A stretch of DNA of 64,000 nt from Frondihabitans sp. PAMC 28766 (GTDB lineage: Bacteria; Actinomycetota; Actinomycetes; Actinomycetales; Microbacteriaceae): assembly GCF_001577365.1 (NCBI RefSeq), contig NZ_CP014513.1, forward strand, positions 1,302,001-1,366,000, in the 5' to 3' direction. Made by a program: the position numbers and the translations under genes. Shown here piece after piece: positions 1 to 64,000 of this stretch. The notes beneath the pieces were generated by a model. It saw nothing but the letters and a program-made list of their open reading frames with translations, did no database searches and was not told the DNA's origin. The first letter of the stretch is position 1. Each line of letters opens with the position of its first letter.

Positions 1-1
1 T

Positions 2-316
2 CTCGAAGACGTCGAAGCCGCACGAGTCGAGGTGGAGGCGGAGCTCGATGAGAGCTACTTTCGGACGCGCGTGCAACGCTCCACCAAGGAGGAACTTCGT
101 TATATGCGAGCCATGGCCGAGTTAGGAGCCGAGGAGCAGAAGGCGGCAGAAGTCGCCGAGGTTCTCGGTAAGACATCGGAACAAGTGGCGCCCCTTCGAG
201 CCCGTCTGATCAACAAGGGGCTCCTGTTCACGCCCCGGTTCGGCTTCGCCAAATTCACCGTTCCGCAATTCGACGTCTTCATGAAGCGCTACATGGACTT
301 GGACGGCGAGAATTGA
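2..316 (+). CDS. C-terminal part of a P-loop/AAA-type ATPase (5' end outside window)
   Basis: The frame is open from base 2, so the gene begins before the window; the GTG at 32 is only an internal candidate. The visible ~104 residues look like the winged-helix tail of the ATP-binding proteins related to archaeal-type AAA ATPases: an acidic helix (EAELDESYFRTRVQR), a helix-turn-helix (AAEVAEVLGKTSEQVAPLRARLINKGLL) and a wing ending in FTPRFGFAKFTVPQFDVFMKRY. In that family this part follows an N-terminal P-loop domain, which cannot be seen here. The substrate is unknown. The family call rests on pattern memory of the tail only. Confidence 0.55.
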   Translation, partial: LEDVEAARVEVEAELDESYFRTRVQRSTKEELRYMRAMAELGAEEQKAAEVAEVLGKTSEQVAPLRARLINKGLLFTPRFGFAKFTVPQFDVFMKRYMDLDGEN

Positions 317-330
317 ATTGGACCGAACCC

Positions 331-358
331 TTGCGTTCAATCTGAGCCTCGTCATAGT
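331..358 (+). promoter_or_regulatory. Possible promoter upstream of the small ORF and ABC exporter
   Basis: TTGCGT at 331-336 and CATAGT at 353-358 are separated by 16 bases and lie in an AT-richer patch between the ATPase tail and the small ORF. A short perfect hairpin (GGCTGC, 2-base loop, GCAGCC) follows at about 364-377. The match to a vegetative sigma-70-type promoter is only fair. Confidence 0.25.
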
Positions 359-448
359 CTGTAAGGCTGCGTGCAGCCGACGAACCGCCTTCGGGCGAGG
401 GCGTCGAACGATCACACACACGTAACCGAGAACGCCCCGGAGGACATC

Positions 449-571
449 ATGACGAAGACAGCCCAGTACACGGTCCAGACGGTGACCGTCGCCGGTGGCG
501 CCCTCGTCGCCGGGTCCCGCCGCCGCACGGGGTTCACCGGAGACGCCGTCGCCGGCGTCATCGCCGACTAG
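449..571 (+). CDS. Small 40-residue ORF upstream of ABC exporter genes
   Basis: ATG at 449 is preceded by a good ribosome binding site (CGGAGGA, 438-444) at normal spacing and reads 40 codons to TAG at 569-571. The peptide starts [20 protein letters not shown] and ends with a basic patch (GSRRR) and [10 protein letters not shown]. An upstream in-frame GTG at 371 has no comparable RBS. I recognise no family. The product could be a leader peptide, a small substrate of the adjacent exporter or an unused ORF. A Gly-Gly lies at residues 16-17, but the neighbouring transporters show no C39 peptidase domain, so a classical double-glycine bacteriocin is not supported. The 131 bases between it and the exporter hold nothing obvious. 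Confidence 0.4.
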
Positions 572-702
572 CGACTCCGCCCTCTCCAGCCCTACCGCGC
601 GCTCCGTCGCGCCCCACCCCGCCTCGTGCTCTGCCACGGAGGCGCCGCACCTCATTTTCGGGTCGTACCGCCGACCCCGCTCCACGAGATCGAGAACTCA
701 CG

Positions 703-2559
703 ATGTCTTCACATCCCCCGTCATCCGCCGACGCCACGACGCAGCCTCAGTCGACGCAGCCTGAGTCGACACAGCGTCCGTCGACCCTGCGCAGCATCGC
801 GCGGCTCTACCCCTACCTGCGCCCCGCCCTGTCTCGCATCATCCTGGGCATGGTCGCCGCGCTCATCGCCTCGGTCGTCGCGCTCTTCGTGCCTTTCGTG
901 CTCGAGCGACTCGTCGACGGGCCTCTGGCGAGCCACGACCCGCGCCAGGTGTGGCCGGCCTTCTGGCTCGTCCTGGGCCTCGGTGTGGTCGAGGCCGCCA
1001 TGATCATGGCGCGCCGCTTCCTCGTGCTCACGCCGAGCACGTACGTCGAAACGAGCATGCGCAACAGCCTCTACAAGAAACTGCAAGACCTGCCCGTCGC
1101 CTTCCATGACCGCTGGCAGAGCGGGCAGCTGCTCAGCCGTTCGGTCAGCGACCTGAGCCTGATCCGCCGCTGGCTGGCCTTCGGCATCGTGCTGCTGATC
1201 GTCAACTTCATCACGATCGCCGTCGGCTTCGTGGTGCTCTTCTTCTACAGCTGGGTGCTCGGCCTCATCTTCTTGGTGGCGTCAGTGCCGATCTGGATCG
1301 TCGGCCTGCGCTTCGAGAAGCAGTACTCGACCATCGCGCGCCGCAGTCAAGACCAGGTGGGCGACCTCGCCACGAGCGTCGAGCAGTCGGTGCACGGGAT
1401 CCGGGTGCTCAAGGCGTTCGGTCGCGGCAAGCACTCCCTGCAGGATTTCGCGCGTCGTGCCGAGAGTCTTCGCGGCACCGAGATCGAGAAGTCGCAGGCT
1501 GTCGCCGGGCTGTGGTTCTGGCTGCTGCTGGTGCCCGACGTCGCCTTCGCCTTCTGTCTGCTCGCCGGCATCTGGCTCGCGTCGCAGGGCCACCTCACCG
1601 TGGGCCAGCTCTTCGCGTTCTTCGCGACCGCGACCGTGCTGCGCTTCCCCGTCGAGTCGATCGGCTTCCTGCTGTCGATGACCTTCGACACCCGGACAGC
1701 CGTCGACCGCTTCTTCGAGGTGATGGACAGCGAGAACACGATCACCGACCCCGAGCACCCCAAGACGATCGCGCACCCCACTGGGCGCCTCGAGTTCAAG
1801 GCGACCCACTTCCGGTATCAGGATTCACAGGCGCAGTATCCCGACCTCGTCGACGGCGTCGATCTCGTGCTCGAGCCCGGCGAGACGATGGCTCTGGTCG
1901 GCCTCACCGGCTCCGGCAAGACCACGCTGCTCGCGCTCGTGCCGCGGCTCTACGACGTCACGGGCGGCTCCGTGCTGATCGACGACGTCGATGTGCGCGA
2001 CCTCACCCGCGAAGAGCTGCGTCGCCACGTCGGCATGGCCTTCGAGGATGCGACCCTGTTCAGCCAGACGGTCCGCGAGAACGTCCTGCTCGGGCGCCCC
2101 GACCTGTCGGGGGAGGAGGCCGAGCGTGTGATGCGCGAGGCTCTCGAGATCGCTCAGGCGGACTTCGTCGAGCGGTTGCCCGATGGAGTCGACACCAAGG
2201 TGGGCGAGGAGGGGCTCAGCCTGTCGGGCGGTCAGAGGCAGCGTCTGGCTCTGGCGCGCGCGATCGCTGCCCGCCCCGCGATCCTGGTGCTCGACGACCC
2301 TCTGTCGGCCCTCGATGTCGACACCGAGGCGAGGGTGGAGGCCGGGCTCCGTCGGGTCCTGGCCTCGACGACCTCACTGATCGTGGCCCACCGCCCGTCG
2401 ACCGTCAACCTGGCCGACCGGGTCGCCCTGCTGCAGAACGGCCGGGTCACCGCGGTCGGCCGGCACTCCGACCTGATCGCGACCAACGAGCACTACCGCT
2501 ACGTCATCTCGTCCCTCGACGACGACGACCAGAACAGCCGAGAGGAGGTCTACGCATGA
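703..2559 (+). CDS. ABC exporter half-transporter, degenerate-site subunit
   Basis: 618-residue fused membrane/ATPase half-transporter of the MsbA/MdlB type: six-helix membrane domain at about 40-330 and nucleotide-binding domain from about 355. Walker A GLTGSGKT is at 400-407, the signature LSGGQ at 507-511 and the switch His at 563. Two catalytic positions are altered: Walker B ends LDD (531-532), so the catalytic Glu is Asp, and the Q-loop Gln is replaced (FED, Glu448). Both are known marks of the degenerate ATP site in heterodimeric exporters such as TM287/288 and BmrCD. The N-terminus is Ser/Thr/Gln-rich ([12 protein letters not shown] by eye). The gene overlaps the next one by ATGA, implying coupled translation. 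Probable drug or lipid exporter; the substrate cannot be read. Confidence 0.9.
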
Positions 2560-4400
2560 GCGACCAGTCCACGACCCAGTCCACGACCCAGTCCACGACC
2601 CAGGGAGTCCGCGGTGAAGAGCGCGAGAACTTCACCCGCGACGAGACCAGGCGTCTGAGGGAGCGTTCGCGCACCCTTCTCGCCTCGCTGCTCGAGCCCC
2701 TGCGCGTCCGCATCGTGGTGACGGCGATCATCGTCGTCATCTCGACCGGCGCGCAGGTGGCTGGGCCGACCCTCATCGCGTACGGCATCGACAACGCGCT
2801 GCCGGCCCTGCTGAAGCACCAGGACTGGGCGCCGACGGTCGTCGTCGTCGCCCTCTACCTGGCTATCGGTGTCATCGGCGCGGTGCTGATGGCGCAGTAC
2901 ACCGTGCTGTTCGCGCGCGTCAGCCAGAGCCTGCTGTTCGACTTGCGCAAGCGGCTGTTCCTCCACACGCAGCGGCTGAGCCTCGAGTTCCACGAGAGCT
3001 ACACGTCGGGTCGCATCATCTCGCGGCAGACGAGCGACCTCGACTCGATCCGCGAGCTGTTCGACTCGGGCATCAACCAACTGGTGCAGGGCCTGCTCTA
3101 CATGGTCTTCACGGCCATCGCCCTGGTCAGCCTCGACGCCCCGAGCGGCCTCGTGCTGGGTGTCGCGCTCATCCCGCTGTTCTTCCTGACGCGCTGGTTC
3201 CAGGTGCGCTCGCAGAAGCTCTTCCGGGCGACGCGCGTCACGAGCGCTCGAGTCATCGTGCACTTCGTCGAGACCATGACGGGCATCCGCGCCGTGCAGG
3301 CCTTCCGCAAGGAGAAGCGCAACGAAGACGAGTACGGCGGCTACGTCGAGGACTACCGGAAGGCCAACGCGAAGGTCTTCTCGATCTTCGGCACGTTCGA
3401 CCCTGGCCTCGTGCTGATCGGCAACCTGACGCTCGCCGTCGTGGTGCTGTGGGGCGGGTTCCGTGTGATCGAGGGGCACCTCGAGCTCGGCGCGCTGCTA
3501 GCGGTGGCGCTCTACGCGAAGCGCTTCTTCGACCCTGCCGAAGAGCTGGCGACGTTTTACAACGGCTACCAGTCGGCATCGGCCGCGCTCGAGAAGATCT
3601 CGGGCGTGCTCGAAGAGGAGCCGAGCGTTCCCGACCCGGCGCACCCGACCGACCTGTGGCACGCGAAGGGCGCCATCGACTTCGACGACGTCGAGTTCGC
3701 CTACAACAGTGACGCCATCGTGCTGCCGGAGTTCGACCTGCACGTGCCGGCCGGCCAGACGATCGCTCTCGTCGGCTCCACCGGGGCGGGCAAGTCGACC
3801 CTGGCGAAGCTGATCGCGCGGTTCTACGACCCGACGCGCGGCAGCATCCACCTCGACGGCGTCGACCTGCGCAATCTGCACCCGAAAGACTTGCGGCGAG
3901 CCATCGTCATGGTCACGCAGGAGGCGTACCTGTTCTCGGGCACCGTCGCAGACAACATCGCGCTGGGAAAGCCGGATGCCACGCGTGACGAGATCGAACG
4001 CGCGGGCCGGGCGGTCGGCGCGCACGAGTTCATCATGGCGCTGCCCGACGGCTACGACACCGATGTGAACAAGCGCGGCGGTCGAGTCTCGGCCGGGCAG
4101 CGGCAGCTGCTCTCGTTCGCGCGGGCGTTCATCGCCGACCCGGCGGTGCTCATCCTCGACGAGGCGACGGCGTCTCTCGACATCCCGTCGGAGCGGCTCG
4201 TGCAGGAGGCGTTGCAGACGTTGCTTGCCGACCGCACGGCGCTGATCATCGCTCACCGCCTGTCGACGGTGGCCATCGCCGACCGCGTGCTGGTGATGGA
4301 GTACGGCCGCGTCGTCGAAGACGGCACGCCCGACGACCTCATCGCGGGCACGGGGCGCTTCGCGCAGCTGCACGCGGCCTGGCGGGAGTCGCTGGTCTGA
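2556..4400 (+). CDS. ABC exporter half-transporter, catalytic-site subunit
   Basis: 614 residues starting at the ATG that overlaps the previous stop; an RBS (GAGGAGG) lies 9 bases upstream. The membrane domain spans about 45-345. Walker A GSTGAGKS is at 407-414, the Q-loop VTQEAYLF and Walker B LDE (535-536) are canonical, and AHRLSTV carries the switch His. The signature is VSAGQ (511-515), not LSGGQ. Paired with the previous subunit this gives one fully canonical ATP site (this Walker A/B with the partner LSGGQ) and one doubly degenerate site, as expected for a heterodimer. Residues 5-16 are three copies of an STTQ repeat encoded by a 12-bp tandem repeat (about 2566-2603), which may be unstable in length. 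Confidence 0.92.
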
Positions 4401-4423
4401 CCCCCGCCCGCCCCGCCCCGCCC

Positions 4424-4499
4424 CCCGTTTTACCTATAGGTAAGCGTTTGCCGCACAGAAATTTCGGTGCGCGAAGGCCGCACCTATAGGTAGAACGGG
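4424..4499. repeat. Intergenic inverted repeat with ACCTATAGGT palindromes
   Basis: Arms CCCGTTTTACCTATAGGT (4424-4441) and ACCTATAGGTAGAACGGG (4482-4499) are reverse complements with one mismatch and enclose 40 bases. Each arm itself contains the perfect 10-bp palindrome ACCTATAGGT. It lies between two convergent genes, so it may end transcription from both sides. The same architecture, with different arms, recurs at 31346, 32989 and 53274. Confidence 0.75.
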
Positions 4500-4522
4500 C
4501 CGGGGAGGGGCAGCGGGCTGTG

Positions 4523-4873
4523 TCAGCCGTGCCACTCGGCGGCGTCGAGGTCGACGCGCCAAGCGCCGGCGCGCGACCATTTCAGCGGCGTGCCCTCGAC
4601 GCGATACATCTCGAGGGCGCGCTGCTCGTGGCCGACGGCAGCATGGCCGGACGCTCGGACGACGCGCCACCAGGGCAGCTCGCCTCCCGCGTGCGCCATG
4701 ACCTTGCCGACGCCGCGGGACGCTCGCGAGCCGAGGGCGGCCGCCACGCCGCCGTAGGTCATGACGCGACCCTGGGGGATCGATTCCACGACCCCGATCA
4801 CAGCAGAGAACCAGTCGTCAGGATCGACGACCGCACCAGGATCTGGAGTCGTCGCGTCTGCGCGGTCGGTCAC
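4523..4873 (-). CDS. Alkyltransferase-like protein (MGMT-family DNA-binding domain)
   Basis: 116 residues from a GTG start at 4873, following the GNAT stop by 11 bases. The whole protein is the O6-alkylguanine-DNA alkyltransferase C-terminal domain: IPQGRVMTYGGVAAALG (helix and Tyr/Arg region), RGVGKVMAHAG and LPWWRVVRASG. In MGMT the active-site motif is PCHR; here it reads PWWR, so the acceptor Cys is replaced by Trp as in ATL proteins. Known ATLs bind alkylated guanine and recruit nucleotide excision repair without transferring the alkyl group, and that is the likely role. The start is uncertain because the ORF runs further upstream; the GTG gives the usual family length. Confidence 0.85.
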   Translation of the reverse strand: MTDRADATTPDPGAVVDPDDWFSAVIGVVESIPQGRVMTYGGVAAALGSRASRGVGKVMAHAGGELPWWRVVRASGHAAVGHEQRALEMYRVEGTPLKWSRAGAWRVDLDAAEWHG

Positions 4874-4884
4874 CGACGCCGCGC

Positions 4885-5379
4885 TCAGGCGGTGGCGCCG
4901 GCCGGCTCGGCCCCGTCGACGTGCGGGTCGCTCGCGATCGACAGCGCGGCGAGGTGCTCGCCGTACGGGGTCTCGCCGATGACGACGAACCCGATGTGCA
5001 GGAAGAACGCCTCGGGCCCGTCGGCGCCGGGCTCGAACATGACGGTGAGACGCCCGAAGCCACGGCTGCGGGCCTCCTCGGCCAGAGCGTGGATCGCGAA
5101 TCGACCGACACCTCGGCCCTGCGCCGAGGCCTCGACGTTGATGCTCCAGATGCAGCTGCGCAGCTCTTCGCGATCGTTGTCGGGGTCGAACGAGCCGACG
5201 ATGAGGCCGACGACCTCGTCGCCGTCGAGCACCACGCGCGGCCACGCGGCCGACGGGCTGACCGAGGCGTGCGAATGCGAGACCGGCGCCGCGTACTGCT
5301 CTTGGCCCGGTTTGAGGGTCAGGGAGTTGGCCGCGACCGCAGTGGCGGCGGAGAGCTCTTCGAGGCGGAGGTCGTCCAT
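4885..5379 (-). CDS. GNAT-family N-acetyltransferase
   Basis: 164 residues from ATG 5379 (MDDLRLEELSAATAV). A GNAT core is visible: a beta strand with WSINVEASAQGRGVGRFAIHAL, where QGRGVG is the acetyl-CoA pyrophosphate loop (motif A), then LTVMFEPGADGPEAFFLHIGFVVIGE, the typical motif B ending in GF. The substrate is unknown. It lies 11 bases upstream of the ATL gene and is divergent from the ROK regulator at 5528; the region between (5380-5527) must hold both promoters. Confidence 0.85.
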   Translation of the reverse strand: MDDLRLEELSAATAVAANSLTLKPGQEQYAAPVSHSHASVSPSAAWPRVVLDGDEVVGLIVGSFDPDNDREELRSCIWSINVEASAQGRGVGRFAIHALAEEARSRGFGRLTVMFEPGADGPEAFFLHIGFVVIGETPYGEHLAALSIASDPHVDGAEPAGATA

Positions 5380-5527
5380 GGGGTTCAGGCTACCTGCCTC
5401 GCCCCGGTCGGCAACAGGAGGCAACTGTGCCTGTGGATAACTCTCTCGGCGATGAGCCCCCACGCGACGGGTAGGGTGCGAGTGCGCTCGGCACGATGCG
5501 CGACAGGTGACGGGAGGCGAGCGCGAG

Positions 5528-6769
5528 TTGCGAACCGGCACCAACATGCCTGCGATCGGCGGCTACAACCAGGCCGTCGTCCTCGACGCCGTCCGCCGCG
5601 CCTCCGAGGGTCTGAGCCGCGTCGAGCTGGCCGAGCGCACCGGGCTCAGCGCGCAGACCATCGGCAACGTGACGAGGCGGCTGCTGGAGGCCGGCCTCGT
5701 CGAGGAGACGGGGAAGGTGGTCAACGGGCGCGGCAAGCCCCGCACGATCCTGCAGCTGCGCCCGCAGGGCAGCTTCGCCGTCGGCGTACACATCGACCCC
5801 GCCGTCATCACCTACGTCGTGCTCGACCTGCGGGGCGGGGTGGTTGCGCACTCGCGCACGCGGACGCCGTCGGCCTCGAGGCCGGGTGACGTCGTCGACC
5901 TCATGGCCCGGTCGATCCGGCATCTCATCGACGACTCCGGTGTCGACCGTTCGAAGGTGCTCGGCGTCGGCATCGCCTCGCCCGGGCCGATCGACGCCGA
6001 GTCGGGCACCGTCCTCGATCCGCCCATGCTGCCGCGCTGGCAGGACGTGCCTCTGCGAGCCGCTCTGAGCGAGGCGACGGGCCTGCCCGTGCTCCTCGAG
6101 AAGGACGTGACCGCCGCCGCCGTCGCCGAGCTGTGGTTCGCGACCGGCTCGTCGCGCGCCAACTTCGCGTTCGTCTACTACGGCACCGGGTTCGGCACAG
6201 GTCTCGTGATCGGTCGCGAGGCGATCCGAGGCGCGAGCTCGAACGCCGGAGACGCCGGCCACATCACGGTCGATCCCGACGGGATCGTCTGCCGGTGCGG
6301 ACGCACGGGCTGCATCGGCGATCTCATCACGCCGAGGTCGCTCGTGACGCAGGCGGTCGAGGCCGGCGTGCTGGCTCGACCCGCCGTCGATCCTGACGAT
6401 CCGTTCGACATGACGACGATCACGCGCGCGTTCTACGAGCTGGCCGAGAGCGCAGGATCCGGCGACCCGGCCGCCATCAGCATCCTCCACGCTGCCGGGC
6501 GACATCTCGCTCGGGCCCTCGTGGTCATCGTGAACCTCCTCGACTTGGACGAGATCGTCTTCGGCGGCCCGTTCTGGGAGGAGATCGGCGACGCCCTGCT
6601 CGAAGTCATCCCGTACGCCGTCGAGTCGTCGCCCGCGCTCATCCCCAAGCACGCCCTGACGTTCGTGCGCTCGAGCATCGGCGAGGACGTCGCGGCGGTC
6701 GGCGCCGCCTGCCTGGTGCTCGACTACGCGTTCTCGCCGCGCCCGTCGGCGATGCTCATCTCGGTCTGA
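5528..6769 (+). CDS. ROK-family transcriptional regulator of the mannosidase operon
   Basis: An N-terminal winged HTH (GLSRVELAERTGLSAQTIGNVTRRLLEAGLVEETG) is followed by a ROK sugar-binding fold with the zinc motif CRCGRTGC and the signature AGDAGHITVDPDG. TTG 5528 is chosen because GGAGG (5513-5517) sits 10 bases upstream and the protein then begins RTGTNMPAIGGYNQ, the usual start of this subgroup (413 aa); an in-frame GTG exists at 5507 and ATG at 5546. It sits directly upstream of an ABC importer and alpha-mannosidase and probably represses them until a sugar ligand binds. Confidence 0.88.
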   Translation: MRTGTNMPAIGGYNQAVVLDAVRRASEGLSRVELAERTGLSAQTIGNVTRRLLEAGLVEETGKVVNGRGKPRTILQLRPQGSFAVGVHIDPAVITYVVLDLRGGVVAHSRTRTPSASRPGDVVDLMARSIRHLIDDSGVDRSKVLGVGIASPGPIDAESGTVLDPPMLPRWQDVPLRAALSEATGLPVLLEKDVTAAAVAELWFATGSSRANFAFVYYGTGFGTGLVIGREAIRGASSNAGDAGHITVDPDGIVCRCGRTGCIGDLITPRSLVTQAVEAGVLARPAVDPDDPFDMTTITRAFYELAESAGSGDPAAISILHAAGRHLARALVVIVNLLDLDEIVFGGPFWEEIGDALLEVIPYAVESSPALIPKHALTFVRSSIGEDVAAVGAACLVLDYAFSPRPSAMLISV

Positions 6770-6798
6770 GACCAGCCGTGCCGATCGCCGCAGAGGTC

Positions 6799-6827
6799 TT
6801 GACACGAGTTACTCCATACGTTTTAGT
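6799..6827 (+). promoter_or_regulatory. Promoter of the alpha-mannoside import operon
   Basis: A consensus -35 box TTGACA (6799-6804) is followed after 17 bases by TTTAGT (6822-6827). The surrounding AT-rich run (about 6812-6835) contrasts sharply with the GC-rich neighbourhood and could also hold the ROK operator. The 5' leader before the first gene is about 80 bases. Confidence 0.6.
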
Positions 6828-6917
6828 TATTGCCATCAGCGGTCCGGCGACGATGCCGGGCAGGGCCGCGCGACTCTCACCATTTCGCCTCGGTCCCTTG
6901 TGGAGCAAAGGAGCACC

Positions 6918-8279
6918 ATGAAACGCAACACCCGCAGGGTCCTGACGATCACCGCCGGTGTCGTCGCGACCGCCCTCCTCGCCACCGGGTGCAGCGGCGC
7001 CGGCGGCAGCAGCTCGAACACGATCAAGATCGCGTACGAGAAGTTCGGCACCTTCACCCAACTCGACACCCACCTCAAGGCCGTGGCCAAGACTTTCGAG
7101 AAGGCGAACCCGGGCATGAAGGTCCAGCTCGAGCCGATCGCGGCGCAGAACGACGACTATTACACGAAGCTGGCGCTGATGGAGCGCTCACCGGCGACGG
7201 CGCCCGACGTGATCTACGAAGACACGTTCAAGGTCAAGGCCGACGCGGCCGCGGGCTACCTGCTGCCGCTCGACAAGTACACCGCGAAGTGGTCCGACTG
7301 GAGCAAGTTCTTCGCCAGCGCCAAGCAGGCGGGCGTCGGTACCGACGGCAAGACGTACGGCATCCCCATGGGCACCGACACGCGTGCTCTCTGGTACAAC
7401 AAGAAGCTCTTCGCCAAGGCCGGCCTGCCCGTGCCGTGGAAGCCCAAGACCTGGGACGACGTGCTCGCGGCGGCCAAGACGATCAAATCGAAGCTGCCCG
7501 GCGTCGTGCCGATGAACGTCTACTCGGGCAAGCCGCAGGGCGAGGGCTCGACGATGCAGGGCTTCGAGATGCTGCTCTACGGCACCCCCGACGGCACGCT
7601 CTACGACTCGAGCACCAAGAAGTGGGTGTCAGGCTCGAAGAACTTCACCAGCTCGCTCGGCTTCATCAAGTCGGTGTACCAGGGCAATCTCGGGCCGACA
7701 CCCGAGCAGGCCCTCGACACCAACGCGGCGACGGTCGTGACGGGCCAGTGGCTGCCCCAGAGCAAGCTCGCCATCGACCTCGACGGGTCGTGGGTGAGTG
7801 GCACGTGGCTCTCGTCGGGCACCAACCCCTGGCCTCAGTGGAGCAGCACCATGGGCGTGACCGCCATGCCGACCGAGAAGGGCGGCGCCCCCGGGGTCAA
7901 CAGCATGTCGGGCGGCTGGACTCTGGCCGTGGGTGCGAAGAGCAAGAACCCGGGGAAGGCCTTCCAGTTCATCAGCGAGGCGCTGAACAAGAGCGGGTCG
8001 CAGTCGTACGACATCGCGGCCAGCCAGATCGCCGTCCGCAGCGACGTCGCCAGCGACCCTGCCTACGCGAACTCGAACCCGACGTTCCCATTCTTCTCGT
8101 CGCTCGTGAAGGACACCCACTTCCGGCCCGCCACCACCGACTACAGCCAGATCTCGAACCAGATCACGGTGGCCATGGAGTCGGTCATGACGGGGCAGCA
8201 GACGCCGGCCGAAGCGGCGAAGGCGTACGACACGGCGCTGCAAGGCATAGTCGGCGCCAAGTCGATCACCACGAAGTAG
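6918..8279 (+). CDS. ABC sugar importer substrate-binding lipoprotein
   Basis: 453 residues; AAAGGAG at 6907-6913 sets the ATG at 6918. The N-terminus is a lipoprotein signal peptide (basic MKRNTRR, hydrophobic stretch, lipobox LATGC with Cys near residue 28), so the mature protein is lipid-anchored outside the membrane. The rest is an extracellular solute-binding family 1 (MalE-like) protein, with conserved features such as YGIPMGTDTRALWYNKKLF and NSMSGGWTLAVGAKSKNPGKA. It is first in an operon with two permeases and a GH38 alpha-mannosidase, so the ligand is probably a mannose-containing oligosaccharide (inference). Confidence 0.9.
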   Translation: MKRNTRRVLTITAGVVATALLATGCSGAGGSSSNTIKIAYEKFGTFTQLDTHLKAVAKTFEKANPGMKVQLEPIAAQNDDYYTKLALMERSPATAPDVIYEDTFKVKADAAAGYLLPLDKYTAKWSDWSKFFASAKQAGVGTDGKTYGIPMGTDTRALWYNKKLFAKAGLPVPWKPKTWDDVLAAAKTIKSKLPGVVPMNVYSGKPQGEGSTMQGFEMLLYGTPDGTLYDSSTKKWVSGSKNFTSSLGFIKSVYQGNLGPTPEQALDTNAATVVTGQWLPQSKLAIDLDGSWVSGTWLSSGTNPWPQWSSTMGVTAMPTEKGGAPGVNSMSGGWTLAVGAKSKNPGKAFQFISEALNKSGSQSYDIAASQIAVRSDVASDPAYANSNPTFPFFSSLVKDTHFRPATTDYSQISNQITVAMESVMTGQQTPAEAAKAYDTALQGIVGAKSITTK

Positions 8280-8289
8280 GTCGAGACTC

Positions 8290-9288
8290 ATGTCCACAGT
8301 CGCACCGATCCCGGTCGAGGCGGGTAGCGATCGTGCGGGCCTGACCGCAGGCACTGCCGGGGGAGGACCCGGCCGTCGCACGTCGACGGCCGGGCCCCGC
8401 CCCGGCGCCGGTCGGGCGCACCGCCGCCGCTCGGTCGCCCGGGCGCTGCCGCTGCTGCCCTCGGTCGTGCTGCTCGCCCTGTTCCTCCTCGGGCCGATCA
8501 TCTCGTCGTTCTACGGGTCGTTCACGAACTCGTCACTGACCGGTGCCGCCGCACAGACGTCGAAGTTCATCGGCCTGCAGAACTACACGAAGCTCTTCGC
8601 CGACCCCGACTTCCCGAAGTCGGTCGTGCTGACACTGGTCTTCCTGTTCACGTCGGCGGTCGTCGGCCAGAACGTCCTCGGGCTGGGTCTCGCGATCCTG
8701 ATGCGGTCGGCGCACCGTGTCGTCCGCGGCATCGTCGGCACGTTCGTGGTCGCCGCCTGGGTGCTGCCCGAGATCGTCGCGGCGTTCGCCGCCTACGCGT
8801 TCTTCAACCAGACGGGCACCCTCAACACCGTGCTGGCATGGTTCGGCATCCACGGGGCCAACTGGCTGTACACCTTCCCGATGATCTCGATCATCCTGGC
8901 CAACATCTGGCGGGGCACCGCGTTCTCGATGCTGGTCTACGCCGCGGCCGTGCAGGAGGTGCCGCCCGAGATCACCGAGTCGGCCGAGGTCGACGGTGCA
9001 GGCGGCTTCAAGCGGCTCATCTACATCACGCTGCCGGTCATCCGCCGCAGCATCTCCACGAACCTCATGCTGACCACCTTGCAGACGCTCTCGGTCTTCA
9101 CCCTCATCTTCGTGATGACGGGCGGCGGCCCCGGCACCAACAGCTCGACGCTGCCGATCCTGGCCTACCAAGAGGCGTTCAAGTTCTCGCAGCTCGGCTT
9201 CGGCACGGCGATCGCGACCATCATGCTGCTCGTCGGCGCGGTCTTCTCGATCGTCTACATCCGGGCCCTCAAACCGGAGGTCGACTGA
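8290..9288 (+). CDS. ABC sugar importer permease, MalF/UgpA-like
   Basis: 332 residues with a long Gly/Arg-rich cytoplasmic N-terminus (about 50 residues), then six predicted membrane segments. The conserved EAA loop for contact with the ATPase is EITESAEVDGAGGFKRLIYITLPVI (about residues 230-255 by eye). It begins 10 bases after the binding-protein stop. It would form the inner-membrane channel with the next permease. No ATPase gene is present in the operon, so a shared MsiK-like ATPase encoded elsewhere must power it. Confidence 0.9.
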   Translation: MSTVAPIPVEAGSDRAGLTAGTAGGGPGRRTSTAGPRPGAGRAHRRRSVARALPLLPSVVLLALFLLGPIISSFYGSFTNSSLTGAAAQTSKFIGLQNYTKLFADPDFPKSVVLTLVFLFTSAVVGQNVLGLGLAILMRSAHRVVRGIVGTFVVAAWVLPEIVAAFAAYAFFNQTGTLNTVLAWFGIHGANWLYTFPMISIILANIWRGTAFSMLVYAAAVQEVPPEITESAEVDGAGGFKRLIYITLPVIRRSISTNLMLTTLQTLSVFTLIFVMTGGGPGTNSSTLPILAYQEAFKFSQLGFGTAIATIMLLVGAVFSIVYIRALKPEVD

Positions 9289-9290
9289 CC

Positions 9291-10127
9291 ATGGCCATGA
9301 CATCGCCCAGCGGCCGCAGCCTCAAAGCCGTATCCAACACGGTCCTGTTGATCGTCGCGCTCTGCTTTGCCGTGCCGCTGGCCTGGCTCGTGCTCGCGTC
9401 GTTCGACTCGTCGGCCACCCTGTCGGTCAAGATCCCCACGGCCTTCACCCTCGAGAACTTCCAGAAGGTGCTGACACCCGACATCTCGTTCGTCCCGCTG
9501 CTCAACAGCCTCATCCTGTCGGGCGGATGCGCCATCGTGACCGTGATCGTCGCGATCCTGGCGGCCTATCCGCTCTCGCGCTACCGGATGCGCATCAACA
9601 AGCCGTTCCTTTACGGAGTGCTCTTCGGCACCTGCCTGCCCATCACGGCGATCATGGTGCCCGTCTACAGCCTGTTCGTGTCGCTCAACCTGATCGACTC
9701 GATGGCCGGCACGATCTTCTTCCTCGCGGCGTCCAGCCTGCCGATGGCGATCTGGATGGCGAAGAACTTCATGGACTCCGTGCCGATCTCGCTCGAAGAA
9801 GCTGCGTGGACGGACGGCGCCTCCATGATGACCACGCTCACCCGGGTCGTCGTCCCTCTCATGCGACCGGGCATCGCGGTGGTGTTCATCTTCGTGTTCA
9901 TCCAGGCCTGGGGCAACTTCTTCGTGCCGTTCATCCTCCTGCTCAGCCCGGGCAACCAGCCGGCAGCGGTCAGCATCTTCAACTTCTTCGGGCAGTACGG
10001 CTCGGTGGCGTACGGGCAGCTTGCGGCCTTCTCGATCGTCTACTCGGTACCCGTGATCGCGCTCTACGTCGTGGTGTCTCGAACGTTGGGAGGGTCGTCC
10101 GCGCTCGCCGGCGCGGTCAAGGGCTGA
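9291..10127 (+). CDS. ABC sugar importer permease, MalG/UgpE-like
   Basis: 278 residues from ATG 9291, two bases after the previous stop, with RBS CGGAGG at about 9275-9280. Six membrane segments; the EAA loop reads SLEEAAWTDGASMMTTLTRV, and the C-terminus ends in the usual GAVKG of this family. It pairs with the preceding permease. The alpha-mannosidase follows after 91 bases. Confidence 0.9.
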   Translation: MAMTSPSGRSLKAVSNTVLLIVALCFAVPLAWLVLASFDSSATLSVKIPTAFTLENFQKVLTPDISFVPLLNSLILSGGCAIVTVIVAILAAYPLSRYRMRINKPFLYGVLFGTCLPITAIMVPVYSLFVSLNLIDSMAGTIFFLAASSLPMAIWMAKNFMDSVPISLEEAAWTDGASMMTTLTRVVVPLMRPGIAVVFIFVFIQAWGNFFVPFILLLSPGNQPAAVSIFNFFGQYGSVAYGQLAAFSIVYSVPVIALYVVVSRTLGGSSALAGAVKG

Positions 10128-10218
10128 CTTCCAGCAGATCGTCCCGGTCACCCCGACCGCTTCACCGTCTTTCGCACACCCCCACCCACTGCCGGGTCGC
10201 CGGCGCAGGAGCACACCT

Positions 10219-13200
10219 ATGCATGACAACAGCACCCACGTCGAGGTCCGCGTCGACCGATTCGTCCTCGAGCGTCTCGTGCCTGCGATCGAACGGCGCG
10301 TGTCGCCGCTGACGATCGAGGCCTGGGAGGTGCCCGACGAGCCGGTCCCCTTCAGCGAAGCCATGACGCAGACGTTCTCGCCGTTCGCCGTCGGCACGCC
10401 CTGGAGCAAGCCGTGGGGCACGACGTGGTTCCACATCACGGGCGAGGTGCCGGCCGGGTGGGGCGGCGACGGTGTCGCGATCGAGCTGCTGGTCGACCTC
10501 GGCTTCAGCACGCGGCAGCCCGGGTTCCAGGCCGAGGGTCTCGTCTACCGCCCCGATGGTTCGATCCTCAAGGCGATCGAGCCCTTCAACGGGCACGTCG
10601 CGCTCGGGCTCGGCGCCGGCGAGGCGATCGATCTCTATGTCGAGGCGGCGTCGAACCCCGACGTCGGCGGCAACTACTTCTACATCCCGACACCTTTGGG
10701 TGACAAGGCGACTGCGGGGTCGGAGCCGATCTACACGCTGCGTCGAGTCGACGTCGTCGAGCGGGACATCACCGTGTACGAGCTCGAACGCGACGTCTGG
10801 AGCCTGCACGGGCTGCATCGCGAACTGGAGCCGTCTCTTCCGCGCCGTGCCGAGATCCTGAAGGCCCTCGACCGGATGTGTGACGTGGTCGACCCCGACG
10901 ACGTCGCCGGCACCGCCTCTCGAGGCCGCGAGGCGTTGGCGGCCGTGCTGGCCTCGCCGGCCTACGCGAGCGCCCACTCGATCACGGCTGTCGGCCACGC
11001 TCACATCGACTCGGCATGGTTGTGGCCCACCCGCGAGACGGTGCGCAAATGCGCTCGCACGTTCTCGAACGTGCTCGAGCTGATGGACAACGACCCCGAC
11101 TTCGTCTTCGCCTGCTCGAGCGCGCAGCAGTTCGCCTGGATGAAAGAGTTCTACCCCGAGCTGTTCGAGCGCATCCGTGCCCGGGTGGCCGAGGGGCGCT
11201 TCGTTCCCGTCGGCGGCATGTGGGTCGAGAGCGACACGAACATGCCCGGCGGTGAGGCGCTGGTGCGCCAGTTCGTGCAGGGTCAGAAGTTCTTCGAGCG
11301 CGAGTTCGGCTACCAGCCGCGCGAGGTCTGGTTGCCCGACTCGTTCGGTTATACCGCCGCCCTTCCGCAGATCGCGAAGGGGGCAGGATCCGACAGCTTC
11401 CTGACCCAGAAGATCTCCTGGAACGACACCAACCGGATGCCGCACCACTCGTTCCTGTGGGAGGGGATCGACGGGTCGCGCATCTTCACGCACTTCCCGC
11501 CGAATGACACCTACAACTCCGACCTCTCGGGCGCCGACCTCGCGAAATCGCAGCGGCAGTACGCCGAGAAGGGAGTCTCGAACGTCTCGATCGGGCTCTA
11601 CGGCTGGGGCGACGGCGGCGGCGGCCCGACGCGTGACATGCTCGCGGCGGCTCACCGCACGCGCGACCTCGAAGGCTCGCCGCGCGTGACGCTCGGCACC
11701 CCGAGGGCCTTTTTCGACGAGGCCAAGGCGACCCTTGCCGATCCTGCCGTCTGGTCGGGCGAGATGTACCTCGAGCTGCATCGCGGCACCTACACGACCC
11801 AGGCCAACACGAAGCAGGGCAACCGGCGCAGCGAGCACCTGCTGCGCGAGGCCGAGCTCTGGAGCGCGACGGCGGCTGCGCGTGGCCTCCTCGACTACCC
11901 CTACGATGCGCTCGAGAAGATCTGGCACACGGTGCTGCTCCAGCAGTTCCACGACATCCTGCCCGGGTCGTCGATCGCCTGGGTGCACCAGCAGGCGGAG
12001 GCCAACTACCGCCGCATCGCCGGAGATCTCGACGTCATCATCCGTACCGCGCAGCAGGCTCTGGCCGGGGAGGGCGACACCCCTCTGGTGTTCAACGCGG
12101 CGCCTGTGTCGGCTCGGGGGGTGGCCCCACTAGGCGCGTCGGTCGCGACGGCCGAGAAGTCGGTGGCGCCGCAGGCGGACGCCGATGGCGGCTACCGGGT
12201 TGACAACGGGGTCGTGGCTGCGGTCTTCGACGCCGCGGGCCTCCTCGTGTCGCTCGTCGACGTCGCCACCGGTCGCGACCTCGTCGCACCGGGCGAGGTC
12301 GCGTCGCTGCTGCAGATCTTCCGTGACACGCCCAACCAGTGGGACGCGTGGGACATCGACCGCGAGTACCGCCACAACGTCACCGAGTTGCGTAGCCCCG
12401 AGTCGGTCGCGATCGACGGGTCGGCGCTGGTTGTCACGCACAAGCACGGGGAATCCACGATCAGCCAGCGCTACTGGCTGCCCGAAGACGCGACCGAACT
12501 TCAGATCGAGACGACCATCGACTGGCACGAGCGCGAAAAGCTGCTCAAGCTCGCCTTCCCGCTCGACCTCCGCACCGACTACTCCTCGTCGGAGATCCAG
12601 TTCGGGCACATCTCCCGGCCGACCTTCGTCAACACGTCGTGGGACCACGCTCGCTTCGAGACCATCGCTCACCGTTGGGTGCACGTGGGCGAGCCCGGCT
12701 TCGGGGCGGTCGTCGCCAACGGGTCGACCTACGGGCACGACATCACGCGGACGACGCGCGACGACGGTGGCACGACCACCCTGGTGCGCGAGTCGCTGTT
12801 GCGCGCCCCGCGCTTCCCCGACCCGCACGCCGACCAGGGGGTGCACGTGCTGCGCACCTCCGTCGGCCCGGCCGTCGATGTGCTCGGCGCGGCCGAGGCG
12901 GGCTACCGCCTGAACCTGCCGATTCGCACCGTGCAGGGTGCCGCAGATGCGGTCGTCGCCCCGATCGTCACCGTGTCGTCGCCCTCCGTCTTCGTCGAGG
13001 CGGTCAAGCTCGCCGAAGACCGCTCGGGCGACCTGATCGTGCGGCTCTACGAGGCGCAGGGCGCCCGGGCGACGACCGATGTCTCCTTTGGCCTCGAGGT
13101 GTCGTCCGTCCGGCGCACCGACCTGCTCGAGCGTGACCTCGGCGACGCCGCCTGGGCCGCCGGCGAAGCCGTCGCGCTGACCCTCCGCCCCTTCGAGATC

Positions 13201-13227
13201 GTGACGCTGCGCGTCGCTCGCGCCTGA
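10219..13227 (+). CDS. Alpha-mannosidase, glycoside hydrolase family 38
   Basis: 1002 residues, the usual size of cytosolic GH38 enzymes, with no signal peptide, so it acts on imported mannosides. The zinc-binding motif GHAHIDSAWLWP is near residue 259, the catalytic nucleophile Asp lies in LPDSFGY near 373 and the distal motif QQFHDILPGSSI near 575. The C-terminal half is the beta-sandwich region. RBS GCAGGAG precedes ATG 10219. Expected reaction: retaining hydrolysis of terminal alpha-linked mannose. It closes the operon begun by the binding protein and gives the best clue to the operon substrate. Confidence 0.93.
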   Translation: MHDNSTHVEVRVDRFVLERLVPAIERRVSPLTIEAWEVPDEPVPFSEAMTQTFSPFAVGTPWSKPWGTTWFHITGEVPAGWGGDGVAIELLVDLGFSTRQPGFQAEGLVYRPDGSILKAIEPFNGHVALGLGAGEAIDLYVEAASNPDVGGNYFYIPTPLGDKATAGSEPIYTLRRVDVVERDITVYELERDVWSLHGLHRELEPSLPRRAEILKALDRMCDVVDPDDVAGTASRGREALAAVLASPAYASAHSITAVGHAHIDSAWLWPTRETVRKCARTFSNVLELMDNDPDFVFACSSAQQFAWMKEFYPELFERIRARVAEGRFVPVGGMWVESDTNMPGGEALVRQFVQGQKFFEREFGYQPREVWLPDSFGYTAALPQIAKGAGSDSFLTQKISWNDTNRMPHHSFLWEGIDGSRIFTHFPPNDTYNSDLSGADLAKSQRQYAEKGVSNVSIGLYGWGDGGGGPTRDMLAAAHRTRDLEGSPRVTLGTPRAFFDEAKATLADPAVWSGEMYLELHRGTYTTQANTKQGNRRSEHLLREAELWSATAAARGLLDYPYDALEKIWHTVLLQQFHDILPGSSIAWVHQQAEANYRRIAGDLDVIIRTAQQALAGEGDTPLVFNAAPVSARGVAPLGASVATAEKSVAPQADADGGYRVDNGVVAAVFDAAGLLVSLVDVATGRDLVAPGEVASLLQIFRDTPNQWDAWDIDREYRHNVTELRSPESVAIDGSALVVTHKHGESTISQRYWLPEDATELQIETTIDWHEREKLLKLAFPLDLRTDYSSSEIQFGHISRPTFVNTSWDHARFETIAHRWVHVGEPGFGAVVANGSTYGHDITRTTRDDGGTTTLVRESLLRAPRFPDPHADQGVHVLRTSVGPAVDVLGAAEAGYRLNLPIRTVQGAADAVVAPIVTVSSPSVFVEAVKLAEDRSGDLIVRLYEAQGARATTDVSFGLEVSSVRRTDLLERDLGDAAWAAGEAVALTLRPFEIVTLRVARA

Positions 13228-13479
13228 CCCCGGGCCCTGCCCCGTTACTTTCTTCGTAGGCCCAAACGGTGTGAACTGGGAGGGTGTTGGCCTGTCGGGC
13301 CCGGCATGATTGTTGCCCCCAGTCGTTGATGATCCGGGGGTGTTGTCACCGGGCTCGATTGGCGTCGGGTGATCGCTAATAGGGGCTCGACTAGGTGAAG
13401 TTGCCGAGGTCGTTCGTAACGTGGATGCCGAGACTTGACGCCGTGACCAGGCCACTTCGACCGAGTGGATGGAGTAGTG
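13228..13479 (+). ncRNA. Candidate bridge RNA region in the IS110 leader
   Basis: In IS110-group elements the long non-coding left end encodes a structured bridge RNA that guides donor and target recognition. Here the 252-base leader contains no ORF and has several complementary G- and C-rich blocks, for example GCCCCC at ~13315-13320 against GGGGGTG at ~13336-13342 and CGGGCCCGG at ~13298-13306. No fold was computed, so the RNA and its ends are inferred from family knowledge and position. Confidence 0.35.
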
Positions 13480-14700
13480 ATGATCGAGAACTACGACAGC
13501 GTCGACGTGTTCGTCGGTGTCGATGTGGGCAAAGGCGAACACCACGCCGTTGCCCTGAACCGGGCCGGCAAAGTCGTCTTCGACAAGGCCCTGCCCAACG
13601 ATGAAACCAAGATGCGCGCCGTGTTGCAGAAACTCAAAGACCACGGCACGGTCCTCGTGGTCGTCGATCAGCCGGCCACCATCGGTGCGCTACCGATCGC
13701 CGTCGCGCAGTCCGAGGGTGTCCTCGTCGGGTATCTGCCCGGGCTGGCGATGCGACGCATCGCCGACCTCCACGCCGGTGAAGCGAAGACCGACGCCCGC
13801 GATGCAGCGATCATCGCCCAAGCTGCGCGGACGTTGCCGCATGCGTTGCGGTCGATCCAGATGGCCGACGAATCCGTCGCGGAGCTGTCCATGCTCTGCG
13901 GCTTCGACGACGACATCCTGCAGCAGATGACCGCCACCAGCAACCGAATCCGCGGCCTGCTGACCCAGATCCACCCAGCATTGGAGCGGGTTGTCGGGCC
14001 TCACCTGGACCACCCCGCGATGCTCGACCTGCTCCAGCATTACCCGTCCCCGGCCGCGATGAAGTCGGCCGGCACCACCCGCATGTCAACCCGGCTGCTG
14101 AAGCTGGCCCCGCGGATGGGACGCCGTCTGGCCGAGGAAATCACCCAGGCCCTGAGCCAGCAGACCGTCGTGGTGGTCGGCACCAACGCGGCCGCGACTG
14201 TTTTGCCGCGCCTGGCGGAGCAACTCGCGGCGCTGCGACGGCAGCGATCAGAGATCGCCGTGGTGGTGGAGAAGCTGGTGGAGGCGCACCCTCTTTCGCC
14301 CGTCCTGACGAGCATGCCGGGAGTCGGCGCCAGGACCGCAGCCAGGCTCCTCACCGAAGTCGCCGGCAAACACTTCGAGACCTCTGGCCACCTCGCCGCT
14401 TACGCGGGTTTGGCGCCGGTGACTCGGAGATCGGGGTCGTCGATCAGGGGCGAACATCCGTCCCGGCGAGGCAACAAGATCCTCAAACGCACCCTGTTCC
14501 TGTCCGCCTTCGCAGCCCTCCGCGACCCAACTTCACGGACCTACTACGACCGCAAGATCGCCCAAGGCAAACGCCACAACCAAGCCCTCATCGCACTCGC
14601 ACGACGCCGCTGCGACGTCCTTTTCGCAATGCTCCGCGACGGCACCCTCTACGAAACCGATCACGCCCTTGCTGCTTGACAAAACACATAGGGGCACCCC
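13230..14700 (+). mobile_element. IS110-family insertion sequence (ends approximate)
   Basis: One IS110-type transposase gene preceded by about 250 bases of non-coding DNA and followed by only ~20 bases before a C-rich tract. IS110 elements lack clear terminal inverted repeats and target duplications, and none is seen here, so the limits are estimates. The octamer ATAGGGGC occurs both at 13379-13386 and 14688-14695, but I cannot tell whether this marks recombination cores or chance. The element sits in the gap after the mannosidase gene and breaks no recognisable ORF. Confidence 0.7.
13480..14679 (+). CDS. IS110-family transposase
   Basis: 399 residues from ATG 13480 (GGAG at about 13470; in-frame GTG at 13465 is the alternative). 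The N-terminal DEDD/RuvC-like domain starts VDVFVGVDVGKGEHHA, with EAKTDARDAAIIA further on. The C-terminal transposase_20 domain has SMPGVGARTAARLLTEV and AAYAGLAPVTRRSGSS, which contains the conserved Ser region of this family, and RGNKILKRTLFLSAF. Length and domain order are complete, so it may be active. Codon use is somewhat less GC-extreme than its neighbours, as expected for mobile DNA. Confidence 0.93.
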   Translation: MIENYDSVDVFVGVDVGKGEHHAVALNRAGKVVFDKALPNDETKMRAVLQKLKDHGTVLVVVDQPATIGALPIAVAQSEGVLVGYLPGLAMRRIADLHAGEAKTDARDAAIIAQAARTLPHALRSIQMADESVAELSMLCGFDDDILQQMTATSNRIRGLLTQIHPALERVVGPHLDHPAMLDLLQHYPSPAAMKSAGTTRMSTRLLKLAPRMGRRLAEEITQALSQQTVVVVGTNAAATVLPRLAEQLAALRRQRSEIAVVVEKLVEAHPLSPVLTSMPGVGARTAARLLTEVAGKHFETSGHLAAYAGLAPVTRRSGSSIRGEHPSRRGNKILKRTLFLSAFAALRDPTSRTYYDRKIAQGKRHNQALIALARRRCDVLFAMLRDGTLYETDHALAA

Positions 14701-14846
14701 CCCCGCCCCCCGCTCCGCCCCCGCCCCGCCCCGCCCCTCGTCTGAGGGCGCGCGTGACCCCGCCCGCTTCGGTGGACGGGGTCGCGCGCTGACTGTCGTG
14801 CGTCGGGTCGGCCCCGCCCCAGAGAAACGCTTTTGCTTTCACCCCC
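14695..14846. other. C-rich low-complexity tract with a strong hairpin
   Basis: Bases 14695-14740 are nearly pure C/G with runs of C. A stable inverted repeat follows (GCGCGTGACCCCG around 14750-14762 against CGGGGTCGCGCGC at 14777-14789), which may terminate transcription from the insertion sequence. The tract ends with GAAACGCTTTTGCTTTC just before the palindrome array. I see no credible gene here on either strand. Confidence 0.5.
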
Positions 14847-14962
14847 CTCAACTACGTAGTTGAGCGACCCACCGCATTGCTCAACTACGTAGTTGAGCCC
14901 GAAGCCGCGCCGCTCGACTACGGAGTTGAGCGGCCAGACTCGTGCTCGACTACGGAGTTGAG
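14847..14962. repeat. Array 1 of four 18-bp palindromes, ~33-bp period
   Basis: Copies lie at 14847-14864 and 14880-14897 (both perfect CTCAACTACGTAGTTGAG) and at 14913-14930 and 14945-14962 (CTCGACTACGGAGTTGAG, two changes). Starts are spaced 33, 33 and 32 bases, about three helical turns. Intervening sequences are unrelated, except that GCGGCCAGA follows copies 3 and 4. The centre TACGTA is a SnaBI site. The array lies 150 bases upstream of the ArsR-like gene. A second array of the same palindrome is at 59005. Bases 14963-15111 hold no recognised feature. Confidence 0.9.
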
Positions 14963-15111
14963 CGGCCAGAAGAGAGAACGATTCTCCGGGCGGCGCTGCC
15001 GACCAGAGGCCGGCCCTGCGGTCCTCCACAGGCCGACACCGGTGCCGACTTGTCCACAGATCGACGGTGACCAGCGCCGGCGGGGCAGCGGGATCATGCA
15101 TTCTGGCGGGC

Positions 15112-15654
15112 ATGAACAGGCGTCAGGAGTCACCCAGCAAGCGCGCGATGACAGCGTTCCAGCTTCTCAGCGAGCCGGTGCGGCTCTTCCTGCTCGAGAC
15201 ACTGTGCGTGGGCGAGCAGACGTCGGGCGACCTGGCGTCGCTGGTATTCGAGCGTTTCGGCATCGGGTGGTCGGCGACGTCGCGCCACCTCGTCACGCTG
15301 CGCCGATCGGGGCTCGTTCGCGTCATCCCCGACGAGATGCTGCGCTGGTACGTGCTCGAAGACGACTGGCTCGAGGTGATTCAGCGTGAAGTCGACGCCC
15401 TGAAGCGCCCCTGGGAGGAACACGCAGTAATCAGGGGTCTCGGATTCGCCGACCTCGTGCCGTCGCCGTTCGACTGGCCCGAGACGATCTGCGAGACGCG
15501 GGGCGCCGCGGCAGAACTCTGCACGACCAGGCGGCCTGGGGTGTCGGGCGAAGCGCCGAGTCGCCCGATAGCGACGGGGGAGGCGGGCTCAGCTGACGGC
15601 GGTCGACGCGGCCGGCGACACGACGGGCGACGCAGCGGGCGACGCAGCGGGTGA
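15112..15654 (+). CDS. ArsR-like winged-helix transcriptional regulator
   Basis: 180 residues from ATG 15112. Residues ~10-95 form a winged HTH: FQLLSEPVRLFLLETLCVGEQTSGDL, then SATSRHLVTLRRSGLVRVIPDEMLRWYVLEDD, the arrangement of ArsR/SmtB-type repressors. No metal-binding Cys motif is obvious. The C-terminal ~60 residues are low complexity and end GGRRGRRHDGRRSGRRSG; this tail overlaps the convergent HAD gene by 66 bases and is encoded by the reverse of its repeats, so it may be non-functional read-through. Its target might be the palindrome array upstream or the phosphonate genes downstream (inference). Confidence 0.75.
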   Translation: MNRRQESPSKRAMTAFQLLSEPVRLFLLETLCVGEQTSGDLASLVFERFGIGWSATSRHLVTLRRSGLVRVIPDEMLRWYVLEDDWLEVIQREVDALKRPWEEHAVIRGLGFADLVPSPFDWPETICETRGAAAELCTTRRPGVSGEAPSRPIATGEAGSADGGRRGRRHDGRRSGRRSG

Positions 15655-16338
15655 AGCGGCCGTCGCCGGCCGGCACTCGGCGAGCGACGGGATCTCGGCG
15701 ACGCCGGCCAGGATGTAGTCGTGCGGCCCCTGCGACAGGTCCGCCTCCGAAAGGGCCCCCGTGAGCACGCCGACCGCGATCGCACCGGCGTTGCGGGCTG
15801 CCTCGAGGTCGACGAGGGTGTCGCCGGCGGCCAGCACGGAGGTGACCGAGACGACGCCGGTCAGCTCCATGGCGTGGTGGATCATGTAGGGCGCGGGGCG
15901 GCCCGACGTGACGTCCGAGGTGGTGACGACCGCGTCGAGATCCTGCCCCACGGCCCAGCCGACCGACGACAGGATGCCATCGGTCACCTCGCGATCGAAC
16001 CCCGTCGTCAGCGCGACCTTGATGCCGCGCGAACGGAGCTCGGCAATCGCGGCGGAGACCCCGGGAAAGGCGGTGGGCGGCGTGGTGCGGTAGGCCTCGT
16101 CGAGGAAGGACTTGAACGTGGCGAAGCAGGAGGCGACGAGAGAGTCGGTCGCGGTGACGCCGCCGAGGGGGAGGAGGGCCGTGATGGCGGTCACCTTGTC
16201 GGTGCCCATCCAGGTCTGCAGGTCGGTCGGGTCGACCGTCGCGCCGGCGGAGGTCACGGCGGACGACAGGGCCCGGTAGACGACCCCGCCGTCGTCGATC
16301 GTCGTTCCTGCCATGTCGAAGACTGCCAAATCGATCAT
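15589..16338 (-). CDS. Phosphonatase-like HAD hydrolase
   Basis: 249 residues from ATG 16338. HAD motif I is DMAGTTIDD (residues 8-16), motif II TTGFDREVTDGIL, and motifs III/IV SGRPAPYMIHHAM and LAAGDTLVDLEAARNAGA. The DMAGTT motif and GRPAPYMI match phosphonoacetaldehyde hydrolase (PhnX) and the PhnX-like subfamily often encoded beside 2-aminoethylphosphonate transporters. The Schiff-base lysine of true PhnX is not evident (MGTDKVTAI is the only nearby Lys), so PhnX activity is uncertain. The C-terminus is an SPAA repeat (SPAASPAASPVVSPAAS) from a 12-bp DNA repeat. Divergent from the ABC operon that starts at 16529. Confidence 0.8.
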   Translation of the reverse strand: MIDLAVFDMAGTTIDDGGVVYRALSSAVTSAGATVDPTDLQTWMGTDKVTAITALLPLGGVTATDSLVASCFATFKSFLDEAYRTTPPTAFPGVSAAIAELRSRGIKVALTTGFDREVTDGILSSVGWAVGQDLDAVVTTSDVTSGRPAPYMIHHAMELTGVVSVTSVLAAGDTLVDLEAARNAGAIAVGVLTGALSEADLSQGPHDYILAGVAEIPSLAECRPATAASPAASPAASPVVSPAASTAVS

Positions 16339-16528
16339 GGTCCGAGCGTAGAGGCGGGGGGTGAGCTGCCTGAACTGCGGGGGCCAGTGGTCAGCCGATG
16401 TTGGCGAACCATTCACCGAAGTCGTGTGTCCGCGTAACGGGGGACGGCAACCATTACCCCGATCGGCCCGCGGCTCCCCCTCGTCCGGCACCACGGACGC
16501 ACCGCTCGGCGATCAGGAGGAACACACA

Positions 16529-17683
16529 GTGAAGAAGAACCGCATCGTCGCCGGGATGGCTTTCGCGGCGGCCGTCGCCGTCGTGCTGACCGGCTGCTCG
16601 TCGTCGTCCAATGCCGGCGGGAGCGCGACCAGCTCCGTCACCAAGGCCCAGGCCGAGAAGGCCACCAGCGTCTCGGCATTCGGTGGCATGAAGGGCCTCG
16701 TCGCCGCGGCCAACGCCGAGGGCCAGCTCAACGTCATCACCCTTCCGCCGTCGTGGGCCAACTACGGCAAGATCATCGCCGGCTTCGAGAAGAAGTACCC
16801 GAAGATCAAGATCGTCTCGGCCAACCCCAACGGTTCCAGCGCCGACGAGGTCGCCGCCGCCAAGTCGCTCAAGGGCCAGTCGACCGCCCCTGACGTCTTC
16901 GACATCGGCACCGCGGTGCTCAACCAGAACCTCGACCTGATGGCGAAGTACAAGGTCTCGAACTGGTCGGACATCCCCACCGACTTCAAGGATGCCGACG
17001 GCACCTGGTACTACGACTACACCGGCCTCATGTCGGTCGGCTACGACTCGTCGAAGATCAAGACGGCACCGAAGTCGATCACGGACCTCCTCGGCTCCGA
17101 GTACAAGAACAAGGTCGCCATCAAGGGCGACCCGACGGAGGCCAACGAGGCCGCCAGCGCCGTCTACCTCGCCGCTCTCGGCAACGGCGGCTCGGCCGAC
17201 AACATCCAGCCCGGCATCGACTTCTTCAAAGAACTCAAGTCGAAGGGCAACTTCATCTCGACGCTGCCCACCCAGGCCACGGTGAACTCGGGCGAGACCC
17301 CCGTCGTCTTGCAGTGGAGCTACAACAACCTCGCCTGGGGCCCCGCTGCGGGCAGCGCCGGCAACCCGAACTGGAAGACGGTCATCCTGCCCGGCACGGC
17401 CCTCGGCAGCTACTACAACCAGACGATCAACGCCGACGCGCCCGACCCGGCCGCTGCTCGCCTCTGGGAGGAGTACATCTACAGCCCCGCGGTGCAGAAC
17501 CTCTACCTCGCCTCGGGCGCCTTCCCCGCGACCCTCTCGGCCATGGAGAAGAACGGCACCGTCGACAAGGCCACCCTGACCAAGGTCGGCGGCGCGCCCA
17601 GCGACTTCACGCAGCTGACAGCAGACCAGGCCACCAAGGCGGCCACCCTGCTGACGGCCGGCTGGGCCAAAGCGGTCAAGTAG
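16529..17683 (+). CDS. Substrate-binding lipoprotein, putative 2-aminoethylphosphonate ABC importer
   Basis: 384 residues from GTG 16529, with CAGGAGGA (16514-16521) as RBS. Lipoprotein signal: KKNR, a hydrophobic stretch and lipobox VLTGC near residue 23. The mature part is a Fe3+/spermidine/phosphonate-type (family 6) binding protein: LNVITLPPSWANYGKIIAGF, DVFDIGTAVLNQNLDLM, YYDYTGLMSVGYDSSK. It is the first gene of a binding-protein, permease, permease, ATPase operon that is divergent from a phosphonatase-like hydrolase, which is why phosphonate is preferred over iron or polyamine. Confidence 0.8.
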   Translation: MKKNRIVAGMAFAAAVAVVLTGCSSSSNAGGSATSSVTKAQAEKATSVSAFGGMKGLVAAANAEGQLNVITLPPSWANYGKIIAGFEKKYPKIKIVSANPNGSSADEVAAAKSLKGQSTAPDVFDIGTAVLNQNLDLMAKYKVSNWSDIPTDFKDADGTWYYDYTGLMSVGYDSSKIKTAPKSITDLLGSEYKNKVAIKGDPTEANEAASAVYLAALGNGGSADNIQPGIDFFKELKSKGNFISTLPTQATVNSGETPVVLQWSYNNLAWGPAAGSAGNPNWKTVILPGTALGSYYNQTINADAPDPAAARLWEEYIYSPAVQNLYLASGAFPATLSAMEKNGTVDKATLTKVGGAPSDFTQLTADQATKAATLLTAGWAKAVK

Positions 17684-17687
17684 CGCC

Positions 17688-18662
17688 ATGACGACACAGA
17701 CGATCCCCGACACGGCTTCGGCCGACCCCGGCAAGGGGTCGGCGGGGACCGCTGTGTCGTCGCCTCCGGCGCGCGGCTCCGGGCCCGCTTCGATCACCTC
17801 GAAGCGGCCCCGGCGCCTGAGCCTCGCGTTCCTCGGCTTCACCCCGTTCGCCGCCTACGTCGTGCTGTTCCTCGCCATCCCCGCGGTCATCGCGGTGGCG
17901 AGCGGCTTCTTCAGCGACTCCGGCTCGTTCACGTTCGCCAACCTCAAGGCGCTCGGCGACTCGACGATCCTCTCGGCCTTCCAGGGGTCGTTCATGGTCT
18001 CGGCGATCAGCGCTCTCCTCGGAGCTGTGATCGGTGCGATCGTCTGCTTCGCGCTCTTGGGCACCCGCCCAGACGGCTTCCTCCGCACGACGATCGACGC
18101 CGCGTCAAGCGTGCTCGCCCAGTTCGGTGGTGTGATGCTCGCGTTCGCCTTCATCGCGACGATCGGATTCCAGGGCCTTCTGACCCTCTGGCTGCAGAGC
18201 GCGTTCGGCTTCAACCTCAACGGGGCCAGCAACGGCGGGCTGCTCTACAGCGTGCCCGGCCTGATCATCCCCTACACCTACTTCGAGGTGCCGCTCATGG
18301 TGCTCACGTTCATGCCCGCGATGGAGGGCCTCAAGGCCACCTGGGGCGAGGCCGCGGCCACCCTCGGCGCCACGCGCCTCCGCTACTGGACGAAGATCGC
18401 GATGCCCGTGCTCGCACCTGCCTTCTGGGGCAGCGTCCTCCTCCTCTTCGCGAACGCGTTCTCGTCGTTCGCCACGGCGGCGGCGCTCCTGAGCCAGGGC
18501 GGCATCATCCCGCTGAACATCAAGCAGCAGCTCACCAGCGAGACGGTCGTCGGCGTCGCGAACACGGCCGGCGTCCTCGCCCTCGGAATGCTGATCATCA
18601 TGGTCATCGTGATGGGTGCGTACTCGCTTCTCCAGCGCCGGGCTGCGAGGTGGCAGCGATGA
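17688..18662 (+). CDS. ABC importer permease 1 (phosphonate/spermidine type)
   Basis: 324 residues, starting 4 bases after the binding-protein stop. A 45-residue basic, Ser/Pro-rich cytoplasmic N-terminus precedes about six membrane helices. The binding-protein-dependent permease loop is EGLKATWGEAAATLGATRLRYW followed by KIAMPVLAPAFWGS. Overlaps the second permease by ATGA (18659-18662). Confidence 0.87.
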   Translation: MTTQTIPDTASADPGKGSAGTAVSSPPARGSGPASITSKRPRRLSLAFLGFTPFAAYVVLFLAIPAVIAVASGFFSDSGSFTFANLKALGDSTILSAFQGSFMVSAISALLGAVIGAIVCFALLGTRPDGFLRTTIDAASSVLAQFGGVMLAFAFIATIGFQGLLTLWLQSAFGFNLNGASNGGLLYSVPGLIIPYTYFEVPLMVLTFMPAMEGLKATWGEAAATLGATRLRYWTKIAMPVLAPAFWGSVLLLFANAFSSFATAAALLSQGGIIPLNIKQQLTSETVVGVANTAGVLALGMLIIMVIVMGAYSLLQRRAARWQR

Positions 18663-19633
18663 GCGCGATTCCGCTCACGTCGGTCTCGGTCGAGCCGACC
18701 AACGAGGCAGGCACGGTCAAGCCGATGAAGCGAGGCCGCCAGCCCCGCTTCGGTGCCGAGCCCTCCACGACCGCGCGCCTCGTGATCCTGATCGTCGTCG
18801 GCCTCGTCTTCCTGGTGCCGCTCGCCTCGATGTTCGAGTTCACCCTCAAGGTCACCGGCAAGTCCACCTTGAACTTCGACCACTACGCGTCGATCTTCCA
18901 TCCGAACGTGGCCGCGGGCGTCGACTACTCGCCGCTCTTCCAGGGCATCGGCAACTCGCTCACGATCACGGTGATCACCGTCGCGATCGTGCTGCTGCTC
19001 CTCTTGCCCACCATGCTGCTGGTCGAGCTGCGCTACCCGCGGTTCCGTCGCATCCTGGAGTTCGTCTGCATCCTGCCGATCACGATCCCCTCGATCGTGC
19101 TCGTCGTCGGGTTCGTGCCCGTCTACCAGAAGGTCGCCGCCGTCTTCGGCAGCGCCCCGTGGACCCTCGCCTTCGCCGTGGGCATCATCGTGCTGCCCTA
19201 CGCGTTCCGCCCGATCGCGACGAACATCTCGGCGTTCGATCTGGTGACGCTCACCGAGGCGGGCCGGTCGCTCGGCGGCAACTGGGTCGTCGTGATCTGG
19301 CGCATCGTGCTGCCGAACATGCGCCGCGGCATCGTCAGCTCGGTCTTCCTCACGGTCGCGGTCGTGCTCGGCGAATACACGATCGCCTCCTTCCTCAGCC
19401 AGAACACGTTCCAGACCGCTCTACTGCTCATCAGCCAGACCGACCCCTACGTGTCGACGATCTTCGCGCTCGCCGCCCTCGTCTTCGCCTTCATCCTGCT
19501 CGTGCTCATCGGGCGCCTCGGCAACCGCCGCCCCGGTGCCGGCCTCGCCCGCCGCGAGGCTCGATCCGCCGCCGCCGCACTCGCCTCGTCCGGTCTCTCG
19601 TCCGCCAGCGGCCCCGTTAGGAACAACCCATGA
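18659..19633 (+). CDS. ABC importer permease 2 (phosphonate/spermidine type)
   Basis: 324 residues starting at the ATG that overlaps the previous stop. Six membrane segments follow a basic N-terminus (KRGRQPRFG). The EAA-type loop reads TLTEAGRSLGGNWVVVIWRIVLPNM. The C-terminal ~35 residues are Arg/Ala/Ser-rich and cytoplasmic. The ATPase gene begins within its last codons (ATG 19630, overlapping by 4 bases). Confidence 0.87.
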   Translation: MSAIPLTSVSVEPTNEAGTVKPMKRGRQPRFGAEPSTTARLVILIVVGLVFLVPLASMFEFTLKVTGKSTLNFDHYASIFHPNVAAGVDYSPLFQGIGNSLTITVITVAIVLLLLLPTMLLVELRYPRFRRILEFVCILPITIPSIVLVVGFVPVYQKVAAVFGSAPWTLAFAVGIIVLPYAFRPIATNISAFDLVTLTEAGRSLGGNWVVVIWRIVLPNMRRGIVSSVFLTVAVVLGEYTIASFLSQNTFQTALLLISQTDPYVSTIFALAALVFAFILLVLIGRLGNRRPGAGLARREARSAAAALASSGLSSASGPVRNNP

Positions 19634-20723
19634 CCTCCACCAGCCCCGCCCCCACCCTCGAGCGCCTCGGCGAGGGGGCCACCGTCGAGCTGATCGACGT
19701 GGTCAAAGAGTATTCAGGATCCCGGGCCCTCAACGAGCTCAGCCTCACCATCGCCCCCGGCGAGTTCGTCGCCCTGCTGGGCCCCTCCGGCTGCGGCAAG
19801 ACGACGGCGCTGCGTTCGCTCGCCGGGCTCGAGCAGATCAACGGCGGCTCGATCAGGATCGACGGCGTTGACGTCGCGTCGACGCCGGTCAACAGGCGCG
19901 ACATCGGCATGGTCTTCCAGCAGTACTCGCTCTTCCCGCACATGACAGTGCAGCAGAACGTCGAGTTCGGCCTTCAGATGCGCAAGGTCGACGGGCCGAC
20001 GCGCAAGCGCCGTGCGCTCGAGGCGCTCGAGATGGTCAGCCTCGATCACCTGGCGCAGCGCTACGCGCACCAGCTCTCGGGCGGCCAGCAGCAGCGCGTC
20101 GCCCTCGCCCGCGCTCTCGTCACCCGGCCCCGCGTCCTCCTGCTCGACGAGCCGCTCTCGGCGCTCGACGCGAAGGTGCGCGTGCAATTACGCGAGGAGA
20201 TCCGCCGCATCCAGACCGAGCTCGGCATCACGACCCTCTTCGTCACGCACGACCAGGAGGAGGCCCTCGCGGTCGCCGACCGGGTCGCCGTCATGCGCGC
20301 CGGCGAGATCGAGCAGATCGGCAGCCCGGAGGAGCTCTACCTCACTCCCGCCTCGTCGTTCGTCGCCGACTTCGTCGGGGTCAGCAACAGGATGCGGGGG
20401 TCAAGCAGGCCGGCACCGTCACGGTGCGGGGCACCCGGCTTCCGGCCATCGACCCGACGGCTGCCGACGGCGAGGTGCTCGCCTATGTCCGCCCCGAGGA
20501 CATCGTGTTCGTCGACGAGCCGTCCGCCGGCCCCGATGCCATCCGCGGCACGGTCGCCTCGACGAGCTTCCTCGGCTCGCTGCGCCGCACCACGGTGCGC
20601 CTCGACGACGACACGATCGTCTCGGTGCAGCACGGCGTCGAGCTGCAGTTCCTCTTCGGCGACTCCGTGACGCTGCGCCTCACCGGTCGCCCGGTCGCGG
20701 TCGCTCCTGCTCCCGCCGCCTGA
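19630..20723 (+). pseudogene. ABC importer ATPase, frameshifted before the C-terminal TOBE domain
   Basis: The first ~258 codons are a complete PotA/phosphonate-type ATPase: Walker A GPSGCGKTT, VFQQYSLFPHMT, signature LSGGQQQR, Walker B LLLDEPLSALD, and VTHDQEEALAVADR. After FVGVSNRMRG the frame turns to Ser/Arg-rich nonsense (stop at 20670), while the -1 frame continues with VKQAGTVTVRGTRLPAI and PEDIVFVDEP, a normal TOBE-like C-terminus ending at 20723. Adding one G to the G5 run at 20396-20400 restores a full-length protein of about 364 residues. Either an assembly error, a recent mutation or slippage; as read, ATP hydrolysis could survive but the regulatory domain is lost. Confidence 0.85.
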
Positions 20724-20793
20724 CGGGCGGCCTGCAATAGGCTGGTTGCGACGTCGAAGCGGCCGGTTGCCGCCTCGCGCAGCCCGCACTCGG

Positions 20794-20835
20794 CCAGACA
20801 ATGTATCTTGATATCGAGATACATTGCTGTCTGGA
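20794..20835. promoter_or_regulatory. 42-bp palindrome in the icd promoter region
   Basis: Outer arms CCAGACA (20794-20800) and TGTCTGG (20829-20835) flank an almost perfect core AATGTATCTTGATATCGAGATACATT (split here as AATGTATCTTGAT and ATCGAGATACATT, 20800-20825). The core half-site TATCTTGATATC/GATATCGAGATA resembles operators of dimeric HTH repressors of MarR or TetR size. It ends 22 bases before the icd start, so a bound protein or a hairpin in the leader would block expression. The cognate regulator is not identifiable. Confidence 0.75.
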
Positions 20836-20842
20836 GACCTAA

Positions 20843-23068
<2,226 letters not shown>

Positions 23069-23073
23069 CAGTC

Positions 23074-23129
23074 CGAGACCTCAGAATCGGCGGCTTTCGA
23101 CCTCGCGAAGCCGCCGATTCTGAGGTCTC
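23074..23129. terminator. Bidirectional hairpin between icd and the ROK kinase
   Basis: Arms GAGACCTCAGAATCGGCGGCTT and its exact reverse complement (22 bp each) are separated by ~12 bases. It lies between two convergent genes, 6 bases after the icd stop and about 16 before the kinase stop. No U-tract follows on either strand, so if it is a terminator it is of the actinobacterial U-less type. The arms differ from the CCCTTACC hairpins elsewhere in the window. Confidence 0.75.
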
Positions 23130-23145
23130 GCGGGTTTCGCCAGGC

Positions 23146-24051
23146 TCAGGCGCGCAGCACGCTCTCGGGGCGGCCCAGCATGGCCGCCCCGACAGCGGCG
23201 ACCGAAAGGCCCTCGGGCAGCAGGCGGATGCGCTCGGGCAGGTCGAGCGACGCCAAGAACTCCGACTGGGCGGCCCAGTCGTCGAGCACGTCGCGCACGC
23301 ACTCGAGCAGCGGCGGCCCGACGTGGCTGAGCCCGCCGCCGATCACGACCGATTCGACGTCGACGGTGAGCACCAGGATCCTGACGGCCGCGGCCACGCC
23401 CGTGGCCAGAGCCGTGCGGATGCGGCGCGCCTCGGGGTCGCCGGCGTCGGCCGCCGCGAACAGCGCCTGGGCGGGGTGCTCGGCCCCCGTGGGCCACTGG
23501 CGCGCGATCGCCGACCCCGAGGCGATCGTCTCGAGGCAGCCGCGCTGCCCGCACGGGCAGACGAAGCCGGACGGGTCGATCGGGATGTGGCCGATCTCGC
23601 CTGAGACACCGCGGGCACCCCGCCAGAGTCGGCCGTCGAGTACGATTCCGGCGGCGAGGCCGGTTCCGAGGTTGAGGTAGGCGACTGGGCCGTCGAGCCC
23701 CATGAGGTGGTAGGCGCCGAGGGCAGCGGCGTTGACGTCGTTCTCGACCGAGACGGGAACACCGGTCAGGGCCGAGAGGTCGTGCCCGAAGTCGACGTCG
23801 TCGAAGCCGAGGTTCACCGCGTGCCGCACGCGACCGGTGGACGGGTCGACGAGCCCCGGGATCCCTACGCCGATCGACTCGAAGTCGTGGCCGGTCGCAT
23901 CGCGCAGCCGTGCCAGGGCCTCCGCAGCGTTCGTGAGCACGGCGAGGTCGCCGAAGCCGGACGCGAGGCGCAGGCTCTCGATGGGGGCGCCGTCGTCGTC
24001 AATGGCGACGGCGTCGATCTTCGTGCCCCCGATGTCGAGGCCGACTCTCAT
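23146..24051 (-). CDS. ROK-family sugar kinase (GlcNAc- or glucokinase-like)
   Basis: 301 residues from ATG 24051 ([21 protein letters not shown]; the longer upstream ORF is disfavoured because this is the family start). ATP phosphate-binding motif DIGGTK, catalytic Asp in [13 protein letters not shown], zinc motif [11 protein letters not shown] and the ROK signature GEIGHIPID are all present; it lacks a DNA-binding domain. It shares its upstream region and operator-like repeats with the divergent ROK regulator and GlcNAc operon, so N-acetylglucosamine kinase is likely; glucokinase is the alternative. Confidence 0.88.
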
Positions 24052-24092
24052 GCGGCGGGCCTCTCTGCGCAGGCTGATGGAGCGGACATGTT

Positions 24093-24111
24093 TGTTAGTA
24101 AAGCTTACGAA
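24093..24111. promoter_or_regulatory. Putative ROK operator near the kinase gene
   Basis: TGTTAGTAAAGCTTACGAA is an imperfect inverted repeat (TTAGTAA against TTACGAA around AAGCTT) of the kind bound by ROK regulators. It overlaps a minus-strand promoter-like pair (TTGCGC, 18 bases, TTTACT) about 45 bases upstream of the kinase start. A related site is at 24216. Confidence 0.5.
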
Positions 24112-24205
24112 TCGGATTCGGCGCAACCGCCCCGTTCACTTCTTTACGTCGAAAGACGCCGGGATTGCTGATGTGTTTCGGCGGCGTTAACTCGCCGTTC
24201 GCCTC

Positions 24206-24238
24206 TTGACTTTTGTTTGTAAGGGCAATTTACTAACA
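24206..24238 (+). promoter_or_regulatory. Promoter and overlapping ROK operator for the GlcNAc regulator
   Basis: TTGACT (24206-24211) is followed after 17 bases by TTTACT (24229-24234). TTTGTAAGGGCAATTTACTAACA (24216-24238) covers the -10 region; read on the other strand it starts TGTTAGTAAAT, matching the site at 24093. Paired sites in a divergent region suggest that the regulator at 24284 controls itself and the kinase. Confidence 0.55.
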
Positions 24239-24283
24239 CCACCGGCCACCCGGCGGGCCTCGACGAGACGAAAGCGAGCAGTC

Positions 24284-25447
24284 ATGACCGACGACGTGAT
24301 GACCACGGCATCGAGCCAGAGCAGCCCCCGCCGCCGCCGTGTGTCGACGAAGGCGCTGCCGCAGCACAACCGCGTTCACAACCGCGCCGTGGTGCTGCAG
24401 GCGCTCTTTCACCAGGGTGCCATGAGTCGCGCCGATCTCGCTCGCGAATCGGGCCTGACGCGGCCGACCGTGTCGGTGCTCGTCGCCGAGCTGGAGGCCG
24501 ACGGCATCGTCTCCGAAATCGGCCAGCGCGAAGACGCCCGCGTGGGCAAGCCCGCGACTCTCGTCGAGATCAACTCGGACTCGTTCCACATGATCGTGCT
24601 CGACCTGTCGAGCGCCGACCGCTTCGTCGGCGCCGTCGTGAACCTCCGCGGCGAGGTCGTCGACCGGGCCGAGATCGAGCTCGACGGCGCCGTGCGAGAA
24701 GATGCGATCACCCGCGTGATCCGGCTCGGCGAGAGGCTGTCCGCTCTCACGACCCGTCGCATCCTGGGCATCGGGGTCGGCTCGCCCGGCATCGTCGACG
24801 ACCAGGGCGTCGTCCGTGAGGCGCTCCACCTCGAGTGGTTCGACCTGCCGCTGAAGCAGCGCCTGAAAGAGCACTTCCGCGTGCCGGTGCGCGTCGCCAA
24901 CGACGCCAACGTCGCCGCTCTCGGCGTGCACACCTTCCGCGAGATCCCGGGGCTCAGCCTCATGGTCGTCACGATCGAGCACGGCGTCGGCGTCGGCCTC
25001 ATCATCGGCGGCGCGCTCGTCGAGGGCGAGCAGTTCTCGGCCGGCGAGATCGGCCACGTCACGGTCGGCGCCGACGGCGAGGGCGACCTCTGCACCTGCG
25101 GCCGCCGGGGCTGCCTCGAGACCGTGATCGGTGCGCGCTACCTCAGCGACCGCATCGAAGGTCTCGACGACGACGCTCGCGACGAGGTGCTCCGCGAAGC
25201 CGGGCGTGCCTTGGCAGTCGTGTCCGCGCCCGTGATCAGTGCTCTCAACCTCAACGAGGTCGTCCTCTCGGGCCCTCGCCATCTTCTCGACGGCCCGTTC
25301 AGCGACGCCGCCCTCGAGACCGTCCGGGCTCGCACCCTCTCGGCCGTCAGCAACGGGCTGTCCATGCGGACGACCTCGGGCGACGCCGACCTCGTGCTGC
25401 TCGGCGGCGCCTCGCTCGTGCTGCAGGCCGAGCTCGGCGTCTCCTGA
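24284..25447 (+). CDS. ROK-family transcriptional regulator of the GlcNAc module
   Basis: 387 residues from ATG 24284. Basic N-terminus (SPRRRRVSTKALPQHNRVHNR) and winged HTH (GAMSRADLARESGLTRPTVSVLVAELEADGIV), then a ROK domain with AGEIGHVTVGADG and zinc motif CTCGRRGCLET. ILGIGVGSPGIVD and the Asn-Asp pair in VANDANVAALG show an intact sugar-binding site. It lies 94 bases upstream of the ABC importer and GH20/NagB genes and is NagC/NagR-like in setting. The inducer is probably GlcNAc or its 6-phosphate (inference). Confidence 0.88.
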   Translation: MTDDVMTTASSQSSPRRRRVSTKALPQHNRVHNRAVVLQALFHQGAMSRADLARESGLTRPTVSVLVAELEADGIVSEIGQREDARVGKPATLVEINSDSFHMIVLDLSSADRFVGAVVNLRGEVVDRAEIELDGAVREDAITRVIRLGERLSALTTRRILGIGVGSPGIVDDQGVVREALHLEWFDLPLKQRLKEHFRVPVRVANDANVAALGVHTFREIPGLSLMVVTIEHGVGVGLIIGGALVEGEQFSAGEIGHVTVGADGEGDLCTCGRRGCLETVIGARYLSDRIEGLDDDARDEVLREAGRALAVVSAPVISALNLNEVVLSGPRHLLDGPFSDAALETVRARTLSAVSNGLSMRTTSGDADLVLLGGASLVLQAELGVS

Positions 25448-25541
25448 CCCGTTCCACCTCCAGATCCTGACCCATCGTTCCTGACCCACCGACCCACCAC
25501 CCCGACACATCGCCTCACCACCACACACAGGGAGAAACACA

Positions 25542-26888
25542 GTGCGATACAAAGCAGTGGCATCGAAGAAGCGAGCCGCAGCCGTCGCCGGCCTCGGCCT
25601 CGCGGCAGTCCTCGCCCTCAGCGCCTGCTCGAGCGGCGGCAACGCAGCCGCCGGCTCGGGCTCGGCGCAGAAGGTCCCCACCACCTCCGGCAAGGGCAAG
25701 ACCCTCACCGTCTGGGTGATGACGGGCGACTACACGCCGAAGACCATCGCCGCCATCAACAAGGAGTTCACCGCCAAGACCGGCGCCAAGGTGAACGTCC
25801 AGACCCAGCAGTGGACGAACATCACCACGAAGATCTCGACGGCCCTCGCCACGAGCACCCCGCCCGACGTGCTGGACCTCGGCAACACCCAGGTCGCCAG
25901 CTACGCCGCCAACGGCGCCCTCAAAGATCTGACCTCGTACAAGAAAGACCTCGAGCAGGGGCAGACCTGGCTGGGCGGCCTCGAGCAGCCCGCGACGATC
26001 TCGAACAAGCTCTACGCGGTGCCCGGGTTCGCCGGCGCCCGCGCGGTCATCTACAACAAGCCGATGTGGGCGAAGGCCGGCATCACCACCGCCCCGACCA
26101 CCTACTCCGAGCTGACGGCCGACCTCGACAAGGTCAAGGCGCAGAACACCGCCTCCGACTTCTCGCCCTTCTACCTGCCCGGGCAGTACTGGTACGCCGG
26201 CATGCAGTTCGTCTGGGACGCGGGCGGAGACATCGCCACGCCGAGCGGCAAGAAGTGGACGGCCGGGTTCACGTCCGCCAAGGCGCAGAAGGGTCTGAGT
26301 GACTTCAAGACCTTCCAGAACACCTACTCGACCAAGGCCTCGCAGACCCTCGACACCGACACGCCGGCACAGGAGACCCTCTTCGCCGACGGCAAGACCA
26401 GCGCGATCCTCGACAACAACTGGGCGCTCGGCCTGATCCAGAAGGCCAACCCCAAGCTGACGAACGCCGACCTCGGCAGCTTCCCCTTCCCCGGCAAGTC
26501 CGGCTCGACTCAGCCGGCCATGCTCGGCGGCTCCGACTGGGGCATCGCCCAGAAGTCGAAGAACTCCGACCTCGCGCTCGAGTGGACGAAGCTCGCCACG
26601 AGCCCGTCGATCCAGTCGAAGTGGGTCTACGGCAACGACGGCTGGATCCCGAACTCGACCGAGGGCATCAAGGCCGCCGACGCGACGGTCGACCCCTTCC
26701 AGAAGGGCTTCTTCGACGCCGCTCTGAACTCGAAGGCCACACCGGCCTCCGGCAACTGGGCAGCTCTCGAGGGCAACAGCGACATCAACCAGCTGTTCGA
26801 AGCAGTGGCGTCAGGATCGAAGACGCCTGAGGCTGCGGCCCAGACCTTCGACTCGGCCGCGAACACGCAGCTCAACACCACCAACTAG
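25542..26888 (+). CDS. ABC importer substrate-binding lipoprotein (amino-sugar oligosaccharide)
   Basis: 448 residues from GTG 25542 (RBS AGGGAGAA). Lipoprotein signal with lipobox LSACS near residue 29, then a Gly/Ala/Ser linker. The mature part is a family 1 extracellular binding protein (LTVWVMTGDYTPKTIAAINKEF; PPDVLDLGNTQVASYAANGAL; MLGGSDWGIAQKSKNSDLALEW). Genomic context with GH20 and NagB suggests chitobiose or GlcNAc-containing oligosaccharides, similar to DasA/NgcE systems, but the sequence alone does not set the ligand. The 94-base gap before it is C/A-rich with no clear promoter. Confidence 0.88.
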   Translation: MRYKAVASKKRAAAVAGLGLAAVLALSACSSGGNAAAGSGSAQKVPTTSGKGKTLTVWVMTGDYTPKTIAAINKEFTAKTGAKVNVQTQQWTNITTKISTALATSTPPDVLDLGNTQVASYAANGALKDLTSYKKDLEQGQTWLGGLEQPATISNKLYAVPGFAGARAVIYNKPMWAKAGITTAPTTYSELTADLDKVKAQNTASDFSPFYLPGQYWYAGMQFVWDAGGDIATPSGKKWTAGFTSAKAQKGLSDFKTFQNTYSTKASQTLDTDTPAQETLFADGKTSAILDNNWALGLIQKANPKLTNADLGSFPFPGKSGSTQPAMLGGSDWGIAQKSKNSDLALEWTKLATSPSIQSKWVYGNDGWIPNSTEGIKAADATVDPFQKGFFDAALNSKATPASGNWAALEGNSDINQLFEAVASGSKTPEAAAQTFDSAANTQLNTTN

Positions 26889-26943
26889 CACCGACTGACA
26901 CCGCTTCACCACGCACCACCGATCGGAAAGGGAGAGATCAGCC

Positions 26944-27879
26944 ATGGCCATCTCGATTGCGAGACCGTCAGCGCCGACTCGCGCCAAGAAACGTCGCAGT
27001 TGGGCGCCGCTCTGGCTGCTCTCTCCCGCCGGCATCGTGATCCTCGCGGTCACGGTCGCCCCGATCGTCTACCTCGTCTTCACGTCGTTCACCGACTACA
27101 ACCAGCGCTCGCTGTTCACCGGGGCGTACGACGCGGTCGGGCTGTCGCAGTACACGGCGCTCCTCTCCGACCCCGCCTTCTGGTGGTCGCTCGTCCGCAC
27201 CGTGCTCTTCACGGCGGCGATGGTGCTCGGCAGCATCCTCGTCGGCACGGGCATCTCGCACCTGCTGACGAGGCTCGGCACCGCGATGCGCTACGCCGTC
27301 ACGATCGTGCTGATCTTCGCCTGGGCGATGCCGAACGTCGCGTCGTCGATCGTCTGGAAGTGGCTCTTCCAGCCCGGCTACGGCATCGTCAACTGGCTGC
27401 TCACCCAGACCCACCTCTTCGGCGACATGACCAACACGGCGTGGAGCAACTCGGCGGGCCTGTCGTACCTCGAGATCTGGCTGCTGATTGTGTGGCAGGC
27501 CGTGCCCTTCATCGCCCTCACCCTCTACGCGGCCGAGACGCAGATCCCGGTCGAACTGAAGGAGGCCGCTCGCCTCGACGGCGCCTCCGAGTGGGGCGTC
27601 TACCGCATCATCACGCTGACGTTCTTGAAGCCCACGCTGCTGCTCGTCACCATCCTGTCGGTGATCTGGGACTTCAACGTGTTCAACCAGATCTGGCTCG
27701 TCTCGCAGGGCGGACCCGACAGTGCCACCTCGACCCTCGGCGTCTATTCGTTCGTGACGGCCTTCGTCGGGTTCCAGATCGGCAAGGGCGCGGCGATCTC
27801 GGTGATCACGACGATCCTGCTGCTCATCATGACCTCGTTCTACATCCGCAACCTGCTTCGATCGGGAGAAGACCTGTGA
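26944..27879 (+). CDS. ABC importer permease, MalF-like
   Basis: 311 residues from ATG 26944, with RBS AAGGGAGA. Six membrane segments starting WLLSPAGIVILAVTVAPIVYLVF; EAA loop ELKEAARLDGASEWGVYRIITL. It resembles DasB/NgcF-type permeases in setting. Overlaps the next permease by GTGA (27876-27879). As in the other sugar operons here, no ATPase gene accompanies it. Confidence 0.9.
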   Translation: MAISIARPSAPTRAKKRRSWAPLWLLSPAGIVILAVTVAPIVYLVFTSFTDYNQRSLFTGAYDAVGLSQYTALLSDPAFWWSLVRTVLFTAAMVLGSILVGTGISHLLTRLGTAMRYAVTIVLIFAWAMPNVASSIVWKWLFQPGYGIVNWLLTQTHLFGDMTNTAWSNSAGLSYLEIWLLIVWQAVPFIALTLYAAETQIPVELKEAARLDGASEWGVYRIITLTFLKPTLLLVTILSVIWDFNVFNQIWLVSQGGPDSATSTLGVYSFVTAFVGFQIGKGAAISVITTILLLIMTSFYIRNLLRSGEDL

Positions 27880-28832
27880 CGACCACAGCACCCACCGGAA
27901 CCGGAACCACCCAGCCCGAGTCGAAGGCCGAGGCGAACGCCGTGGCCGACGCTGCCGCAACCGAGCGCGCGACCGACGGGCCTCGTTCGACGACCAAGCC
28001 GCGCCGCCGCCGCAAGCGCCGCTGGGGCAGCAACACGATCGCCGTCGTCTTCTGCGCGATCTGGATCTTCCCCGTCTACTGGATGGTCAACACCGCGTTC
28101 AAGCCGACGTACGAGGTGATGACGACGACGCCGCTGTTCGCACCCGAGCACCCGACGATCGCCAACTTCGTCGACGCCATCACGCAGTCGGACTTCCTCA
28201 TCGACCTGCGCAACAGTGCGGTCGTGGTCGTGGCCGCGGTGATCCTGTCGATCCTGCTCGGGCTCTTCGCTTCGGCAGCTCTCTCGCGCTTCCAGTTCGC
28301 CGGGCGCCGCACGATCATGGTGTTCATCCTCGTCGTGCAGATGCTGCCGTCGACGGCGCTGCTCATCCCGCTCTTCCTGCTCTTCAACCAGGCGGGCCTC
28401 CTCGGCACGTACTCCGGCCTGATCCTGGCGTACGTCGGCAGCGTGCTGCCGTTCTCGATCTGGGTGATGCGCGGGTTCTTCCTGGCGATCCCGATGGAGG
28501 TCGAAGAGGCCGCCCGCACGGACGGCGCGAACACCTGGCAGGTCCTGACGAAGGTGCTCTTCCCGCTCGTCATGCCCGGTGTCATCGCGACCGGCGTGTT
28601 CGCCTTCATCGCCGCCTGGAACGACTACCTCGTCGCCTACGTCTTCATGAAAGACCAGTCGCACTACACGTTGCCGCTGTGGCTGGCGTCGTTCTCGACC
28701 CCGACGACGGGCACCGATTACGGTGGACAGATGGCCGCGTCGGTGCTCTTCTCGCTGCCCGTCGTCGTCTTCTTCATGATCATCCAGCGCAATCTGGTGT
28801 CGGGCATGTCCGCCGGCGCCGTGAAGGGCTAA
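27876..28832 (+). CDS. ABC importer permease, MalG-like
   Basis: 318 residues from the GTG overlapping the previous stop; GGGAGAA lies 8-14 bases upstream. A 50-residue polar N-terminus ending in a strongly basic stretch (KPRRRRKRRWGS) is followed by six membrane helices; EAA loop EVEEAARTDGANTWQVLTKV; C-terminus SAGAVKG. The GH20 gene follows after 8 bases, showing one operon. Confidence 0.9.
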   Translation: MTTTAPTGTGTTQPESKAEANAVADAAATERATDGPRSTTKPRRRRKRRWGSNTIAVVFCAIWIFPVYWMVNTAFKPTYEVMTTTPLFAPEHPTIANFVDAITQSDFLIDLRNSAVVVVAAVILSILLGLFASAALSRFQFAGRRTIMVFILVVQMLPSTALLIPLFLLFNQAGLLGTYSGLILAYVGSVLPFSIWVMRGFFLAIPMEVEEAARTDGANTWQVLTKVLFPLVMPGVIATGVFAFIAAWNDYLVAYVFMKDQSHYTLPLWLASFSTPTTGTDYGGQMAASVLFSLPVVVFFMIIQRNLVSGMSAGAVKG

Positions 28833-28840
28833 ACCACGCA

Positions 28841-30505
28841 ATGACAAGCACCACGGTCTCCGTCGTCCCCGCACCCGTCTCCGTGGAGGAGGGCGTGGGT
28901 GAGTTCCTCCTCGACGGCGCGACGCAGATCGTCGCGCCCGACGAGCTGGCCGGCACCGTCGCGTGGCTGCAGTCGGCGCTCCGGCCGGCCACGGGCCTCC
29001 TCCTGCGGGCGGGCGGCCCTGACGCCCGGCAGCCCGTGTCGCGGGCCATCGTGCTGGGCATCACCGCCGAGCTCGCCCCTGCCGAGTACCGCCTCGAGGT
29101 GACCGTCGACGGCGTCGTGCTGCAGGGCGGCGACGAGGCCGGCCTCTGTGCCGGCTGCCAGACCTTCCTGCAGCTGCTGCCGCCGCAGATCTACCGTCGT
29201 AGCCTCGTCGAGGGCGTCACCTGGGCCGTGCCCGCGGTCACGATCGTCGACAGACCACGGTTCGGCTGGCGTGGAGCCATGCTCGACGTCGCGCGGCACT
29301 TCATGCCCAAGCACGACGTCATGCGCTTCCTCGACCTGATGGCGCTGCACAAGCTCAACGTGCTGCACTGGCACCTGACCGAAGACCAGGGCTGGCGGGT
29401 CGAGATCCTGCGCTACCCGCGGCTCACCGAGGTCGGGTCGTGGCGGCACGAGTCGCAGGTCGGCGCCGGGCCCGACGCCACCTTCGACGGGCGCCCGCAC
29501 GGTGGCTTCTACACGCAGGCCGACATCCGCGAGATCGTCGCCTACGCGCGAGCCCGACACATCCAGGTCGTGCCCGAGATCGACGTGCCCGGCCACTCGC
29601 AGGCCGCGATCGCCGCCTACCCCGAGCTGGGCGTCGGCGGCGCCGCCGTGCACCGCGACGTGCACACCGGCTGGGGCATCATCGAAGACGTGCTCAACAT
29701 GGAGGAGTCGACGCTCGACTTCTACAAGAACGTCTTCACCGAGCTGATGGAGCTCTTCCCGTCGCCCGTCATCGGCGTCGGCGGCGACGAGTGCCCGCGC
29801 GACCAGTGGCGCGCCGACCCACGCACGCAGGCGATCATGCGCGAACGTGGTTTCTCCGACGAGGCGCAGCTGCAGGAGTGGTTCATCCAGGGGCTCGACG
29901 CCCACATCACCGACCACGGGCGCAGGATCTACGGCTGGGACGAGATCCTGGAGGGTCAGGTCTCGTCGTCGGCGATCGTCGCCTCGTGGCGCGGCATGAC
30001 CGGGGCAGTGACGGCCGCCCGCCGGGGTCACGACGTGGTCGCGTGCCCCGACGACCAGGTCTACCTCGACTACCGCCAGACCGAGCTGCCCGACGAGCCG
30101 ATCCCGGTGTCGATCCCGCTCACGCTTCGCGACGTGTACGGGTTCGAGCCCGTGCCCGCTTCGCTGTCTTCGTCGGAAGCCGAGCACGTGCTGGGCGGCC
30201 AGGGCAACATCTGGACGGAGCACATGGACTCGGCCCGCACCGTCGACTACCTCGTCTTCCCCCGCCTCTGCGCGCTCGCCGAGGCCGTGTGGTCGCCGAG
30301 GCCCGACTCCGGTGAACGCGACTTCGAGGAGTTCTCGGCGCGCATGGCCGTGCACCTCGAGCGCCTCGACGCGATCGGTGTCGAGTACCACCGCGAGTCG
30401 GGGCCGCTGCCGTGGCAGAAGCGCCCGGGCGTTCCCGGGCGGCCGGCGACCCGCGAGGAGCGCGCGGCGTACTTCGAGGAGCTCGTCGCCGCCATCACCG
30501 ACTGA
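28841..30505 (+). CDS. Beta-N-acetylhexosaminidase, glycoside hydrolase family 20
   Basis: 554 residues, no signal peptide, so it probably cleaves imported oligosaccharides in the cytoplasm. N-terminal GH20b domain (about 1-135), then the catalytic barrel: RGAMLDVARHFMP, LHWHLTEDQGWR, VPEIDVPGHSQAAIAAYPEL, and the catalytic Asp-Glu pair in GVGGDECPRDQW near residue 314. LGGQGNIWTEHM and YLVFPRLCALAEAVWS complete the family pattern. Expected reaction: substrate-assisted release of terminal beta-GlcNAc/GalNAc. It lies 8 bases after the permease and 46 before nagB. Confidence 0.93.
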   Translation: MTSTTVSVVPAPVSVEEGVGEFLLDGATQIVAPDELAGTVAWLQSALRPATGLLLRAGGPDARQPVSRAIVLGITAELAPAEYRLEVTVDGVVLQGGDEAGLCAGCQTFLQLLPPQIYRRSLVEGVTWAVPAVTIVDRPRFGWRGAMLDVARHFMPKHDVMRFLDLMALHKLNVLHWHLTEDQGWRVEILRYPRLTEVGSWRHESQVGAGPDATFDGRPHGGFYTQADIREIVAYARARHIQVVPEIDVPGHSQAAIAAYPELGVGGAAVHRDVHTGWGIIEDVLNMEESTLDFYKNVFTELMELFPSPVIGVGGDECPRDQWRADPRTQAIMRERGFSDEAQLQEWFIQGLDAHITDHGRRIYGWDEILEGQVSSSAIVASWRGMTGAVTAARRGHDVVACPDDQVYLDYRQTELPDEPIPVSIPLTLRDVYGFEPVPASLSSSEAEHVLGGQGNIWTEHMDSARTVDYLVFPRLCALAEAVWSPRPDSGERDFEEFSARMAVHLERLDAIGVEYHRESGPLPWQKRPGVPGRPATREERAAYFEELVAAITD

Positions 30506-30551
30506 CCCCTAGCTGGCGTACCGCCCGCTCGACGTAAGGAACACGCCCGCC

Positions 30552-31337
30552 GTGGAGATCATCATCCTGCCCACCCCCGAAGACGTCGGCCGCGTGGCCG
30601 CGGCCCTGATCGCCCGCGTGGTGACCGACAAGCCCGACGCCGTGCTCGGCCTCGCCACCGGTTCGTCGCCCCTCGACATCTACCGTTCGCTCGCCGCCCG
30701 GGTCGCCGACGGGTCGCTCGACGTGTCGCAGGCGTCGGGTTTCGCGCTCGACGAGTACGTGGGGATCCCGCTCGAGCACCCCGAGTCGTACGCGGCGGTC
30801 ATCGCTCGCGACGTCGTCGAGCCGCTCGGCATGGACCCCGCCCGCGTGCGCGTGCCCGACGGCCGCGCCGCCGACCTCGAGAAGGCGACGCGCGAGTACG
30901 ACGAGGCGATCGCTCTCGCCGGGGGAGTCGACATCCAGATCCTCGGCATCGGGGCGAACGGGCACATCGGCTTCAACGAGCCGACGTCGTCGTTCGCCTC
31001 GCGCACTCGCATCAAGACGCTCGCGCCGTCGACCCGCGAGGCGAACGCGCGCTTCTTCGACGATCCGGCCGACGTGCCGACGCACTGCCTGACGCAGGGG
31101 CTCGGCACGATCCTCGACGCGAAGCGGGTCGTGCTCGTGGCGCAGGGCTCCGGCAAGGCGGCGGCGATCGCTCGCGCCGTCGAGGGCCCCCTCGCGGCGA
31201 TGTGCCCCGGGTCGGCGCTGCAACTGCACCCGCACGCGACGATCGTGGTCGACGAGGCCGCTGCCGCGCAGCTCACGCTGACCGACTATTACAAATACAC
31301 GTACGCCAACAAGCCGGAGTGGCAGCGGTTCGAGTGA
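30552..31337 (+). CDS. nagB: Glucosamine-6-phosphate deaminase
   Basis: 261 residues from GTG 30552 (RBS TAAGGA about 14 bases upstream). Motifs: LGLATGSSPLDIYR, FALDEYVGIP (catalytic Asp), ILGIGANGHIGFNEP (His and Glu of the active site), LAPSTREAN and TDYYKYT. It converts glucosamine-6-phosphate to fructose-6-phosphate and ammonia, the last step of GlcNAc use. It ends the operon; the deacetylase NagA is separate, at 50082. A hairpin at 31346 follows the stop by 8 bases. Confidence 0.95.
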   Translation: MEIIILPTPEDVGRVAAALIARVVTDKPDAVLGLATGSSPLDIYRSLAARVADGSLDVSQASGFALDEYVGIPLEHPESYAAVIARDVVEPLGMDPARVRVPDGRAADLEKATREYDEAIALAGGVDIQILGIGANGHIGFNEPTSSFASRTRIKTLAPSTREANARFFDDPADVPTHCLTQGLGTILDAKRVVLVAQGSGKAAAIARAVEGPLAAMCPGSALQLHPHATIVVDEAAAAQLTLTDYYKYTYANKPEWQRFE

Positions 31338-31345
31338 GCGCCCGG

Positions 31346-31413
31346 CCACCCTTACCTTTTCGGCAGGATCTGGTAGTCCTGCGGGGCAGGGTGTGCCGAA
31401 AAGATAAGGGTGG
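31346..31413. repeat. CCCTTACCTTTTCGGC hairpin, copy 1
   Basis: Arms CCACCCTTACCTTTTCGGCA (31346-31365) and TGCCGAAAAGATAAGGGTGG (~31394-31413) pair over 20 bases with one mismatch around a 28-base loop. Located directly after nagB and before the D-aminoacylase; the right arm reaches into the aminoacylase RBS region. Likely a terminator or mobile intergenic repeat; copies 2 and 3 are at 32989 and 53274. Confidence 0.8.
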
Positions 31414-31421
31414 GGGCGGCC

Positions 31422-32981
31422 GTGAGCGGGTTCGTCGTGCGCGGTAGCACCGTGTTCGACGGCTCGGGCGGGGCGCCGCAGAGAGCAGACGTGCGCGTGC
31501 GCGACGGGCTCGTCGCGGAGGTCGGGGCGGGGCTGGCAGTTCTGCCCGGAGAGACGGTGGTCGAGGCGCAGGGGCTGGAGATCCTGCCGGGCTTCGTGGA
31601 TGTCCATTCGCACGACGACGCGGCGCTCTTCCGCGCGGGCGCCCTGGCGCCGAAGACCGGCCAGGGTGTCACGACCACGGTGATCGGCAACTGCGGCCTC
31701 GGCGTCGCGCCGTCGTCGCCCGGGCTCGCCGAGAGCGCCGCACCGGTGCTCGGGCCGTTCCCCGCCGGTACCTGGGCGACGTTCGGCGACTATCTGGTGG
31801 CGGTCGCCGCGTCGGCTCGGTCGGTCAACACGGTGGCGCTCGTGCCGCACGCGCCGTTGCGCGCGGCCGCCCGCGGGCTCGAGCGCGGGCCGGCGAGCCC
31901 TGCTGAGATCGACCTGATCGCAGGGACAGCCCGCGACGCACTCGACGCGGGCGCGGCCGGCATCTCGCTCGGCCTGATGTACTCGCCCGGCGACTCTGCC
32001 GAGCGCCCCGAGCTGCTCGCCCTCGCGCGCGCGGCGGCCTCGCGCGGCAAGCTGCTCGTGGCCCACATCCGCAACGAGGCCGACCACCTGCTCGAGTCGA
32101 TCGACGAGCTGGCGTCGCTCGGGTTCTCGAGCGGTGCGTCCGTGCACATCAGCCACCTCAAGGTCACGGGGCCGGCGAACCGCGGCAGCATGCCTCGCAT
32201 CCTGCAGCACCTCGACGACCTTCGGGGCGACGGTCTCGACATCACCTGCGACGTCTACCCGTACGACGCGGGCAGCACCACGGTGGTCTCGCTCTTCCCC
32301 CCGTGGGCGCAGTCGGGCGGTGCTGCCGGGCTCGTGCGGCTGCTCTCGTCGACGGCCGGGCGGGCCGAGGTGCTGGCGAGCCTCGCGAGCCCGTGGGAGG
32401 GCACGGCCCTCGAGAACCAGTGGGCCGCGATCGGGCCGGCGCGCATCGTGGTGGCCGGGTTCTCGGACCATGCTCTCGTCGCCTATGAGGGTCTGTCGGT
32501 CGACGCGATCGCGGCGTCGCGCGGCCAGGACCCGCTCGAGACCCTCGCCGACCTCGTCGTCGCCACCGACGCGCAGCTCACCGTGATCGTCTTCCACACC
32601 GACGCGGACGGCATGCGCAACGCCCTCGAATGGGAGCACACCCTCGTCGGCAGCGACGGCCTGCCGCGCGAGACCGGCTTCGTGCACCCGCGGCTCTTCG
32701 GCACGTTCCCGGCCGCGCTCGCCCTGGCGGGCCCCGCCCCTGCCGCACGTGCCCGCATGATCAGGCGGATGACGCAGGATGCCACGGCCCGCTTCGGCAT
32801 CGCCGGTCGCGGCCGCCTCGCCCCCGGCTTCGCCGCCGACCTGCAGCTGATCGACCCTGCCGCCTACGCCGACCGCGCCAGCTACGCCGAGCCGCGACGC
32901 GGCCCCGCGGGCCTGCGCGCTGTCCACATCGCCGGCGTTGCGGTCACGACAGCCCCCGCCGGTCGCTTCCTCGCCGCCTAG
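31422..32981 (+). CDS. N-acyl-D-amino-acid deacylase (D-aminoacylase, amidohydrolase family)
   Basis: 519 residues from GTG 31422 (GTG 31410 lies in the hairpin and is less likely). Metal motif VDVHSHDDAAL at about 55-65, TTTVIGNCGLGVAPS with the conserved Cys, AHIRNEADHLLESIDE, HISHLKVTG, DVYPYDAGST, and the C-terminal VHPRLFGTFP ... RFGIAGRGRLAPGFAADLQLID are all typical of the D-aminoacylase/NDAD group. It would free D-amino acids from N-acyl-D-amino acids. The gene stands between two copies of the CCCTTACC hairpin, so it is probably its own transcription unit. Confidence 0.85.
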   Translation: MSGFVVRGSTVFDGSGGAPQRADVRVRDGLVAEVGAGLAVLPGETVVEAQGLEILPGFVDVHSHDDAALFRAGALAPKTGQGVTTTVIGNCGLGVAPSSPGLAESAAPVLGPFPAGTWATFGDYLVAVAASARSVNTVALVPHAPLRAAARGLERGPASPAEIDLIAGTARDALDAGAAGISLGLMYSPGDSAERPELLALARAAASRGKLLVAHIRNEADHLLESIDELASLGFSSGASVHISHLKVTGPANRGSMPRILQHLDDLRGDGLDITCDVYPYDAGSTTVVSLFPPWAQSGGAAGLVRLLSSTAGRAEVLASLASPWEGTALENQWAAIGPARIVVAGFSDHALVAYEGLSVDAIAASRGQDPLETLADLVVATDAQLTVIVFHTDADGMRNALEWEHTLVGSDGLPRETGFVHPRLFGTFPAALALAGPAPAARARMIRRMTQDATARFGIAGRGRLAPGFAADLQLIDPAAYADRASYAEPRRGPAGLRAVHIAGVAVTTAPAGRFLAA

Positions 32982-32988
32982 CGGCACT

Positions 32989-33052
32989 GCCCTTACCTTT
33001 CCGGCAGGTCCTGACCGTCCTCTGGGGAAGTACGTGCCGAAAAGGTAAGGGC
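32989..33052. repeat. CCCTTACCTTTTCGGC hairpin, copy 2
   Basis: Arms GCCCTTACCTTTCCGGCA (32989-33006) and TGCCGAAAAGGTAAGGGC (33035-33052) pair with one mismatch around 28 bases. It lies between convergent genes, but the stop codon of the FGGY kinase (32993-32995) is inside the left arm, so the repeat also encodes the last ~19 residues of that kinase. Confidence 0.85.
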
Positions 33053-34519
33053 CTGACCGGGATCGGCCGTGAGGAGGTCGCAGGACTCCGCCGCGACAGA
33101 GAGGCGCGCGTAGAGCGGATCGGTAGCGGACGTGATCGCGGCGTGCACCTCGCCGAGGCGGCCGTAGAGCTCGTGCCGCGCCGGGTCGGGCACGAACTCG
33201 TCGCGCACCGTCACCATCGCGGCCTGCGCGGCGGCGAACGACGGGTGCACCTCGAGAGCCACGGCCGCGCAGATGGCCGCGCCGAGTCCGGCGCCGTCGG
33301 TGGTCGCGGGGCGCCGCACGGGCAGGCCGAACGTGTCGCTGATGATCTGCGCCAGCAGTGGCGAGTCACTCCCGCCGCCGGAGATGAGCACCCGCTCGAA
33401 CGCGATGCCGAGCTCGCCGGCCATCAGGTCGGCCCGCTGCTTCATGGTCAGGGCGATGGCCTCGAGCAGCGAGCGGTAGACGTGTCCACGCCCTTGGCGG
33501 CCGTCGAAGCCCAGGATCGATCCGCGACGGTGGGGTGCGTCGTCGGGCGCCAGCCAGTCGAGCACCGTCAACAGCCCGTTCGAGCCCGCCGGGACATATT
33601 CGGCCTCGAGGCCCAGCAGCTCTTCGAGGCTCTGCCCGCGCGCCGACGCCTCGGCGGCGCAGGCCGGCCCGAGGAGATCCCGGAACCAGCTGATCGTCCA
33701 CATGCCGCGACGGATGCCGCCGCTCTCATAGAGGTATTCGCCGGGCACCGAGGCGAAGTTCGACCAGAAGCCCGAAGCCGACGGTCGACTCGACGAGCCG
33801 AGGGTCATGCTCGTGATGTACGTGCCGAGCGAGATCAGCAGGGTCGTGGGTTCGGACAGCCCGCTGCCGAGAGCTTCGACCGCCTTGTCGTTCGCCGTAG
33901 CGACGACCGGCAGGCCCTCGGGCAGGCCCGTTGTGGCCGCCGCCGAGGTCGTGACGTGGCCGAGGAGCTCTCCCGGGTCGACGAGCTGCGCCAGCTGATC
34001 ACGCCGGATGCCGAACGAGGCGAACTCGTCGCCCTGGGGAAGCCATCGCCAAGCCGCCGCGTCGATCGGCCACTGCCCCTGATGGTTGGCGCTCGTGTCG
34101 ACGAAGCGGCCCGTCAGCCGGTGCGTGATGTAGCCCGAGGACGTCGTGACGCGGGCCACCGCCTCGTCGGTGTGCTCGTAGGGACGGGAGACGCGGGAGT
34201 CCATCCAGCTCAGTACCGGCGACGCGAGCGAGCCGTCCGCTCGCAGCAGGGCTCGGCAGAACCGGATCGTGCACAGCCCGACGCCCGCGATCGATGTGCG
34301 GTCCAGCCCCCTCTCGTCGAACGCCGCCATCGCTGCGCGCGACGCCGCACCGATCGACTCCCAGAGGTCGTCGCCCGGGTGCTCGACGACGCCGGGTACC
34401 GGGGTGTCATAGGGCCGGAGCGGGCAGCGTCCGCTCGCGACGACCGTGCCGAGCGCGTCGAAGACGGTGACCTTCGACGACTGCGAGCCGTTGTCGATGC
34501 CGACCAGATAGCGCGCCAC
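32993..34519 (-). CDS. FGGY-family carbohydrate kinase
   Basis: 508 residues from GTG 34519 (ARYLVGIDNGSQSSKVTVFDA), 2 bases after the FAD-oxidoreductase stop. N-terminal phosphate motif GIDNGSQSSK, ATANDKAVEALGSG, SLGTYITS, and ILGFDGRQGRGHVYRSLLEAIA ... ISGGGSDSPLLAQIISDTFG as in xylulo-/glycerol-/polyol kinases. The natural substrate is unclear. The C-terminal tail (TFSARTSPEDGQDLPER) is translated from the intergenic hairpin and probably replaces an ancestral stop. Last gene of a minus-strand catabolic operon. Confidence 0.87.
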   Translation of the reverse strand: MARYLVGIDNGSQSSKVTVFDALGTVVASGRCPLRPYDTPVPGVVEHPGDDLWESIGAASRAAMAAFDERGLDRTSIAGVGLCTIRFCRALLRADGSLASPVLSWMDSRVSRPYEHTDEAVARVTTSSGYITHRLTGRFVDTSANHQGQWPIDAAAWRWLPQGDEFASFGIRRDQLAQLVDPGELLGHVTTSAAATTGLPEGLPVVATANDKAVEALGSGLSEPTTLLISLGTYITSMTLGSSSRPSASGFWSNFASVPGEYLYESGGIRRGMWTISWFRDLLGPACAAEASARGQSLEELLGLEAEYVPAGSNGLLTVLDWLAPDDAPHRRGSILGFDGRQGRGHVYRSLLEAIALTMKQRADLMAGELGIAFERVLISGGGSDSPLLAQIISDTFGLPVRRPATTDGAGLGAAICAAVALEVHPSFAAAQAAMVTVRDEFVPDPARHELYGRLGEVHAAITSATDPLYARLSVAAESCDLLTADPGQALTFSARTSPEDGQDLPER

Positions 34520-34521
34520 GA

Positions 34522-36006
34522 TCAGGTACGGGGCGCGACGCCCGCGCCGTCGACCGGGAAGATCGTGCCCTTGTTCATGATCCCGTTCGGGTCGAACTGG
34601 GTCTTGAGCCCCTCGAGGATGGCGTAGGCCGAGCCGTGCTCCTCGAGGGTCCACGGGGTGCGGTACTTGCCGATGCCGTGGTGGTGCACCATCGAACCGC
34701 CGCGGCGGAGGGCTTCTTCGACGATGATCGCATTCAGAGGGACGTGGTACTTCTCGATCTCCTCTTCGGGCGCGCAGTCGATCCGGTAGTCGTACACGAA
34801 GTAGAGGTTCGTGCCGGTCTGGTAGCTGTGCGACGAGTGGCCGCCGAGCATGGTGAGGTCGGAGGCGAACGGGAACTCGTCTCGGATCCTGCGCATGACC
34901 GTGTCGTAGATCGCGCCGACCTCCGACCAGTCGGCCGAGATCTCGGTGGTGTAGCCGAGGTGCGCCTGATCGCGCATCACCTCTTTTTCGGCCTCGATCT
35001 TGTCGGGGCCCCAGTTGAGGCCGTCGAACCACGCCTCGATCAGGAGCGGGTCGACCTTGTCATGGCGGTGTTCGCCGAAGACGCGCTGGATCTCGTGACT
35101 GGTGGCTCTCACGATCCCCGCCGGCCCTTCGGCGACGAAGACGACGACGCACTTGCCGTCCGAGAAGTGCGCGAAGTGCTGACGGGCGTCTTCGGGCGAG
35201 TAGAGACGGGCGACCGAGGGCCGGAAGCCGCCCACGAGCACTTCACGCAGGATCGCGAGGCCGGTCTCCATGTCGTCCACCAGGGCCCCGTGGAACTCGT
35301 TGTTGTCGGGCTGCCAGCGGAACATCTTGACGGTCACCTCGGTGACGAAGCACAGCGCGCCCTCGTTGCCGATCACCACGTGGCGGATGTCGGGCCCGGC
35401 CGAGCGGCGCGGAACGTTCTTGATGCGCGTGACCGAGCCGTCGGCGAAGACCGCCTCGAGCCCGACGACCATGTCTTCGATGGCCCCGTAGAGAGTCGAG
35501 AACTGGCCGATCGAGCGCGTCGCGACGAGGCCCCCGTACTGCGCGAGGGGCTTCGACTGCGGCGAGTGGCCGGTGGTGTAGCCGAGGGGGCGGAGGGTGT
35601 CCTCGACCGTCTGGAGCGGGGTGCCGGCCTGAACGGTGACCTGCATGTTGGTCTCGTCGACGCGCAGGATCGCGCTCATCCTCGACCCGTCGAGCACCAC
35701 CGTGTCGACGACGCTCGTCTCGAGCCCACCCTCCGTGCCGGTGCGCCCGGTGCGCGGCACGACGTTGACGAGGTTGCGATCGGCGAACGCCAGCACGGCG
35801 CTGACGTCGCCGGTGCTTTCGGCGTAGACGATCGCGGCGGGCGGCGGGGCGTCGAAGATGCCGTGCACCGACTGGTACTTCTTGAACCGGTCGACGCTCG
35901 CTTCGGCGAGGTGGTCGGGGTCGGTGTCGATCTGGTCGGCGCGGACGATCTCGGCGAGGGCTGCGACGATCTGCGAGCGTTCGAGGGTGGAGACGGACTC
36001 GATCAT
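34522..36006 (-). CDS. FAD-binding oxidoreductase (GlcD/alkyl-DHAP-synthase-like)
   Basis: 494 residues from ATG 36006. FAD-binding type 4 (PCMH) domain at about 50-235: VVPRTGRTGTEGG, TVQAGTPLQTVEDTLRPLGYTTGHSP and GGLVATRSIGQFSTLYG. The C-terminal FAD-oxidase domain ends with SMVHHHGIGKYR and FDPNGIMNKGTIFP; the His triplet and this ending resemble alkyldihydroxyacetonephosphate synthase and related bacterial glycolate/lactate-type oxidases. In this operon (MFS, SDR, kinase) it more likely oxidises a sugar acid or polyol than makes ether lipid. The substrate is unknown. Confidence 0.82.
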   Translation of the reverse strand: MIESVSTLERSQIVAALAEIVRADQIDTDPDHLAEASVDRFKKYQSVHGIFDAPPPAAIVYAESTGDVSAVLAFADRNLVNVVPRTGRTGTEGGLETSVVDTVVLDGSRMSAILRVDETNMQVTVQAGTPLQTVEDTLRPLGYTTGHSPQSKPLAQYGGLVATRSIGQFSTLYGAIEDMVVGLEAVFADGSVTRIKNVPRRSAGPDIRHVVIGNEGALCFVTEVTVKMFRWQPDNNEFHGALVDDMETGLAILREVLVGGFRPSVARLYSPEDARQHFAHFSDGKCVVVFVAEGPAGIVRATSHEIQRVFGEHRHDKVDPLLIEAWFDGLNWGPDKIEAEKEVMRDQAHLGYTTEISADWSEVGAIYDTVMRRIRDEFPFASDLTMLGGHSSHSYQTGTNLYFVYDYRIDCAPEEEIEKYHVPLNAIIVEEALRRGGSMVHHHGIGKYRTPWTLEEHGSAYAILEGLKTQFDPNGIMNKGTIFPVDGAGVAPRT

Positions 36007-36049
36007 GGGGATGCTTTCTGTCGATGGGTTGTCTGGAGTGCGGGGTGCG

Positions 36050-36825
36050 TCAGCGCACGAGGTAGCCGCCGTCGACGGTCAGCACGTGCCCGTTGACATA
36101 GTCGGAGGCGCGGCTCGCGAGGAAGACCGTGGCGCCCATGAGGTCGGCGACGTCGCCCCAGCGAGCAGCCGGGATGTGGTCGAGCACGCGCTGGTTGGTG
36201 ACAGGATCCGAGCGGGTCGCCTCGGTGATCTTCGTTGCGAAGTAGCCCGGCGCGATCGCGTTGACCTGCACGCCGTGCTGCGCCAGCTCGTCACAGTACG
36301 CGCGGGTGAAACCGACGATGCCGTGCTTCGTGGCCGCGTAGGCCGGCGACTGCTGACCGCCCAGGAAGGCGAACAGCGACGCGATGTTGATGATCTTGCC
36401 CGAGCCCTGCTCGACCATGCGGCGAGCGGCCTCGTGGCCCAGTTCGAACGGCGCGGTCAGGTTGACGGCGATCATGGGGTCCCAGTCGTCGCGGCCGAAG
36501 TCGTCGACGGCGCCCAGGCGGCAGATCCCTGCCGAGTTCACCAGGATGTCGACCGATCCGAGGCGTTCGACGCAGCTGTCGATCACGACCCTCGGCGCCC
36601 CGGCGACGTGATGTCGATCTCGACGAACTCGTAGCGCGACCCTTCGGCCTCGACGAGGTCGCGGGTCGTGCCGTCGTCGTCGACGATCGCGGGCACGAAG
36701 ACGTCGGCACCGGCCTTCGCCAGAGCAAGCGAGAACGCTCGACCGAGACCGGTGTTGCCGCCCGTGACGATCGCGGTGCGGCCGGCGAGCGAGAAGTGGT
36801 CGAGCGAGAAGTCGGAGATGTCCAC
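36050..36825 (-). pseudogene. Short-chain dehydrogenase/reductase, broken by a single-base deletion
   Basis: The N-terminal part (ATG 36825: MDISDFSLDHFSLAGRTAIV, then TGGNTGLGRAFSLALAKAGA) is a complete Rossmann cofactor site, but the frame stops at 36583 after ITSPGRRGS. The C-terminal part continues in another frame with APRVVIDSCVERLGSVDILVN, the catalytic Ser/Tyr/Lys region (IINIASLFAFLGG, SPAYAATKHGIVG) and VNGHVLTVDGGYLVR, ending at 36050. One extra C in the C4 run 36598-36601 (G on the coding strand) would join the halves into a normal ~258-residue SDR. The operon around it is intact, so a sequencing error is a real possibility. Confidence 0.87.
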
Positions 36826-36864
36826 GGGGTCCTTTTCGAAGAGGGGAAGAAGGGGAAACGGAGG

Positions 36865-38151
36865 TCAGACGAGAGCGGGTGCGGCCGCGCGTCGGGCGAC
36901 GAAGCGCCGCGTGGCGACGGTGAGGCCGAAACCGACGAGGCCGGCGACGACGAGCAGGCCGAACAGGCTGGTGTAGCCGCCGCCCTGCTCGGGCACTCCG
37001 GCCGCGGAGTCGCCGATCCACCAGGCGCAGAGGGCGGGCAGGAACGCGTCGGGCAGATAGCCGATCCCCGAGGCGAGGCCGATCACCCCGCCCCGTTGCG
37101 CTGTGGGCACGCCGAGCTCGCCGACGGTCGCCCAGTAGACACCGCGGCTCATGAAGACGGCGAGGCAGAGCACGAGCAGGAGGGCGAGCGCGACGCCGAC
37201 GAGAGCGGGCGTCTTCGGCAGCACCAGGAACGCGGCTGCCAGCAGCGCTGAAGCGGCGAACATCCAGCCGAGGAATCGCGGGGTCGAGTGCGTGACCTTG
37301 TCGACGACGACGCCGCCGGCGGGGCCTCCGACGAACTGGAACACGTAGCTGCGAATCACTCCGATCACGGCGATCGCGGTGACCCCGACGCCGAAGCCGC
37401 TCTGCAGCAGCGGCGAGAAGTAGGCGAGGGTCGTGTAGAAGCAGAAGGCCATGGCGATCGTCGTGCCGATCAACCAGGTCAGCGGGTTCCGGGCCGCGGC
37501 GACGAGCTGAGTCAGCGTGACCGTGGTCGCCTCGAGGGCATCGAGCTTCGCCGCGTCTTCGCGGACGACCAGCCACACGACGACCGCGAAGACGAGGCAG
37601 AGGACTCCGTAGACGCGGATGAGGCTGAGCACGCCCGTCGCCGGGACGACGGCTGTCGAGACGATGGCCGCGCCGATCAGGCCGATGACCGTCGACGTGA
37701 CGCCCCGGATGCCTTCCAAGAACCCGAAGCTGCGCCCCTCGCTTCCGGGCTTGGCCAGCAGCCCGATCGACTTGACCAGCGCCGACCAGTAGAGGCCGGT
37801 GCTCAGCACGGCCATCGCGACGTGTGCGACCAGCGCGCCCACGAGCCCCGGGGCCGTCGCGACATAGAGGTCGGCCAGCCCGACACCGGCGAGTGCCACG
37901 CAGATGAGCAGCCGTGGGGAGTACCGGTCGGCGAACCAGCCGCCGACGAAGTACATGATCGTCGCGGTGGCGCCGAAGACCGAGACGACCGTGCCGTACT
38001 CCTGACCGGTCAAGCCGAGGGCTTCGGCGGTCTCGGGGAGGAAGACGAAACGGATGTACGCCACCTGGAAAATGACCCCGCCTGTCATCGACAGGAGAAC
38101 GAAGGTCAGTGTGTTGCGGGACGGGCGCAGCGTCATCAGGGGGAAAGTCAT
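36865..38151 (-). CDS. Major facilitator superfamily transporter
   Basis: 428 residues from ATG 38151 (GAGGTGG RBS; the longer ORF start at 38193 lacks one). About 12 membrane segments; the MFS loop 2-3 motif appears as GGWFADRYSPRLLI. The second half starts near ARNPLTWLIGTTIAMAFCFY. No close subfamily was recognised. It heads the minus-strand operon with the SDR, FAD oxidoreductase and FGGY kinase, so it probably imports their common substrate. Confidence 0.85.
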   Translation of the reverse strand: MTFPLMTLRPSRNTLTFVLLSMTGGVIFQVAYIRFVFLPETAEALGLTGQEYGTVVSVFGATATIMYFVGGWFADRYSPRLLICVALAGVGLADLYVATAPGLVGALVAHVAMAVLSTGLYWSALVKSIGLLAKPGSEGRSFGFLEGIRGVTSTVIGLIGAAIVSTAVVPATGVLSLIRVYGVLCLVFAVVVWLVVREDAAKLDALEATTVTLTQLVAAARNPLTWLIGTTIAMAFCFYTTLAYFSPLLQSGFGVGVTAIAVIGVIRSYVFQFVGGPAGGVVVDKVTHSTPRFLGWMFAASALLAAAFLVLPKTPALVGVALALLLVLCLAVFMSRGVYWATVGELGVPTAQRGGVIGLASGIGYLPDAFLPALCAWWIGDSAAGVPEQGGGYTSLFGLLVVAGLVGFGLTVATRRFVARRAAAPALV

Positions 38152-38285
38152 GGGGCCACCTCGTCGTGGGATCGGAGCGAACTCGACGACCATAGACGGA
38201 CGCTGTATGAAATGTCAATTCCGGGTATGAATCACCTGTTCGACGAGGTCGCCGTGCAGAACCCCCGGCGTGGTTGGGTAGGGGG

Positions 38286-38900
38286 ATGAGAGTTCTCGTA
38301 CTGGGCGCGACGGGCAAGACAGGGCGACTGGTGCTGGAGCGCGCCATCGCGGCAGGGCACGAGGTGACGGCGCTCGTACGCGAGCCGACCAAGCTCGGCA
38401 CACTGCAGGGGGTCCGCTCGCTCACCGGCGACGCGACCAGCGCCATCGACATCGCGGCCGCCGTCGACGGCCAAGACGCCGTGCTGAACGCGCTCGGCTC
38501 GCGCGACCTGCGTCACCCCGTCGAGGCCGCCTCGACCAGCGTTCTGCTGCCGGCCGCTGCGAAGGCCGGCGTGACGCGCCTCATCGTGTGCTCGGCATTC
38601 GGCGTCGGCGAGTCGCGCGACGGGGCGAACGCCTTCCAGCGGGTCTTCTTCTCGTCGGTGCTGCGCCGCGTCTACGCCGCGAAGGAGGCCGCTGACGCTG
38701 TCGTGCGCTCGTCCGCCTTCGACTGGACGCTGGTCTACCCGACGCGGCTCGAGAACACGCCGGCCACCGGGCGCGTCCTCGCGGTCGAGAGCTTCTCCGG
38801 CGTCGGCAGGGTTTCGCGAGCCGACGTCGCGCAGTTCATGGTCGACCAGCTCGAGAGCGAGAAGTGGTCGCGCAAGACGGTCATCGTCTCCGGGCGGTGA
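38286..38900 (+). CDS. NAD(P)-binding oxidoreductase (NmrA/BVR-B-like)
   Basis: 204 residues from ATG 38286, the start that gives the standard MRVLVLGATGKTGRLVLERA nucleotide-binding opening (GATGKTG). Further family features are LTGDATSAIDIAAAVDGQDAVLNALG and FDWTLVYPTRLENTPATG, as in the atypical SDR group containing biliverdin reductase B and YwnB-like proteins. Probably a flavin or quinone reductase or redox sensor; the substrate is not visible. A single gene divergent from the MFS operon. Confidence 0.83.
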   Translation: MRVLVLGATGKTGRLVLERAIAAGHEVTALVREPTKLGTLQGVRSLTGDATSAIDIAAAVDGQDAVLNALGSRDLRHPVEAASTSVLLPAAAKAGVTRLIVCSAFGVGESRDGANAFQRVFFSSVLRRVYAAKEAADAVVRSSAFDWTLVYPTRLENTPATGRVLAVESFSGVGRVSRADVAQFMVDQLESEKWSRKTVIVSGR

Positions 38901-38907
38901 GCCGTCA

Positions 38908-38971
38908 CGACACCGACCCGTTACAACACCGACCCGTTACAACACCGACCCGTCACGACACCGACCCGTCG
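38908..38971. repeat. Four 16-bp tandem repeats
   Basis: Four contiguous units of C[G/A]ACACCGACCCGT[T/C][A/G] lie directly after the oxidoreductase stop. Units 2 and 3 are nearly identical and differ from 1 and 4 at two or three sites. No ORF uses them. They end 59 bases before the next gene, so copy-number change could alter its leader. Confidence 0.85.
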
Positions 38972-39030
38972 CATCCTGCCCCCTCATCGCGGGTGCGAGA
39001 ACACACGGCCTGCGGCGTGAGAATGGTGAC

Positions 39031-39879
39031 GTGACCCGCACCCTCTACGTGACCGACCTCGACGGCACCCTTCTGGGCCCCGACGCTCGGGTCAGCGATT
39101 ACACCCGCGAGACCGTCAACGCCCTCGCCGAGTCGGGCGAGCTGATCTCGCTGGCCACCGCGCGGTCGCTGCACTCGCTGAGCATGGTCACCGAGGGTCT
39201 GCGTCTCGCCGGGCCCGCCGTCGTCTACGGAGGCGCGTTCGTGGTCGACCTGTCGACCGGCGAGAACCTCGTCGAGCAGACCGTCGCCCCCGAGATCGTC
39301 GACGGGGTGCTGGCGGCGTTCGACCGCCTCGGTGTCGCACCGCTGGTCTACTCGGTGCGGCCCGGCGATCGCGCCGACACCGTCGGCTGGGTGGCAGGGC
39401 AGGAGAGCGCGGGCATCCGGTGGTACCTCGGCGACCGCGGCTCCGACCCACGGTGGCGGCCGGTGGCGCACCAGCGCGAGTTGGCGCGCGTCGGGACGTT
39501 CTCGATCGTGGCCATCGGGCCGTGGGCCGAGCTCGAACCGGTCGCCAGGATCCTGCGGCAGGATCTCGGCGGGGACGTCGCCGTGTCGCTGCAGGAGGAG
39601 ACGTATGTCGAGGGGACGTACTGGCTCGAACTGGCGGCGCCCGGCTCGACGAAGGGAGTGGGTGTGCGGACGCTCGCCGATCTCACCGGGGCCGAGCGCA
39701 TCGTGTGCTTCGGCGACAACCTGAACGACCTCGACATGTTCGAAGTCGCCGACGAGGCCTACGCCGTCGAGAACGCGCACCCGGAGGTGCTCGCCGCCGC
39801 CACCGGCGTCATCGGCTCGAACGCCGACGACGGCGTCGCGCGCTGGCTGTCGGCCCGCCTCGGGGCCGTCGCCCGCTAG
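39031..39879 (+). CDS. HAD-IIB (Cof-type) sugar phosphatase-like hydrolase
   Basis: 282 residues from GTG 39031. Motif I is VTDLDGTLLGPD (residues 7-18), the class IIB cap lies between about 85 and 190, the Lys of motif III is in GSTKGVGVRTLADL and motif IV is CFGDNLNDLDMFEVADEAYAV. Cof-type HADs dephosphorylate sugar phosphates or cofactors such as FMN and PLP precursors; the substrate is not fixed by sequence. Confidence 0.88.
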   Translation: MTRTLYVTDLDGTLLGPDARVSDYTRETVNALAESGELISLATARSLHSLSMVTEGLRLAGPAVVYGGAFVVDLSTGENLVEQTVAPEIVDGVLAAFDRLGVAPLVYSVRPGDRADTVGWVAGQESAGIRWYLGDRGSDPRWRPVAHQRELARVGTFSIVAIGPWAELEPVARILRQDLGGDVAVSLQEETYVEGTYWLELAAPGSTKGVGVRTLADLTGAERIVCFGDNLNDLDMFEVADEAYAVENAHPEVLAAATGVIGSNADDGVARWLSARLGAVAR

Positions 39880-39888
39880 CTCTGCCGG

Positions 39889-40311
39889 TCAGCGGGAGAG
39901 GATCGCGAGGCCGTCGATCTCGACGAGCATCGCCTCGTTCGGCAGCTCGACCATGACGGTCGTGCGGGTGGGGTAGTCGCCGGAGGGGACGTTCGCCGTG
40001 AGGTACTCGGCGTACGCCGCGTTCATCTCGGCGAAGTCGCTGCGCTTGGTCAGGAAGACGCGCAGCGAGACGATGTCCTCGAAGGTGCCGCCGGCCGCCT
40101 CGACGATCGCCTTGACGTTGTCGAGCGTGCGGACGGTCTGCGAGGTGAGGTCGTCGGGGTGGAGGTAGGCGCCCGACTCGGGATCCTGCGGGCCCTGACC
40201 GGACACCGACAGGAACCCGCCCTTCGCCACACCCTGCGAGAATGTCGTCAACGGGGTCGGCGCGCCGGAGGTCTTCACGGAAGTCTTGCTGTCGGTCACG
40301 GAGGGGTCCAT
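39889..40311 (-). CDS. RidA-family enamine/imine deaminase
   Basis: 140 residues from ATG 40311 (an in-frame GTG at 40299 is possible). The YjgF/RidA fold is clear: FSQGVAKGGFLSVSGQGPQDPESG, TVRTLDNVKAIVEAAGGTFEDIVSLRVFL, and YPTRTTVMVELPNEAMLVEIDGLAI. The Arg of the substrate site in PTRTTV is present. RidA hydrolyses reactive 2-aminoacrylate-type intermediates made by PLP dehydratases. It is divergent (80-base gap) from a D-amino-acid deaminase-like PLP enzyme, which could make such intermediates. Confidence 0.9.
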   Translation of the reverse strand: MDPSVTDSKTSVKTSGAPTPLTTFSQGVAKGGFLSVSGQGPQDPESGAYLHPDDLTSQTVRTLDNVKAIVEAAGGTFEDIVSLRVFLTKRSDFAEMNAAYAEYLTANVPSGDYPTRTTVMVELPNEAMLVEIDGLAILSR

Positions 40312-40391
40312 TCTGTCTTCATCGCGTTGATCGGTCGTCGATGCTCTGACTCGAAGCTAGTACAGCGCCACTCTCACCAGGAGGCACGAGC

Positions 40392-41654
40392 ATGGCGATC
40401 AACGCCATATCGGCGACCAAGGTCGCCTTCACCGACCAGCCATGGCCCATCCCGCTCGACGAGCTGCCCACGCCGCTGCTGACGGTCGACCGGAGCGCCC
40501 TCACCCACAACATCGACACCATGGCCACGTGGTGCCGCGAGTCGGGCGTCGACCTCGCGCCGCACGGCAAGACGACGATGGCACCCGAGATCTGGCAGCA
40601 GCAGCTCGACGCCGGCGCCTGGGGCATCTCGGTCGCCACCGCCTACCAGGCCGAGGTCGCGCGAGAGGCCGGCGTGCGGCACGTCATCCTGGCGGGCACG
40701 TCGTTCTCACCCGAGGCTCTCGCGCGTCTGGCCGAGCCCGGCAGCGACGTGCTGATGTGGCTCGACTCGGTCGACGGGGTGCGGATCGTCGACGAGGCGC
40801 TCGCGCGCGGGGGCGCGACGCGGCAGTTGCCGATCCTGGTCGAGCTCGGTGCTTCGGGCGGTCGCACCGGCGCGCGGTCGCTCGACGCGGCGCTCGCCGT
40901 GGCCCGGGCCGTCCGCGAGGCGGACAATCTCGTGCTGGCCGGCATCGCCGGCTACGAGGGGGCCCTCAGCCACGAGACGGATGCCGCCGCCCTGCATCTC
41001 GTCGACGACTACCTCGCGACCCTCATCGAGTTCCGCGACCTGCTCGACGGCATCTCGTTCGCCGACTGGCTCGACCGCGGCGGCGAGGTCGTGCTGACGG
41101 CGGGCGGCAGCATCTACTTCGACCGCGTCGTCGAGGCCCTCGGCTTCCGGCACGACCCCCTCGGCCAGCGCGGGGTGCCGACCCGCGTGGTACTCCGCTC
41201 GGGGGCCTACGTGACGCACGACCACGACCACTACCGGCGGCTCACCCCGTTCGCCCGCACCGAGACGGACGTCGGGTTCCGGCCCGCGCTCGACCTCTGG
41301 GCGAGCGTGCTCTCGCGCCCCGAGCCGACCCTGGCACTGCTCAACGTCGGGCGGCGCGACACCGCCGACGACGAGGGTCTGCCGATGCTGCTCGAGGCCT
41401 ACCGGCCGGGGCGCGGGCCCGCGCAGCGCGTCGAGGGGGCTGTCGTCGGCGCCGCGGTCACGGGGCTGAACGACCAGCACGCCTTCGTGTCGTTGCCGGC
41501 CGGCTCGACCCTCGCCGTCGGCGACCTGGTGCGGCTCGGCATCTCGCACCCGTGCACGACCATCGACAAGTGGTCGGAGATCGCCACCATCGAAGACGGC
41601 CGGCTCGAGCCGCGCTTGCCGCTGGTCTCCGGCCGGATCACGACGCGGTTCTGA
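40392..41654 (+). CDS. D-amino-acid deaminase/aldolase-like PLP enzyme (alanine racemase N-terminal fold)
   Basis: 420 residues from ATG 40392 (RBS AGGAGG). The start of the fold, LPTPLLTVDRSALTHNIDTM, is followed by LAPHGKTTMAPEIW, whose Lys would carry PLP. The C-terminal barrel has VVLRSGAYVTHDHDHY (metal-type His) and RLGISHPCTTIDKW, with the His and Cys typical of D-serine dehydratase/D-threonine aldolase-like proteins. Probable D-serine or D-threonine deaminase or a related amino-acid deaminase. A functional link with RidA next door and with the D-aminoacylase at 31422 is inferred. Confidence 0.82.
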   Translation: MAINAISATKVAFTDQPWPIPLDELPTPLLTVDRSALTHNIDTMATWCRESGVDLAPHGKTTMAPEIWQQQLDAGAWGISVATAYQAEVAREAGVRHVILAGTSFSPEALARLAEPGSDVLMWLDSVDGVRIVDEALARGGATRQLPILVELGASGGRTGARSLDAALAVARAVREADNLVLAGIAGYEGALSHETDAAALHLVDDYLATLIEFRDLLDGISFADWLDRGGEVVLTAGGSIYFDRVVEALGFRHDPLGQRGVPTRVVLRSGAYVTHDHDHYRRLTPFARTETDVGFRPALDLWASVLSRPEPTLALLNVGRRDTADDEGLPMLLEAYRPGRGPAQRVEGAVVGAAVTGLNDQHAFVSLPAGSTLAVGDLVRLGISHPCTTIDKWSEIATIEDGRLEPRLPLVSGRITTRF

Positions 41655-41679
41655 CCTGCGCGATCGGGACTCGTGTTTC

Positions 41680-41731
41680 CGATCTGTAAACAAACCTTTC
41701 AGTTAAGAAGGTTGTCTATTACAGTCGTGGC
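41680..41731 (+). promoter_or_regulatory. AT-rich promoter/operator region of the GH4 operon regulator
   Basis: The 52 bases before the ROK start include CTGTAAACAAACC, TTTCAGTTAAGAAGG and TTGTCTATTACAG, much richer in A/T than the flanks. CCTTTCAGTTAAGAAGG is an imperfect dyad (CCTT/AAGG ends) that could be the operator. No RBS stronger than CGTGG precedes the ATG, so the mRNA may be nearly leaderless. Confidence 0.35.
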
Positions 41732-42949
41732 ATGCCAACGCCGAGCCGCCCAGGGACGCCCGCGCTTCTGCGCGTGCTGAACGACCGCACCGCGCTCGGC
41801 CTCCTGCTCGAGCACGGCCCGATGACTCGCAACGAGCTCGCCCGCCTCTCCGGCCTGTCGAAGCCCACTGCCGCCGAGATGATCCGCCGCCTCGAAGAGG
41901 CCGAGCTCATCGCTGTGTCGGGCGAGTCGTCGTCGGGCCGCGGCCCGGCCGCCCTGCAGTACGCCGTGCTGACCGATCGCGCCATCGGCGTGGCGATCGA
42001 CGTCCAGCCGGCCGGCATCAGCGCCACGGTCGTCGACGCGACGGGCCGGCCCGACCACGTCGTGTTCGAGGCGACCGACGACGCCCCCGACGGCACCGAC
42101 GCCCACGCCGACCTCGCCCGCGCGATCGAGAGCGCGTGTCTCGCCGCCGGGCGCGATCCCGAGTCCGTGACGGTCGTCTGCGTCGGAATCCAGGGCTCGG
42201 TCGAGCCCCGCACAGACGACCTCGTGTTCACCGACGAGCTGCCCGGGTGGCCGAGGCACCAGGTCACCGAGACCCTGTCGAAAGCGCTCGGCGCCCACGT
42301 GATCATCGAGAACGACGCCAACCTCGTGGCCATCGCCGAGCGCCGCGAAGGCTCGGGGCAGGAGGCGACGACGTTCGCCCTGCTCTGGATGGGCAACGGC
42401 CTGGGCCTCGCTCTCGACTTCGGCGGCAGCGTGCACCGCGGTGCCGCGGGCGGGGCCGGTGAGATCGGCTACCTCGGCGCCCCCGTCGACGCCTCCGAGT
42501 TCGACTCCGACGCACGTCTCGTCGACGACCTGGTGACGAGCCGCACGATCGAGCTGCTCGCCGGGCGGCACGGGATCGAGGGCGAGAGCCTCGGCGACCT
42601 GCTCGAGGCGATCGATCAGGATCCTGCCCGCCTCGCCATTCTCGACGAGCTCGCACCACGCGTCGGCCTCGTGGTGATGCCGGCCCTCGCCGTCGTCGAC
42701 CCCGAGCTGGTCATCCTGCACGGCCCCATCGGCACGGCCTTCGGCGTCGACCTCGCGTCGCGGGTCGAGGCCTGGCTGCACGAGCACAGCCGCTGGTCGA
42801 CCCCGGTGGTCGGCCCCTCGATCTCACAGACCCCCGTCCTCCACGGTGCACGGCACGTCCTCATCGACGCCGTGCGCCAGGCCCTCGTCGAGGCCGTCGC
42901 GCATCTGCCCGACGCTCCCGGCGCCGACCCGCCCGTCGTTCCCGCCTAG
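41732..42949 (+). CDS. ROK-family transcriptional regulator of the GH4 operon
   Basis: 405 residues from ATG 41732. Winged HTH at about 20-75 (GPMTRNELARLSGLSKPTAAEMIRRLEEAELIA), then the ROK domain with IIENDANLVAIAERR and AAGGAGEIGYLGAPV. Unlike the other ROK proteins in this window it has no CxCGxxGC zinc motif; the corresponding segment reads DASEFDSDARLVDDLV. Zinc-lacking ROK regulators are known, so it may still bind DNA and ligand. It precedes the ABC/GH4/kinase operon by 120 bases and is its likely repressor. Confidence 0.85.
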   Translation: MPTPSRPGTPALLRVLNDRTALGLLLEHGPMTRNELARLSGLSKPTAAEMIRRLEEAELIAVSGESSSGRGPAALQYAVLTDRAIGVAIDVQPAGISATVVDATGRPDHVVFEATDDAPDGTDAHADLARAIESACLAAGRDPESVTVVCVGIQGSVEPRTDDLVFTDELPGWPRHQVTETLSKALGAHVIIENDANLVAIAERREGSGQEATTFALLWMGNGLGLALDFGGSVHRGAAGGAGEIGYLGAPVDASEFDSDARLVDDLVTSRTIELLAGRHGIEGESLGDLLEAIDQDPARLAILDELAPRVGLVVMPALAVVDPELVILHGPIGTAFGVDLASRVEAWLHEHSRWSTPVVGPSISQTPVLHGARHVLIDAVRQALVEAVAHLPDAPGADPPVVPA

Positions 42950-43069
42950 ACCCGCACGCGTCGATCGAGCCCTCTCGCAGGGCCGTTCGGCGCGCCCGAA
43001 AACCACCCTCGCATCACCGCGCTCCACCACGTCAGGCTCCACCACCCTTCCAGGAAGTGAGGCTCCACC

Positions 43070-44422
43070 ATGAAGAACACCCTCCCTCTGCGACGACACG
43101 TCACCCGCAAACGGCTGATCGCGGCGGCGTCGCTCACGCTGGTCGGCGCGCTCGCGCTGACCGGCTGCTCCGGCTCGGGCGGCGCCAAGATCGACGCGTC
43201 CGCCCCCAAGCACCTGAGCGGCACCGTGTCGCTCTGGCACTTCTTCACCGGCCGCGAAGCCGGTGTCGTCCAGACCGCTGTGAAGGGCTTCGAGAAGAAG
43301 TACCCCGACGTCAAGGTCGACGTCCACAGCGGCCAGGACGACACCAAGCTGCAGCAGGCGATCTCGTCGGGCCAGAACATCGACGTCGGCATCTCCTACT
43401 CGACCGCCATCGTCGGCAGCTTCTGCTCGTCGGGCGCCTTCCTCAACCTCGGGCAGTACATCAAGCGCGACAAGGTCGACCTGTCGGACATCCCGAAGGT
43501 CGTCCGCGGCTACACGTCGTACAAGGGCAACCAGTGCACGCTGCCGGCCCTCGCCGACACGAGCGGCCTCCTGATGAACACGAAGGAGCTCGCGGCGAAG
43601 GGCATCACGACCCCGCCGAAGACCCTCGACGAGCTCGAGGCTGACGGTCTCAAGCTCACGACCTACAACTCCGACGGCTCGATCAAGCAGCTCGGCTTCA
43701 ACCCGCTCATGAGCTTCGAAGAGAACAGCCCCGAGCACTTCGCCCCGATGATCAACGGTACGTGGCTGTCGAAGTCGGGCAAGTCGGAGATCGGCACGAG
43801 CGCCGGCTGGAAGAAGCTGATCGAGTGGCAGAAGGCCTACGTCGACAAGATCGGCTACGCCAAGCTGCAGGCGTTCACCTCGGGTCTCGGCCAGGAGTTC
43901 GCGGCCGACAACCCCTTCCAGACCGGCCAGGTCTCGATGGTGATCGACGGCGAGTACCGCACCGCGTTCATCCAGTCGCAGAAGCCCGACCTCCAGTATT
44001 CGTCCGCGCCGACCCCGGTGATGTCCGGCTACGGCACCTACGGCGCGTCGTACATCGCGGGCAACGTCGCAGGCATCGCCAAGGGCTCGAAGCACCCCGA
44101 GCTCGCCTGGGCCCTGCTCAAGTACCTCGCGCTGAACACCGACGCGCAGGTGCAGATCGGCAACGGCCTGAAGAACGTGCCGACCATCACCTCGGCGCTG
44201 GACTCGCCGAAGCTCGAGGTCGACAAGAACTACAAGACGTTCATCGACGCCGCGAAGAACCCCGCCACGATCACCTCGCCGGCCACCTCCGACGGCGCGG
44301 CCTACATCGGCACCTTCACCAAGATGTGGACGGCGTACCAGTCGGGCGGCGGCGACCTCACGGCGCAGCTGAAGACGCTCGATAAGAACATCGACAACGA
44401 GAACGCGCTGACGGGCCCGTGA
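43070..44422 (+). CDS. ABC sugar importer substrate-binding lipoprotein
   Basis: 450 residues from ATG 43070 (RBS CCAGGAAGTGAGG). Basic N-terminus (KNTLPLRRHVTRKR), hydrophobic stretch and lipobox LTGCS near residue 33. Family 1 solute-binding features: GTVSLWHFFTGREAGVVQTAV, YPDVKVDVHSGQDDTKLQQAI, and ADTSGLLMNTKELAAKGITTPPKT. Ligand probably a beta-glucoside or related oligosaccharide because a GH4 enzyme shares the operon. Overlaps the next gene. Confidence 0.9.
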   Translation: MKNTLPLRRHVTRKRLIAAASLTLVGALALTGCSGSGGAKIDASAPKHLSGTVSLWHFFTGREAGVVQTAVKGFEKKYPDVKVDVHSGQDDTKLQQAISSGQNIDVGISYSTAIVGSFCSSGAFLNLGQYIKRDKVDLSDIPKVVRGYTSYKGNQCTLPALADTSGLLMNTKELAAKGITTPPKTLDELEADGLKLTTYNSDGSIKQLGFNPLMSFEENSPEHFAPMINGTWLSKSGKSEIGTSAGWKKLIEWQKAYVDKIGYAKLQAFTSGLGQEFAADNPFQTGQVSMVIDGEYRTAFIQSQKPDLQYSSAPTPVMSGYGTYGASYIAGNVAGIAKGSKHPELAWALLKYLALNTDAQVQIGNGLKNVPTITSALDSPKLEVDKNYKTFIDAAKNPATITSPATSDGAAYIGTFTKMWTAYQSGGGDLTAQLKTLDKNIDNENALTGP

Positions 44423-45417
44423 TGACCGCGCCCACCACCACCTCGCGCCTCGTCCGGCGGCGCGCGACCGCCCCGGCGCCCCGTCGGCGGTCGGCCGAGC
44501 GCCGCCGGAGGCGCGTCGCCCTGGTCATGCTGAGCCCCGCGATCGCGGGCCTCCTCATTTTCTTCGTCTATCCGCTGCTCGCCTCGGTGTACTTCTCGTT
44601 CACCCGCTACAACCAGCTCTCGAGCCCGCAGTGGGTCGGCCTCCTCAACTACCGCTATCTGTTCACGCAGGATCCGCAGGTGGGCGCGGCGGCTCTCAAC
44701 ACCCTGTGGTTCGTCGTGATCCTGGTGCCGATCCGGATCGTCTGCGCGTTGCTGGTGGCGGGCCTCCTGGTCCGTGCCCGCACCGCCGCCGGCTTGTGGC
44801 GCACGATCTTCTACCTGCCGGCCCTCGTGCCTCCGGTGGCGAGCGTCGTCGCCTTCGTCTTCCTGTTCAACCCGGGAACGGGGCCGGTGAACCTGATCCT
44901 GAAGTTCTTCGGCATCCACGGGCCGCTGTGGTTCAACAGCCCGTCGTGGTCGAAGCCGTCGCTCGTGATCCTCGGCGTGTGGGTGATGGGCGACATCATG
45001 ATCATCTTCCTGGCGTCGCTGCTCGATGTGCCGAAAGAGCTCTACGAGGCGACTTCGCTCGACGGGGCGAACGGCGTGCAGCAGGTGCGGCACATCACCC
45101 TGCCGATGATCGCGCCGGTGATCGGCTTCGCGATCGTCACCGGGGTGATCGCGGCCCTGCAGTACTTCACCGAGGCGGCCGTCGCCTCCGGGGTGGCGAG
45201 CGGGCAGGCGACCGTCGGCGGCGGTTCGAGCGCCAACCTCGGGTATCCGGGCACGTCGCTGCTCACCTACACCGAGCTGCTCTACCAGCACGGCTTCGCG
45301 AACTTCCAGTTCGGCTACGCCTCGGCGATGGCGGTGGTGCTGTTCGTGATCACCGCCGTGCTGCTCGCGCTGACCATCCGACGCATTTCCGTCTTCCGAC
45401 CGGAGGTCGACAATTGA
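44422..45417 (+). CDS. ABC sugar importer permease, MalF-like
   Basis: 331 residues from ATG 44422 (GTG 44419 immediately before it is equally possible; both overlap the binding-protein stop). Very basic N-terminus (RLVRRR ... RRRSAERRRRR), then six membrane segments beginning LVMLSPAIAGLLIFFVYPLL. EAA loop: ELYEATSLDGANGVQQVRHITL. The third periplasmic loop is long and Gly/Ser-rich (GQATVGGGSSANLGYPGTS). The next permease starts within its last codons. Confidence 0.9.
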   Translation: MTAPTTTSRLVRRRATAPAPRRRSAERRRRRVALVMLSPAIAGLLIFFVYPLLASVYFSFTRYNQLSSPQWVGLLNYRYLFTQDPQVGAAALNTLWFVVILVPIRIVCALLVAGLLVRARTAAGLWRTIFYLPALVPPVASVVAFVFLFNPGTGPVNLILKFFGIHGPLWFNSPSWSKPSLVILGVWVMGDIMIIFLASLLDVPKELYEATSLDGANGVQQVRHITLPMIAPVIGFAIVTGVIAALQYFTEAAVASGVASGQATVGGGSSANLGYPGTSLLTYTELLYQHGFANFQFGYASAMAVVLFVITAVLLALTIRRISVFRPEVDN

Positions 45418-46295
45418 CCACCATCTCGAGACCCCTCACCGGGGCCGCAGCGCGACGGGCCGAATCCGGCCGTGGGCCCCGCATCCTGCGATGGATCGCC
45501 CAGCACGTGGCGCTCGTCGCCGTCGCGATCCTCTGCATCGCCCCGATCGTGTTCGTGGTGCTGACGTCGCTGATGTCGAGCAACCAGGCGCTGACGGCCT
45601 CGATCATCCCCACGCATTGGGAGTGGTCGAACTACCTGCGCGTCTTCACGACGGTGCCGCTCGCGCAGTGGTTCGGCAATTCGGCGATGTATGCCGTGCT
45701 CGCGACGCTCTTCATGCTGCTGTCGAGCGTGCCAGCCGCCTACGCGCTGGCGCAGATCAAGTTCAAGGGCGCGAACCTCATCTTCATGGCGATCATCATC
45801 ACGATGCTGCTGCCTCCGCAGGTGACGGCCGTGCCGGTCTACGTGCTCTGGAGCGGCCTGCACCTGACGGGCACGCTGTGGCCGCTGATCCTGCCGAACC
45901 TGCTGGGCGACGCGTTCAGCATCTTCCTGCTGCGGCAGTTCTTCATGACGATCCCCGCCGAGTACGGCGACGCCGCGCGCATGGACGGCGCGGGGGAGTG
46001 GCGGGTGCTCTGGAGCGTGATCGTGCCGATGGCGCGCCCCGGCATCGCGAGCGCTGCGATCTTCATGTTCTTCAACTCTTGGAACGACTACTACGGGCCG
46101 CTGCTCTACACGTCCGAGAACTCGGCCAACTGGCCGGTGGCCTACGGGCTCGCCACCTTCCGCGGCGAGCACGGCACGGACTGGTCGATGACCATGGCGC
46201 TCACCGTCGTGATCATGCTGCCGGTCGTCATCATCTTCTTCTTCGCCCAGAAGGCATTCGTCGAGGGCATCGCACTATCCGGAGTGAAAGGCTGA
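45414..46295 (+). CDS. ABC sugar importer permease, MalG-like
   Basis: 293 residues from TTG 45414, which overlaps the previous stop (TTGA) and has GGAGG about 9 bases upstream; no ATG or GTG fits as well. Six membrane segments; EAA loop EYGDAARMDGAGEWRVLWSV; C-terminus FVEGIALSGVKG. Followed after 2 bases by the GH4 gene. Confidence 0.9.
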   Translation: MTTISRPLTGAAARRAESGRGPRILRWIAQHVALVAVAILCIAPIVFVVLTSLMSSNQALTASIIPTHWEWSNYLRVFTTVPLAQWFGNSAMYAVLATLFMLLSSVPAAYALAQIKFKGANLIFMAIIITMLLPPQVTAVPVYVLWSGLHLTGTLWPLILPNLLGDAFSIFLLRQFFMTIPAEYGDAARMDGAGEWRVLWSVIVPMARPGIASAAIFMFFNSWNDYYGPLLYTSENSANWPVAYGLATFRGEHGTDWSMTMALTVVIMLPVVIIFFFAQKAFVEGIALSGVKG

Positions 46296-46297
46296 CC

Positions 46298-47569
46298 ATG
46301 AAACTCACCGTCGTCGGGGGAGGCTCGACCTACACCCCCGAGCTCGTGGACGGCTTCTCGCGGCTGCGAGACGTCCTGCCGATCGACGAGCTGTGGCTCG
46401 TCGACCCCGACCCCGAGCGCCGCGAGCTCGTCGGGGGCATCTCGCGCCGCATGTTCGCGAGGTCCGGCCACCCCGGCACCATCCACGTCACGGACGACCT
46501 CCGCCAGGGGGTCGAAGACGCCGACGCCGTCATGTTCCAGCTGCGCGTCGGCGGGCAGCAGGCGCGTCACGGCGACGAGACCTTCCCTCACGCGCTCTGC
46601 TGCATCGGGCAGGAGACGACGGGGCCGGGCGGGTTCGCGAAGGCGCTCCGCACCGTTCCCGTCGTGCTCGAGGCCGCCGAGATGGTGCGGAAGTACGCCA
46701 AGCCCGACGCCTGGATCGTCGACTTCACGAACCCCGTCGGCATCGTCACCAGGGCGCTGCTCGAGGCCGGCCACCGCGCCGTCGGCCTCTGCAACGTGGC
46801 CATCGGCTTCCAGCGTCGCTACGCCGACCGCTACGACGTCGCCCCCGAAGCGGTGCGCCTCGACCACGTGGGGCTCAACCACCTCACCTGGGAGCGCGGA
46901 GTCCACGTGACGAAAGACGGCGTCGAGACCGACGTGCTGCCGTCGCTGCTGCGCGACCACCTGGAGGAGACCGCGATCTCGGTGCACGCCGACCCGCGTC
47001 AGCTGCTCATGCAGCAGGCGCTGCCGTCGTACTACCTCCGCTACTACTACGCGTTCGACGAGGTCTTCCGCGAGCAGATCTTCGAGCCGACGCGGGCTCA
47101 GGTCGTGTACGAGACCGAGCGGGCGCTCTTGCGCAAGTACGCGGATCCTGCCGTCGACACCAAGCCGGTCGAGCTCGAGTCGCGAGGCGGGGCCTACTAC
47201 TCCGACGCCGCCGTCAACGTGCTCGCCTCGCTGACGACGAACAAGGGCGACACCCAGGTGCTGAACGTCCGCAACGACGGCACGATGCCCTTCCTGCCCG
47301 ACGACCACGTGATCGAGGTGCCGACCGTCGTCGGCTCGGCCGGGCTGACGGCGCTGCCGATCGAGCCGCTGCCCGCCGACATGCAGGGGCTGATCGCGCA
47401 CGTCGCCGGCTACGAGCGGCTCGCCCTCGACGCTGCCGTGCACGGGGGCCGCGACCGGATCGTGCGGGCATTGCTCGCGCACCCGATGGTCGGTCAGTTC
47501 GAGAAGGCCGAGAAGATGACGGATCTGCTGCTGGCCGACAACGCGAAGCACCTCGCGTGGGCGAGATGA
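46298..47569 (+). CDS. 6-phospho-beta-glucosidase-type glycosidase, GH family 4
   Basis: 423 residues from ATG 46298 (RBS GGAGTGAAAGG). GH4 enzymes are NAD+- and divalent-metal-dependent. Here the dinucleotide site is VVGGGSTYTPELVDG, the metal Cys is in GLCNVAIGFQ and the metal His in HVGLNHLTW; IVDFTNPVGIVT and LPSYYLRYYYAFDE are family landmarks of the phospho-beta-glucosidase branch. It should cleave a 6-phosphorylated beta-glycoside by redox-assisted elimination. Its substrate normally arrives through a PTS, but this operon has an ABC importer and a kinase instead. Overlaps the kinase by ATGA. Confidence 0.92.
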   Translation: MKLTVVGGGSTYTPELVDGFSRLRDVLPIDELWLVDPDPERRELVGGISRRMFARSGHPGTIHVTDDLRQGVEDADAVMFQLRVGGQQARHGDETFPHALCCIGQETTGPGGFAKALRTVPVVLEAAEMVRKYAKPDAWIVDFTNPVGIVTRALLEAGHRAVGLCNVAIGFQRRYADRYDVAPEAVRLDHVGLNHLTWERGVHVTKDGVETDVLPSLLRDHLEETAISVHADPRQLLMQQALPSYYLRYYYAFDEVFREQIFEPTRAQVVYETERALLRKYADPAVDTKPVELESRGGAYYSDAAVNVLASLTTNKGDTQVLNVRNDGTMPFLPDDHVIEVPTVVGSAGLTALPIEPLPADMQGLIAHVAGYERLALDAAVHGGRDRIVRALLAHPMVGQFEKAEKMTDLLLADNAKHLAWAR

Positions 47570-48630
47570 CGACCGACACGGGGGCGGCGGGCAGGGGTGT
47601 CGCCGACAGCAGCGCTCCGGCTGCAGCCGGTGCCCCGCGCGAGGTGGTGCTGGCTGTCGACGGCGGCGGCAGCAAGACCGACGTCATCGTGGTGGGCCTC
47701 GACGGCGAGTTCGTGGCGCACGCCCGCGGCCCGGGGTCGAACCCGCAGGTGCTCGGCCTCGACACGGCCCTCGGCATCCTGAACGACCTGAGGGCCACAG
47801 CTCTCGACGGCCTCGACGTGCGCGTCGCCCGCACCCACGTCTACCTCTCGGGGCTCGACCTCCCTGCCGAGATCGTCACGGCGACCGAGGCGCTCGCCCA
47901 GTGGCACGCCGACGTGATCGACAACGACCTCTTCGCCCTGCTGCGCGGTGGCCTGCACGACGGGCCCGACCGTGAGCAGGATGCAGTCGCCGTCATCTGC
48001 GGCACCGGCATCAACGCGATCGGGGTGCGACACGACGGCGCCACCGCGCGCTTCCCCGCCCTGGGCGACATCTCGGGCGACTGGGGCGGTGGCTCCTTCC
48101 TGGGCGGGCGGGCCCTCTGGCATGCGGCCCGCGCCGAGGACGGCCGGGGCCCGGCGTCGATGCTGCAGCGACTCGTGCCGGCCGCCCTGGGCCTGTCGAC
48201 TGTGCGCGAGGTCACCGAGGCGCTGCACTTCGGGCGCCTCGAGGGGCGTGTGGTCTCGCTGCTGAGCCCGGTGCTGTTCGAGGCGTCCAGCCTCGGCGAC
48301 GCGGTGGCGCAGGGCGTCGTCGACCAGCAGGCCGCCGAGATCGTGACGCTCGTCGCGACCGCCCTGACGCGGCTCGAGCTGCTCGACGTGCCGGTGCCCG
48401 TCGTGCTCGGCGGCGGGGTGCTCGCCGCGCGCGACGAGCGGCTCTTCGCGGGCATCCACGCGGGTCTCGCCGAGCGCGCACCGCTCGCCCGCACCCACGT
48501 CGTGACGGTGCCGCCGCTGCTCGGCGCGGGGCTTCTGGCCCTCGAGGGGGCCGGCGCCGATGCTGCCGCACTCACGCGCTTCCGCGACGAGGTGCTGGCG
48601 CAGTCGTGGCTGCCGGTGGGGGTGCGCTAG
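47566..48630 (+). CDS. BadF/BadG/N-acetylglucosamine kinase-type sugar kinase
   Basis: 354 residues from ATG 47566. After a 25-residue Ala-rich start come the ATPase motifs VLAVDGGGSKTDVIVVGLDGE, AVICGTGINAIGV, LGDISGDWGGGSFLGGRALWHAAR and PVVLGGGVLAARD, the pattern of the eukaryotic-type GlcNAc kinase/BadF superfamily. A role in phosphorylating the imported sugar at O6 before GH4 cleavage, or the freed (amino)sugar after it, is inferred from translational coupling with GH4. Last gene of the operon. Confidence 0.88.
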   Translation: MTTDTGAAGRGVADSSAPAAAGAPREVVLAVDGGGSKTDVIVVGLDGEFVAHARGPGSNPQVLGLDTALGILNDLRATALDGLDVRVARTHVYLSGLDLPAEIVTATEALAQWHADVIDNDLFALLRGGLHDGPDREQDAVAVICGTGINAIGVRHDGATARFPALGDISGDWGGGSFLGGRALWHAARAEDGRGPASMLQRLVPAALGLSTVREVTEALHFGRLEGRVVSLLSPVLFEASSLGDAVAQGVVDQQAAEIVTLVATALTRLELLDVPVPVVLGGGVLAARDERLFAGIHAGLAERAPLARTHVVTVPPLLGAGLLALEGAGADAAALTRFRDEVLAQSWLPVGVR

Positions 48631-48693
48631 CGGTCGCGGCTCGGCCGAGAGCCTGGTCGACGGCTCGTCAGCGAGGCCCCGTCGGCGAGCTTC

Positions 48694-48933
48694 TCAGCGA
48701 GGGGCTTTACGCCCCGAGCGCGGCCACGACTCGGCGGCCACGCCGCGGCGCAGATACAGGGCCAGCAGGATCGCGAACACGAGCGCCACGAACCCGACCG
48801 GCAGGCAGATGGCCGACGCCATGATCGGGGCGGTCGTCAGCATCAGCGTGAAGGCGCCGACGAGGAAGAGCCCACCCACCATCCCCGAGATGATGGCGAT
48901 GCGCTCCCAGACCCGGCGGTGCTCCGTCTTCAT
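48694..48933 (-). CDS. Small two-helix membrane protein, unknown function
   Basis: 79 residues from ATG 48933 (MKTEHRRVWERIAIISGMV). Two hydrophobic segments at about 11-35 and 39-63 (ICLPVGFVALVFAILLALYL) are followed by a basic tail (RRGVAAESWPRSGRKAPR). No family was recognised; the hydrophobic pattern and basic ends support a real inner-membrane protein. Stands alone between the kinase (convergent) and the epimerase. Confidence 0.6.
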   Translation of the reverse strand: MKTEHRRVWERIAIISGMVGGLFLVGAFTLMLTTAPIMASAICLPVGFVALVFAILLALYLRRGVAAESWPRSGRKAPR

Positions 48934-49005
48934 TCTCGAAGACTAGGTGCCGGCGGGCCTCCGCCGCAGTCGGACCTTCGGAGGACAGCGGCTGGGGCCG
49001 GCGAT

Positions 49006-49049
49006 CAGGCCGGCAGACCGGTCAAGCCAGCAGGCCGGCAGACCGGTCA
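49006..49049. repeat. Two direct repeats, 25-bp period
   Basis: CAGGCCGGCAGACCGGTCA occurs exactly at 49006-49024 and again at 49031-49049, followed by degenerate CCGGTCAGG units up to about 49075. It lies between two minus-strand genes, just past the epimerase stop. Probably slippage-derived; no palindromic or coding role is evident. Confidence 0.7.
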
Positions 49050-49070
49050 GCCGGTCAGGCAGCAAGACCG

Positions 49071-50069
49071 TCAGGCCGCCTGGCGCTCGGACGCGGTCAG
49101 GCGGTCGTACAGCGCGTCGATGTGCGGGTCGACGACGCGGCGCGACTCGTCGGCGTCGTACCACCGCACGATGCGTCGGGCGCCTTCGGCGAACGGGATC
49201 GTCTGCTGCCACGTCGGCGCGAGCTCGAGGATCTTCGTGCAGTCGAAGATCGCCGCGTGAGTGCGGTCACCCCGCAGTGGCTCGTCCCACTCGGGCGCGA
49301 TCTGCACGGTGTCGTGCGTGGTGCGGTGCACGATGTGCGGCACCTCGACCCCGGCTGCGTCGGCGAGGTCGAGAGCGATCATGTTCCAGGTGAGCAGCTC
49401 GGGCGACATGATGTTGAACGCCTCGCCGATGGCAGCCTCGGCCCCGAGGACGGCGAGGAAGGCCGGCGCGAAGTCGTCGGAGTGGGTCAGAGCCCAAGGG
49501 GAGGTGCCGTCGCCGTGCAGCGAGATGGGCAGGCCGCGGCGCAGGCGGTCGATGACCGTCCAGCCGCCGAGCAGCGGCACCTGAGTGCGGTCGTAGGTGT
49601 GCGATGGGCGCACGACGGTCGCGCGGACGCGGCCTCTGGCGTGCTCGTCGCGCAACAGCCGCTCGCAGGCGATCTTGTCGCGCGAGTACTGCCAGAACGG
49701 GTTGAACAGCGGGGTGTTCTCGGTGATCGGCAGAGCGGCGGGCGGCTTCTGGTAGGCCGACGCCGAGCTGACGAAGACGTACTGGTCGCAGATCTCGCCG
49801 TAGAGGCGGATCGCGCACTGCATCTGGTCGGGCGTGAACGTGAGGAAGTCGGCGACGGAGTCGAACCGGCGGCTGCCGAGGGCATCCTGCACCGAGCGCT
49901 CGTCGCGCACGTCTGCCGTGAGCGTCTCGACCTCGGCCGGCACGTGCCTGCTGCTGGTCGCGCCCCGGTTGACGACAGTGACGTCGAACCCCCGCGCGAC
50001 GGCGTCGCGGACGCATGCCGCGCTGATCTGACCCGTGCCCCCGATGACGAGGAGTGACTTCGTTGTCAT
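49071..50069 (-). CDS. NAD-dependent epimerase/dehydratase family protein
   Basis: 332 residues from ATG 50069 (MTTKSLLVIGGTGQISAACV). Extended-SDR features: GGTGQIS cofactor loop, VNRGATSS, VSSASAYQKPP with Ser, and YSRDKIACERLL, where YxxxK is the catalytic pair; VVRPSHTYD and EAFNIMSPELLTWN follow. The sequence is like the CSP41/mRNA-binding-like epimerases common beside sugar genes. Substrate unknown. It begins 12 bases after nagA, so both are probably co-transcribed. Confidence 0.87.
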   Translation of the reverse strand: MTTKSLLVIGGTGQISAACVRDAVARGFDVTVVNRGATSSRHVPAEVETLTADVRDERSVQDALGSRRFDSVADFLTFTPDQMQCAIRLYGEICDQYVFVSSASAYQKPPAALPITENTPLFNPFWQYSRDKIACERLLRDEHARGRVRATVVRPSHTYDRTQVPLLGGWTVIDRLRRGLPISLHGDGTSPWALTHSDDFAPAFLAVLGAEAAIGEAFNIMSPELLTWNMIALDLADAAGVEVPHIVHRTTHDTVQIAPEWDEPLRGDRTHAAIFDCTKILELAPTWQQTIPFAEGARRIVRWYDADESRRVVDPHIDALYDRLTASERQAA

Positions 50070-50081
50070 CCGTCGATCATG

Positions 50082-51245
50082 TCAGAGTCGTCGGCCGGCC
50101 GCCCAGACGCGCTGCACCGTCCAGTCGTCGTTCCAGACGACGAGGTCGGCCTGGTGGCCGGGGGCGAGGAGCCCGAGGTTGCCGTCGACGCCGAGAGCGC
50201 GGGCCGGTGTGCGCGTGAGGGCGGTGACGGCGTCGACCGGCGACAGGCCCAGCGTGCCGATCGCGAGCCGCAGCGCCTCGTCGAGGAGGAGCGTGGATCC
50301 TGCGATCGTCTCGACCCCGGTGGCCAGCGCGTCCGAGAGGAGCGCCGTGCCGCCGCGCACCGTGACGTCCAGGGTGCCGAGCCGGTACTGCCCGTCGTTC
50401 GAGCCGGCGGCGGCCATCGCGTCGGTGATGAGTGCGACGCGGTCGGGAGCCTGCTCGAACAGCACGCGCGCCACCGACGGGTGCACGTGCACGCCGTCGA
50501 GGATCAGCTCGAGAGTCACCCGGGGGTCGTCGATCGCCGCGACGATCGGGCCGGGTGCGCGGTGATGGATGCCGGGCATGGCGTTGAACGCGTGCGTCAG
50601 CAGTGTCGCCCCGCGGTCGAACGCGGCCCGCGCGGTCTCGTAGTCGGCCTGCGTGTGGCCGACCGCCGCGACCGCCCCGGCCGCTACCACGGTCTCGATC
50701 GCGTCGAGTGCGTGGGGCAGCTCGGGCGCGATCGTGACGCTGCGCACCGTGCCGGGCGACGCCTCGAGCAGAAACGCGACGGCCTCAGGATCGGGAGTGG
50801 CCAGGTAGTCGTGCCGGTGCGCGCCTCGGTTGTCGGGAGAGAGGAAGGGGCCTTCGAGGTGCGCGCCCAGCACGAGCGGATCGGCCTTCATCAGCGTGCC
50901 GATGGTCTCGAGCGATCCGCGCAGCGCCGGCAGCGGGTTCGCCACGAGGCTCAGCAGGGTGCGGGTGGTGCCGTGCGCCCGGTGCACCGCGAGCGCCGCC
51001 TCGATGTCGCTCGCCCCGTCGTCGAACGAGTGGCGCCCGCCGCCGTGCACGTGCAGGTCGATCAGCCCCGGAGTGACTGTGCGCCCCCCGGCGTCGACGG
51101 TCTCGGCCTCGAGGGGCACCAGCCCGGATGCGCGCGCGTTGCCGGTGCCGACCGCCTGGATGGTGTCGCCGTCGATCAGCAGCCAGGCGCCGAGGCGCTC
51201 GCCGCCGGCGTCCACTGCCACGGCGTTCGTGACGACGAAACTCAC
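50082..51245 (-). CDS. nagA: N-acetylglucosamine-6-phosphate deacetylase
   Basis: 387 residues from ATG 51245. Amidohydrolase fold with metal motif LIDLHVHGGGRHSFDD (around 63-77), HLEGPFLSPDNRGAH (Glu metal ligand, near 129), VGHTQADYETARAAFDRGATLLTHAFNAM, LDGVHVHP and the catalytic Asp in LITDAMAAAG. It converts GlcNAc-6-phosphate to glucosamine-6-phosphate plus acetate, feeding NagB (30552). Unusually the two are 19 kb apart and on opposite strands rather than in one nag operon. Confidence 0.95.
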   Translation of the reverse strand: MSFVVTNAVAVDAGGERLGAWLLIDGDTIQAVGTGNARASGLVPLEAETVDAGGRTVTPGLIDLHVHGGGRHSFDDGASDIEAALAVHRAHGTTRTLLSLVANPLPALRGSLETIGTLMKADPLVLGAHLEGPFLSPDNRGAHRHDYLATPDPEAVAFLLEASPGTVRSVTIAPELPHALDAIETVVAAGAVAAVGHTQADYETARAAFDRGATLLTHAFNAMPGIHHRAPGPIVAAIDDPRVTLELILDGVHVHPSVARVLFEQAPDRVALITDAMAAAGSNDGQYRLGTLDVTVRGGTALLSDALATGVETIAGSTLLLDEALRLAIGTLGLSPVDAVTALTRTPARALGVDGNLGLLAPGHQADLVVWNDDWTVQRVWAAGRRL

Positions 51246-51276
51246 AGTGAGCCCCCGCCCCGAGCCGGCCGACGCA

Positions 51277-51666
51277 TCACGACGCGTTCTCGCGACGGAA
51301 GTTGAGGATGCCCGAGACGAGCGCCAGCACGCCGAAGACGACGCCCACGACCGGGTAGCCGAGGCTGAACCAGGTGTAGACGGCGGCGCCCATGATCGCG
51401 ATCTCGACGATCGCGCGCCCGACCGGGTCGCTCTTGATCACGGCCTTGGGCGACCGGAAGAGCCCCCAGATCACGATCGCGAAGATCGGCAGGCCGAGCG
51501 TGAAGAAGATGCCGGGCAGCGGGAAGGGCCACGCCATGTAGCCCCAGAAGGCGAGGCTGAAGAACGCGAAGAGCTCGAGGAAGAAGCGGAGGACGTCGCC
51601 TGCCCGCAGCGGCTGGCCGTTGCCCCCGCCGCCGCGACCGGGGCGCCTCTTCGGTGTGTCGAACAT
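51277..51666 (-). CDS. YrdB-like (DUF2568) membrane protein
   Basis: 129 residues from ATG 51666. A Gly/Arg-rich start (RRPGRGGGGNGQP) is followed by four hydrophobic segments: FFLELFAFFSLAFWGYMAW, GIFFTLGLPIFAIVIWGLF, AIVEIAIMGAAVYTWFSLG and VVGVVFGVLALVSGI. The first segment and WGLFRSPKA are the DUF2568/YrdB pattern. Function unknown. It lies 31 bases before nagA on the same strand. Confidence 0.8.
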   Translation of the reverse strand: MFDTPKRRPGRGGGGNGQPLRAGDVLRFFLELFAFFSLAFWGYMAWPFPLPGIFFTLGLPIFAIVIWGLFRSPKAVIKSDPVGRAIVEIAIMGAAVYTWFSLGYPVVGVVFGVLALVSGILNFRRENAS

Positions 51667-51710
51667 GCTGCCTCTATCGTGCCAGAGCGGACGCGAGCTG
51701 GGGCGGCCGA

Positions 51711-52562
51711 TCAGCGGAAGACGATGGTGCGGGCCCCGTCGAGCAGCACGCGGTCTTCGGCGAACCATCGGACCGCCTGTGTGAGGGTGCGCGACTCCTC
51801 GTCCTGCCCGATGGCCATCAGGTCGGCGGCGTCGCGGGTGTGGTCGACCCGCACCACGTTCTGCTCGATGATCGGGCCCTCGTCGAGGTCGCTCGTGACG
51901 AAGTGGGCGGTGGCGCCGATCAGCTTGACGCCGCGGGCGTGGGCCTGGCGGTAGGGGTTCGCACCCTTGAAGCCGGGGAGGAACGAGTGGTGGATGTTGA
52001 TCGCCCGGCCGCCGAGGGCCGCGCACAGCTCAGGGCTCAGGATCTGCATGTAGCGGGCGAGCACGACGAGCTCGATGTCGTACTCGTCGACGGCCTCCAG
52101 GATGCGACGCTCGAACTCCGCCTTCAGCTCGGGCCCGACCACGGCCCGGTGCTCGAACGGCACCCCGTAGAACTCGGCCAGCCCCTGCAGATCCGGGTGG
52201 TTCGCGAGCACGAGCGGGATCTCGACGGGCAGTTGCCCGGCCCGCTGCCGGAAGAGCAGGTCGTTGAGGCAGTGCGCGGCTTTGCTGACGAGCACCAGGG
52301 TGCGGAGCGGCCGGCCGACCAGGTCGAGCTTCCACTCCATCGCGTAGTGCTCGGCGACCGGCGCGAGAGCCGCCGTGAACGCGTCGCGCCCGGTCGACGA
52401 GACGACCTGCAGTCGCATGAAGAAGGTGCCGGTGTCGTGGCTCGAGAACTGCGCCGACTCGGTGATGTTGCCGCCGGCCTCGACGACGGCGCCGCTGATG
52501 GCGTGCACGATGCCCGGGCGGTCTTCGCAGACGAGCGTCAGGGTCCAGTGGGTCTCGGTCAC
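51711..52562 (-). CDS. purU: Formyltetrahydrofolate deformylase
   Basis: 283 residues from GTG 52562 (TETHWTLTLVCEDRPGIVHA); ATG 52580, six codons upstream, is the alternative. N-terminal ACT domain (CEDRPGIVHAISGAVVEAGGNI, about 1-85) and C-terminal formyltransferase domain with NHPDL, INIHHSFLPGFKGANPYRQA and IGATAHFVTSDLDEGPII. The His-Asp active-site pair is in HHSFLP and SDLDEGP. It hydrolyses 10-formyl-THF to formate and THF, balancing the one-carbon pool that GlyA and FolD (60466-62670) feed. Confidence 0.93.
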   Translation of the reverse strand: MTETHWTLTLVCEDRPGIVHAISGAVVEAGGNITESAQFSSHDTGTFFMRLQVVSSTGRDAFTAALAPVAEHYAMEWKLDLVGRPLRTLVLVSKAAHCLNDLLFRQRAGQLPVEIPLVLANHPDLQGLAEFYGVPFEHRAVVGPELKAEFERRILEAVDEYDIELVVLARYMQILSPELCAALGGRAINIHHSFLPGFKGANPYRQAHARGVKLIGATAHFVTSDLDEGPIIEQNVVRVDHTRDAADLMAIGQDEESRTLTQAVRWFAEDRVLLDGARTIVFR

Positions 52563-52618
52563 CCGTCCAGCGTATGGCACCGCGGCCGTCGGCTTCGGCC
52601 CGGGGCTAGCGTCGAGGG

Positions 52619-53257
52619 ATGCCGCTCCTCTTGATCGACCTCGACAACACGCTCATCGATCGGGACGCGGCGTTCGGCTCGTGGGTGCGCCGGGTGGCGG
52701 AGGAGACCGGGGCCGACCCCTCGGCCGCCGACCAGGTCATCGCGATCGACGACAGCGGCTATGCCGAGCGTGACGACGTCGCGGAGGCGATGCGCCGGAT
52801 CCTGCGCCTCGACGACGAGCATGACGACCTCGTCGACCGCATCCGACACGAGCACGTCGACTACGTCGAGCTGAACGAGGGCGTGCGCGAGCGGCTCACG
52901 GCGCTCGCCGACCGCGGGGTCGACCTCGCCGTGCTGACCAACGGCAGCGTGAAACAGCAGACCATGAAGCTGTCGCACGTCGGGCTCGAGCACCTCATCG
53001 ACGGGGCGGTCATCTCGGAGGCGGCCGGGCTCGTGAAGCCCGACCCCGAGATCTTCCGCCGTGCGGTCGACGAGCGCGGGGCGGCGATCGCCGAGACGTG
53101 GATGGTGGGCGACAGCGCCGACAACGACATCCGTGGGGCGCAGGATGCAGGGCTCCGCACCGGGTGGGTCAGTCTCGGCCGCCCGTGGCCGGGTGGCCCG
53201 GCGCCCACCGTGCAGGCCGCGTCGACCGCCGAGGTGCTCGACCTCACCGGGCTCTGA
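52619..53257 (+). CDS. HAD-superfamily hydrolase (subfamily IA)
   Basis: 212 residues from ATG 52619. Motif I is LIDLDNTLIDRD (nucleophile Asp 7), the small alpha-helical cap spans about 15-90, motif II is VLTNGSVKQQTMKL, motif III AAGLVKPDPEIFRRA and motif IV WMVGDSADNDIRGAQDAGL. Typical phosphoglycolate-phosphatase/YjjG-like enzyme; substrate not determined. Divergent from purU by 56 bases and followed by a hairpin. Confidence 0.9.
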   Translation: MPLLLIDLDNTLIDRDAAFGSWVRRVAEETGADPSAADQVIAIDDSGYAERDDVAEAMRRILRLDDEHDDLVDRIRHEHVDYVELNEGVRERLTALADRGVDLAVLTNGSVKQQTMKLSHVGLEHLIDGAVISEAAGLVKPDPEIFRRAVDERGAAIAETWMVGDSADNDIRGAQDAGLRTGWVSLGRPWPGGPAPTVQAASTAEVLDLTGL

Positions 53258-53273
53258 CCCTCCGCGGCCCGCA

Positions 53274-53350
53274 CCCTTACCTTTTCGGCTCGATCCGACC
53301 GTCCTGCGGGTCAGATCGAGCCGAAAAGGTAAGGCCGAAAAGGTAAGGGG
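53274..53350. repeat. CCCTTACCTTTTCGGC hairpin, copy 3, with duplicated right arm
   Basis: Left arm CCCTTACCTTTTCGGCTCGATC (53274-53295) pairs exactly with GATCGAGCCGAAAAGGTAAGG (53314-53334). A second right-arm copy, CCGAAAAGGTAAGGGG (53335-53350), follows directly, so two alternative hairpins can form. It lies between convergent genes (HAD and the broken efflux pump), 9 bases from the pump stop. Same family as 31346 and 32989. Confidence 0.85.
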
Positions 53351-53359
53351 AGAGGCCCG

Positions 53360-54732
53360 CTACGGGGTGGTGACCGACTCGGGCTCGTCGGCGCTCGCGG
53401 CGTCCGCCTCGAGAGTCGTGGCGGCCCCGTCGGGGGCGTCGGTGGCGCCCGGCTTCGGCGCCTTCAGCTTGCGGTCGAGGATGGTGAGCGCACTCAGCGC
53501 CACTCCGATTCCGATGATGACCCAGCCCAGCTCGTGCAGTGCCGGGGTCGTCGGCGCCTGCCCGTAGGCGACGCCGATCAGGCTCGTCGAGGCGATCGCG
53601 CCGATGTAGATCGCCGTGCGCGAGAGCCCGGCGGCCGCACCGATTCCCGACGCGGGCACCTGGCGGTAGAGCGCCGCCTGGTTCGAGACCGACGCGAGCC
53701 CCTGCGGGATCGTGAAGAACAGGGTGACGACCACGAACATCCACACGCTGGACGCCCCGGTCAGCGCCAGGATCAGCATGCCGCCGGCGAGCGGAACCAG
53801 GGCTGCCGCGATCAGCGGAGCCCGCACGCCCTGCTTGCGAGCGAACCAGAACGACGCCACCCCGGCCAGGATCGCGCCCGGCAGCTGCACGAGCCCCGCG
53901 GTCTGCGACGAGAGGTGCGCCACATCCTGCACCCACTGCGAGAAGCCGTAGGTCATCGTGTAGGCGATGCCGTAGAGGAGGAACAGCCGCAGGTAGGTGC
54001 GGGTGAGCGGGCCGTTCGACGCGAGCATGCGCACGTCGATGAACGGGGCGACCGCACGGCGCTCCCAGACGATCAGGGCGATGATCGCCACGACGGTGAC
54101 GGCGAGCAGCCAGTAGAGCCCGGCCGACAGGTCGAGCAGGAACACCAGGAGGCCGCCGATCGCGATGGCGAACAGGGTCAGGCCGAGCGGATCGATGGCC
54201 TGGCGCACGGGCAGCGGCGCTTCACGGACGGGGCGGATGCGGTCGGACGGCATCCACAGGGCGGCCAGCACGAGGCCGGCGCCCGCGAGCGGCACGTTGA
54301 CGAGGAAGATCGAGTGCCAGCCGAAGGCGCCGATCAGCACGCCGGCGAGGGGCGGCCCGGCCGCGGCCGACACCAGCGACGAGATCGACAGGCCGCCCAG
54401 CACGAGCGGCGGCGTCTTCACCTGCAGCCGATCGGACTGGTTGCGGATCGCGCTCATCGCCGCCGGTAGGCGCTCGACGTGCCGATGCCGATCAGCACGC
54501 GCGAGAGCAGCGCCCCGCCGAAGCTGGGCGCGAACTCGGGCAGGAGGCCCGCCACGATCACAATGACCATGCCCATCAGGAAGATCTTCTTCGGGCCGAA
54601 CCGGTCGGCCAGCTTGCCCATCGTGGGCTGCGCGATCGCGCTGGCGAGGTAGAGCGACGACACGAGCCAGATCGCCTGGTCGCTGCCGATGCCGAGGTCT
54701 TTCGAGATCGGCGCGAGCGCGACGGCGATCAT
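53360..54732 (-). pseudogene. DHA2-family (EmrB/QacA-like) efflux transporter, frameshifted
   Basis: The N-terminal fragment (from ATG 54732: MIAVALAPISKDLGIGSDQA) holds WLVSSLYLASAIAQPTMGKL and ADRFGPKKIFLMG, the MFS loop motif, and ends SAYRRR. The rest (MSAIRNQSDRLQ, PPLAGVLIGAFGWHSIFLVN, then about ten membrane segments) is in another frame to 53360. One more G in GG at 54465-54466 (C on the coding strand) gives SAYPAAMSAIRNQ, the usual family text. Upstream of 54732 the frame also reads GPRFVVPILFGPLLNPINTT, the expected first helix, but with no start codon before an in-frame stop, so the true start is also damaged or misread. Controlled presumably by the MarR gene upstream. Confidence 0.85.
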
Positions 54733-54878
54733 CGTGGTGTTGATCGGGTTCAGCAGCGGGCCGAACAGGATCGGGACGACGAAGCGCGGGCCGAAGCCGG
54801 TCTCGCGGGGTGCTCGCCGGGTGGTGGGGGCTGTGGTGGTCGTGGTGGTCGCCTACTTATTTCGGGGTGAAGGGGAGG

Positions 54879-55328
54879 TCAGCGGTCGACGACTCTGTCG
54901 ATGAGGTCGAGGGCGTGCTCGATGGCTGCCAGCTCGTCGGGGGTGAGGCGGGCGTCGAATCGGCCGGCGAGGACTCCGGCCCGGCGGTCGCGGGCGCTGG
55001 CCCGCGACTCGACGCCGGCATCGGTCAGCTCGAGGAGACTGCGCCGCGCGTCGGCCGGGTCGGGCTTCTTGGCGATCAGCCCGAGCTCTTCGAGCCCGGC
55101 GACCGTCAGGCCCATCGACTGGGGGCGGACGCCCTCGAGTCGGGCGAGATCGGCCGTCGTCATGGCGCCGCCGCGGGTGAGGTGGCCGATCACGGCCTCC
55201 TGCGACAGCGTCAGGTTGGTGTCGTCGGCAGCGTTGCCGGGGAGAGCGTCTCGCCGAACGGAGCGGCGGATGCGGCCGGTGGCCGTGATGAGCCGGTCGG
55301 CGACGTCGATGCTGGTGGCCGTCTGCAT
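54879..55328 (-). CDS. MarR-family transcriptional regulator
   Basis: 149 residues from ATG 55328. MarR winged HTH: LTLSQEAVIGHLTRGGAMTTADLARLEGVRPQSMGLTVAGLEELGLI and the DxRR wing KPDPADARRSLLELTDAG. The N- and C-terminal helices form the dimer interface. It lies upstream of the efflux pump on the same strand and is divergent from a GNAT gene, a standard layout for a self-regulating drug-efflux repressor. The 63-base divergent region contains GTACAGTAC (about 55334-55342), a short dyad that may be its operator. Confidence 0.9.
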   Translation of the reverse strand: MQTATSIDVADRLITATGRIRRSVRRDALPGNAADDTNLTLSQEAVIGHLTRGGAMTTADLARLEGVRPQSMGLTVAGLEELGLIAKKPDPADARRSLLELTDAGVESRASARDRRAGVLAGRFDARLTPDELAAIEHALDLIDRVVDR

Positions 55329-55391
55329 GATTTGTACAGTACGCCTGCGCAGTTAGTATTGCAAGTTTACCTGTCGATATAGGATGGTGCG

Positions 55392-55859
55392 ATGGACGAC
55401 GTCGACATCCGGCCGGCCCGGGCCGACGAGATCCACGCCGTGGCCGAGCTGCGCTGGCGCTGGCTGGCCGAGAACCGCCGGGTGCCGGTCGTCGGTCACG
55501 AGGAGTTCGTGAGCTTCTTCGTCGACTTCGCGGCCCGGCATCCTGATCACCACTGCGCCGTTGCCGTGCGGGGCGGAGTCGTCGTCGGCATGGCCTGGCT
55601 CGCGGTCGTCTCGCGGGTGCCCAGCCCGACGCAGTTGGAGCGTGCTTCGGGCGACGTCCAGAGCGTGTACGTCGTGCCGGATGCAAGGGGCGGTGGCATC
55701 GGCGGGCGACTGATGGGCGCGGTCCTGTCGCGCGCCGACCAACTCGAGCTCGGCCACGTGACAGTGCACTCCAGCGACGGCGCCGTCACGCTCTACCAGC
55801 GCGCGGGCTTCGCGGCGTCACCGACCTACCTCGTCCGCACGCCCGACGGTCAGGGGTAG
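55392..55859 (+). CDS. GNAT-family N-acetyltransferase
   Basis: 155 residues from ATG 55392 (RBS AGGATGG is weak). MDDVDIRPARADEIHAVAEL is a typical GNAT start; motif A is VQSVYVVPDARGGGIGGRLMGAVL, with RGGGIG binding the acetyl-CoA pyrophosphate, and HSSDGAVTLYQRAGF is motif B. Its placement opposite MarR and an efflux pump suggests a detoxification role, but the substrate is unknown. The last 10 bases overlap the convergent membrane-protein gene. Confidence 0.88.
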   Translation: MDDVDIRPARADEIHAVAELRWRWLAENRRVPVVGHEEFVSFFVDFAARHPDHHCAVAVRGGVVVGMAWLAVVSRVPSPTQLERASGDVQSVYVVPDARGGGIGGRLMGAVLSRADQLELGHVTVHSSDGAVTLYQRAGFAASPTYLVRTPDGQG

Positions 55860-57049
55860 CCGAGGAACCAGAGGAAGACGATGGCGACCGCCTGCAGCAG
55901 GATCGCCCCGGCCACCAGCAGGATGCGACGCCGACGACTGCCCGCGACGCCGGGCCCCCAGAAGACCGGGCTCCCGAGCATCGGCGCGGCCGGCATCAGC
56001 AGGCGCACGAGGCTCTGCTGCGGCAGGAACACTGCGACGAGGTAGAGCCAGTAGGACGCCGTGAAGCCGACGATCTCGTGCCCCAGCGCCTTCGTTCCGC
56101 GCCGCGTCAACCAGAAGGCGGCGGCCGCGAGCGCGAGCACCACCACCACGATGCCGACAGGCCCGAGAAACGTCGTCGCCATCGCGAACCACGGGGTCAG
56201 CGGCGCGAAGTGCCGATGCCCGACGAACCCGACCCAGAACGCGAGCTCGGTGTCGAGATAGGCGCTCGAGCGCCCGGTCACGGCGGAGGCGACCACAGGC
56301 CACGCGAGACCCGCCACCGCCGTGACCAGAGCAGCGACCCCGATCGAGACCGCATCTCGCAGGGGAAACCGTGCCGTCCCGATCCTGCGCTCGCGGATTC
56401 GCACGACGAAGTGGATGCCCAGCGTCAGTGCCAGCGCGAGGACACCCGGCCGTGTGAACGCCGCCACCACCGCGAACGGGACCAGCAGCAGGTACCGACT
56501 CGTCTGCAGACACCAGAGGGCCGCGAACAAGAAGAAGAGGAAGGCGCTCTCGGCGTAGGCGGCCTGCAGCAGGAATCCCATCGGACCCATGCAGAAGAGC
56601 ACGACCGCGAAGAGGGCTCGCTCGTTCGAGACGCGCTGACGCAGCATCGCCGACAGCATGAGCACCGCCCCCGCCCCGAAGAGCGTCGCGGTGACGACGG
56701 CCACGGTGTAGTAGCCGTTGACCACGGCGTTCAGCCCGAGCGCCGTCGTCAGCGCGCGCACGATCGCCGGGAAGACGGGGAGGAACGCCCACGCGTTCGG
56801 CAGCACGTGTCCGGCGGCGTCGACCGGCAGCGCTGTCGGGTAGCCGTGCTCGGCGATGCCCTTGTAGGCCGAGCTGTCCCACGACGCCGAGAACGTGATG
56901 AGCGACGCGTGGGCGCGGTGGCTGGCGAACGCCCAGTGATTCACCGTCGCGACGGTGAACATCGTGCCGAGCAGCACGGTCGAGACGACCCGCGACAGGG
57001 CGTAGACGACGAGGGCCGCGAGCCACGGTCGGGTCTGCAGGCGGCGCAC
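55850..57049 (-). CDS. PIG-V/mannosyltransferase-like integral membrane protein
   Basis: 399 residues from ATG 57049, with about nine to eleven hydrophobic segments. The region after helix 1 (SASWDSSAYKGIAEHGYP) matches the first loop of GPI mannosyltransferase II (PIG-V)-type and related actinobacterial polyprenol-dependent transferases, where the WDS/WD acid acts as catalytic base. NAWAFLPVFPAIVRAL and AAYAESAFLFFLFAALWCL follow as in that family. Probably adds mannose or another sugar from a polyprenyl donor outside the membrane; acceptor unknown. Confidence 0.75.
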   Translation of the reverse strand: MRRLQTRPWLAALVVYALSRVVSTVLLGTMFTVATVNHWAFASHRAHASLITFSASWDSSAYKGIAEHGYPTALPVDAAGHVLPNAWAFLPVFPAIVRALTTALGLNAVVNGYYTVAVVTATLFGAGAVLMLSAMLRQRVSNERALFAVVLFCMGPMGFLLQAAYAESAFLFFLFAALWCLQTSRYLLLVPFAVVAAFTRPGVLALALTLGIHFVVRIRERRIGTARFPLRDAVSIGVAALVTAVAGLAWPVVASAVTGRSSAYLDTELAFWVGFVGHRHFAPLTPWFAMATTFLGPVGIVVVVLALAAAAFWLTRRGTKALGHEIVGFTASYWLYLVAVFLPQQSLVRLLMPAAPMLGSPVFWGPGVAGSRRRRILLVAGAILLQAVAIVFLWFLGYP

Positions 57050-57077
57050 CCGCCCAACTTAGCCGAGCGCGACGGGC

Positions 57078-57479
57078 CTACCGGTGCCGCCGGATCCTGA
57101 TGGGCCCCTTGGCGGTCGACGGGTCGACCACCTGCCCCTTCTGCGTGACGTCGACCTCACCGCGGGCGACGAGGCGACGGGCGGCCCGGCGGGCGGGCTC
57201 CATGAGGTCGCGCCAGCCCTCGTCGTCTTTCCCGGAGACGTCGCGGGCCGCGTCCGACGGGCAGATGGTCGACGTCGCCGCACGGGCTTCGAGAAGCGTC
57301 AGGATGCTGTCCTCCAGCTTCCGGTCGACAGGCTGCACCTTGCGGCGGCGGCAGGCGTCGCTGCAGTACGCGACCTCGCTCCAGTTCTTCGCCCACTTGG
57401 CCCGGTATTCGATGCGACGGCCGCACGAGCGACAGGTCTTGTCGTCGTGGTTCTGCACGTTCTTCGAAGCGGCGGGCAT
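57078..57479 (-). CDS. DUF2256 plus DUF3253 zinc-ribbon protein
   Basis: 133 residues from ATG 57479. Residues 15-46 form a zinc ribbon (CRSCGRRIEYRAKWAKNW, then YCSDACRRRK) as in DUF2256. The remainder (LEDSILTLLEARAATSTICPSDAARDV, then WRDLMEPARRAARRLVARGEVDVTQKG) is the winged-helix-like DUF3253. The fusion of the two is common in bacteria; function unknown, possibly nucleic-acid binding. Divergent from the MFS gene at 57523. Confidence 0.85.
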   Translation of the reverse strand: MPAASKNVQNHDDKTCRSCGRRIEYRAKWAKNWSEVAYCSDACRRRKVQPVDRKLEDSILTLLEARAATSTICPSDAARDVSGKDDEGWRDLMEPARRAARRLVARGEVDVTQKGQVVDPSTAKGPIRIRRHR

Positions 57480-57522
57480 GTCGCCAGTCGTACTCCACCG
57501 CACCTGGTCGATAGGCTTGAAC

Positions 57523-58872
57523 GTGCCCTCACCGCTGTCGACGTCGCCCGCCGCCCGCTTTCCGTGGGGCGGCCTGATCGCCCTCGCCGTGGCCTCCTTC
57601 TTCTCGATCTCGGGCGAGATGCTGCCGACCGGCCTGCTGCCCGAGATGGGCGCCGATCTGCACGTCAGCGAGACGTCGGTGGGCCTTCTGGTGTCGGTGT
57701 TCGCGTTCACCGTGGTCTTCACGTCGACGATCCTGACGCATCTCCTGTCGCGTATCCCGCGGCACCGCCTCCTCGTCGGGCTCATCATCGTCATCGCGAT
57801 CGGCGCGGCAGGGACGGCTCTCGCGCCGACCTTCGGGCTGCTCGTCGTGGCCCGCATCCTCGGCGGCCTCGCGCACGGGGTGTTCTGGGCGATCACGGGG
57901 GCGTACGCGGCTCACCTCGTGCCGCGCGAGCAGGTCGGGCGCGCGCTCGCCGTCTCCTCGAGCGGAGGCACGCTCGCGTTCGTGCTCGGTGTGCCGCTCG
58001 GCACCGCGCTCGGGCAGGCGGTGGGGTGGCGCTGGGCTTTCGGCATCCTGGCGATCCTGATGGTGGGCGGGGCCCTCTTGGTCTGGCGGCTCCTGCCCGA
58101 CGTGGGGTCGGGGGCGCAGGATGCCGAGACCCTCCGTCGCGAGGCCAGCGACGCGGCCACGGGTGCGACGCCGGTCGGCCCCGGTGCTCTGGCGACCGGG
58201 TCGATCCCGATCATCGGCGACTCGTCGGCGCGGGAGGACGCCCGCCTCCGCGCCCTGCCCGACCCCAGCAAGCTCGGTGTCGTCTTCAGCTGCGTCGTGA
58301 CCGGCATCTTCATGATCGGCCACTACTCGCTCTACACGTACGTGGCGCCGTTCCTCACCCGCACGTCAGGGCTGTCGGACGGGCAGCTGAGCCTTGCGCT
58401 CTTCGCCTACGGCATCGCGGGCGCAGTCGGTCTGCTGCTCGTCGGCTGGGCGCTCGGGCGGCGCACCGGCTTGACTATCCCGCTGTTCATGGCGCTGACG
58501 GCGCTGACCGTGCTCGGGCTGCTCGCTCTCGAAGGTCGACCCGCGCCCTCGTTCGTCGTGTTCGTGGTGCTCGGCATCACGTTCGGGTCGCTGCCGCCGC
58601 TGCTGCAGATCCGACTGCTCGAGCGGGCGCCCGCCCGCATCCGCGACCTCGCGAACTCGTTCTACACGTCGTCGTTCAACGCCGGCATCGGCGCGGGCGC
58701 CCTCGTCGGTGGCCTCGTGCTGGCTGGCGCCGGGCTCGGCGCGCTGCCCGTCCTGTACGCCGTCGTCGCCGCGGTCATGTTCGTCATCACGGTGGTCTCC
58801 GACCGAGTGCTCGCACGCCGCCGCCCGCCCCGGGCTGCTGCCGCCGGGGCAGCTCGGCGCGTGCCGCGGTAG
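57523..58872 (+). CDS. DHA1-family (Cmx/AraJ-like) MFS efflux transporter
   Basis: 449 residues from GTG 57523 (no clear RBS; TTG 57517 is next to it). Twelve membrane segments: first WGGLIALAVASFFSISGEM, then LPTGLLPEMGADLHVSETSVG, the family opening, GLAHGVFWAITGAYAAHL and GVPLGTALGQAVGWRWAFG, the antiporter motif C region. A ~65-residue cytoplasmic loop at about 205-255 links the halves. Likely exports drugs or sugars. The basic C-terminal tail (RRRPPRAAAAG) is normal for the group. Confidence 0.87.
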   Translation: MPSPLSTSPAARFPWGGLIALAVASFFSISGEMLPTGLLPEMGADLHVSETSVGLLVSVFAFTVVFTSTILTHLLSRIPRHRLLVGLIIVIAIGAAGTALAPTFGLLVVARILGGLAHGVFWAITGAYAAHLVPREQVGRALAVSSSGGTLAFVLGVPLGTALGQAVGWRWAFGILAILMVGGALLVWRLLPDVGSGAQDAETLRREASDAATGATPVGPGALATGSIPIIGDSSAREDARLRALPDPSKLGVVFSCVVTGIFMIGHYSLYTYVAPFLTRTSGLSDGQLSLALFAYGIAGAVGLLLVGWALGRRTGLTIPLFMALTALTVLGLLALEGRPAPSFVVFVVLGITFGSLPPLLQIRLLERAPARIRDLANSFYTSSFNAGIGAGALVGGLVLAGAGLGALPVLYAVVAAVMFVITVVSDRVLARRRPPRAAAAGAARRVPR

Positions 58873-59004
58873 GCCTGCCCTGCCTGGCCTTGCCCGTCGC
58901 GTGCTGCGTGCTGCGTGCTGCGTGCTCGCGCGCCGCCGGCCGCCGCGTTGCGTCGCTGGCGCCGGCCCGTAGCCCAGCCGAGAAGTGCTTTCCCTTTTGG
59001 GCCC

Positions 59005-59192
59005 CTCAACTACGTAGTCGAGCGCCTCCGGTGTGCCGGCCCTCGTGCTCAACTACGTAGTGGAGCGTGCCCGGCCTGCGCCCCTCCGCGCTCAACTCCG
59101 TAGTGGAGCGCCTCCGGTGTACTGGCTTTCATGCTCAACTACGTAGTCGAGCGGCACGTTGGCGGGGCCTTGCGCTCAACTACGTAGTCGAG
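59005..59192. repeat. Array 2 of five 18-bp palindromes, 43-bp period
   Basis: Copies at 59005, 59048, 59091, 59134 and 59175 (18 bp each; spacing 43, 43, 43, 41). Left halves are CTCAACTAC except CTCAACTCC in copy 3; right halves are GTAGTCGAG or GTAGTGGAG. GCGCCTCCGGTGT follows copies 1 and 3, so part of the array arose by duplication. GTGCTTTCCCTTTTGGG lies just upstream and AAAAAGCGATTCGCTTTT just downstream; similar short AT-rich motifs flank array 1. The stretch 58873-59004 before it holds only short GCGTGCTGCGT repeats and no gene. Confidence 0.92.
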
Positions 59193-59207
59193 CGACCTAA
59201 AACAAAA

Positions 59208-59440
59208 AGCGATTCGCTTTTGGAGCCGAGCCGAGCCGAGGCGGGCCGCGCCGACCGGACGCCGCGCCGAACGGACGCCGCGCCGAACGGACGCCGAGCC
59301 GACGGGACGCCGAGCCGAGCCAGCCGCACGCCGACCCGAGCCGAGCCGGGCCAGCCGACGCGAGCCGGGCCGGGCCAGCCGACCCGAGCCGACCCGAGCC
59401 AACCGGACGCCGCGCCGCAGCCGCAGATTCATGCGCGGCA
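59208..59440. repeat. GCCGA-rich low-complexity repeat
   Basis: After AAAAAGCGATTCGCTTTTGG (a small dyad) the sequence to about 59440 is built from GCCGA, GCCGC and GGACGCC units, with three near-identical CGCCGAACGGACGCC-type repeats. ORFs through it (RTRRTDAAPNG, ADPSQP and similar) are products of the repeat rather than credible proteins. It separates the palindrome array from the DUF2017 gene. Confidence 0.75.
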
Positions 59441-59464
59441 CCGCCAACGCGACATGAACCGCAG

Positions 59465-59929
59465 CTAGCGGTCGATGGCGCGGACCAGCGCCTCCTGCAC
59501 GTACCCGAGCCAGTCGTAGATGTCGCGCATGAGCAGCACCTGCGGGTCGGTCGAGGGCCGGAAGCCCTCGCCCGTGACGGCGAGGCGCGACCCGAGCGTC
59601 AGCCGGATATCAGTCAGCGAGCGCAACCAGGCCTGCTCGGCCTCGGGGGTCAGCACCGCCTTGCGATCCTGCCCCAGCGTCGTGATGATCGTCTCGGCGT
59701 TGCGGACCTTGGCCTCGGTGAGGTCGTCGGCCGTGAGGCGCCGGAACTCGGCGGCGGCCTCGTCGTCGCCGCTGTACGCGTCGGGCAAAAGGCGCGAGAG
59801 CGCAGGATCCTTCTGGTCACCGCCCTGCAGCATGTCGACCAATTGTCTCGCCAGATCGCCGATGAGGGTGCGCTCGTGCTCGGCGAGACCGAGGTGCACG
59901 CCGTTGCGCTTCCGCTGGAAGGGGAGCAT
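59465..59929 (-). CDS. DUF2017 family protein
   Basis: 154 residues from ATG 59929 (MLPFQRKRNGVHLGLAEHER). All-helical, with LIGDLARQLVDMLQG, DPALSRLLPDAY, EFRRLTADDLTEAKVRNAETI and the ending DWLGYVQEALVRAI, the DUF2017 pattern. In actinobacteria this gene habitually follows clpS, as it does here (48 bases after), which hints at a role near the Clp system, but no biochemical function is known to me. Confidence 0.88.
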   Translation of the reverse strand: MLPFQRKRNGVHLGLAEHERTLIGDLARQLVDMLQGGDQKDPALSRLLPDAYSGDDEAAAEFRRLTADDLTEAKVRNAETIITTLGQDRKAVLTPEAEQAWLRSLTDIRLTLGSRLAVTGEGFRPSTDPQVLLMRDIYDWLGYVQEALVRAIDR

Positions 59930-59977
59930 CAGCAGTCGGATCCTGTCGCTCGTCGGCGGGCCGCGTGTCGACCGCCG

Positions 59978-60262
59978 CTACGCATCGCTGTCGGCCTTCG
60001 TCACGGTCGCCCAGAGGCCGTAGCCGTGCATGGCCTCGACGTGCATCTCCATGCGCTCGCGCGAGCCCGTGGCGACGACCGCCTTGCCCTTGGTGTGCAC
60101 CTGCATCATGAGGCGCTCGGCCTCGGTCTTCTCGAAGCCGAAGTAGGTGCGGAAGACGTACGAGACGTACGACATCAGGTTGACCGGGTCGTCCCAGACC
60201 AGGGTCACCCACGGGACGTCGGGGGCGACGAGCTGCCGGGTATCAGTCTCGTCGAGGGTCAT
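59978..60262 (-). CDS. clpS: ATP-dependent Clp protease adaptor
   Basis: 94 residues from ATG 60262 (GTG 60274 would add MGVS). ClpS core: [20 protein letters not shown], the DDPVN motif, then [21 protein letters not shown] and [19 protein letters not shown]. The Asn and Asp of DDPVN and the His of MQVH line the N-degron pocket. It delivers N-end-rule substrates to ClpAP/ClpCP. Divergent from glyA. Confidence 0.94.
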
Positions 60263-60291
60263 GCTCACACCCACAAGGGTGTCACGTTTCC

Positions 60292-60320
60292 TTGAGCGTC
60301 GGCACCGTCGCTTGTTATGC
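60292..60320 (+). promoter_or_regulatory. Promoter of the glyA-folD operon
   Basis: TTGAGC (60292-60297) and TTATGC (60315-60320) are 17 bases apart. The predicted start, about 6-8 bases further, coincides with the 5' end of the ZTP riboswitch, which supports the assignment. Confidence 0.65.
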
Positions 60321-60324
60321 TCGA

Positions 60325-60402
60325 CGGGTCGCGACTGGCGTTCGGGTGGTCAACCACCGGGGAGCGACTCACACGGTTGGTGGCCGTACGCCTGGGCCAT
60401 CT
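60325..60402 (+). promoter_or_regulatory. ZTP/ZMP riboswitch (pfl motif) upstream of glyA
   Basis: The leader has the conserved pfl elements in order: GGGTCGCGACTGGCG (P1 5' side with the CUGGCG-like bulge), a hairpin GGTGGTCAACCACC, GGGGAGCGAC (P1 3' side) and, after a short linker, the highly conserved CGCCTGGGC block (60389-60397) of the second stem-loop. Pfl-motif RNAs are known to precede glyA, folD and purine genes and to turn them on when ZMP/ZTP signals folate shortage. About 63 bases separate it from the glyA start; CGCTTCGCGC there may be part of the expression platform. Confidence 0.88.
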
Positions 60403-60465
60403 CGTACCAGCAAACATCCGCGCTTCGCGCTGAGGTGCCGCAGTCCGTGTAAAAGGAGCAGCCCC

Positions 60466-61749
60466 ATGTCGACCACGCCTACCGATCGCCTTCCCTCCAC
60501 CTTCAACTCCCCGCTGTCCGAGGTCGACCCCGAGATCGCGGCCGTCCTCGAGCAAGAGCTGGGCCGCCAGCGCGACTACCTCGAGATGATCGCCAGCGAG
60601 AACTTCGTTCCGCGCGCCGTGCTCGAGTCGCAGGGCTCCGTGCTCACCAACAAGTACGCCGAGGGCTACCCGGGGCGCCGCTACTACGGCGGCTGCGAGT
60701 TCGTCGACATCGCCGAGAACCTCGCCATCGAGCGCGCCAAGAAGCTCTTCGACGCCGACTTCGCCAATGTCCAGCCGCACTCGGGCGCCCAGGCGAACGC
60801 CGCCGTGCTGGCTGCCCTCGCCACCCCCGGTGACACGATCCTCGGCCTCGAGCTCTCGCACGGCGGCCACCTCACCCACGGCATGAAGCTCAACTTCTCG
60901 GGCAAGCTCTACAACGCCGTCGCCTACGAAGTGAACCCCGAGACCTACCTCATCGACATGGAGACCGTGCGGGCGCAGGCCCTCGAGCACAAGCCCAAGG
61001 TCATCATCGCCGGCTGGTCGGCCTACCCCCGCCAGCTCGACTTCGCCGCCTTCCGCGCCATCGCCGACGAGGTCGGCGCGTACCTCTGGGTCGACATGGC
61101 GCACTTCGCCGGCCTCGTCGCCGCGGGCCTCCACCCGTCGCCCGTGCCGCACGCCCACGTCGTCTCCTCGACCGTGCACAAGACGCTGGCGGGCCCCCGC
61201 TCCGGTGTGATCCTGTCGAACCACGAGCCCCTTTTCAAAAAGCTCAACTCCGCCGTCTTCCCCGGCCAGCAGGGCGGCCCCCTTATGCACGTGATCGCCG
61301 CCAAGGCCACCGCGTTCAAGCTCGCGATGGAGCCCGAGTTCAAAGACCGCCAAGAGCGCACCATTCGCGGCGCCAAGCTCCTCGCCGAGCGCCTGACCGC
61401 GCCCGACGCGAAGGCCGCGGGCATCGACGTCCTCACTGGCGGCACCGATGTGCACCTCGTGCTCGTCGACCTGCGCTCGAGCGAGGTCGACGGCAAGCAG
61501 GCCGAAAACCTCCTGCACGAGGTCGGCATCACCGTCAACCGCAACTCGGTGCCGTGGGATCCCCGGCCGCCGATGACCACCTCCGGCGTCCGCATCGGCA
61601 CCCCGGCGCTGGCGACGCGTGGTTTCGGCGACGTCGAGTTCACCGAGGTCGCCGACATCATCGCCTCGGCGCTGATGCCGAACCCCGACATCGCTGCGCT
61701 CGCCGCACGCGTCAAGGTGCTCACCGACGCGTTCCCGCTCTACGCGTAG
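60466..61749 (+). CDS. glyA: Serine hydroxymethyltransferase
   Basis: 427 residues from ATG 60466, set by AAAAGGAG (60451-60458); the ORF upstream runs through the riboswitch. Landmarks: [49 protein letters not shown], the PLP lysine in [14 protein letters not shown], and [16 protein letters not shown]. It makes glycine and 5,10-methylene-THF from serine and THF. Co-transcribed with folD (9-base gap) and controlled by the ZTP riboswitch. Confidence 0.97.
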
Positions 61750-61758
61750 GTCGCGCCC

Positions 61759-62670
61759 ATGACGACGACTACGTCAACGGCGCAGGATCCAGGGCAGGCC
61801 GTTCGCATCGACGGCACAGCCCTCGCTTCCGCCGTGAAAGACGACCTGCGAGAGCGCGTCACCGCGCTCAAAGAGACAGGGGTCCACCCCGGCCTCGGCA
61901 CCATCCTCGTCGGGTCGAACCCGGGCTCGCTCTCGTACATCGCGGGCAAGCACCGCGACTGCGCCGAGGTCGGCATCGAGTCGATCCGCCTGGACCTGCC
62001 GGAGACGGCGTCGTCGGACGACATCCGCGATGCAATCCGGTTCATGAACCAGAACCCGCTGGTGACCGCTTTCATCATCCAGCTGCCGCTGCCGGACGGG
62101 ATCGACCCGACGTCGATGCTCGAGCTCATGGATCCTGCCAAAGACGCCGACGGCCTGCACCCCCTCAACCTCGGCGAGCTGGTGCTGGCCGTGCCGGGCG
62201 GCAACGGCTCGATCGACACGCCGCTGCCGTGTACGCCGCGCGGCATCGTCGAGATGCTCGGCGCCTACGACATCCCGATCGCGGGGCAGCACGTCACGAT
62301 CATCGGTCAGGGCCTCACTGTCGGGCGGCCTCTGGGCCTCCTGCTGACGAGGCTCGAGGCGACGGCGACGCTGACGCACTCGCGCACCGTCGACGTGGCT
62401 GCCGAGTGTCGCCGAGCCGACATCATCGTGGCCGCCGCAGGTGTCGCGGGTCTGGTGAAGCCCGACTGGATCAAGCCGGGTGCCGCCGTCATCGACGTGG
62501 GCATCACGCGCGTGCTGAACGAGGAGACCGGCAAGTACAAGCTACGTGGCGACGTCGACCCCGCGGCCAGCGCCGTCGCGGGCTACCTGTCGCCCGTGCC
62601 CGGCGGCGTCGGCCCGATGACGCGCGCCATGCTGCTCAAGAACGTGGTGGAGGCCGCCGAGCGCCGCTAG
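61759..62670 (+). CDS. folD: Methylene-THF dehydrogenase / methenyl-THF cyclohydrolase
   Basis: 303 residues from ATG 61759. The substrate site includes [15 protein letters not shown], with the catalytic Lys (YxxxK), [12 protein letters not shown] and [15 protein letters not shown]; the Rossmann part has [45 protein letters not shown] and [13 protein letters not shown]. It oxidises 5,10-methylene-THF to 10-formyl-THF, the next step after GlyA and the substrate of PurU. Confidence 0.96.
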
Positions 62671-62689
62671 GCCCGTCCCGTCCCGTCCG

Positions 62690-62865
62690 CGCGCGGCGGC
62701 CGAGGCACCCGCCGCCGGGCAGCGGCACCCGCCGCCGGGCAGCGGCACCACGCCGAGGGCGGGTGCGGAAGGCCGGCGGCGGGTGCGGGAGGCCGGTGGC
62801 GGGCAGCGGCACCACGCCGAGGGCGGGTGCGGGAGCCCGACGGCGGGTGCGTCGGGGCACGGCGC
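62690..62865. repeat. GC-rich imperfect repeats between folD and galK
   Basis: GGCACCCGCCGCCGGGCAGC occurs twice in tandem near 62703-62742. The unit GGCAGCGGCACCACGCCGAG followed by GGCGGGTGCGG occurs near 62738-62770 and again near 62797-62830. CCCGCCGCC and GGCGGCGGG blocks can pair, so this convergent gap may form terminator-like structures. No ORF of quality lies in it. Confidence 0.6.
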
Positions 62866-62872
62866 GCGCAGG

Positions 62873-64000
62873 CTAGTCGACGCGGTGGGCGCCGTCCGCG
62901 GCGTGCACCGCGAAGATCGTGGGCTCGCGATAGTCAGCCGCCGCGAAGGCGTCGAGCACCGCGGCGCTCACGGCGTCGCGGAGAGCCGTCGGCACGAGAG
63001 CGATCGCGGCCCCGCCGAAGCCGCCACCCGTCATGCGGGCCCCGATGGCCCCGGCATCCTGCGACGTCGCCACGGCGAGGTCGAGCTCGGGCACCGAGAT
63101 CTCGAAGTCGTCGCGCATCGACACGTGCGAGGCGTCGAGAAGCGGCCCGATGGCACCTGGGCCGTTGGTGCGGAGCGTGCGCACCGTGTCGAGTACGCGC
63201 TGGTTCTCGGTCAGGATGTGGCGAACGCGGCGGAACGTCACGTCGTCGAGGATCGACGAGGCCCGCGGCAGGTCGTCGACGTCGAGATCGCGCAGCGAGG
63301 GCACGCCCATGAGCGCAGCCCCCTTCTCGCACGACGCCCGCCGCTCGACGTAGCCGCCGGTGGCGTGCGCGTGCTCGACGTGGGTGTCGATCACGAGCAG
63401 CTCGAGCGAGGCCACGCCGAAGCCGAGGCCGATCACCTCGGCGTCGAGGCTGCGGCAGTCGAGGAAGACGGCGGAGTCGGCCTGGCCGAGCAGCGATGCG
63501 GACTGGTCCATGATGCCGGTGGGCGCGCCCACGGCGTCGTTCTCGGCGAGCTGCCCCACGGAGGCCAGGAATTGTCGCGTCACGTCGAGCGACCACAGCT
63601 CGGCGAAGCAGACGGCGGCGGCGCACTCGAGTGCGGCCGACGACGACAGCCCTGCGCCCACCGGAACGGAAGACTCGACGAAGATGTCGAGCCCCATCGC
63701 CCCTGATAGGGCCGACGCTGCCGACGGCAGCCCCAGGACCTCCGGCAGCTTCTGCCCCAGGGCCCACGCGATGCCGAAGACGTAGGCCGACCACCCCGAC
63801 ATAGCCTCAGGATCGAGGGCGTCGAGCGACATCTCGTGCAACCCGTCTTCGAAGGTCGACGCGACCCGCAGCAGACGGTCGTCGCGTCGCCCGACCGTGA
63901 TGGTCGTCGTCCGGTCGATCGCCATCGGGAAGACGAAGCCGTCGTTGTAGTCGGTGTGCTCGCCGATCAGGTTGACGCGGCCGGGCGCGGCCCAGCGGCC
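62873..64000 (-). CDS. galK: Galactokinase (N-terminus outside window)
   Basis: The frame remains open to base 64000 and reads GRWAAPGRVNLIGEHTDYND at the edge, the GHMP/galactokinase signature, so only a few N-terminal residues are missing. ATG 63925 is internal. Further motifs: SSVPVGAGLSSSAALECAAA (GHMP ATP loop), GIMDQSASLLGQA with the catalytic Asp, and ARMTGGGFGGAAIALVP. It phosphorylates galactose at C1 for the Leloir pathway. A galT gene probably lies upstream, beyond the window. Confidence 0.93.
   Translation of the reverse strand, partial: GRWAAPGRVNLIGEHTDYNDGFVFPMAIDRTTTITVGRRDDRLLRVASTFEDGLHEMSLDALDPEAMSGWSAYVFGIAWALGQKLPEVLGLPSAASALSGAMGLDIFVESSVPVGAGLSSSAALECAAAVCFAELWSLDVTRQFLASVGQLAENDAVGAPTGIMDQSASLLGQADSAVFLDCRSLDAEVIGLGFGVASLELLVIDTHVEHAHATGGYVERRASCEKGAALMGVPSLRDLDVDDLPRASSILDDVTFRRVRHILTENQRVLDTVRTLRTNGPGAIGPLLDASHVSMRDDFEISVPELDLAVATSQDAGAIGARMTGGGFGGAAIALVPTALRDAVSAAVLDAFAAADYREPTIFAVHAADGAHRVD

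Follow-up and report, generated by a model that had tools for sequence, protein, structure and literature searches.

The window analyzed here is a 64,000-nt stretch of the Frondihabitans sp. PAMC 28766 genome (G000; NZ_CP014513.1, positions 1,302,001 to 1,366,000), and coordinates are those of the window unless they carry the contig label C1 or belong to another genome. Between the convergent genes for an MFS transporter and a DUF2017 protein, whose stop codons (58872 and 59465) are 592 bp apart, lie five 18-bp palindromes, hereafter called cores, whose starts are separated by 43, 43, 43, and 41 bp (Table 1). These spacings and a gene-free gap of about 590 bases had been reported in a first-pass annotation, and both are confirmed. 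When up to three mismatches are allowed, the window contains 18 strand-matches to the core, 10 in this array and 8 in a second array (14847 to 14962) that the annotation missed, compared with a mean of 0.01 and a maximum of 1 over 100 shuffles, placing the array far beyond chance.

The five copies were originally assigned to one consensus, which is accurate for copies 1, 4, and 5 but not for copies 2 and 3, which differ by 1 and 2 bases. The spacers, described as mostly unrelated, in fact belong to a degenerate tandem repeat with a 43-bp unit (73% match); 20 of 25 positions coincide between spacers 1 and 3. Mean identity in this array is 94% between cores and 55% between spacers. The CGCTTTT-like motifs noted at both ends of the array are present, and they belong to arms that are inverted copies of one another. 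Rfam yielded no match up to an E value of 1 at positions 58600 to 59600. Across the window at the gathering score, the only Rfam match is a ZMP/ZTP riboswitch at 60321 to 60404 (RF01750, 59.5 bits), upstream of a presumed glyA gene.

The second array contains four cores with a pitch of 33, 33, and 32 bp and is situated between an IS110 element and a gene for an HTH_5 regulator, the nearest homologue of which (63% identity) occurs in a congener (G087), likewise beside a core. The IS110 element (about 1,465 bp, 13240 to 14704) separates the array from the stop codon of an ORF that we take to be an alpha-mannosidase gene, and it starts about 12 bp past that codon. Another IS110 copy, 99.9% identical, is found at C1:1144111. 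The adjacent element is a separate insertion, G087 having a core at this site without IS110.

Table 1. Positions of the features of both arrays in the window, and of all places with cores on the PAMC 28766 contig
Feature	Position	Strand	Description
First element left arm	58980..59004	+	GAGAAGTGCTTTCCCTTTTGGGCCC; similar motif about equally far left of the first core in 9 of 9 clusters (by eye)
First array core 1	59005..59022	.	CTCAACTACGTAGTCGAG
First array core 2	59048..59065	.	CTCAACTACGTAGTGGAG
First array core 3	59091..59108	.	CTCAACTCCGTAGTGGAG
First array core 4	59134..59151	.	CTCAACTACGTAGTCGAG
First array core 5	59175..59192	.	CTCAACTACGTAGTCGAG
First element right arm	59193..59223	-	Inverted copy of left arm, 15 of 24 positions alike
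Degenerate 43-bp tandem repeat	59005..59194	.	4.5 copies, 73% match (Tandem Repeats Finder)
MFS transporter gene	57478..58872	+	Stop 132 bp ahead of first array
DUF2017 gene	59465..59929	-	Convergent; gene end 272 bp beyond last core
Second element left arm	14821..14846	+	
Second array core 1	14847..14864	.	CTCAACTACGTAGTTGAG
Second array core 2	14880..14897	.	CTCAACTACGTAGTTGAG
Second array core 3	14913..14930	.	CTCGACTACGGAGTTGAG
Second array core 4	14945..14962	.	CTCGACTACGGAGTTGAG
Second element right arm	14963..14988	-	Weak, 10 of 24 positions
HTH_5 (ArsR-type) regulator gene	15112..15654	+	Downstream of second array
Place in PAMC 28766	C1:1089473		2 cores
Place in PAMC 28766	C1:1316847		4 cores (second array)
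Place in PAMC 28766	C1:1361005		5 cores (first array)
Place in PAMC 28766	C1:2379291		1 core
Place in PAMC 28766	C1:2394714		2 cores
Place in PAMC 28766	C1:3323298		1 core
Place in PAMC 28766	C1:3344872 with 3345046		1 and 6 cores
Place in PAMC 28766	C1:3393675		1 core

A palindrome family in two congeneric genomes

Throughout the PAMC 28766 genome, 23 cores (variable positions allowed) are distributed over 8 places in nine clusters of 1, 2, 4, 5, or 6 cores, and the main pitches of the arrays are 33, 43, 51, or 55 bp. A left arm approximating GAGAAACGCTTTTGCTTTGGGCCC precedes the first core of all nine clusters, as judged by eye. After the last core, the five multicore clusters carry an inverted copy of the arm (10 to 17 of 24 positions alike), and the four single-core clusters have no clear right arm (6 to 12 of 24); in this genome the likeness of an arm to its own partner is not significant (permutation P = 0.15). 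At all 8 places the left arm and the upstream gene occupy the same contig strand, perhaps by chance.

Cores of the three longest arrays are on average 93 to 95% identical, and their spacers are 44%, 55%, and 89% identical. A 33-bp tandem repeat of recent origin, its spacers almost the same throughout, makes up the cluster at 3345046, and the left arm and gene-end sequence ahead of this cluster match those ahead of 3344872 at 54 of 60 positions, which points to duplication as the origin of this pair. Core position 8 is an A in 27 of 29 copies and position 11 a T in 14 of 29, an asymmetry that would suit strand-specific reading; counted by locus (8 versus 2) it is not significant, and it provides a weak hint.

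The core is confined to two genomes of the genus, PAMC 28766 and G087 (2 of 7 with one mismatch allowed), and the same two are the only ones among 398 family genomes with an exact core. By DUF2017 identity, G087 is the closest relative of PAMC 28766 (71%, the next being 64%). The first-pass annotation had proposed a search of the genome and its relatives for the consensus: the core is there, at 8 places and in one congener, but the array pattern is matched in PAMC 28766 alone (1 of 398 family genomes) and in no stretch of the genome contigs. Those contigs hold 10 stretches with a single core, from unrelated taxa and taken as chance in a scan that may leave out near relatives. At least 120 stretches of viral contigs contain a core, with one site each among the 80 matches listed, and are also taken as chance. 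Similarity searches gave one match in plasmid DNA (E = 0.8) and none in phage DNA.

The G087 cores are six in number and all single, and each forms the center of a 66-bp inverted repeat in which the two arms match at 14 to 23 of 24 positions, with the element consensus GGTGTTGC...CTTTTTTCCCTC-core-GAGGGAAAAAAG...GCAACACC; a one-mismatch core within an ORF at 1549991 was left out of the counts. Arms match their own partners at an average of 17.8 of 24 positions as opposed to 16.1 for the arms of other elements (permutation P = 0.0046). In the alignment of these elements 86.6% of cells pair, and 7 of 500 shuffles attained its covariation score; the number of pairs with both sides altered showed no excess over shuffles (194 of 500). 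These are signs that the arms may co-vary within elements. The most regular element (L198) has a predicted fold of -63.5 kcal/mol (z = -12.4), and another has a z of -9.4. A covariance model built from all six found matches in 2 of 398 family genomes, the PAMC 28766 arrays being out of its reach, and its match in G011 (E = 7e-4) proved to be a hairpin that lacks the core.

To define shared places, 10 kb on each side were compared for genes of at least 65% identity. One of the six G087 places is in the same gap as in PAMC 28766, one is in the same neighborhood, and four have no shared gene. The same gap is that between the presumed alpha-mannosidase gene (80% identical) and the HTH_5 regulator gene, and the shared neighborhood pairs a galactokinase/FolD gap in G087 with the MFS/DUF2017 gap in PAMC 28766, about 3.5 kb apart. 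An 81-amino-acid match between the neighbors of C1:3393675 and those of position 583265 in G087 was absent from the wider 10-kb comparison. Element positions thus seem to turn over, with some inheritance between the two genomes.

Placement at gene ends

All 14 places in the two genomes are behind the 3' end of a gene, 7 in convergent, 7 in tandem, and none in divergent gaps. Neighbors were assigned by ORFs, Pfam matches, and homology; the automatic gene caller errs in GC-rich DNA and was overridden at five loci (L187, L194, L195, L196, and L198), two of which (L195 and L198) it had rendered divergent until corrected by Pfam and homology. The FolD and mannosidase names and the minus-strand neighbor at 3695438 in G087 come from ORFs read without a Pfam scan. 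Set against 52 divergent gaps among 212 in the background, the lack of divergent places is indicative (P of about 0.02), the background consisting of uncorrected calls and not being like for like. The distance from the upstream stop codon to the first core is 41 to 285 bp in 13 of 14 loci, and the core at 3323298 itself provides the stop codon of a glycerate kinase frame.

From sites matching the parS consensus, oriC is presumably near 0.861 Mb in PAMC 28766 and 3.093 Mb in G087. Elements occur on both sides of oriC in G087; in PAMC 28766 they extend from 1.09 to 3.39 Mb, and span both replichores only if the terminus is assumed to be opposite oriC. Their spread along the chromosome led us to reject oriC-linked sites; the lack of gathering at oriC and the absence of divergent placement speak against the phased cooperative array proposed in the first-pass annotation.

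The sampled genomes harbor other palindrome families. An inverted-repeat census of 400 kb each of PAMC 28766 and three congeners (G087, G285, and G150), allowing loops no longer than 10 and requiring a perfect inner stem, settings that miss some palindromes including the PAMC 28766 arrays, found inverted repeats with another copy in the same 400 kb in 12 of 29, 8 of 36, 4 of 23, and 8 of 36 cases, respectively. Two commoner families in PAMC 28766, with 10 and 11 copies in 400 kb, have no divergent placement among their 21 copies (automatic calls), and 19 of the 21 are centered 35 to 70 bp from a stop codon, mostly closer than the cores of the array family. The array family represents, at low copy number, a feature that is general in the genomes sampled.

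The more numerous of the commoner families (CCCTTACCTTTTCGGC...GCCGAAAAGGTAAGGG, about 62 bp, 11 copies) has window copies at 53274 to 53334, 31349 to 31410, and 32990 to 33051, shortly past stop codons. The other (10 copies), in which ACCTATAGGT palindromes lie on the outside and AGAAATTTCT in the center, has one at 4421 to 4499. A 57-bp near-perfect inverted repeat is located at 23074 to 23130. G087 has a four-copy family of its own in 400 kb (CGCGACAAAACGCGACA...TGTCGCGTTTTGTCGCG; 2647680, 2756141, 2808682, and 2919922).

Probable origin and proposed recognition of the arrays

The first array is probably a locally expanded copy of a low-copy, interspersed, untagged REP-like palindrome family that resides at gene ends. 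This reading draws on features visible in the sequence: the repeat family and its arms, the gene-end placement, the signs of co-variation in G087, the cores kept as the spacers of two arrays diverge, and the lack of T-runs described below. The basic element would be, as in G087, a 66-bp inverted repeat centered on CTCAACTACGNAGTTGAG behind a stop codon, which, if transcription passes through it, would be part of the mRNA 3' end and fold as one long hairpin. Five of the nine PAMC 28766 clusters hold 2 to 6 cores between inverted arms and, being bounded by related arms, look like expansions of the center of such an element; the longer ones, at least, arose through tandem duplication in this reading, a process that explains the even pitch of the first array. 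Because the exact core is found in both species amid differing arms and mostly different sites, a trans-acting factor probably recognizes it, presumably folded as a hairpin of single-stranded DNA or of RNA, and would either spread the element or bind the ends of mRNAs. For the host, the most likely consequence would be a hairpin at mRNA 3' ends, and the element may owe its existence to spread as a mobile repeat.

Some observations count against this interpretation or fit others as well. Eight places are few for a REP family, and the 2 of 6 G087 places that share PAMC 28766 neighborhoods also fit vertical inheritance of fixed sites. Further points against it are the nonsignificant likeness of partner arms in PAMC 28766, the ordinary number of doubly changed pairs in G087, the indistinct right arms of the single-core clusters in PAMC 28766, the distances to stop codons, which mostly exceed those of the commoner families, and the uncorrected gap background. 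No target-site duplication was recognized by eye at the loci. As for a dispersal enzyme, Y1_Tnp (PF01797) was detected in none of the 7 genus genomes, with control detection in 5 of 14 known genomes. Downstream of the core at C1:3393675, at a distance of about 480 bp, is a reverse transcriptase gene (C1:3394169 to 3395665; L193, 4170 to 5669) with RT_other and RT_outgroup as its best PADLOC models. It occurs in 6 of 7 genus genomes and was rejected as the dispersal enzyme, being present in five coreless congeners and absent from core-bearing G087. More speculatively, and on balance doubtful, a system unrelated to RAYT may read or spread several coexisting families of gene-end hairpins, the CTCAACTACGNAGTTGAG core being the recognition hairpin of one and the strings of cores at mRNA ends serving as multisite platforms for a putative RNA- or single-strand-binding protein.

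An unlikely alternative is that the cores are operators or chromosome-organizing sites, each 18-bp palindrome being bound by a dimeric protein, perhaps of the HTH_5 (ArsR) type, and cooperatively so in arrays. The part of this idea already put forward in the first-pass annotation that probably holds is sequence-specific recognition of the core, since one and the same 18-mer is found at 8 places in PAMC 28766 and at 6 in G087 among differing arms, spacers, and, for the most part, locations, and since cores are kept relative to the spacers in the three longest arrays. Some places are in conserved neighborhoods, and at the shared gap the regulator gene starts 150 to 170 bp downstream of the core in both species; its product is the best candidate binder. 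The close HTH_5 homologue in G087 has no counterpart above 41% identity, if any, in the other five congeners, but DUF2017 identity also makes G087 the nearest relative, so that co-occurrence of gene and core may reflect kinship, and five HTH_5 homologues in another genus (39 to 50% identity) are without such a palindrome within about 1.5 kb. The long, co-varying arms in G087 would be unexpected for a simple operator, and placement in divergent gaps is lacking. What lacks support in the earlier proposal is helical phasing with cooperation: pitches vary between arrays, and single cores make up four of the nine PAMC 28766 clusters and all six G087 sites. With one spacing per array (n = 4), phase on a 10.5-bp turn is not significant (Rayleigh P of about 0.17), whereas all nine spacings together give a P of about 0.004, valid only if tandem-duplicated spacings were independent. 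Protein binding of the cores is nonetheless compatible with the data.

Inverted arms enclosing a variable middle, together with places that mostly differ between the two genomes, would also suit a MITE, a nonautonomous DNA transposon that has long inverted repeats at its termini and is mobilized by an insertion-sequence transposase; this is improbable, given that the loci read contain no transposase gene between two such arms, that target duplications were not recognized, and that the neighboring IS110 is separate. Bidirectional intrinsic termination, which we hold to be very improbable, would agree with the gene-end placement, half of it convergent, and with strong predicted hairpins on both strands. 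However, at none of the 14 loci is the outermost core followed by a T-run, whichever strand is read (at most 3 T in 12 bases), arguing against canonical terminators, and the A-runs beyond the outermost cores in G087 have the opposite polarity. At the first array a single terminator-like match was obtained against 0.3 expected, and it corresponds to a distinct small minus-strand hairpin within the right arm. Nor does termination need a sequence-specific core. Finally, the low-complexity repeats that adjoin the first array at 59223 to 59423 and the recent tandem repeat at 3345046 would be in keeping with a plain degenerate tandem repeat in intergenic DNA that has no role, but this is the least credible explanation, and hardly to be reconciled with spacers that drop to 44% and 55% in two arrays while cores stay at 93 to 95%, or with recurrence of the core in another species.

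If the preferred reading is correct, the locus offers an example of a REP-like palindrome grown into a regular array resembling an operator cluster. It points to genomes that possess several palindrome families yet no Y1/RAYT transposase, the usual REP-spreading enzyme, and identifying what recognizes an 18-bp core that is kept exactly across two species, as arms and most places differ, would test how repeats of this kind spread.

Relation to known repeats and site arrays

Arrays of parS, iteron, and operator sites consist of palindromic or repeated sites at a regular pitch, whereas the cores described here are not gathered at oriC, are single in G087, and sit at gene ends. Literature searches by the letters of the core and by topic found no description of this palindrome family, which would make it new as far as those searches reach. 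The statement in the first-pass annotation that no element of this form had been described was, however, too strong: according to PMC3733652, REPs occupy mostly convergent or tandem gaps near gene 3' ends as singles, dimers, or clusters, some are nested in longer palindromes, and some supply a stop codon.

With REPs (GTAG and CGTC superfamilies, and BIMEs), as characterized there, the family shares its nature as short, dispersed intergenic palindromes, its gene-end placement, its clusters, and its supply of a stop codon. Apart from one core that overlaps a gene end, the 23 cores at 8 places in PAMC 28766 and the 6 in G087 are dispersed and extragenic. Unlike tagged REPs, the family has no terminal GTAG or CGTC tag, no Y1/RAYT transposase found in the genus, and only 8 places, and its whole element in G087 is a 66-bp inverted repeat. 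A reading of the 29 cores, extended by 2 leading and 3 trailing bases, showed GTAG only inside the core and no common terminal tag. REPINs, which PMC3116915 presents as two REPs with a spacer that form a hairpin, are dispersed, are tied to RAYT genes, and are argued to be nonautonomous mobile DNA, resemble the family in inverted hairpin structure and dispersal; they differ in that here arms enclose one palindrome at the center, and the genus yielded no RAYT.

The best fit is to untagged REP-like repeats, the class in which we place the family because it has no terminal tag and the genus genomes no Y1 transposase. The same account (PMC3733652) mentions such repeats for M. tuberculosis, D. radiodurans, Bordetella, Brucella, and cyanobacteria and describes untagged families as still to be explored. 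Both have REP-like placement and no conserved terminal tag; set beside those families by description, not by sequence, the present one is distinguished by a core that is expanded into arrays.
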